From positions 1 through 27,699 of the IMG/VR virus record IMGVR_UViG_3300005078_000018: a DNA stretch of 27,699 nucleotides; one strand, given 5' to 3'. Source of the stretch: a virus. A program made the translations under genes and the position numbers. Each line of letters begins with the position of its first letter. The stretch's first letter is position 1. Below the pieces are notes generated by a model. It searched no databases, was not told the origin of the DNA, and was given only the letters and a program-made list of their open reading frames with translations. Shown piece by piece: positions 1 to 27,699 of this stretch.

Positions 1-32
1 CGGTTTCCCTACTCAGTCGAAGTTTTGCATCA

Positions 33-150
33 GAGCGGGCGAACCCCATAATTGCCATTATAGGCGTTGTTGTTGTTCAGTGCGCCGGACGAATTGACAA
101 TCCTGGCGTTATACGAATTGCCGGAGTTCGGAGAATCAGAAAACACCCCA
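33..150 (-). repeat. Candidate DGR template repeat (TR)
   Basis: This non-coding stretch directly follows avd on the same strand. Read in one frame it looks like the C-terminal end of a DGR variable protein (C-type-lectin fold) and ends NNNNAYNGNYGVRPL, with the stop at 30-32. The 32 codons before that stop hold ten Asn codons (AAC/AAT) and three Tyr codons. This is the signature of a template whose adenines are mutated when copied into the variable repeat. A stop codon immediately precedes the homologous part (near 154), and no upstream coding exons join it, so it is a template and not a translated protein. The GC-rich end at 33-47 resembles an initiation-of-mutagenic-homing region. The order avd-TR matches the classical target-avd-TR-RT layout. 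The exact TR borders cannot be set without the matching variable repeat. Confidence 0.82.
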
Positions 151-156
151 TGTTAT

Positions 157-495
157 TTATGTTCGCTTCATCCAGGCGGCTGTCAGGTATTTCACGTCCA
201 TTGTTTTTTTAACCCAGGTTTCCATTGTCCTGGTGCTGATGTATTGGCGCTTGTGGCAAATTTCAACCAGGGCCAGAAAAACATTTATCTCGCTTAAAAC
301 ATCGATCTGAACCTCCTTCCTGGCATTGACTGGCAACTCGTTTGCCTTGGCCAGTTTCCTGTAGATGTCCAGTGTCATGTTTTGCATACGATCCACGAAT
401 GTAAAGCGGGCTTTTTTCGGAAATCTTTTCGTATTATCCGTAATCGTCATCGTATAATCAATTAGTTCCATGGCTCTGTCGAAAACTTTCATCAT
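157..495 (-). CDS. avd: Avd-like DGR accessory variability determinant (four-helix bundle)
   Basis: This 112-residue, mostly helical, basic protein resembles the Avd / '23S rRNA intervening sequence' four-helix-bundle family. Conserved-looking stretches are TDNTKRFPKKARFTFVDR (about residues 20-37), the central NELPVNARKE, and the C-terminal DVKYLTAAW. In characterised DGRs Avd forms a barrel-like pentamer that binds the reverse transcriptase and the TR RNA and is required for mutagenic retrohoming. Its ATG overlaps the stop of the tail-fibre gene by four bases (ATGA), so it is probably translated by coupling at the end of the tail operon. A second ATG follows immediately at 492. The template repeat lies directly downstream. 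Free-standing IVS proteins share the fold, but the adjacent TR makes Avd the better call. Confidence 0.88.
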   Translation of the reverse strand: MMKVFDRAMELIDYTMTITDNTKRFPKKARFTFVDRMQNMTLDIYRKLAKANELPVNARKEVQIDVLSEINVFLALVEICHKRQYISTRTMETWVKKTMDVKYLTAAWMKRT

Positions 496-1334
496 GATTC
501 AGTTACCCCGGTGATTGTGTAAATTTCTCCGTTGTACCAGAACTTTTCTCCGACTGCTCTTGACCCCGGCGTGATGTTCATATTGATTGTTGAGCTGTTG
601 TTGACTGCAACGTCAACGGTAAACAGCGTTCGCTCCATGTCATAAATCGCCAGTTCCACCTCTGTGAAGCCTTCATAGGTCTGCTGTTTCATTTGTAATA
701 CTTTTGATCCTGCGAACGTCGCATCTCCACTGGCCACCGTCGCCGTTGTGTTTGCGGTGTCGATATAGCTGTTGTCTTCGAATAGATCAAAAAACCCAAT
801 CCCCGTTTTATTTAAAAATTCCGACACATTAAGTTCATCCAGCTTTAATTTTATATCTAAAATTTCCCGCCTGTCTGCCAGTTGTTGTTGTTGATATAAA
901 TCATTTGTATCGTTTTTTAAATAAAAACAATCATTTGACAGATTGTACCAAATAGTTACTGACTCACCTGCTGTTAGCGTTGGCACATCTGTTGTATTCG
1001 GCTTGTAAAGCGATTTACCATTAATCGTAGTCGCTGCTCCTGCATTATCTAAAGCTATTACGAACGTAACTTGAAAACCGTCAACCAGCTCGATATTAGA
1101 TAGCGTAATCGCTGTTCCAGTGCCACCGGCGGTTTGGATTGTTCGCAACGCGTCCCACGCTGCTTGTTTTTCTGCAGTGACGTGGAGATCGGTGTTGTCA
1201 ATGTGGTCAGCCGTTTTTTTCAACTCTGCATCAATCACCACAAAATTCTCATTCAAATCATTGATATCCGCATCATCACCAAATTCATCTGTTCCGTTTG
1301 GCAGTTTCAAATTATAATTTTCTGAATAATCCAT
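492..1334 (-). CDS. Tail-fibre / collar-type structural protein
   Basis: This 280-residue protein follows the DUF2313 baseplate protein, the usual position of the first tail-fibre gene in PBSX-type phages. The N-terminal motif around residues 24-40 (DINDLNENFVVIDAELKK) and HVTAEKQAAWD (about 51-61) are typical of fibre N-termini that attach to the baseplate and trimerise. The middle (about 68-145) has the TINGKSLYKP and TIWYNLSNDCFYL pattern seen in many clostridial phage fibre proteins. Start: a TTG at 1337 opens the frame, but the ATG at 1334 has GAGG seven bases upstream. That ATG overlaps the previous stop by one base (TGATG). The C-terminus carries no DGR variable repeat, although this gene sits where a DGR target usually lies. 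The receptor-binding part may therefore be a separate protein. Confidence 0.7.
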   Translation of the reverse strand: MDYSENYNLKLPNGTDEFGDDADINDLNENFVVIDAELKKTADHIDNTDLHVTAEKQAAWDALRTIQTAGGTGTAITLSNIELVDGFQVTFVIALDNAGAATTINGKSLYKPNTTDVPTLTAGESVTIWYNLSNDCFYLKNDTNDLYQQQQLADRREILDIKLKLDELNVSEFLNKTGIGFFDLFEDNSYIDTANTTATVASGDATFAGSKVLQMKQQTYEGFTEVELAIYDMERTLFTVDVAVNNSSTINMNITPGSRAVGEKFWYNGEIYTITGVTES

Positions 1335-1876
1335 CAAATCACCTCATTTCTTATGCCGTACCATGTTTTTGTTTTCAGATCGCTCCATTTTTTCTGTTTC
1401 ACCCGGTACCAGGTGTTATAAAGTACCTGAAGGTCAATAAACATATTGGCCGGCACTTGCTTCCTCAAAGTCATTTCAACTTCGTCATATTTTCCTTTAG
1501 CATTTAACTCGACCCGGACAGAAATAATATAATTTTCATTATCCAATTCAAGCCTATATCCTTCAGATCCGCAAAGCAAATCGAGCTGATTCCGCAATGT
1601 GGTCATCGTATAGGGTAACTGTTCATTTAGTCTGGCCAGTATCCTGAAACGCCGTGTCTCCAATGAATCGGTCGATTTAGGACTGATTTTCAACATCTGC
1701 TCCCAGCGTTTGGCTCCATTTTCGGTCAAGTCATTGGCAAACTGATCATCAAAAACCCCATAATAAGCGTTCCATGTTTTTTCAATATCCGGGTCCTCTG
1801 CCAGACATAAAGCCTGTACCTCACGAACAGCTTTGAGTATATCCGGGATATAGTTAATTAAATCAACTTGAGCCAT
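1334..1876 (-). CDS. Baseplate protein, DUF2313 / XkdU (YmfQ) family
   Basis: This protein of about 180 residues corresponds to XkdU of PBSX and Mu gp48-like proteins, which link the baseplate wedge protein to the tail fibres. Family-like features are the N-terminal LINYIPDILKAVREVQAL, the central region on errors per element (RFRILARLNEQLPYTMTTLRNQLDLLCG in two blocks), and the late Leu-rich block before LQVLYNTWYRV. The open frame starts at a TTG (1882). The in-frame ATG at 1876 lies after a GGGGG stretch and is the likelier start. It overlaps the end of the baseplate J gene by 14 bases. Its stop overlaps the tail-fibre start. Confidence 0.82.
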   Translation of the reverse strand: MAQVDLINYIPDILKAVREVQALCLAEDPDIEKTWNAYYGVFDDQFANDLTENGAKRWEQMLKISPKSTDSLETRRFRILARLNEQLPYTMTTLRNQLDLLCGSEGYRLELDNENYIISVRVELNAKGKYDEVEMTLRKQVPANMFIDLQVLYNTWYRVKQKKWSDLKTKTWYGIRNEVI

Positions 1877-2960
1877 CGACAAACGTCCCCCTTACAGCAA
1901 TTTGATCAACACCCATAGAGTAATTAGCGGCAGTTCCATTAATCTTAGTGCTGCCAATATCAAGAATACCTTCCAGATTTAAAAGTCTCGTTTCAATCTG
2001 AGAAATACGAACGATAATGCCGGCATTGGTTGTTAAAGTCTTGGTATCGGCCCAGCCAGTATTTGTTTCAAGCAAATAGTCATCAATCACCTGTTCGATA
2101 TATGGCTGGCAGGATGTATAATCCCAACCCGTCTCATAAGTAATTAGCGTTTCAATATCAATAGCCTGCTCAGTTACCCCTGACACAGTGACCACATGCC
2201 CGATTGGAGCAATGCCAATGCCTTCTCCCTGACCAGTAACCGGATCCATTTTGTTCTGAATATCGGAAATTAGCTCCAAAGAAGGAACTTCATATTCTGA
2301 ATTTTGGATCACTGCCGAAACCGTACCGCCACCACTCCACGCCGGATATATTTTCACCCCGCCGACACCATCCAGACCGCCGATTTTATCTTTATAATCA
2401 GATACGTTTCCGCCAAAGCTATTAGATTCAAAGCTGTCAAAATAGCGCTTTCTAAAAACCTCTGTATCTTCGGCATCTTCTCCCGGTGTCAGGATTTCAG
2501 TAATCGTTCCGGTATTTAATCCTGGCAAATAGATGACCGGAACAATGTTACCTGTTAAATTGCCACTTCTACCAGACTGCTCACATAAAAGTGAATAGAT
2601 TCCAGAAGATATCTTCTCTGTGATCGCAAAAGTCACACCGTTTATACTGAATCGGCGACCGACTGCAATCTCCAAGGTGTCCGGCGTAAAAACTGCTTTT
2701 ACAATGGATTGTGTCGCATCTTTCGGTTCAATCCCCCGCTCAGCTGCCCTTTTTATCAGATAGTCACGGCTGGCCTGATCTGCGAAAGTCTCATTCAAAA
2801 CAACATCCAACTGAATATATAGTCTTGCGCATTCTGCGGCAGCTGGTGCCAAACAGGTATGTAAGACTGAACCTTCTCTTGTATCAAGGCCCGGAAACTC
2901 TTCCAGTGCTTTTGCCTTCATCCGGTCTAAAACAACCGAATATGTCTGATCCTCAAACAT
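1863..2960 (-). CDS. Baseplate J-like wedge protein (XkdT family)
   Basis: This 365-residue protein resembles the baseplate J family (Mu gp47 / P2 gpJ / PBSX XkdT), which forms the baseplate wedge that triggers sheath contraction. The N-terminus carries EFPGLDTREGSVLHTCLAPAA (about 16-36 in two blocks). The middle has PGEDAEDTEVFRKRYFDS (about 158-175) and a GGNVSDYKDKIGGLDGVGGVKIYPAW-like region. The latter is the usual family hallmark of an Asn/Asp-tyrosine segment before the J-domain. The ATG overlaps the previous TAA by one base (TAATG), with GGAGG about ten bases upstream. Length and position between DUF2634 and DUF2313 genes match the PBSX order exactly. Confidence 0.93.
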   Translation of the reverse strand: MFEDQTYSVVLDRMKAKALEEFPGLDTREGSVLHTCLAPAAAECARLYIQLDVVLNETFADQASRDYLIKRAAERGIEPKDATQSIVKAVFTPDTLEIAVGRRFSINGVTFAITEKISSGIYSLLCEQSGRSGNLTGNIVPVIYLPGLNTGTITEILTPGEDAEDTEVFRKRYFDSFESNSFGGNVSDYKDKIGGLDGVGGVKIYPAWSGGGTVSAVIQNSEYEVPSLELISDIQNKMDPVTGQGEGIGIAPIGHVVTVSGVTEQAIDIETLITYETGWDYTSCQPYIEQVIDDYLLETNTGWADTKTLTTNAGIIVRISQIETRLLNLEGILDIGSTKINGTAANYSMGVDQIAVRGTFVDGSS

Positions 2961-3364
2961 TAAACAGCCACCTCCTTCTCCATTTCAAATGATCCGTATT
3001 TCGAATGCACAATAAATTCGGCCAATAATACGCCTCGTTTGATTCTTGTAAACTGCCATGAATCTACGCTGCTGATACGGTCATCCTGGCACAAGGCTTC
3101 TGTAATAAATCGTTTGATCTCAGGAATCGCCAAACCATAAGGCTTACCAAAAACATTGACCAGCTCATTCCCGTAGTTCCAGCTATAAATAAGATGGTAA
3201 AAACGGTCAGTATTCAGGCATAAAAAAGAAGCCTGTTTAACGGCTTCCAGTTCATCAATCTCACCAATGATCACATTGTTATTAGTATCAATATTAAAGG
3301 TTAATGAGGGTGTTTCAATTTTTTCAAGCAGTATTTCTCCACTCGCTGAAGCTGTTGGGGTCAT
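2960..3364 (-). CDS. Baseplate protein, DUF2634 / XkdS (gp25-like)
   Basis: This 134-residue protein occupies the XkdS position. Features of the family are the early NNNVIIGEIDELEAVKQA segment, the YHLIYSWNYGNELVNVFGKP region around residues 57-76 (self-consistent with phage lysozyme-like gp25 wedge proteins), and a C-terminal half rich in beta strands and isoleucine. It probably contributes to the baseplate wedge together with the J protein. GAGGTGAA lies directly before the ATG. The stop overlaps the next ATG. No catalytic lysozyme residues are evident, as expected for this branch. Confidence 0.85.
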   Translation of the reverse strand: MTPTASASGEILLEKIETPSLTFNIDTNNNVIIGEIDELEAVKQASFLCLNTDRFYHLIYSWNYGNELVNVFGKPYGLAIPEIKRFITEALCQDDRISSVDSWQFTRIKRGVLLAEFIVHSKYGSFEMEKEVAV

Positions 3365-3368
3365 TTCA

Positions 3369-3707
3369 TCACCTCACTCTGTCTAAAATCACAAATTTCT
3401 GCCCTCCTGGGCATTGCAGCAGCCATACCTCTTCACCTGCCAAAAGACCATATTTCAGAGTTATAACTGTAGTTCCGCTAACCGTATCGCCACCGCTATC
3501 AGTCATTGAAGCAATAACTGCATCTACATCATGGTCCATCACATTTGCTGTTAAAATCAGCGCTTCACTTTTTAAAGTGATCTTCTGATCCAGCTGAACA
3601 GCTAAGGGATCAGCAGTAATCACGGTACCTTTTCGGACATCTGCCAGTTTTTCATTTTCAATTACCTGCTTGGTGCAGCGCCTGATTTGCTTAGCCAATT
3701 CACTCAT
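3369..3707 (-). CDS. Baseplate-associated protein, DUF2577 / XkdR
   Basis: This 112-residue protein lies between the XkdQ-like hub and the XkdS-like protein, as in PBSX. It has the typical layout: a helical N-terminus (about 1-25), a short beta-rich body starting RKGTVITADPLAVQLDQ, and a Gly-containing C-terminal turn followed by KFVILDRVR, resembling an OB-like or spike-adaptor fold. The role is inferred from position: part of the central baseplate or a spike-tip adaptor. GAGGAAATTAAT precedes the ATG. It is one base from the previous stop. Confidence 0.8.
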   Translation of the reverse strand: MSELAKQIRRCTKQVIENEKLADVRKGTVITADPLAVQLDQKITLKSEALILTANVMDHDVDAVIASMTDSGGDTVSGTTVITLKYGLLAGEEVWLLQCPGGQKFVILDRVR

Positions 3708-3708
3708 A

Positions 3709-4707
3709 TTAATTTCCTCTCATGCCCCTGCTCAGGCTCACGTCCATAGTATGAATACCATGACTGAATCGATGGGACACCGTGTCAACCATCATATAAC
3801 CAGAATATGTGATACCGGCATAACTAAATTCCAGATTAGCACCAATATCTAGCTTCACAAAAACACTGGTCCCGCCACGGACCCGAACATCACCAAGGCA
3901 TTCAGACATGGATACTTTTCGGACTGGCCGGCTGGTTTGCTCCAATATCTGTTTCGCCTTTTCATCGCCATTTTCTCCATCTTCTACAGAACCGGTATAC
4001 TGCAAAAGCCCCCATTTTCCAATCGTATTGTCATCTTTGGCTAAAAAAGTTTCAGTTGTCTGATCTTCCAGTGTTCGTGTCAACTTAACCTGGGTATAAG
4101 TCTGTTCATCGATATTCGTTGAAAAATTAAAAGACCCACAGGTTTCATCCGAAAGAATCAAATCGATCTTATGAAAGTCAGTATCATGAAGGGCTATTTC
4201 TCCAAAGTTATCCCAAAGTATAAATTCCCTCCCGGTATTAACGGCTGTCAGCTCAATCGCTGTTTTGATCATATCCAGGTAAGTTTTGTTTTCTTCGATT
4301 CGACTAGCAATCACATAATCAGTCGCCATAATATCAGGACCGTATTTTATCTGGTTGTCATTGCAGATCATTTGAAGCAGCTCAGTCAACGTCTTATTCT
4401 CATAAGCATAAGAGTCCTGGTTGCCTAAATAACGAATTTGATCATAGGCGGTAACCTCAACCCGCTTTTTCTTTGGTGCCGAAATACCAAAAATATAACC
4501 GTAAAAAATATTGTTCATCCCGACAGGTTTCAATTCATCACCTGTAAAAGTCACGACATCCCCTTCAGATAAAACAATATTCTCATCCATTAAAACCGTG
4601 AATTTTAGCGTTGATTTACCATTTTTATCGCGGGTAAGCGTTACAGTATCTTCTATAACTGGTTCATAAATCGTTTTATAATGCTGTATTCTTAAGTTAT
4701 ACGCCAT
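3709..4707 (-). CDS. Baseplate hub protein, XkdQ-like
   Basis: This protein of about 332 residues is in the XkdQ position. It has the beta-rich hub architecture shared with P2 gpD and T4 gp27-like proteins: DTVTLTRDKNGKSTLKFTV near the start, a first barrel with YGYIFGI (about 71-77), EVTAYDQIRYL (about 85-95), and a central helical NKTLTELLQMIC domain. The C-terminal barrel ends SHRFSHGIHTMDVSLS. The hub joins the tail tube to the spike. The open frame starts at a TTG (4713), but the ATG at 4707 has AGGTG seven bases upstream and fits better. It lies just past the LysM gene stop. No hydrolase motif is evident. Confidence 0.83.
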   Translation of the reverse strand: MAYNLRIQHYKTIYEPVIEDTVTLTRDKNGKSTLKFTVLMDENIVLSEGDVVTFTGDELKPVGMNNIFYGYIFGISAPKKKRVEVTAYDQIRYLGNQDSYAYENKTLTELLQMICNDNQIKYGPDIMATDYVIASRIEENKTYLDMIKTAIELTAVNTGREFILWDNFGEIALHDTDFHKIDLILSDETCGSFNFSTNIDEQTYTQVKLTRTLEDQTTETFLAKDDNTIGKWGLLQYTGSVEDGENGDEKAKQILEQTSRPVRKVSMSECLGDVRVRGGTSVFVKLDIGANLEFSYAGITYSGYMMVDTVSHRFSHGIHTMDVSLSRGMRGN

Positions 4708-4709
4708 GA

Positions 4710-5420
4710 TCAAACACCTGTCAGGTCAATCACCTGACCCGGAAAAATGAGATCCGGATTGGCAATTGAATTTTGTTTTGCAATCTCCCAGCACTTCGAG
4801 CCGTCGCCCAAAAGTCTGGTACAAATTCCCCAGAGCGTATCACCCGATACGACAGTATAAAGCTTTCTTTCTGGTACGCTTTCTGTCACCGGCACTTCAT
4901 CAATACTTCTTTCCGGCTCTTTTTCAACGATTTTATCTTCTTTAACTTCAAGATATTTAGTCGAATAATCGTCCCATTCCAATAGCTCAATTTCTGCACC
5001 AACATCACGGCCATATTTCTCGACATCTTCAATCTGGTTCCAGTCTTCAAGTGTCACTTTCAGATTCGTTTCAAATTCCTGTTTCAGCTGCATGATCGAA
5101 CGCGTACCATCGGTAAAAGAAGTTGGTATTTTTCGATAGACAATAAATTGAAAGGTTTTTCGCTGCGTTTTAAGTTTTTCAAAAATACCCAGGTAATATT
5201 CGGCTTTCTGATATTCTCCACCCTTATAATTTGCAAAGGGATATTCGCTGTTTGGCAGCAACACCTTAAAGCTGATCGCCTTCAGACCGGGAAACTTTTT
5301 AATATTAATTTCCCGACCATCAAGCAAGTCAATTGTTTCATTTCGGTTTGGTGTCCGTATTTCAAGCGTTTCAGGTGCAACTGGCAGTAATACACCATCA
5401 AGATAAAAATTATACTGCAA
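4710..5420 (-). CDS. LysM-containing tail/baseplate protein, XkdP-like
   Basis: This 236-residue protein has an N-terminal beta-rich region (DGVLLPVAPETLEIRTP) typical of the XkdP / gp53-type tail protein. A charged Glu/Lys linker at about 155-185 is followed by a C-terminal LysM domain (about 187-234: YTVVSGDTLWGICTRLLGD, then NPDLIFPGQVIDL). LysM binds peptidoglycan or chitin-like glycans. In PBSX-like tails it is placed between the tape measure and the hub and may hold the baseplate tip to the wall during injection. The start is TTG, with a perfect AGGAGG seven bases upstream; no nearer ATG exists. The gap to the tape measure gene is 11 bases. Confidence 0.92.
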   Translation of the reverse strand: MQYNFYLDGVLLPVAPETLEIRTPNRNETIDLLDGREINIKKFPGLKAISFKVLLPNSEYPFANYKGGEYQKAEYYLGIFEKLKTQRKTFQFIVYRKIPTSFTDGTRSIMQLKQEFETNLKVTLEDWNQIEDVEKYGRDVGAEIELLEWDDYSTKYLEVKEDKIVEKEPERSIDEVPVTESVPERKLYTVVSGDTLWGICTRLLGDGSKCWEIAKQNSIANPDLIFPGQVIDLTGV

Positions 5421-5431
5421 GATCGCACCTC

Positions 5432-8400
5432 CTACGCAATTTCATAATAGCCATACTCAGATCCAGATAACTCCTGACTGAGCTCATCAGTCAGTTTATT
5501 AATTACCGCCTGTGTGTCAAGTTCACTGTTTATTACATTATTCATGCTGATTGATATTTTTGTCTGCCCAGCAACTTTCCCAACAGGATGTAAGCCCGCA
5601 TTTTTACCTCTTACTGCATCCGCATTCGATAAAGACAGTCTCTTTCTGGCATCAGCCAAGCGGTTAGCCATGTTCGCCATCTGTCCTGTTTCGTTTGCTG
5701 TGTAAACCCGTTCGCCGCCGTTCATGCTGACATATTCGGGACCACGTTCGCCTACTAACGCTAAACCTCGTCTAGCATTTCTTGTTCCTACCGCATAACC
5801 AGGCAGGCTTCTAATATAACCATAACGATCCATCTGATATCTAATTGATGCAATAATATTGGAAACTGGATCCCAAATATTATCATAGCCTGGTAATTTA
5901 TAAGCCGCAAAAGTTGGATCAATGACCTGCATCAACCCTTTTGATGGAATACCGGCAGCTGCGTTTGAATCCCATAAATTAATCGCATTCGGATCGCCGC
6001 CACTTTCACCCAGCGCCAGAGAAATCAAATTCTGTAAGTTCTGATCACTGTACATGCCAGTAATATTAAGTGCCTGAGTAATCCAACCAGCCAAATCACC
6101 TGAATAAGATCCAGAAGCTAAACTTGAACCGTATTTTTTAGAATTATAGGCCGCCATCAAGGCATTAGCCAAAGGATTACCGATCATGATCGGCGCTCCT
6201 TGTAAATACGGAAGTGGGTCAATTGCTGCCCCATCTTTGTACATTGACAAGTGTAGATGTGATCCAGTTGATACGCCAGTATTACCAACAGCTCCAATAT
6301 TAGTACCAGCATTGATATTCTGCCCGGCAGCCACATTAATCGCCGACATATGGCCATAGAGCGTTTTATAGCCGTTGCCATGATCGACAATGACAGCATT
6401 GCCATAGCCGCCATACTCTCCAGCTAGGGTAACAAGTCCACCCATCATCGCTGCAATCGGTGTCCCGGTTGCTGCCGCCAAGTCAATCCCTTCATGATAA
6501 GTGCTGGCTCCGTCTGTTGGCGCATCCCTCAATCCAAAATAGCTTGTAATTGTTCCGGCGTTACCAATTAACGGATAAAGTAAGCTAGAAGCTTCAGATG
6601 GATCCACGCCAAGCTTGGTGACCAGATCAGGAATATTATCGCCCAGCATACTGACAACCTGACCAACATCAAGATTACCAGTTGAAAAACTGTTTTGCAT
6701 TCGGTCAATAATACCAAGGGTATACTGGTTAATCTGATCTGAGCTAAAACCCTTCATGACACCAGCGCCCATCATCTCCCCAATCCATTGCATCACCCGT
6801 GACGGGCTATGAATGCCAAGACCAGTAATAAAGATATTGAGCATCTCAGATACCAGACTTGAAATACCGGATAATACCTGCTCTTTGGTGGTGTTAATCC
6901 CTTCCAAGAGTTCGGTCATCATACCGGCACCAGCGCTTCTGAATTCAGGTAAAAGTGCATTGATCGTAGTTGTCATTGCACCAGTAAATCCAGTCGTATC
7001 CGTTAGCACCTGAGTCGACATGGCATTAACTGTCGCAACTGTGTTGGTATTAATAGCGGTCCAACCGTTTTGCATATTGGTTGCAAGTACCCCTGTCTGG
7101 GTCATCATTCCTGCCGTTGCACTGGTATAGGTTGCTGCGTTCTGCTGCATTCCCGCACTTCCAGCCGTATCACCAGATGCTGAAACTGAAGCTGTAGCAC
7201 CAATTGAAAGTGACGGCGTTTTAATATTCTTTGTCATGCCGCCCAATTCACCATTAACCGTCTGTAAAAGACCTGGCATGGCATTTTCGAAGCCAACCCC
7301 AATACCGGCCGGCAACATTTCCCCAACTTGGCTGGCAAGTACCTTTGAAGGGCTGTTGATATCAAACACACCTTTGATATTATCAACAATATTCTGCCCC
7401 ATCTCTGATATTTTCCCAGTAAACCAGTCCCATCCGCTGAGAATTCCTTCCCATATACCGGTTAAAATGTTATAGCCAACCTCTTTGATTTTGATGATTC
7501 CGTTATAAAGTGTGTCTACTATTCTGGCAATAATCTCAGGGATAACCTTGATGATAGCCGCAATAATAGCCGGCAGATTTTCAACCAAAGCAACCAGCAG
7601 CTTAAACCCAGTTTCAATAATGACCGGGATATTATTTACAAGTGCCTCGTGAATTGATGTAATGATCATCGGCAATGCCAGCACAATGGTCATAATGATT
7701 TCCGGCAGAGCACCAATTAATGATGTCAGCAATTTTAACCCGGCATCCATAATCATCGGCATTGACTGAAAGAGTGTGTTAATGATCGCTGTTAAAATCT
7801 GCGGTAAAACTGCTAAAATATGCTGTATAATCGCGGGTGCTCCTTCTACAAGCGCTGAGAATAGTTTAACCCCGATATCCAACACCATCGGTAAGGCAGT
7901 TGTAATGCCCTCGGTAATAGAAGTTATGATTTCCGGAATCCGATTAATTAACATCGGAATGGCACCGGTCAGACCCTGCAGCAAGGCTTCAAGGATCATC
8001 ACACCAGTTTCAATAATCTGCGGAATGTTGCCCGCTAAAGTGCTGATCATATCGGTAATGGCAACCGTCGCCTGGATAATCAGTGATGGTAACGCCTGCG
8101 TAACTCCCTGCACAAAGGACATGGCAATTTTTATGCCGGTGTCTAGCATCTGCGGTAGCATTGATATGCCATAATTTGCCATTTCAACAATACCAGAGCC
8201 AAGTGCCTGCGCTGCCCCTTCAAAGCCATCAACCTGAAAAGCAAAACTGATTTTCTCGCCAATGCCTGACGTAACATTGGTAAACTCTTTAAAACCGCCA
8301 GTTATCAAAGACAAGGCCCCAACAATTGGACCCTTTAAGCTGTCCGTGATTACCGTCAGCGATTTAACCACGCTGGTTTTCGTATTGGCAAAACTGCCAC

Positions 8401-9280
8401 TAATGGTTTCGCCAGCTGTTTTTGCCAGCCCTGCCATGGTTGCGGTCTGTCCAGCTACACCACTTGTTCCATTTTCAATACCTGATACAAGCATTTCAAT
8501 GGCTTCAACTGACGATAAGGATCCTTGTGAGACTGAATCCTTCATCTCAGCAACTGAGACACCAGTCTGATTGGCAAGAATCTGCCAAACCGGAACGCCG
8601 GCATCCATCATTCGATTTAAATCTTCAGCATAAACCGTACCAGATGCCTGTAAATCAGCCATGGCGTTAACCATCTGATCAATTGACTCGGTGCCGTTTC
8701 CAACCCCATAAGCCGCATCAGAAATAGCAGTGAAAACACCTTGTACCTTTTCGCCTTCCATACCTGCAGCGACCATTTTTTTAGCCCCAAGGGCAACCTG
8801 GTCTAATGCAATCGGTGTTCCCTGAATCGCTTCAGATAAGCCATTCATTACATTGCTGGCAACACCAGCATCCCCAGTTAAAACGGTTAGAGAACGGGTT
8901 GCGGTATCAATGGTGTCGGTTCTTTCAATAGCAGCGCCAATCAAACTGGCAGCACCTGCAGCAGCCGCAAGCTTAGCAGCAAGGCCAGCAACTTTCCCAA
9001 TCATGCCGTCGTAGGCACTGGTTGTTTCCTGGGTTTTCTTTCGGTGTTCTTCCTGTTTTTGTGGCAGTTTAGCAATCTTATCGCGTACCTTCTCAACAGC
9101 TGATTCAACCCTCTGATAGGCTTTTGATGATGAAGCAGCGTTATCGCCCAAACCCAAGGAACTGAGTGTTTTATCAAGACGCTCAACTTTTGAAATTGTA
9201 TCGCCAATCGAATTTCCAATATTCCTTAATGTTGGCGTCATTCGATCAGTCAAACTGATTACCGAATTGATTGTGGCCAC
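5432..9280 (-). CDS. Tail tape measure protein with M23 peptidase and lytic transglycosylase domains
   Basis: This 1282-residue protein sets tail length and travels with the DNA. The start is the GTG at 9280, with AAGGAGG seven bases upstream; the open frame continues 30 codons further up without a ribosome site. Order: tape-measure N-terminal core (about 95-330, with GVPVWQILANQTGVSVAEMK), five tandem 44-residue hydrophobic repeats (375-594), a second helical region containing the SPSRVM motif, an M23 metallopeptidase domain (about 907-1027: HEGIDL, YGHM and HLHL zinc/catalytic signatures), and a soluble lytic transglycosylase domain (about 1070-1157: ALGESGGDPNAIN with the catalytic Glu near 1091, and GLMQV). 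The last 125 residues are a structural tail. Both enzymes would open peptidoglycan during genome entry. Many plus-strand open frames across it are antisense shadows. Confidence 0.96.
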   Translation of the reverse strand: MATINSVISLTDRMTPTLRNIGNSIGDTISKVERLDKTLSSLGLGDNAASSSKAYQRVESAVEKVRDKIAKLPQKQEEHRKKTQETTSAYDGMIGKVAGLAAKLAAAAGAASLIGAAIERTDTIDTATRSLTVLTGDAGVASNVMNGLSEAIQGTPIALDQVALGAKKMVAAGMEGEKVQGVFTAISDAAYGVGNGTESIDQMVNAMADLQASGTVYAEDLNRMMDAGVPVWQILANQTGVSVAEMKDSVSQGSLSSVEAIEMLVSGIENGTSGVAGQTATMAGLAKTAGETISGSFANTKTSVVKSLTVITDSLKGPIVGALSLITGGFKEFTNVTSGIGEKISFAFQVDGFEGAAQALGSGIVEMANYGISMLPQMLDTGIKIAMSFVQGVTQALPSLIIQATVAITDMISTLAGNIPQIIETGVMILEALLQGLTGAIPMLINRIPEIITSITEGITTALPMVLDIGVKLFSALVEGAPAIIQHILAVLPQILTAIINTLFQSMPMIMDAGLKLLTSLIGALPEIIMTIVLALPMIITSIHEALVNNIPVIIETGFKLLVALVENLPAIIAAIIKVIPEIIARIVDTLYNGIIKIKEVGYNILTGIWEGILSGWDWFTGKISEMGQNIVDNIKGVFDINSPSKVLASQVGEMLPAGIGVGFENAMPGLLQTVNGELGGMTKNIKTPSLSIGATASVSASGDTAGSAGMQQNAATYTSATAGMMTQTGVLATNMQNGWTAINTNTVATVNAMSTQVLTDTTGFTGAMTTTINALLPEFRSAGAGMMTELLEGINTTKEQVLSGISSLVSEMLNIFITGLGIHSPSRVMQWIGEMMGAGVMKGFSSDQINQYTLGIIDRMQNSFSTGNLDVGQVVSMLGDNIPDLVTKLGVDPSEASSLLYPLIGNAGTITSYFGLRDAPTDGASTYHEGIDLAAATGTPIAAMMGGLVTLAGEYGGYGNAVIVDHGNGYKTLYGHMSAINVAAGQNINAGTNIGAVGNTGVSTGSHLHLSMYKDGAAIDPLPYLQGAPIMIGNPLANALMAAYNSKKYGSSLASGSYSGDLAGWITQALNITGMYSDQNLQNLISLALGESGGDPNAINLWDSNAAAGIPSKGLMQVIDPTFAAYKLPGYDNIWDPVSNIIASIRYQMDRYGYIRSLPGYAVGTRNARRGLALVGERGPEYVSMNGGERVYTANETGQMANMANRLADARKRLSLSNADAVRGKNAGLHPVGKVAGQTKISISMNNVINSELDTQAVINKLTDELSQELSGSEYGYYEIA

Positions 9281-9284
9281 TCCA

Positions 9285-9449
9285 TCACCTCCTTGCTCTC
9301 TCTTTGGCTTCTTCTTCCTGTTCAACGCGAATACTAACAGCAGCGATAATGAAGGCTTTCTGGCGATCATCTAAGGCCAGAAAATCAGTTGGCAACATAT
9401 GCATATTAAAAAGACAATACATCGCTACCGCTGACTCATCATCCTGCAT
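9285..9449 (-). CDS. Second tail assembly chaperone frame (-1 frameshift extension)
   Basis: This 54-codon frame lies between the XkdN-like gene and the tape measure. It encodes a short helical peptide (AVAMYCLFNMHMLPTDFL, then LDDRQKAFIIAAVSIRV, then a charged EQEEEAKERARR end). Its ATG (9449) has no ribosome site of its own. The frame is open back to the slippery heptamer at 9455-9461, which sits exactly at the end of the XkdN frame. Position and size match the 'T' part of lambda G/GT and the second chaperone of other tailed phages, made only as a fusion with the first. The fusion would be about 196 residues. The tape measure GTG follows its stop by four bases. Confidence 0.8.
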   Translation of the reverse strand: MQDDESAVAMYCLFNMHMLPTDFLALDDRQKAFIIAAVSIRVEQEEEAKERARR

Positions 9450-9451
9450 GA

Positions 9452-9874
9452 TTAGTTTTTTGCTTCTTCCACCTCAGTATTGATGTCATTATCATAGCCA
9501 TTCATATCAAACACCTGTGTAATCAGCTCATCACGTTCACCTGGAAGCAACATCTTACCCAGTAGTGCATCCGGTGTTTTAACGCCGTAACTATCCTGAA
9601 GGTCAGCCGTTCGCAGATCCGGATAAACAACAGCAGCTGCAGCAATTTTCATCTGATACTTTTCAGAAAGAAAAACTCTGGTTGTTGCACCATTTTTAAG
9701 GGTTTTGTCAGCATAACATTTCCCTTTAATCTCAGATTCTTCATCAGAAGTCAGAGCTCGGATTTCCCACTCAATCGGATCCCCCTGCCCATCAATGAAG
9801 TTCTTTGAAACAGGGATTTTTCGGTTTTCAACAGTGATCTTATTAGGTTTTAAAAAAGCTTCTAAATTTTGCAT
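9452..9874 (-). CDS. Tail assembly chaperone, XkdN-like
   Basis: This 140-residue protein of the XkdN family sits directly upstream of the tape measure. It has the typical EWEIRALTSDEESEIKGKC segment (about 35-55), a central KIAAAAVVYPDLRTADLQDSYG block in the usual place (about 75-97), and a C-terminal LLPGERDELITQVFDM region. It is presumed to coat the tape measure during tube assembly rather than be part of the virion. It ends GCA AAA AAC TAA, where the A AAA AAC slippery heptamer would direct some ribosomes into the -1 frame at 9285-9449. An AAAGGA ribosome site lies upstream of the ATG. Confidence 0.9.
   Translation of the reverse strand: MQNLEAFLKPNKITVENRKIPVSKNFIDGQGDPIEWEIRALTSDEESEIKGKCYADKTLKNGATTRVFLSEKYQMKIAAAAVVYPDLRTADLQDSYGVKTPDALLGKMLLPGERDELITQVFDMNGYDNDINTEVEEAKN
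9455..9461 (-). promoter_or_regulatory. Programmed -1 ribosomal frameshift site A AAA AAC
   Basis: On the minus strand the zero-frame codons are GCA AAA AAC TAA, a canonical X XXY YYZ heptamer one codon before the stop. Slipping back by one base reads CTA ATC ATG CAG and continues in the downstream 54-codon frame, which has no ribosome site. Such shifts between the two tail chaperone frames are widespread in tailed phages. The shift rate cannot be read from the sequence, and no strong downstream pseudoknot was identified by eye. Confidence 0.8.
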
Positions 9875-9893
9875 ATTCTTTTCCTTTCAATTT

Positions 9894-9916
9894 AAAAGGG
9901 ACCCTTAAAAGGTCCC
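9894..9916 (-). terminator. Hairpin after the tail tube gene, possible attenuator
   Basis: On the minus strand, GGGACC and GGTCCC form a perfect six-base stem around a seven-base loop, followed by only four Ts. The tube gene stop codon (9905-9907) lies inside the loop. It looks like a weak intrinsic terminator that lets most polymerases through. It would lower expression of chaperone and tape measure relative to the abundant tube and sheath, or protect the mRNA 3' end. Confidence 0.5.
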
Positions 9917-10381
9917 TGCAAGTTCTGTGAATTCTTCCGGATAGTACCAATCTTCAAAAGTAAGATCAATATCCGTTTCCAGGCCGGCGCTGTCCACGTC
10001 CAACTGGAAGAGACAAGCTCCATCAATGTTACATCCTGTCATAATAATGGTTTGACGGCCTGCATCAGAACTGGGATCGTCATTTGTGGCTTGAATGGTA
10101 AAATAAATATCCTTACCAGTATCCTTATACTCCGTCAACAGTCGTCTGAAAATGGGTGTATTATCATAAATCGTTGCTGAAGCTGTCAGCTCTAACCCCG
10201 TTGATTTGTTCCCTTTTTTCATATTACCAAGAATCCCAAACTGTTCTTTGGTTTTCTTGGCATCAGCTTTCATTTTTTTAAGACTCATCAGATAATATCT
10301 GATACCCTCAATTGTTACATAACATTCTCCGGAAGCACCATTGATAATATCTTTTGCTTCCATCGTTAATTGATTTGCCAT
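9905..10381 (-). CDS. Tail tube protein, XkdM-like
   Basis: This 158-residue protein follows the sheath gene, as tube proteins do in PBSX and P2. It has the XkdM layout: AKDIINGASGECYVTIEG near the start, a beta-strand body with KMKADAKKTKEQFGILGNMKKGNK (two blocks, about 34-57), TGLELTASATIYDNTPIFRR, and a C-terminal LTFEDWYYPEEF. It polymerises into the inner tube through which DNA passes. It is preceded by an AGG-containing ribosome site and 19 bases from the sheath stop. Its stop lies within the hairpin at 9894-9916. Confidence 0.92.
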   Translation of the reverse strand: MANQLTMEAKDIINGASGECYVTIEGIRYYLMSLKKMKADAKKTKEQFGILGNMKKGNKSTGLELTASATIYDNTPIFRRLLTEYKDTGKDIYFTIQATNDDPSSDAGRQTIIMTGCNIDGACLFQLDVDSAGLETDIDLTFEDWYYPEEFTELAGTF

Positions 10382-10399
10382 TATTTTTCACCTGCCTTT

Positions 10400-11731
10400 C
10401 TACGCTACGACAACTGTCATATATAAATGCGACATGTCTTCCGTCACCTGGACTGAATCCGTAACCACCACGCTACCTTTGACCTCGCCTTTTACAGCCG
10501 TAATTTTCTTGGCATCAAAATCAGATATTGCTTCATCTTTTTCCATAGCTTGGTGATGCTCAACAATATCTGCTGCTAAACTAATCCGCCCGGCTGCATT
10601 GTTTTTGATATCGCCCATATACTTATCTTTGAAAATTCTGGCAATATCAATGGCGATTTTATCGATGACTCGAATTACCCGGTTATAACGGAAATCAGAT
10701 TGCTTTTCATCAGTAAAAGTTGTCAGGCTGTTAAAATCTTCCATGGTCCGAACATCGTTAGCCCCTACCTTATGCAGCATAAAATATCCAGATTTTAAAA
10801 AGGCGATAAATTCAGACTTGTCATAATCAGTATCAATTTCAAGCTCTCCGTCATAGGTTTTATTTGAGCATGAAGCATTGACCGCGCATCCAGCCTGAAG
10901 TCCGGCCATCCAATAGATAATGTCATAATCATTAAAACCAACAGATGTTACTTTGTTTTTTAGCTTAATCACACCTTCATAATCTGGGTCAACTGTCGGA
11001 TCCCAAACCAGTGTCTGGAATTTTGCCCCTTCTTCATCACGCAGCCTTTTGGTATAGGCTACATATAAGGCAATCATTTCAGCGGTGCTTGAAGGACAGG
11101 CCAGAATGTTGAAACTCTGGTATTCAATCGCCTTCAAGAAATCGGAATGTTCTGAAATGGTAACCGTATCTACATCGGTACCACCAGTTAAAACGATTGT
11201 CGCCGCTGTAGCCAGATCTAAGGTGCCAAAGACCACTACTTCATTGTCAACAGGTGCCCCAGTATCCGTTTCTACGGTCTGTTTATCAACCAGCACCCCG
11301 CCAACCATTGTCTCAACAGTTGTATAATCATCAAGAAGGGGCGTGATTTTAATTGAAATCGCATTGCCACGACTTCCGGAATACACCGCAGTTGCCAAAG
11401 TTGCCGCTGGTTCTGTTATTGTCGCAGTTGCTTTTTCGCCACTATTGATTTTATAAATCAACAAGGCTGTTGCATTGCAGAATAATTCGCGCAGTGCCCA
11501 CATTTCAGCAGCATCCTGCGTATAGCCAAATTTCTTAAGCATGATCTGATCATCCGAGAATTCATCTTTGGTTACTGTCATTAAAGACTCATTAGTACCC
11601 CATGAAAGCGCCATCGGTACTGCAACCACCCCACGCTCAACGGCTGTAGTTGCTCTTGCGGCACTGATGAAGTTCATGTAACTTCCCGGGAGGACCATGT
11701 TCATCGTTGTAAAATTCCCACCACCAAACAT
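10400..11731 (-). CDS. Tail sheath protein
   Basis: This 443-residue protein is the contractile sheath subunit, which shows that this is a myovirus tail. Recognisable parts are the LPGSYMNFISAARA N-terminus (Tyr- and Gly-rich entry arm), VVAVPMALSWGTNE (about 36-49), YSGSRGNAISIKI (about 117-129, the sheath insertion domain entry), and the C-terminal region with NSLTTFTDEKQSDFRYNRVIRVIDKIA in two blocks, ending in the strand that links subunits (HLYMTVVVA). Length fits the PBSX XkdK type. The ATG overlaps the previous stop by one base (TAATG). Confidence 0.95.
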   Translation of the reverse strand: MFGGGNFTTMNMVLPGSYMNFISAARATTAVERGVVAVPMALSWGTNESLMTVTKDEFSDDQIMLKKFGYTQDAAEMWALRELFCNATALLIYKINSGEKATATITEPAATLATAVYSGSRGNAISIKITPLLDDYTTVETMVGGVLVDKQTVETDTGAPVDNEVVVFGTLDLATAATIVLTGGTDVDTVTISEHSDFLKAIEYQSFNILACPSSTAEMIALYVAYTKRLRDEEGAKFQTLVWDPTVDPDYEGVIKLKNKVTSVGFNDYDIIYWMAGLQAGCAVNASCSNKTYDGELEIDTDYDKSEFIAFLKSGYFMLHKVGANDVRTMEDFNSLTTFTDEKQSDFRYNRVIRVIDKIAIDIARIFKDKYMGDIKNNAAGRISLAADIVEHHQAMEKDEAISDFDAKKITAVKGEVKGSVVVTDSVQVTEDMSHLYMTVVVA

Positions 11732-11946
11732 TATTTAACCTCCAATTCTTTACGCTTCTGGACCATCCGGTTAACTTCATCAACCGTATAGGTCTGATCA
11801 TCTTCCAGCAGCCCAGACAGAATATCGCGGTCACTCTTAAAATCCGGAGATTCCAGAAAAGCCCGTTTTTCATAGCGCTTCACTACTGCTTTCTTTTTTG
11901 GTTCCGGCGCTTTGACCGCAACCGTTGTTTCTTTATTCTCAGTCAT
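11731..11946 (-). CDS. Small tail protein before the sheath, function unknown
   Basis: This 71-residue protein has a Lys/Glu/Pro-rich, probably disordered N-terminus (about 1-25). A helical C-terminal half contains KSDRDILSGLLEDDQTYTVD and then EVNRMVQKRKELEVK. Short proteins with this 'Asp-Ile-Leu ... Tyr-Thr ... Glu-Val' pattern often precede sheath genes in clostridial contractile-tail prophages. It may be a sheath assembly or tail completion factor, but nothing here proves that. A strong AGGAGG lies five bases before the ATG. The gene overlaps the preceding one by eight bases. Confidence 0.72.
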   Translation of the reverse strand: MTENKETTVAVKAPEPKKKAVVKRYEKRAFLESPDFKSDRDILSGLLEDDQTYTVDEVNRMVQKRKELEVK

Positions 11947-12361
11947 TTATTCCTCCTGAATAATATAGTTTTTCCATCAGTTCAGGATCAGATTCCGTTC
12001 GTCTGATGGATACATCATAATTTACCAGCATTTGCAGCACATCTTCATCAATCCGGTAACTCAAATCAGTCCCGTTTCTTCCATCAAGGTGCCTGAGCCC
12101 CATTATTAGATTTTCAGCCACATTGTACAATTCATGAGTCGGCTGATCAGCATCCGGAAAATACAAAATTTCAAAGGGATGGCTTCGCCGGTAAATACCT
12201 TCACTCTGACCTACAAGACCATCTCTTTGAGAAACATCAATACAGCGTATAAAAAAACAAGGCTCTTCTAAGCCCTGTTCAACTGTATCGATATAAACTT
12301 CCTGTTCTGGGTATGCTGCCTTTATCATTGCTGTCAGAGCTATTAAAATGTCATTAATCAT
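11939..12361 (-). CDS. Tail terminator/completion-like protein (XkdJ / DUF6838 type)
   Basis: This 140-residue protein lies between the HK97 gp10-like protein and the sheath, the usual place of the tail terminator that caps the tube and joins it to the head. The pattern is typical: an N-terminal helix (INDILIALTAMIKAAYP), VYIDTVEQGLEEPCFFIRCID (about 22-42 in two blocks), and a Tyr/Asp-rich centre, ending with MLVNYDVSIRR beta strands. Assignment to a specific family is by resemblance and position. The ATG overlaps the upstream gene end by eight bases. Confidence 0.78.
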   Translation of the reverse strand: MINDILIALTAMIKAAYPEQEVYIDTVEQGLEEPCFFIRCIDVSQRDGLVGQSEGIYRRSHPFEILYFPDADQPTHELYNVAENLIMGLRHLDGRNGTDLSYRIDEDVLQMLVNYDVSIRRTESDPELMEKLYYSGGIND

Positions 12362-12944
12362 TTTCCATCATCTCTTTCATAAACTCATTCAATCGTTTTT
12401 GAACCAGCGCCGGGGCAACTCTCTTCATCTCAGCTTCTGAGCTTTTGAGCATGAATTTCCCTGGTACCCAAGCCTTTTTAAGACGCTTCCCCAATGCCGG
12501 CACGTATCGCCCGGGTTTTTGGCGGTGCCCATATTCAACATAGGAAGCATATCGGACTGTATTAAATATGTGCAAATAATACTTATCGCCAACTTGAATA
12601 ATTTTCTTGCTGCTTAAATGAGCATCAGGACTTTGCGATTTACCACCTGTCCAGCCACGGCGCAAATTTCCACCGACATAACCCGACCAGTATTTTTCAT
12701 AGTCTGCACCTTTGGCTGTCAGATAAGACCGGGTTCTTGTCCCTTTGGCACCTCTTACTTTTACCTTAACAGTCTTTTTACCTGAAAATTCAGGCTTCTT
12801 TCCGACAGGAGTCCGTTTAATTGCTTTTCTCAGCAGTCGTGCTGCCAGCTCTTTTTGCGTCTTTTCAATAAATTGACGCTTTTCTTTTTCAATATTCTGG
12901 AGCCGCTTTTGAAGAGCAATCAGTTCCCGGTATTCTCCGGCCAT
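12354..12944 (-). CDS. HK97 gp10-like minor tail/neck protein
   Basis: This 196-residue, very basic protein has an N-terminal helix (LQKRLQNIEKEKRQF), KAIKRTPVGKKPEF (about 38-51), GGNLRRGWTGG (about 90-100), and the family hallmark YASYVEYGHRQKPGRYVP (about 131-148), then a C-terminal helix. HK97 gp10-family proteins act in head-tail joining or tail completion; this one corresponds to XkdI of PBSX. It starts at an ATG with AAGGAG upstream, sharing one base with the preceding stop (TAATG). Confidence 0.9.
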   Translation of the reverse strand: MAGEYRELIALQKRLQNIEKEKRQFIEKTQKELAARLLRKAIKRTPVGKKPEFSGKKTVKVKVRGAKGTRTRSYLTAKGADYEKYWSGYVGGNLRRGWTGGKSQSPDAHLSSKKIIQVGDKYYLHIFNTVRYASYVEYGHRQKPGRYVPALGKRLKKAWVPGKFMLKSSEAEMKRVAPALVQKRLNEFMKEMMEND

Positions 12945-13315
12945 TACGCCATCTCCTTAAACAGATTCAGGCTGATCTCCTGATGTGAAGTAAAAACTGA
13001 TGGTTGTCCGGATTGCTTATAATCAACGGTCACACCATCTCGTGTCACGCTGATTTTTGAACCCGGAGGGATTACAAGGTCTTTTCTGATAAACAGCTTA
13101 ACATCCTGACTAATCCCAGCAGCTACGCCACTGCCATTAGCAGCATTGTTCGTTTTAGAGAATGAAATCCGACACGGTTCATTTTCAACCAGCTCTTTAT
13201 TGACAAAAGAAGTTATCTTTGTCACCGGGTCAGTAACCTTATCTTTACCTGAAATGGTGCACTGATCAGTCCATAGCAATTTTAGGTGATTGCTGGTATC
13301 TGGTATTAATCCCAT
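12944..13315 (-). CDS. Head-closure/head-tail adaptor-like protein (XkdH type)
   Basis: This 123-residue beta-rich protein lies between the connector and the gp10-like protein. It begins MGLIPDTSNHLKLLWTDQC. It contains NEPCRISFSK (about 45-54) and IRKDLVIPPGSKISVTRDG (about 75-93), the pattern of head-closure (stopper) proteins with a small SH3-like barrel. It is inferred to seal the DNA-filled head before tail joining. GGAGGGTGAA precedes the ATG. It overlaps the previous gene by ten bases. Confidence 0.75.
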   Translation of the reverse strand: MGLIPDTSNHLKLLWTDQCTISGKDKVTDPVTKITSFVNKELVENEPCRISFSKTNNAANGSGVAAGISQDVKLFIRKDLVIPPGSKISVTRDGVTVDYKQSGQPSVFTSHQEISLNLFKEMA

Positions 13316-13701
13316 TTCACCCTCCTGAAATGGCTCAGTTTCTTTTCAGAATCTTTGATAAGCCCCTGTACAAATGCATCGAACTGGCTTTCTTCAGAAG
13401 CGCCAACAGCCATAACCACCGTCGTATCACCCTCTGAAACCTGCTTGACTTTGCCGGTAAAACGCTCAGTAAACTCTGCCGGCAATAGGCCGCTGGCTTT
13501 TTTCATATACAGAAATTCACCACAAACCATATCAACCACAATTGGAATCAAATCATCTGACAGTCTTTTGATATTGCAGTGTTGAAAAATTCTTTTGCTT
13601 ACCAGCTCAATCCAATATTCGATACCTGGTTGATCAGCTTCTCCAGTCGTATAGCCAAGCATACTCAGTCTTACTGATACCGTAGCAAAATCAAGCACCA
13701 T
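13306..13701 (-). CDS. Head-tail connector protein
   Basis: This protein of about 131 residues directly follows the capsid gene and is predicted to be all-helical. It begins MVLDFATVSVRLSMLGYTTGE and continues WIELVSKRIFQHCNI (about 30-44). This is the pattern of gp6/gp15-type adaptors that sit on the portal ring. The frame opens at a GTG (13710). The ATG at 13701 is preferred because AGGTG lies six bases before it, while the GTG has no ribosome site. It ends with a basic HFRRVKWD tail. Confidence 0.78.
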   Translation of the reverse strand: MVLDFATVSVRLSMLGYTTGEADQPGIEYWIELVSKRIFQHCNIKRLSDDLIPIVVDMVCGEFLYMKKASGLLPAEFTERFTGKVKQVSEGDTTVVMAVGASEESQFDAFVQGLIKDSEKKLSHFRRVKWD

Positions 13702-13710
13702 GACCGTCAC

Positions 13711-14727
13711 CTAAGCAATGGTTCCGATAAACACCTGATCTGCATAAGGGAATGTAACCATGGCCGTGGCCACTGCCTTAACCCATTTAGCCACAGGATC
13801 GTCTGTCGCATACTGAGCAATGATCACATTACCCATGGAATCAATCTCAACATCTGCTTTCTTTCTCAGTTCCAGTTCCTCTGCAGTCAAGCCGTATAGG
13901 GTTTCTCCCATTCTTCCTTCAGGCAGCAATGAAATGACATTTTCATCAAAATAACGTTTCGTTGCATACTTGCCTTTTTTACCGGTACGGAATTTAGCAT
14001 CATAAACAGCAATTTCCGGCAATGACTGAGATTTCAGGAATGTGTTAAGATCCGCTGGTGAAAGCAGCCGATCTTTATTCACCCCATAAACCGCCTGTCT
14101 AATAGTTGCGTCCTTCAACATCATGCTTAATACTTTTTTCGATGTCAGGGCACGTGTGGGCATAAATCCGGTATCATCCACAATCTTATCAATCCAAGTC
14201 GTAAGATTTCCCAGAATATCCGGCGTATCAGTTGACCAGGTTACTGAAGCTTTGTGAGTGCTAGGAACTCCATAATCAATGGTCGTTTTAAAATCATTTT
14301 CATCAATCACCAGTTTACCAGAAGACAACGCTTCTCCACGCATAGCTTCAACTCTGGTCAAGACTGATTCATTGAGGCTGTCAACATCATCAAAAATCTT
14401 TCTAACCATTTCACTTTCTTCGGCGGTATTACGGGGCTGTTCAAGCCGAATAATATCTTTTTCTGACACTTTCTTTTTACGCTTGATCAAAGCCAAATCC
14501 TGAATATCGTAAGTTTTACCTTCCCGACTGTCGATCTCAGTTTCAGTATCAAACGCATGAATACTGGCAGAAACAGGCAGGTTATTGGCCCCTTTAATCA
14601 TTTCGATTTCCAGCGCTTCTGTTTTTCTTGAAGGGAATAATGCTTCCAACGCTCTGGCCGGTGGTGTGCGTTCCTTCGTGTAATCAATCAATTCTTTATA
14701 ACTCAGAATATCTTCTAATTTTGGCAT
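13711..14727 (-). CDS. Major capsid protein, phage protein E family
   Basis: This 338-residue protein resembles the E-type major capsid family (pfam03864) found in SPP1/PBSX-like siphoviruses and myoviruses. It starts with a helical arm (LEDILSYKELIDYTKER). It carries PPARALEALFPSRKTEALEIEMIKG (two blocks, about 22-46), IDSREGKTYDIQDLALIKRKKK (about 66-87, the basic E-loop region), and a C-terminal half with TWSTDTPDILGNLTTWID and ALTSKKVLSMML. The HK97 fold is expected. It follows scaffold and decoration genes in the classical order. GAGGGC lies upstream of the ATG. No protease gene is adjacent, which fits E-type capsids that use a separate scaffold. Confidence 0.93.
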   Translation of the reverse strand: MPKLEDILSYKELIDYTKERTPPARALEALFPSRKTEALEIEMIKGANNLPVSASIHAFDTETEIDSREGKTYDIQDLALIKRKKKVSEKDIIRLEQPRNTAEESEMVRKIFDDVDSLNESVLTRVEAMRGEALSSGKLVIDENDFKTTIDYGVPSTHKASVTWSTDTPDILGNLTTWIDKIVDDTGFMPTRALTSKKVLSMMLKDATIRQAVYGVNKDRLLSPADLNTFLKSQSLPEIAVYDAKFRTGKKGKYATKRYFDENVISLLPEGRMGETLYGLTAEELELRKKADVEIDSMGNVIIAQYATDDPVAKWVKAVATAMVTFPYADQVFIGTIA

Positions 14728-14741
14728 ATTATCTGCCCTCC

Positions 14742-15119
14742 TTATCGTACTTTAATTTCTGGCAACACTTCATGGATCGCTGCCCCAATGGTGTCAGAGT
14801 ATTCTAGGTTCAGGCTAAGCGCTGCCCCTTCCACATACCCCTCAACCAGCAGTGAACCCGCTTCATCACCGTTTGAAACATCATAGGCATCCATGGTGAT
14901 TCCGATCGGCGCTTCACTAAAAGTAATGGTCCCTTCTGTGTCAGTCAGGGTCACATAAGCCCCAGACTCAGCAATCAGACAACCTTTAGGAATGATTTTT
15001 CGGCCATATTCATCAGCCGTAATCCCAGTGGCCACAACCGTGTGCGTAAACGCCACAACTTTTTCAGACGCTAAAAACTCACCTGTTACATCAATTGGAA
15101 TTTCTCTTTTTAGGTACAT
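14742..15119 (-). CDS. Head decoration/fibre-like protein
   Basis: This 125-residue beta-rich protein lies between scaffold and major capsid, the place of decoration (cement) proteins. It begins MYLKREIPIDVTGEFLASEK. It includes RKIIPKGCLI (about 40-49) and APIGITMDAYDVSNGDEAGSLLVEGYV (two blocks, about 69-95). These are the 'Gly-Asp before Leu-Leu-Val-Glu-Gly-Tyr-Val' features of capsid-stabilising proteins that start their translation close to the coat gene. GGAGGAAACA precedes the ATG. Decoration is inferred from position and pattern. Confidence 0.75.
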   Translation of the reverse strand: MYLKREIPIDVTGEFLASEKVVAFTHTVVATGITADEYGRKIIPKGCLIAESGAYVTLTDTEGTITFSEAPIGITMDAYDVSNGDEAGSLLVEGYVEGAALSLNLEYSDTIGAAIHEVLPEIKVR

Positions 15120-15137
15120 TGTTTCCTCCTAACTTTT

Positions 15138-15728
15138 CTATCCCCATAATCCGGGGGATTCGCTTGACTCAGCTTCATTTCGTTGTGAAGCAATTTCCAG
15201 AGCATTACTTGAAGTTTGCCCACCACCATCTTTCGGTTTATATGGATTTTTTGGCTTTTCTTCCTGCTTAAACAGAAAACTCGAATCTTCACTTTCAGCC
15301 AGTGTTTTAACCTGATCATCAAGCCCTTTTAACTGTCCATCTGCCTGCAGTTCCAACTTATCAAAATCAAGCAGCGCCATTGCTGCCTTCTGATTCTTTG
15401 CCCCAGCAGAAAAAAGTGCTTTTTGAACAGCGGAATCAATCTGTAGCTGTTTCACCTGAGCTTCATAATCAGCTTTCTGATTTGCCATGGCGGTTTCGTG
15501 ATCAGCAATTTTTTTCTGTAGATCCTCATTATCCTGATTGGCTGCTTTTAAGTCTGTGATGGTTTTATTGGCGGTTTTCAACTGCCCATTAACATCATTA
15601 AAAGTTTCCTTGGGTACCGCATTTTTCGGGAACTCCGAGTTAATCTGCTCCATCAGTTTTTCTATATCCAGCTTTCCGTCTTCACCGACAGCCGCCGCTT
15701 CAAGTAATTTTCTTAACCATTCGTTCAT
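15138..15728 (-). CDS. Capsid scaffolding protein, Phage GP20 family
   Basis: This 196-residue acidic, coiled-coil-rich protein has the typical scaffold architecture. An N-terminal helix (WLRKLLEAAAVGEDGKLDIE) is followed by PKETFNDVNGQLKTANKTI (about 39-57), a long coiled coil (about 48-100), the helical AVQKALFSAGAKNQKAAMALL (about 99-119 in two blocks), and a disordered Gly/Pro-rich C-terminus. Scaffolds guide capsid assembly and are removed afterwards. It is the first gene after the terminator-bounded group of tiny genes. GGAGAACAATTAA precedes the ATG. Confidence 0.93.
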   Translation of the reverse strand: MNEWLRKLLEAAAVGEDGKLDIEKLMEQINSEFPKNAVPKETFNDVNGQLKTANKTITDLKAANQDNEDLQKKIADHETAMANQKADYEAQVKQLQIDSAVQKALFSAGAKNQKAAMALLDFDKLELQADGQLKGLDDQVKTLAESEDSSFLFKQEEKPKNPYKPKDGGGQTSSNALEIASQRNEAESSESPGLWG

Positions 15729-15904
15729 TTAATTGTTCTCCTTCACTCTAATAGATTTTTATTCCTGCTCTCCAGGTATTGTAGAATTACCTTTGTTCTT
15801 TATGCCCTACAAATCTGTAAAAAGGGCGAAAAAATAAGACCATACCCCGGTCTTCTAAGGAGATGCAGATCACCGCCTCTCACATTGGAATTTATATCAG
15901 ATTG
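15729..15904 (-). other. Non-coding spacer upstream of the scaffold gene
   Basis: This 176-base gap has no convincing gene. It holds the terminator at 15829-15854, a second hairpin (GCCC/GGGC arms at 15804-15827 around the palindrome TACAGATTTGTA), and a possible weak minus-strand promoter between the terminator and the scaffold gene (TTGTAG, 17 bases, TAATTC). The promoter is a weak reading. Confidence 0.45.
15829..15854 (-). terminator. Rho-independent terminator before the scaffold gene
   Basis: On the minus strand, AAGACC and GGTCTT form a perfect six-base stem around GGGGTAT, followed by ATTTTTTT. It would stop transcripts from the portal/MuF direction after the group of tiny genes. It could lower, but need not abolish, expression into the scaffold-capsid genes. 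Confidence 0.82.
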
Positions 15905-16060
15905 TTAAAACGCCCCGTTATCCTCTGTTTTGGGAATTCTTACCGCTTTGGGGAAATCTTCCACTTCCACCATCTCGCCCTCATCCAATAACTCTGGCAA
16001 TGCGATCCGCATCAGCAGTTCGGCGATCTCGTCCGGTTCTCCGGTTAATTCAACTTTCAC
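15905..16060 (-). CDS. Small acidic protein, unknown function
   Basis: This 51-residue protein begins at a GTG with AAGGAGG nine bases upstream. It is Glu/Asp-rich: MKVELTGEPDEIAELLMRIA, then PELLDEGEMVEVEDFPKA, ending KTEDNGAF. It overlaps the preceding 81-residue gene by 11 bases, which argues for real translation. The acidic and short character would suit an antitoxin-like or regulatory protein, but no family was recognised. Confidence 0.6.
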   Translation of the reverse strand: MKVELTGEPDEIAELLMRIALPELLDEGEMVEVEDFPKAVRIPKTEDNGAF

Positions 16061-16295
16061 GATTGTTCACCTCCTTATCACGTTCACATTTTCCATTTTC
16101 CTTATATTCACAACCTCGACGATATTTACAAAACATACATAACATATTTTTCGGCACAATATAACCACCTAACTCTTTTATCTCTTCAGCTCTAAGTTTT
16201 GCTTCGATATTTGTAATTGTACCAATTGGGATATATTCACCATTTTCAGCAACAACGAAAAACTTGCCCGGTCCAAATTGCATATTTTCATTCAT
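16050..16295 (-). CDS. Small Cys-containing protein, unknown function
   Basis: This 81-residue protein has an N-terminal beta-rich part (FGPGKFFVVAENGEYIPIG, about 7-25), a helix (IEAKLRAEEIKELGGYI), and a C-terminal Cys cluster (CMFCKYRRGC, then C at about residue 69) that could bind a metal. AGGA lies nine bases before the ATG. It sits between two terminators in a set of short overlapping genes downstream of the MuF protein. No function was recognised. Confidence 0.62.
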   Translation of the reverse strand: MNENMQFGPGKFFVVAENGEYIPIGTITNIEAKLRAEEIKELGGYIVPKNMLCMFCKYRRGCEYKENGKCERDKEVNNRES

Positions 16296-16313
16296 TTGAC
16301 CGTTTCCTTTGGA

Positions 16314-16418
16314 TTAATAAATTGAATTGCAGATAATGAATCTTCTTCCTGCTTTGTTGGCTTGCTCTTTAAAAGTGAAATAACCATTGTTCATAACTCT
16401 TGCTTTTTCAAATTTCAT
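16314..16418 (-). CDS. Very short ORF, 34 residues, with a good ribosome site
   Basis: This begins MKFEKARVMNNGYFTFKEQA and ends RRFIICNSIY. AAGGAGAG lies close upstream of its ATG, and it fills the space between the terminator at 16448-16483 and the 81-residue gene. Its shortness keeps confidence moderate. It could be a leader peptide or a remnant. Confidence 0.45.
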   Translation of the reverse strand: MKFEKARVMNNGYFTFKEQANKAGRRFIICNSIY

Positions 16419-16447
16419 TTTTTGCTCTCCTTTTAAATTTTGGGCAT

Positions 16448-16483
16448 GAAAAAACCACCTAACTTTTTTACAATTGGTGGTTT
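16448..16483 (-). terminator. Rho-independent terminator after the 58-residue gene
   Basis: On the minus strand, AACCACC and GGTGGTT form a seven-base stem around a 16-base loop, followed by TTTTTC. The stop codon of the 58-residue gene overlaps the left arm. The loop is long, but the stem and T-tract are convincing. It marks the end of the terminase-portal-MuF unit. Confidence 0.72.
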
Positions 16484-16658
16484 AGTCTTCTCTGTATCGC
16501 TCGCAAGCTTTACATATCGCTTTAAAATTTTCAATTGCAACTGCTTTTTCTGGCGCTGTCCATATCGGAGCCCCATCTTGCACAACCATCTGAATATCAA
16601 AACAAATTCCATTTTCAATATCGCTTTTCATAAGCGGGCAATACCACTTATCGTCCAT
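16482..16658 (-). CDS. Small Cys-rich protein directly after the MuF toxin-like gene
   Basis: This 58-residue protein overlaps the end of the MuF gene by 11 bases and carries Cys at residues 7, 19, 49 and 52 (WYCPLMKSD, GICFDI, AICKACERY), a possible zinc site. A GGAGG lies 12 bases before the ATG, longer than usual. The gene ends in an intrinsic terminator. Tight coupling to a gene with a toxin-like C-terminus makes it a candidate cognate immunity or assembly factor, but that rests on position only. The 61-codon frame overlapping it at 16433-16618 is a shadow. Confidence 0.62.
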   Translation of the reverse strand: MDDKWYCPLMKSDIENGICFDIQMVVQDGAPIWTAPEKAVAIENFKAICKACERYRED

Positions 16659-18111
16659 GTTTTTTCAACACCTCCAATATTCCTTTTATCTCATCTCCGA
16701 ATTCATTTGACTTAAAGGCAGTTCGTATCAAATTTCGTTTTAAATCGAAATATACCGCGCCGTTTTCACCATAAAAACGTTCATACTGCCCATCCCAAAC
16801 TGTTACCGATATTTTTGATTCATTGATAAATTGCTTTGCATCAATGAGCGTAATGTTTCGCTTTCGTTCCATATTGATATGCTCATCATCAAATATGGTG
16901 TTTTCTAAATTTACGGCTCGAGGAGGTAAATTGATTTCCCCTTTAACTCCAATAGACTTTAGTTCTGATAATATTATACCATCTTTCACCCCATCATAAC
17001 CAGCTTTACTGCCATTATTCACAAAACTTTCTTTCCACTCAGGATAAGGCATATTAGAAGGCACATAATATAGATCACCTGACTCCAGATCTCTGGCAGC
17101 TCGTAATTCCCCTTCGGTAAATTCATCATCGAAATACGGGCAGGTGCAACTTCTACAGCGTGGGTGAAAGGGCGGGGCGGTCTTTCCTGATATGAAATCT
17201 TTCATTTCAAAGACTTTTCCGTCCATTTTCTGGCAGATCTTCGAAGTCAAATTATCCAGAGTCGCCACGATCTCATAGCGTTCGACCCCTAAATCATTAA
17301 AACAATCCTTTTGTCCCTCAGAAGCAAAATAAGCCGATTCCGTAGAAACAAGCCTATCAATGTTACTCATCTTATACTTGCCAGTCATTTTGCCAGCCAG
17401 TGACTCAGAAATCTCTTTATAACTGTCACCGGCTATAATTCCCTGAGAAAGGGAATCGCCTAAATCTCTAACCAGCTTTTCTTTATCACTCCAGATCCGG
17501 GAAGAAAAGTTCTTGCCATCACTCGCCCATGGCGTAGACAGCACTTTATTAATCCGGTCCGTATCCAAACCAGCCATATCCCAGGCGACATTTAAACCGG
17601 TCTGGGTTGACCAGGCATTCTTAAAATAACTTTCTTCATACTGGCCTTTCAGGAAATCCCATAAATGTTCTTTCTCCCAGGCATGAGCTGCTTCAACCTG
17701 CTGCTGCATTTGTAATTGGAGGGCTTCAAGTCGGGTAATGTGAACCCTTGCCGATGCACTTTCCAATTGCTTTGCCCATTGATCCGAATAATTTAACGTT
17801 TTGCCCTTTTTAATATACTCTTCAACACTCATTTTCCAGTCGTAGAGTTCATCAGAATTTAGCCGCTGTTTAGCTGTCGCATAATCAATCCCCTCGCTTT
17901 CCATGAACCGTAAATACCATGATGCTAAATCCTGATTCATTCGAGCATAAGCATCTTTATATTGTTTTTTCAGATTCTCCGCAAAATCTATGGAAGCATT
18001 AGCCAGAGCATTTTCTGTTTCAATGGAACGCTCTGCCCAGTAAGCATTGTGCCGGTCACCTAGAAGTTCCTTAAGCTCAATCGCTGTTATTGTTTTCCGA
18101 TTGATCGCCAT
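16648..18111 (-). CDS. MuF-type minor head protein with C-terminal PBECR-like nuclease/toxin domain
   Basis: This 487-residue protein has an N-terminal helical region (about 1-210), a MuF-like domain (about 215-325) ending in the typical APPFHPRCRSCTCPY (about 312-326), and an extra C-terminal domain (about 393-487). That domain has DDEHINMERKRNIT (His411, Arg417), then VWDGQYERFYGENGAVYFD and NLIRTAFK. It resembles the phage Barnase-EndoU-ColicinE5/D-RelE-like (PBECR) superfamily of putative RNases fused to MuF capsid proteins. MuF proteins sit near the portal and may be injected with DNA, so the extra domain could act on the host cell. Its ATG overlaps the portal end by 35 bases, with GAGGTG upstream. 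The nuclease activity is inferred. Confidence 0.9.
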   Translation of the reverse strand: MAINRKTITAIELKELLGDRHNAYWAERSIETENALANASIDFAENLKKQYKDAYARMNQDLASWYLRFMESEGIDYATAKQRLNSDELYDWKMSVEEYIKKGKTLNYSDQWAKQLESASARVHITRLEALQLQMQQQVEAAHAWEKEHLWDFLKGQYEESYFKNAWSTQTGLNVAWDMAGLDTDRINKVLSTPWASDGKNFSSRIWSDKEKLVRDLGDSLSQGIIAGDSYKEISESLAGKMTGKYKMSNIDRLVSTESAYFASEGQKDCFNDLGVERYEIVATLDNLTSKICQKMDGKVFEMKDFISGKTAPPFHPRCRSCTCPYFDDEFTEGELRAARDLESGDLYYVPSNMPYPEWKESFVNNGSKAGYDGVKDGIILSELKSIGVKGEINLPPRAVNLENTIFDDEHINMERKRNITLIDAKQFINESKISVTVWDGQYERFYGENGAVYFDLKRNLIRTAFKSNEFGDEIKGILEVLKKHGR

Positions 18112-19474
18112 CTGTAATCACCTCTTGATAGTACGGATCCGGCGGATTGGCTTCTTCAGCTTCCTTTTCTATCTGACCGAGCTCTTTTTCAACATCTTCA
18201 ACCCAAGGATGGTTCTGGATAATGGTTCGGTCGGAAATAAGCCCCTTCGATTTCTTGGCAATATCAGCCATTTCGGTATCATTACTGATTTTAGTCCGGT
18301 ACCAGGTCTGCACAATTGTTCCAGGGTTAAAACCAAGATGCCGGCATATAGCCCGAATAAATTGACCAAAACTAGAACGAAATTCCGTCTCGACTAACCC
18401 GGCCTTAAGCTCCAGCAAATCATATAAGTGTTTCAAGGCTTCTCCAGAAGAACTGCCAAAATGCTGCGGGTCTGGATCAATCCCCTGTCCCTGTTCAAAA
18501 ATCGCTTTTCTGGTTAAATCAAGTGCCTTGTCCCTGGCTTCTACAGGGATATCAATGGCCAGTGTTGAAAGGCCTGCTCGACCATCTTCTGTCACATCTG
18601 CTTTAAAAGTTTTATATTTTTTTAGTTTCTTCAGGAAAGTTTCAAGTGGTTCATCTTCATAGCCAGCTAAAATAAAAATCAATTCCTGAATATCATCCAG
18701 ATCATTAATGAAGCCTGAATAAACTTTGTCATAACAGTCTATCAGCTCTTTAATTGTCTCAAGGTCTGTCGTTTCAATGTCGTTATTTCTAAACGGAATA
18801 AAAGGCACCTGAGCGAAATCATGGGTAATTACATTCGTATCCATGTCGCCTGCTTCCATTTCAAAGTGAAAACGCTGGTAAGGCTCTAACCCCGATGAGA
18901 TTGAAGCTTTGTTTTCTTTCCTGAAGGCATAGCAGGTGTTTTCATCCCAATATTCATAAATGTCATAGACTTTTCCAGACTCAGGATCTATGTTCTGGTA
19001 AGATCGTAATAGAGCAATCAGGCTCTGTTCAAAATCATCCGACCAGATCGGTGTGATCTGAGCACTGTTTTTAATAACACCAAATCGGAATTTATCATCT
19101 TCGTCCACCCAGTAATGCAGCCAACCGATTGATGCATTGGCGGCTCTGACACAAAGATCCTTGCAGGTTTTCGCAAAACTGTCTCCCAGCACCTCAGCCA
19201 CGTTTTTATTAGCCTTTTCATTCCCTACATCAAAAATAGGGGCTGCCGTAAACAGGTAACTGGCTTTTTGATTAACCAGAATATTATGAAAGTTACTGGC
19301 AATCCGGTTATCTGCATTTCTCAAAGGATTCCCGTTTTCATCGTATTTCTTGAACCCTTTCAATACATCATTATGCTTCCGGTAATACCGCTCAGCTGTT
19401 TCGGTTTTCTTCACAAATTCACTGGATCGCCTTGCTGAACGAAGGATTAATTTTTTCATTGTTTCTAAATCCAC
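18077..19474 (-). CDS. Portal protein, SPP1 gp6-like
   Basis: This 465-residue protein resembles the SPP1 gp6 portal family (pfam05133), the dodecameric gate through which the terminase packs DNA. Recognisable parts are RYYRKHNDVL (about 28-37), NRIASNFHNILVNQKASYLF (about 56-75), IGWLHYWVDEDDKFRFGVI (about 115-133), and FIPFRNNDIETTDLE (about 228-242), followed by the helical stem and a crown with a Glu-rich, disordered C-terminus. The start is a GTG with GGGAGGTG ten bases upstream; an ATG five codons later is less well placed. It sits between terL and the MuF gene. Confidence 0.93.
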   Translation of the reverse strand: MDLETMKKLILRSARRSSEFVKKTETAERYYRKHNDVLKGFKKYDENGNPLRNADNRIASNFHNILVNQKASYLFTAAPIFDVGNEKANKNVAEVLGDSFAKTCKDLCVRAANASIGWLHYWVDEDDKFRFGVIKNSAQITPIWSDDFEQSLIALLRSYQNIDPESGKVYDIYEYWDENTCYAFRKENKASISSGLEPYQRFHFEMEAGDMDTNVITHDFAQVPFIPFRNNDIETTDLETIKELIDCYDKVYSGFINDLDDIQELIFILAGYEDEPLETFLKKLKKYKTFKADVTEDGRAGLSTLAIDIPVEARDKALDLTRKAIFEQGQGIDPDPQHFGSSSGEALKHLYDLLELKAGLVETEFRSSFGQFIRAICRHLGFNPGTIVQTWYRTKISNDTEMADIAKKSKGLISDRTIIQNHPWVEDVEKELGQIEKEAEEANPPDPYYQEVITDGDQSENNNSD

Positions 19475-19490
19475 TTTAAGATCACCTCCC

Positions 19491-20714
19491 TTATGTTAAG
19501 AACGGGGATTTTGACCGCCCGCCTGTACTTCTGCGATATTCTTCAACCGAATACCGTAACATTGCCATTGCATCATCAAATATATTTACCGGCTCATCCA
19601 GATAAATATTTAAGCGCTCATCTTTTTTCCATTTCCACTGCTGTATCTCTTTAATTGTATTTACACAGCTGGGGTGGATATGGATTTTCATTTTTTTTAA
19701 ACAGTCAATTTGAGCCATCACACTGCCCGGTTCTTTCTTCACGCCTCTGGCTTTATACCCAGCCTTTTTCCACATCTTGATTCGGTCAGGTTCGGCGCTA
19801 TCACAATACATGATGATTCTTTTCTGAATTTTATGCTCGTTGGCCAGCTGAATAATTTCATCTGTATCCAATTCATGAACATAAATTTCACGGCACAAAT
19901 AAAGCTCACCATCTTTGAATCCAACCTCGCCAATACAGTTGGCATGATTAAACCCAAAATCCTGAGCATTTACCATTTGATCAAAATACATAGGATCCCG
20001 GTTAAAGTCTTCAATCACATAATTTTTCAGAATCAGACCACCCAGCTCACCCCAGTCACCCAGTCCATAAATTCGGTAACCGTCCGGATCCAACTCTTTA
20101 CGCCGCATCATTCGCCGGTGGTACGCCGCATCAATGAACCGGTTGTTCAGATAGGTGGAATGATGAGTCAAAACATCTTCACTGATGTAATCAAAAAAAT
20201 CCTTCTTTATCCAATGTTCTTTTGACACCGGATTGAAGGTTCCCTTTATCTGATAAAAAAGACCATCTTGGAGATCACCTCGCAGACGGTCGTCAATTAT
20301 TTCAAAATCATTTTTCGTCAGTTCTGTCATTTCTTCAAGCCATACATCAGTCAGTTTCCCGTTGGGGAAAGTGATTGACTTGATCTTTTCACGCTGCCGT
20401 TCGTCATTCATGCCCCGGAATATAACCGTATTACCATTCACTTTGCAGGCAATCTGTAGCGGGTTCATGGTTGTCTTGAAGTATGCTGACAAATTATTTC
20501 GGTTAATGGCCCCAACCAGTTCAGCAAAAGTACTATCTCGGTTGGTTACTTCTGATTTTCGAATGCAAAGGAGATTTCTACCCGGTTGAGTCAATAATCT
20601 TAAAACATAACTCTGGGCTGTATCGACAGACTTTCCGGATCCGGCTGACCCCTTCATAATCACATAGCGTTTCTTTGAATTATGAACAGGTTTGAAAGCC
20701 GGATTGAAGTCCAT
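19491..20714 (-). CDS. terL: Terminase large subunit (PBSX/Terminase_3 family)
   Basis: This protein of about 407 residues is the DNA-packaging motor. The Walker A motif GSAGSGKS lies at residues 22-29 and the Walker B DVWLEE at 123-128. The C-terminal nuclease has likely metal-binding aspartates at NAQDFGFNHA (Asp252), CDSAEPDRI (Asp305) and IFDDAMAM (Asp380/381). The frame opens at a TTG (20744) inside terS. The ATG at 20714 gives the common MDFNPAFKPVHNSKKRY beginning, sits one base after the terS stop, and is preferred, although its ribosome site is weak. The full motif set suggests an active enzyme. Confidence 0.95.
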   Translation of the reverse strand: MDFNPAFKPVHNSKKRYVIMKGSAGSGKSVDTAQSYVLRLLTQPGRNLLCIRKSEVTNRDSTFAELVGAINRNNLSAYFKTTMNPLQIACKVNGNTVIFRGMNDERQREKIKSITFPNGKLTDVWLEEMTELTKNDFEIIDDRLRGDLQDGLFYQIKGTFNPVSKEHWIKKDFFDYISEDVLTHHSTYLNNRFIDAAYHRRMMRRKELDPDGYRIYGLGDWGELGGLILKNYVIEDFNRDPMYFDQMVNAQDFGFNHANCIGEVGFKDGELYLCREIYVHELDTDEIIQLANEHKIQKRIIMYCDSAEPDRIKMWKKAGYKARGVKKEPGSVMAQIDCLKKMKIHIHPSCVNTIKEIQQWKWKKDERLNIYLDEPVNIFDDAMAMLRYSVEEYRRSTGGRSKSPFLT

Positions 20715-20715
20715 T

Positions 20716-21165
20716 TTAACCTGCACTGTCATCTCCATAGTCAACCGTAATGTTCAGGTCCATATCAACAGCCATGTCGACTTTGTCATTGTACAGGGAA
20801 TAACGCTTGCCAAGAAGTTCAGCAGCTTTGAGACGTTCTTTTTCATCAGGCGCTTTATGAATACGCCTAGCACTCGACACGCCATCACCGGAGCCTTCCA
20901 CTACAACAATTTCAGATTGGGACTCTCCACGAAGTACGCTGGTTAAATACTCCATGACTTCCTGAGCATCAGCAGTTTTTTCTGTCTTAATTTCTTCCAA
21001 ACGTTCATTTATATAATTTTGGATCTGAGGTTTTCTGAGGTTGTCAGCTCCCGTTCTGTATGCTGTTTTCTTTGAATATCCCGCGCTTATTGCCGCTTTG
21101 GTGGCATTCAGATCAATCAGATACTCGTCACAAAATCTTTTCTGTTTTTCGGTCAGTTTGGCCAT
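20716..21165 (-). CDS. terS: Terminase small subunit (XtmA-like)
   Basis: This protein of 149 residues has a helix-turn-helix N-terminus (LTEKQKRFCDEYLIDLNATK, then AAISAGYSKKTAYRTGADNL), a helical oligomerisation region (about 45-75), and a C-terminal part ending YGDDSAG that contacts the large subunit. It recognises the packaging site on DNA. The open frame begins at 21288, but MAKLTEKQ at 21165 has AAGGAGG seven bases upstream and matches known starts. It is the first late gene, 26 bases downstream of a strong terminator. The likely packaging or control repeats lie 115 bases upstream. Confidence 0.93.
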   Translation of the reverse strand: MAKLTEKQKRFCDEYLIDLNATKAAISAGYSKKTAYRTGADNLRKPQIQNYINERLEEIKTEKTADAQEVMEYLTSVLRGESQSEIVVVEGSGDGVSSARRIHKAPDEKERLKAAELLGKRYSLYNDKVDMAVDMDLNITVDYGDDSAG

Positions 21166-21190
21166 TCTGCCACCTCCTTTTCTCGGGCAT

Positions 21191-21214
21191 AAAAAAGACA
21201 CCTTTTCAGGCGCC
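21191..21214 (-). terminator. Strong rho-independent terminator upstream of terS
   Basis: On the minus strand, GGCGCCT and AGGTGTC form a seven-base stem (two G-U pairs) with a GAAA tetraloop, followed by six Ts. It separates the regulator gene from the late operon and lies between the possible late promoter and terS. It would act either as the end of early transcription or as an antitermination target. Confidence 0.87.
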
Positions 21215-21231
21215 AACCATTTAAGTCTAAA

Positions 21232-21259
21232 TTTATATTCTAATAATAACACACAATAA
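21232..21259 (-). promoter_or_regulatory. Possible late promoter upstream of terS
   Basis: On the minus strand, TTATTG (21254-21259) and TATAAA (21232-21237) are separated by 16 bases. The -10 is good and the -35 is poor, as expected for an activator-dependent promoter. The 11-bp repeats begin about 20 bases upstream. The transcription start would fall near 21225, just before the terminator hairpin. This is a reading by eye. Confidence 0.4.
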
Positions 21260-21279
21260 TAACTCATTGGAACGCATTC

Positions 21280-21323
21280 CACCAGCAAAACACCCGCATT
21301 TCACCTACATTTTACCCGCATCG
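21280..21323 (-). repeat. Four 11-bp direct repeats (iterons) upstream of terS
   Basis: Plus-strand units are CACCAGCAAAA (21280), CACCCGCATTT (21291), CACCTACATTT (21302) and TACCCGCATCG (21313), each exactly 11 bases long. A related GAACGCATTCC lies at 21270. The repeats span the end of the ArpU/RinA-like gene and the spacer. The one-turn spacing puts each unit on the same DNA face, as for an activator or terS binding array. Which protein binds is inference. Confidence 0.75.
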
Positions 21324-21743
21324 ATTTTCAGATACCAGAATCATGTCCAGTTGATCCAGTGTTGTTTCAATTTTCTTCTGCACCGTCCGTTCATCCAGTT
21401 CCGTTTTTTCAGCGATCATCTTCCAAGTCATTTTATTAAAATACCGATCCTGAAGGATACACTGAACCTCAGGTGACATAATCGTCATCAACCGGTCTAC
21501 CACTTCAATATCTGCTTCAGCCAGTTTCTTTTTCCGCTGTAGTTCAAGAATATCATCATCTTCAAGATGTCTGATTGCAGTTCGTTCGGTACTGCTGCCC
21601 CCACCATGAATAACAGGGGTGTGAGAGAGCCGCTGGGTAAAAGAAGGGTCCATCTGCTCTCTCAATAGTTTTATCTCACGATCGATGAAGATAATCGAAA
21701 CCTTGTTATCCATATATTTTTCAAAAAAGCTTCTAACTTGCAC
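21312..21743 (-). CDS. ArpU/RinA-like late transcriptional regulator
   Basis: This 143-residue protein ends in a sigma-70 region-4-like helix-turn-helix: EVVDRLMTIMSPEVQCILQD (about 79-98), then RYFNKMTWKMIAEKTELDERTVQKKI (about 99-124). It matches ArpU/RinA-type phage proteins that switch on late genes. It is placed directly before the terminase operon. The start codon is GTG with GGGGGAG five bases upstream. The nearby 11-bp repeats are the likely target. The N-terminal half is variable and of unknown role. Confidence 0.8.
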   Translation of the reverse strand: MQVRSFFEKYMDNKVSIIFIDREIKLLREQMDPSFTQRLSHTPVIHGGGSSTERTAIRHLEDDDILELQRKKKLAEADIEVVDRLMTIMSPEVQCILQDRYFNKMTWKMIAEKTELDERTVQKKIETTLDQLDMILVSENRCG

Positions 21744-21777
21744 GTATTCTCCCCCTTATGCTATAATAATTTGACCA

Positions 21778-21793
21778 GTATTCAGAAGAATAC
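21778..21793. promoter_or_regulatory. Palindrome GTATTC-N4-GAATAC upstream of the regulator gene
   Basis: This is a perfect six-base inverted repeat around a four-base spacer, 35 bases upstream of the regulator's GTG. It could be an operator for a dimeric repressor or activator controlling the regulator. There is no direct evidence for binding. Confidence 0.4.
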
Positions 21794-21797
21794 ACCA

Positions 21798-21833
21798 GAA
21801 TGTTTCCTACGCCATTAGGAGCATTCTTTTTTT
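21798..21833 (+). terminator. Terminator-like hairpin oriented on the plus strand
   Basis: GAATG-TTTCCTA and TAGGA-G-CATTC pair with a small bulge around a CGCCAT loop and are followed by seven Ts on the plus strand. It overlaps the last codons of the PcfJ gene. No plus-strand gene lies upstream, so it may block antisense transcription into the PcfJ gene. It could also be chance. Confidence 0.4.
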
Positions 21834-23590
21834 ATTCGATCATTAAAAATTGCTGATTCCCAGTTTTTCATAAATGCTTTTACTTCATCAGTCGGACCAA
21901 TATTTCGCTTACCTTTGACCTGAAACACTTTACCATTTATAAATTCAACAGTGTAGAAAGGAACTTCGGGCTGATCCGCTTCTCGGATAAATAAAATTGT
22001 AGTTTCTCCGGAAGCATGATCTTTGATATATCTGTCGCTACCAACGCAATGTCCAAGTTTTTGTCCTTCCTGAATAATTTCCTTCGCCCCTTCTGGTGCT
22101 TTGATCAGCAGACCACCGCTTTTAAAACAATACAGATTATCCAACTTCTTTTTACGATTTCTGATCTGCCGGTTTGTCTTTCTTAATTTTTTCATCCGTT
22201 CTTCATCTTTTCGCTGATTGATAATATCCACCAGCTGATCATGGCGCGCGATCAGATTTTTAGGCCACAGGTTATGTTTTTCGGTGAGATCCCATTTTTC
22301 TTGTTCTGCCATTCCCAAATAGTCAAAATACGTTTCAACCATTGCATTCACAGTTTTTTTGCCGGCTTGTTTTCTCAGGTATTTTATGTTTCGTATCGGA
22401 TCACCTTCATGTTCCATCAACTTATCGAAATTGTGATCTTCAAACCGGCATTCTTTAAGCAACAATAGATCCAATTCAGTCGCGACCTTTACTTTCTTCA
22501 GTTTGATAAATTGATCCAATGTTCGCTGGTTGGAATCCACCTTTTTTAGCAGTTGAAAATCATTTGATGTAATACCAAAATACTGCTGCAGATTTTTAGC
22601 CCGAGAATTATATTTCCAAAAACCGCCAAATTTCAGAAGATCAGCAAGAATATTATAAAGTCCTGCATTTGCAATATATTCGATGACCGGGAATATTAAA
22701 TAGTCAGATAAATAATCAATCGGATTAAACATGTTCCCATTTTCGGCCAGTTTCTCCATTTTGCAGTATTGATATGGAGTGTATGCCAATACTTCTTTGA
22801 GGTTATCGCTGAATACCTTGTAATTTTTGATATTATTGCCGATTCCGCTTCTTTTTTTCCATACTTCATCACCATGGTACCAGTCGTTCACAAGCTCATA
22901 TTTGACGGTTTTTCCATTCTTTTTATTAATCATGAATCGCACCGATTCAATTTCATTAAGAATGCTTTCTTCCCGTTCCCCAGTAATGTCGTTTTTACTG
23001 TAGTATTTCAAAAATTTAAAATACCTGATTGCAATTTGATTATCAATAGTCTGTAAACATGCGACCTGATGCTCTTCTTTTTTGGCTCGTGGATTGCTTT
23101 TTTTAACAAACAGTGATTCAACCCAATCATCAAATCCTTCCGGAACTCCAGCAGCGTTGAACTTATCCATCATCGCACAAGTTCTGATATATTTTCGATT
23201 GTTCGAATTTTCTCTTTTTTGAGAAGATACTGTTTCCTGAAAATCCGCAATCAGATTAAATAACGACAGTTGACTGTGTCTGCTTGTTGGCCTTAAATAG
23301 TTATCGAATATCTTTTGCTGCCCCATATCTAAAATAACCCAATCTTTTGGGTCGCTCCACCCAGTGTGCCCAAGATACTTTTCAGCGACCGCGCGGATAT
23401 TTGCGCCAGTCCAGAGGATATTGCCTTGACTATCTTGCTGCTCAACAATCATGGTGGAAAAATCCATTTTATTCCGGTCCAAATATATTCTTGCCACTGC
23501 ATTTTTCACCTTTGGCACAAACATTGAAAGACAAAGCACATCATCAGCTTTAATTATTTCTGCAATAATCAGTACATCATGGTCAACCAT
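21815..23590 (-). CDS. pcfJ: PcfJ-like protein
   Basis: This 591-residue protein matches the PcfJ family, first named on conjugative plasmid pCF10 and often paired with PcfK. Its conserved C-terminal domain contains KKLDNLYCFKSGGLLIKAPEG, EGQKLGHCVGSDRYIKDHASG (GHCVG at 513-517), TTILFIREADQPEVPFYTVE and the GKVFQVKGKRN block. The biochemical role is unknown. The ATG at 23590 lacks a ribosome site. The same frame runs upstream, encoding TYEKLEYKYPQN, back to the PcfK stop. The ATG with a good GAGG (23637-23639) is one base out of frame because of an A8 run. The true N-terminus is probably MKKRTYEKLEYKYPQNMVDH, requiring a seven-A read. Confidence 0.87.
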   Translation of the reverse strand: MVDHDVLIIAEIIKADDVLCLSMFVPKVKNAVARIYLDRNKMDFSTMIVEQQDSQGNILWTGANIRAVAEKYLGHTGWSDPKDWVILDMGQQKIFDNYLRPTSRHSQLSLFNLIADFQETVSSQKRENSNNRKYIRTCAMMDKFNAAGVPEGFDDWVESLFVKKSNPRAKKEEHQVACLQTIDNQIAIRYFKFLKYYSKNDITGEREESILNEIESVRFMINKKNGKTVKYELVNDWYHGDEVWKKRSGIGNNIKNYKVFSDNLKEVLAYTPYQYCKMEKLAENGNMFNPIDYLSDYLIFPVIEYIANAGLYNILADLLKFGGFWKYNSRAKNLQQYFGITSNDFQLLKKVDSNQRTLDQFIKLKKVKVATELDLLLLKECRFEDHNFDKLMEHEGDPIRNIKYLRKQAGKKTVNAMVETYFDYLGMAEQEKWDLTEKHNLWPKNLIARHDQLVDIINQRKDEERMKKLRKTNRQIRNRKKKLDNLYCFKSGGLLIKAPEGAKEIIQEGQKLGHCVGSDRYIKDHASGETTILFIREADQPEVPFYTVEFINGKVFQVKGKRNIGPTDEVKAFMKNWESAIFNDRIKKECS

Positions 23591-23628
23591 ATTTTGCGGA
23601 TATTTGTATTCCAGTTTCTCATAAGTTC

Positions 23629-23639
23629 TTTTTTTTCAT
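23629..23639 (-). promoter_or_regulatory. A8 slippage run directly after the best PcfJ start codon
   Basis: On the minus strand the sequence is ATG followed by eight As and GAAC. GAGG lies seven bases before the ATG. Reading straight gives MKKKNL and a stop. With seven As the frame continues into PcfJ. A transcriptional slippage site, a +1 frameshift, a phase-variable mutation or a base-calling error in the homopolymer could each explain it. Confidence 0.55.
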
Positions 23640-24199
23640 AGAACAACCTCATTCCCGAAGAGATCAAACTGTATGATCTTCTTTTCGCCATCCGCTTTTT
23701 CGGATTTTTGCTCTTCCAGATACCTGGCCTTTATTTCATCTAATAGTTTCGGATCCGTGATCCTTTCGGCCAGTGGCGATTTTTCTCGAGATTTTTTCTT
23801 TTGAACCGGTTTTTTCGGTATTTTGGTCACTGGCTTTTCCTGTGTCTGACATACCGGCTCTTTGGATCCTGGTTGCCGGCCATCGTGTTCCACTTCACTG
23901 GCATCGGCTCCGATCGTCATGATCATTTTAAATTCAATATCAGCAGCCGGAATATAATAAATGGCAGCTTTTTTATAAACGTCAAGGTCAGATATGCTAT
24001 TCCCAACGCCGGTGCAAATACTTTTCAGACAATCAACAAATTTTTTATCAGGATCCATCACTGCTTCAGCAAATACTTCCTGATTGCAGAAGCTTATAAG
24101 TGTTTTTAATACCGATGACGCAACGGCTTTTTCTTTTTGGCCAATATTTTTAACTTCCTTATTTTCCGCCTTTAATTTTTCTTTCGCTTGCTCAATCAT
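23636..24199 (-). CDS. pcfK: PcfK-like protein
   Basis: This 187-residue protein resembles PcfK, a partner of PcfJ. The N-terminal helical half (about 1-95) includes QKEKAVASSVLKTLISFC, EAVMDPDKKFVDCLKS, GVGNSISDLDVYKKAA and a hydrophobic IYYIPAADIEFKMIM. The rest is a charged linker (about 105-145) followed by LAERITDPKLLDEIKARY and an FDLFG-containing end. Its ATG (24199) has GGAGG seven bases upstream and overlaps the upstream gene by four bases (ATGA). Eight further codons of open frame above it are not used. The stop overlaps the PcfJ start codon with the good ribosome site. Confidence 0.83.
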   Translation of the reverse strand: MIEQAKEKLKAENKEVKNIGQKEKAVASSVLKTLISFCNQEVFAEAVMDPDKKFVDCLKSICTGVGNSISDLDVYKKAAIYYIPAADIEFKMIMTIGADASEVEHDGRQPGSKEPVCQTQEKPVTKIPKKPVQKKKSREKSPLAERITDPKLLDEIKARYLEEQKSEKADGEKKIIQFDLFGNEVVL

Positions 24200-24372
24200 T
24201 CTTGCACCTCCATCAAAGGGCAACCATCAGACTTTTTTCCCAATTCGTTGCATGGATCAAAACCCAACTCATGAAAATCAATATCGCATTCAATTACTTT
24301 ATCAAAAGCAGTTGTGTGCCATCTTTCACAAAGCCAGCAGCTCTCCGGCATCGGAATATCAATCTTGACCAT
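24196..24372 (-). CDS. Small Cys-rich phage protein, unknown function
   Basis: This 58-residue protein begins MVKIDIPMPESCWLCERW and has further Cys in PCNELG and DGCPLME, which could form a metal site. Short proteins with this 'Pro-Cys-Xaa-Xaa-Cys ... Asp-Gly-Cys-Pro-Leu' outline recur in clostridial phage early regions. The ATG at 24372 has GAGG six bases upstream; the in-frame ATG four codons earlier contains that ribosome site. It overlaps the preceding gene by 14 bases and the next by four. Confidence 0.7.
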   Translation of the reverse strand: MVKIDIPMPESCWLCERWHTTAFDKVIECDIDFHELGFDPCNELGKKSDGCPLMEVQE

Positions 24373-24571
24373 ATTGCACCTCATTTTTCATAACACTTTC
24401 ATATGTTTCATTAAGCAATTTCATATCATCAACAATTTTCATGCAATTTTGATATTGAATATCAAATGATTGCTGGATATTCACAATATTTTTTTCGAGC
24501 ATTATAATTTGTTCTACCAATTGATCTTTAGAGCATTTCATCAATGTAGTTTTTTTTTGAATTTTCTGCAT
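24359..24571 (-). CDS. Small coiled-coil protein, unknown function
   Basis: This 70-residue protein is Lys/Glu/Gln-rich with heptad-like spacing of hydrophobics (DQLVEQIIMLEKNIVNIQQS, then MKIVDDMKLLNETYESVM), suggesting a coiled coil. The ATG at 24571 has GAGG six bases upstream. Starts at 24598 and 24541 lack that signal. It overlaps the previous gene by 44 bases in another frame, which is more than its neighbours, so the start stays uncertain. Confidence 0.6.
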   Translation of the reverse strand: MQKIQKKTTLMKCSKDQLVEQIIMLEKNIVNIQQSFDIQYQNCMKIVDDMKLLNETYESVMKNEVQYGQD

Positions 24572-24701
24572 CACATTCCTCAACTTTCTCAAAATCAATC
24601 TCGGTTCCGGTTTCGTCCATATTCACGATTTTCAGTTTTAATCGTTCATCGTATTTTTTACATTTATTTCCCCGTCGTTCAGGGCAATTTTGGCAAGTCA
24701 T
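24528..24701 (-). CDS. Small Cys-motif protein, unknown function
   Basis: This 57-residue protein begins MTCQNCPERRGNKCKKYDER, a C-X2-C-X7-C cluster able to hold a metal, followed by an acidic C-terminal half (VEECDAENSKKNYIDEML). The open frame starts 16 codons earlier, inside the methylase gene. The ATG at 24701 has a strong GGAGG seven bases upstream and is the likelier start. No family was recognised. Confidence 0.65.
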   Translation of the reverse strand: MTCQNCPERRGNKCKKYDERLKLKIVNMDETGTEIDFEKVEECDAENSKKNYIDEML

Positions 24702-24717
24702 TTTATATCCTCCAACC

Positions 24718-25521
24718 TCAATAAATGCATAACTGTTTTTGCGGCTCAAAATTCATATATAAGACCTCAGTCTTTTTACTCATTACCTGGGTGTACGAAT
24801 CTTTATACTCTTTATGCCAATCTTTCAGCATATCGCTGTATAAATCAGTTTCATAACCACTTAAGATAACCGGGCCTTTATGAGCTTTTAAAATCTCAAG
24901 CAACTTTACATGCTGCCGATCATTCATTTCACATCTGTACTGCTTTCCATGCCTTGTTTCCAACATATAGGGAGGATCAACATAGATTAAAACTGAATCA
25001 TAATTGAACCTTGTAATCAATTCCTCTGCCGGTCTATTTTCAATTTGCACGCCCTTTAAGCGTTCAGCGGTAGCTATTATTTTTTCCGGCAACGAATTCC
25101 ATCCTTTGAGAGCATATGCTCTTTCTCTTCCCTGAACATCATTTTTCCAACCAACCTTTTCACCTGTAGTTCTGAAACCATGACCCATATTGCATCTGAT
25201 GAAGAAATTACGGGCACGCTGGTAATTGTCGTCAGCTGGTACCGTCAAATATGATTCTTCATAAATCTGCCTTGCATAAGGGGTAAAATAGATCTCGTGT
25301 GCCAACTTTTCCGGGTCTTTCCTGATACATTCAAAGAGATTCACAACTTCACCATCAAGATCATTAATCGTTTCGATGTTTGATCTATCTTTGCTGAATA
25401 GTATTGCACCACTCCCGAAAAACGGTTCCAAATAGCTGTGATGTTTCGGAAAGAAATCTATTATCCAGTCGGCCAGCCGCCATTTACTCCCCGGGTATTT
25501 CAATACAGCCTTTGTTTTCAT
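24718..25521 (-). CDS. DNA adenine N6-methyltransferase (D12 class, Dam-like)
   Basis: This 267-residue protein carries the class motifs: KYPGSKWRL (about 8-16, the SAM-binding start), LEPFFGSGAILF (about 31-42), ETINDLDGEVVNLF (about 50-63), and the catalytic DPPY (182-185) followed by a recognition segment. It transfers a methyl group from SAM to the N6 of adenine in a specific DNA site. No restriction enzyme gene is nearby, so it is an orphan methylase, perhaps protecting phage DNA from host enzymes or marking replicated DNA. The ATG overlaps the RusA gene by 38 bases; GAGG lies 14 bases away, so coupling is likely. Confidence 0.93.
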   Translation of the reverse strand: MKTKAVLKYPGSKWRLADWIIDFFPKHHSYLEPFFGSGAILFSKDRSNIETINDLDGEVVNLFECIRKDPEKLAHEIYFTPYARQIYEESYLTVPADDNYQRARNFFIRCNMGHGFRTTGEKVGWKNDVQGRERAYALKGWNSLPEKIIATAERLKGVQIENRPAEELITRFNYDSVLIYVDPPYMLETRHGKQYRCEMNDRQHVKLLEILKAHKGPVILSGYETDLYSDMLKDWHKEYKDSYTQVMSKKTEVLYMNFEPQKQLCIY

Positions 25522-25909
25522 TTTTATTCTTCTTTCCTCGATTTCGCACCTCTAAAATTTCAACCAGAACACCATTGTTTCCTTTTGAAACCTCAAATCG
25601 ATCTTCAAACCCGACAATATTTGCCCATCCATCATTTTTTAAAATACCTTCTTTTACAAGCGCATCTTGAATGAATTTTTTAGCGAAACAAATATTATCA
25701 AGATCTCGTTTCCGGTTTTCTTCATGCCATGTATAACGGATAAATACCGGATTATCAATCTGCACTCCTCTCAACTTCGACCTGATAAAAAGACAAATCT
25801 GATTTTCTGATTCCGCCTTGATCTTTGCCCCAGCATATTTATTGCGCCGGTTCGCGTTGGTATACTCGTTAAGTCCAGGTAGTCGTACCGGAATAAAAAA
25901 ACTAAACAT
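25484..25909 (-). CDS. rusA: RusA-type Holliday junction resolvase
   Basis: This 141-residue protein has the RusA features: an N-terminal PVRLPGLNEYTNANRRNKY (substrate-side basic region) and the catalytic strand-helix RKRDLDNICFAKKFIQDAL, with acidic residues Asp69 and Asp71, followed by GILKNDGWANIVG (Asp93). RusA cuts Holliday junctions to resolve recombination intermediates or branched replicating DNA. It ends in a basic stretch and an overlapping reading frame with the methylase. The ATG overlaps the previous gene by eight bases. Confidence 0.93.
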   Translation of the reverse strand: MFSFFIPVRLPGLNEYTNANRRNKYAGAKIKAESENQICLFIRSKLRGVQIDNPVFIRYTWHEENRKRDLDNICFAKKFIQDALVKEGILKNDGWANIVGFEDRFEVSKGNNGVLVEILEVRNRGKKNKNENKGCIEIPGE

Positions 25910-26135
25910 AGCCTTTCACAGCCTCCGCTTCTTCTCTGGTGAAAAAGCACTTTTCCAAGTCTTTTCTTATTATTACTCCTTGCTTTGTTGATATTTCAAG
26001 AGTAATGTGTTTTTTTCTGGCTATTATCCCAAAAACTGTTCCACTCCATACCGAATCATTATTTAAAGGACCGTGCCAAAACACAGCATCCCCGATAACA
26101 CACGGCAACTCGATTTTTTTTGATTGGTCGTTCAT
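25902..26135 (-). CDS. Small phage protein with an SH3-like pattern, unknown function
   Basis: This 77-residue protein has a beta-rich body (LPCVIGDAVFWHGPLNNDSV, then WSGTVFGIIARKKHITLEIS) and ends DLEKCFFTREEAEAVKGYV. That FTREEAE ending recurs in many Firmicute phage small proteins. No function is known. GGAGG lies seven bases before the ATG, which overlaps the preceding stop by four bases (ATGA). Confidence 0.72.
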   Translation of the reverse strand: MNDQSKKIELPCVIGDAVFWHGPLNNDSVWSGTVFGIIARKKHITLEISTKQGVIIRKDLEKCFFTREEAEAVKGYV

Positions 26136-27001
26136 TCCTTTACCTCCAATTCATCCCATAGATCAACAGCGAATTCAGGTGTCATATCCACATAAGCCTG
26201 CTTTCGTGATTCGCTGATTGGTTCTATGCCAGATTTTGATTTATTACTGCCATGATAGCTTCCGCCTCGACCACCTTTGTCTTGCTCCCTCGCTAACCAT
26301 CCGGTAATAAATTTTAATATCCCGCGCCTAGTTTTCCGCTTCGTTGGATTTGATACCAGCCAGGCTTTCATATTCCTCAGCTGCTGCATCACATCAATCC
26401 CTGGGAAAAGCTCCGACCATTCTGCAAGCTGGTCCTGAATCACTGAATACTGACTTTTATCATTCAGCAGTAAATCAATCACACTATCAATCGGTTTTGG
26501 AGCTTCCGGCTCGTGAGCTGTGTTTTCAGCTCCGGGCATTATATTACTCTTATTCTCATTATTTACATTATTAGCATTATTATCATTATTGTTTGTGTCT
26601 TTCTGTGGTTCTTTATTGGTCTCTGACTGGTCTTCCAGTGGTCTCTCAGTTGTCTTTTTGTGGTTCTCTGAATCCTGATAAAGCCTGTAATTTACTATCG
26701 TTATGGTGGTTTTTTTACGGTCCGTTTTTTTGAAAATCATTTTATCTTCTTCCAAAAGTTTCAGAAAGTTTCTGGTCTTTGATTTTGACCATCCCCACCG
26801 GTCCATTAACTTAACTTCTGATGTAATAAAACTGCCTTCTTCCACATGAATAATTTCATTACCGAAGCAAACTTTATTATCCTGGTGATTGGCCATTAAT
26901 AAAATATCGATCCAGGCACTCCGCTTATCGAATGGTTTATCTTGCCATATCCAGTTATCCTGTATGCTCCTGTGTAGGCTTATCCAACCTTTTTTAGCCA
27001 A
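26132..27001 (-). CDS. DnaD-like replication initiation protein
   Basis: This 289-residue protein begins MAKKGWISLHRSIQDNWIW and has a winged-helix domain (about 1-110, with GSFITSEVKLMDRWGWSKSK). An Asn/Lys-rich, low-complexity linker (about 120-165, almost all polar) follows, then a C-terminal helical domain (about 170-270: LAEWSELFPGIDVMQQLRNM, KAWLVSNPTKRKTRRGILKF, ITGWLARE). The arrangement is that of phage replisome organisers/primosomal proteins that open the origin and load helicase. The start is TTG with GGTG five bases upstream; the MAKKGWISLHR beginning supports it. The C-terminus is basic/acidic. Confidence 0.88.
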   Translation of the reverse strand: MAKKGWISLHRSIQDNWIWQDKPFDKRSAWIDILLMANHQDNKVCFGNEIIHVEEGSFITSEVKLMDRWGWSKSKTRNFLKLLEEDKMIFKKTDRKKTTITIVNYRLYQDSENHKKTTERPLEDQSETNKEPQKDTNNNDNNANNVNNENKSNIMPGAENTAHEPEAPKPIDSVIDLLLNDKSQYSVIQDQLAEWSELFPGIDVMQQLRNMKAWLVSNPTKRKTRRGILKFITGWLAREQDKGGRGGSYHGSNKSKSGIEPISESRKQAYVDMTPEFAVDLWDELEVKE

Positions 27002-27028
27002 TTAATCACCGCCAATCTATTGATAAAA

Positions 27029-27499
27029 CTATTTATTATTTTTCCATTTAATGAACTCAACAGGCGTTTTATCCTTTTTCTGCCGGTTACACTGTCTACA
27101 CGATGTAACTACATTATCTTCTGTTGATTTTCCACCTCTGGAAAAAGGAATAATGTGGTCTAATTCTAAGGTTCTACCTCGTTGACCACAATATATGCAA
27201 GTATAATCATCTCGTTTAAATACTTTTCTTCGAAGATGGTCCCATTCTATCTGAGTAATTTCATAACGTCTTTCGCCAGATTCTTTCTTCTCAATAATTT
27301 TTGAGAGGTACACAGTTGAAAGATAAAACATATCTTTTTCATCGTGTTCAACATATTGACGATAAGCCCATTTCAGAAATGATTTATACCTTTTCCCAAG
27401 TAGCTCTTCAAGCTCTGGATAATCTTGAAGATTTTTTTCGAAATATACTAAATCCATCGTTTCATACCACCATAATGGTGGTCTATTTTTTAATCCCAT
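27029..27499 (-). CDS. HNH endonuclease
   Basis: This 156-residue protein has a C-terminal HNH domain: the zinc-binding C101-X2-C104 and C134-X2-C137, with the catalytic Asp114-His115 (LELDHIIPFSRGGKS) and Asn129. The N-terminal 80 residues are helical, with YFEKNLQDYPEL and KRYKSFLKWAYRQYV, and have no recognised domain. It lies in the early region near ssb and not beside the terminase, so it is not the usual packaging HNH. It could act in replication, host DNA breakdown or homing. GGAGGAG lies just before the ATG. Confidence 0.92.
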   Translation of the reverse strand: MGLKNRPPLWWYETMDLVYFEKNLQDYPELEELLGKRYKSFLKWAYRQYVEHDEKDMFYLSTVYLSKIIEKKESGERRYEITQIEWDHLRRKVFKRDDYTCIYCGQRGRTLELDHIIPFSRGGKSTEDNVVTSCRQCNRQKKDKTPVEFIKWKNNK

Positions 27500-27519
27500 T
27501 TATACTCCTCCTGACTAAG

Positions 27520-27537
27520 CGGGGCGGTTAAGCCCCG
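27520..27537. promoter_or_regulatory. Perfect hairpin CGGGGC-N6-GCCCCG without T-tract
   Basis: A six-base GC-only stem around a six-base loop lies between the ssb remnant and the HNH gene. No T run follows on either strand, so it is not a standard terminator. It may be an RNA processing or stability element. Confidence 0.4.
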
Positions 27538-27552
27538 ATCATCTATCAACTT

Positions 27553-27603
27553 CTAGAAAGGTACTTCATCATCATCATCTGCCATCAGGTGGAAATCTTC
27601 ATC
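27553..27603 (-). pseudogene. ssb: C-terminal remnant of single-stranded DNA-binding protein
   Basis: The minus strand encodes a C-terminal piece ending DEDFHLMADDDDEVPF and a stop. This acidic, Phe-terminated tip is the hallmark by which bacterial SSB recruits partner proteins. Upstream, the reading frame hits a TAA at 27631-27633, and the expected OB-fold and Gly/Gln linker are absent. The sequence there instead holds a plus-strand promoter and gene start. The missing N-terminal part indicates a breakpoint near 27604-27610. Confidence 0.75.
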
Positions 27604-27625
27604 TAGTGTACTGACATGATGATAG

Positions 27626-27654
27626 TTGAATTAATCAATACTCTTTGATATGAT
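27626..27654 (+). promoter_or_regulatory. Plus-strand sigma-A-type promoter
   Basis: TTGAAT (27626-27631) and TATGAT (27649-27654) are 17 bases apart, a near-consensus vegetative promoter facing out of the window. It serves the gene that begins at 27696 and opposes the phage operon. Confidence 0.65.
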
Positions 27655-27695
27655 AGCTATTGATGATAGAATAATTCATATCGGAGGAAATTATT

Positions 27696-27699
27696 ATGG
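27696..27699 (+). CDS. Start of a plus-strand gene leaving the window
   Basis: Only the ATG and one further base lie in the window. A strong GGAGG (27683-27687) sits eight bases upstream and the promoter at 27626-27654 precedes it. GATATGA (27647-27653) and TCATATC (27676-27682) form a seven-base inverted repeat directly before the ribosome site. The product cannot be known from this window. The orientation, opposite to all neighbours, suggests an inserted element gene. Confidence 0.7.

Follow-up and report, generated by a model that had tools for sequence, protein, structure and literature searches.

A truncated avd-TR cassette at the contig end of a contractile-tailed phage resembles tentaclin-type diversity-generating retroelements

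Described phage systems with a downstream target

The name tentaclins was given by Baykov et al. 2023 (PMC10743442) to DUF6273 targets of the diversity-generating retroelements (DGRs) of phages nd4 and nd12, targets in which Ig-like domains follow a variable repeat (VR) located toward the N terminus. In these cassettes the template repeat (TR) lies upstream of the reverse transcriptase (RT), and a target with a DUF6273/C-type-lectin domain and an internal VR lies downstream. The Faecalibacterium phages FP_Brigit, FP_Toutatis, and Lelie (PMC5883640, PMC11792537) likewise have the RT ahead of the target gene, and 216 to 411 residues of the target stand behind the VR. Bordetella phage BPP-1 (mtd-avd-TR-brt) has the same order of avd, TR, and RT as the cassette described here and the same adenine-specific differences between TR and VR, but its target lies upstream of avd, its VR is C-terminal, and an 8-bp GC hairpin stands behind the VR.

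The DNA analyzed here (the window) is an entire virus record of 27,699 bases (IMGVR_UViG_3300005078_000018). On its minus strand an HNH gene is followed by terminase, portal, head, sheath, tape-measure, and baseplate genes, then by a fibre-like gene, avd, and a TR, and the contig stops at the left end, 30 bases past the TR. Among the tail proteins are a sheath and a baseplate protein of the Mu-Gp48 type. Two genes upstream of the terminase genes (21815 to 23590 and 24718 to 25521) encode a PcfJ-like protein and an adenine methyltransferase of the D12 class. We searched all 27,699 bases for an RT and the whole window for a VR or second TR copy and found none, and an Rfam search of the window returned no match. 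The features at the left end, compared where relevant with the siphovirus contig L001 (IMG/VR 3300034524_000010) and other relatives, are as follows:

157..495, minus strand: avd, DGR accessory protein, 112 aa (PHROG 3206, 1.3e-21; 95% identity to the Avd of both L001 and L002)
31..132, minus strand: TR core aligning to the L001 VR (BLASTN to the L001 TR and VR; adenine-biased differences)
1..30, minus strand: start of the TR-RT spacer with a conserved GAGTAG element, the contig ending inside the spacer (alignment of 31 relatives)
492..1337, minus strand: fibre-like gene upstream of avd, without a VR (BLASTP to same-position genes in L001, L087, L088, L009, and L004)
1..1139, minus strand: DNA segment shared with L001, 85.9% identity (BLASTN)
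1..878, minus strand: part of that segment also shared with contig L005, 90.4% identity (BLASTN)

The accessory gene, template, and missing half

The accessory protein Avd of DGRs is present in the window where an Avd-like gene had been predicted: the product of 157 to 495 matches the PHROG family annotated as "Avd protein of DGR," and it also matches the Pfam bAvd model (2.4e-8, 34.8 bits) and the NCBIfam DivGenRetAVD model (7.6e-12, 45.5 bits), in each case under the cutoff (40 and 80 bits, respectively). A comparison of the Avd profile with the PDB recovered nothing meaningful. Values of dN/dS were 0.029/0.82 against L001 and 0.029/0.49 against L002, a ratio of 0.03 to 0.06, and avd is under purifying selection.

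On the minus strand the TR reads SPNSGNSYNARIVNSSGALNNNNAYNGNYGVRPL up to a stop and does not form an open gene. The original prediction had described a repeat at 33 to 150 in these terms, and it is homologous to a VR, but homology sets its limits at 31 to 132, and the label adenine-rich was loose (27 of 118 bases), the adenines being clustered in AAC, AAT, and TAT codons as in other TRs. The near-copy differing at adenines that had been expected is absent from the window record and is found instead in the L001 VR, to which the 102 bases of the TR align with 18 differences, 13 of them at A. The TR itself is 95 to 97% identical in L001 and L002 (95% in L001), and in the far more distant loci L086 and L004 the TRs keep 24 of the 26 adenines of the window TR but only 49 to 50 of its 76 other bases; on both grounds the repeat is not a product of chance. 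Although the TR is untranslated, we scored its differences in the reading frame of the target and found them synonymous in 4 of 4 cases for L001 and 2 of 2 for L002, and, for the two distant loci, in 21 of 29 (L086) and 21 of 28 (L004); random substitutions would give about 25%. The best reading of this pattern is that selection reaches the TR through its translated copies.

The part that the window lacks is intact in L001, where the cassette runs avd-TR-RT-DUF6273 target and is followed by some small open reading frames and then a holin. The L001 RT (PHROG 1423, 4e-121) begins about 130 bases past the point where the window ends, in keeping with the RT predicted just left of base 1, and a profile of this RT and three relatives matches solved RT chains, the best being 8ub7 (4e-57). 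The L001 target has 355 aa and matches DUF6273 at 4e-32; its VR comprises residues 224 to 257 and is followed by 98 residues. The VR differs from the TR of the same contig at 13 of 99 bases, and all 13 are template adenines.

We examined 34 loci whose RTs are close relatives of the L001 RT. In 31 of them we recovered a TR and a VR whose mismatches fall almost entirely on adenines, and the 3 loci without a pair are all on early-ending contigs. Of the 31 paired loci, 30 encode the target after the RT and carry the VR inside it; in L107, the exception, the target is upstream and the VR is near the terminus. Most complete targets of near relatives have 96 to 416 residues behind the internal VR. 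Together, the L001 cassette, its adenine-only VR differences, and the recurrence of the same order in 30 of 34 near relatives support well a DGR with an RT left of base 1. The L086 contig, which carries the same fibre end, avd, TR, and RT, ends at 6935, exactly where the VR of the target should start, the outcome to be expected of an assembly interrupted by VR variants in the population.

The original prediction had also placed the cassette in a target-avd-TR-RT layout and read the repeat as the C terminus of a target. Neither view held: the gene upstream of avd has no VR, so the cassette does not have this order, the relatives are arranged as avd-TR-RT-target, and the VR of L001 is internal. 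The layout proposed earlier fits BPP-1 and not the cassette of the window, which, judged from its relatives, is probably of the published tentaclin type. The likeness has limits, since in nd4 and nd12 there is also a second target, whose VR is 3'-terminal, and a three-Ig tail (579 aa), whereas the L001 target has one short domain behind its VR. The L001 RT is 50% identical to that of nd12 (locus L006 of our set of relatives) and 41% identical to that of nd4, and the RTs of FP_Brigit, FP_Toutatis, and Lelie are only about 40% identical to it.

We put the probability at roughly 0.9 that what stands at the left end of the window is the opening portion of a complete and maintained phage DGR, ordered avd-TR-RT-target and cut inside the TR-RT spacer, as the earlier proposal of a truncated DGR at this contig end had held from the Avd-like gene and repeat. 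A decayed remnant, in which avd and the TR persist in a phage that has lost the RT or the target, would be compatible with the fact that both genes of this phage lie beyond the contig, unseen, but the dN/dS of 0.03 to 0.06 in Avd and the target-frame-synonymous TR differences point to continued use, and the window is collinear with the intact L001 cassette up to its last base; we therefore regard such decay as improbable. Avd-like proteins are sometimes annotated otherwise, as with the 23S rRNA-intervening sequence protein of phage phiARM81mr, so one could imagine an Avd-like four-helix protein that merely sits beside a chance repeat. That account is already contradicted by L001, and relatives up to 95% identical repeat the succession of TR, spacer, RT, and adenine-biased VR, which leaves it with almost no credibility.

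Bases 1 to 99 of the window are identical to L005 9461 to 9559, and the two contigs stop within one base of each other. An exact search of viral contigs for the pattern at the TR end matched only L005, which ends one base past the end of the window. An assembly could break at this point if two phages share the downstream RT.

Mobility of the cassette and role of the diversified protein

The DNA that the window shares with L001 and L005 consists of the 3' part of the fibre-like gene, avd, and the TR (86 to 90% identity), and BLASTN at an E value of 1e-5 found no other DNA common to the window and these contigs apart from the TR-to-VR match. The L001 tail genes are Dit and Sipho_Gp37, and the tail of L005 includes a prophage-endopeptidase-type protein. 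Such sharing with two phages of other tail types indicates that the cassette moves, and homologs of the fibre C terminus also lie upstream of avd in L004, L009, and L087. With the window the tentaclin-type DGRs gain a contractile-tail phage and a case in which the cassette and the fibre C terminus move together between tail types. Searches of viral contigs with the baseplate and fibre proteins recovered the two known contigs and one distant myophage contig without a cassette in the stretch examined, and the predicted structure of the fibre was unusable (pLDDT 39). The tail endopeptidase-type protein of L005 (2158 to 6585, 1475 aa) contains 12 ChW (clostridial hydrophobic W) repeats, which hint at a clostridial-type host, and has an endosialidase chaperone domain at its C terminus.

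For the phage of the window we infer an RT, a target, DGR activity, and a binding role. By the established DGR mechanism, a complex of RT and Avd would copy the TR RNA, the adenines of the TR would be misread during copying, and the mutated cDNA would take the place of the homologous VR. This VR would lie within a tentaclin-type DUF6273 (C-type-lectin-like) protein encoded just past the RT and before the holin, and the diversified protein would most likely be a binding protein on the virion surface. The repeated linkage across tail types suggests that the fibre C-terminal domain interacts with the diversified protein and that the two may work together.

The predicted structure of the L001 target (pLDDT 79.5) includes a beta-rich domain at residues 300 to 354 (pLDDT 50 to 66). 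The sole strong PDB match of this model (gene at 9665 to 10732) was the Thomasclavelia ramosa IgA peptidase 9qa6 (E value of 3.8e-11, query TM score of 0.54, 22% identity), which suggests that the two proteins may share a lectin-like plus Ig-like module; since it is the only one, the C-type-lectin fold of the target rests on PMC10743442 and not on the structure search.

Our preferred role for the diversified protein is binding of a host receptor, as the original prediction had supposed. The same DGR could instead diversify a Hoc-like capsid decoration or an adhesin for mucus or matrix that is not a tail-borne host binder: the L001 target matches PHROG 10993, "Hoc-like head decoration" (2e-73), the targets of FP_Mushu and FP_Brigit are annotated that way (PMC5883640), and Baykov et al. 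leave open whether host, epithelium, or immune cells are bound (PMC10743442). The travel of the cassette with a fibre C terminus between different tail types and the position of the target gene between fibre and lysis genes speak against it, although neither is decisive, and we hold this alternative to be possible but the less likely one.

A heptad array behind the VR

Directly behind the VR of L001 (10435 to 10475) lies a series of pyrimidine-rich units spaced 7 to 8 nt apart, CGCTTTGCAATCTGAAATCTGATATCTTGGTATCTGA, and similar units occur in the first ~40 bases behind the VR of most DGR relatives examined but not behind the TR. In near relatives the ~35 bases behind the VR are conserved beyond what the protein needs. 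Across 18 dereplicated targets, codon agreement at conserved residues averaged 45% but reached 100% at Asn259, Ile264, and Leu265 and 89% at Ser262, all four of which lie behind the VR, and a 10-codon window there (including the last VR codons) stood 0.39 to 0.44 over the amino acid background, with no window above 0.07 elsewhere.

A GC-rich hairpin with a 4-nt loop has been reported behind the VR of phage DGRs (PMC3240598), and according to PMC12875486 the BPP-1 hairpin matters for efficiency without being an absolute requirement. In many DGRs with a C-terminal VR the array comes first and is followed by such a hairpin; BPP-1 has the hairpin and at most two array units, and the archaeal virus ANMV-1 has neither. 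A conserved hairpin behind the internal VRs of the relatives was considered and rejected, as no stem rose above the shuffled range.

We lean toward the view that DGR target sites carry a conserved and apparently undescribed cis element, an array of ~35 nt (approximately NNNYYTG at 7- to 8-nt spacing) that begins at the VR's 3' end, has no counterpart behind the TR, stands ahead of the known hairpin in many DGRs whose VR is C-terminal, lies in frame as frozen codons without a hairpin in internal-VR tentaclin-type targets, and may mark the recipient site. The array is the more novel part of our findings, the DGR itself being of an already published kind; passages and term searches of open-licence papers contained no mention of it. 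Roux et al. 2021 (PMC8144416) proposed that VRs occupy C termini because this places the cis-acting elements of retrohoming between genes, where no coding constraint bears on them; the internal VRs that are followed by a frozen-codon array suggest that a gene can also contain elements of this kind.

The periodicity was measured by self-identity against dinucleotide shuffles, using 59 VRs from loci gathered through related RTs and dereplicated by post-VR sequence only, in which the 10 cases classed as internal include some truncated or atypical ones (L099, L104, and L034). In the 50 bases behind the VR, z was 13.4 at lag 7 and 10.1 at lag 8, compared with 2.2 and −0.7 in the 50 bases behind the TR of the same 59. 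Of the 59 sequences behind the VR, 28 contained a chain of at least 4 YYT units, compared with none of the 59 behind the TR (0.4% at random); the unit classes YTG and YYT were picked after viewing the data, and the lag tests are independent of them. In eleven named phages fetched afterwards, the post-VR values were 3.9 at lag 7 and 3.6 at lag 8, compared with post-TR values of 0.9 and −1.0.
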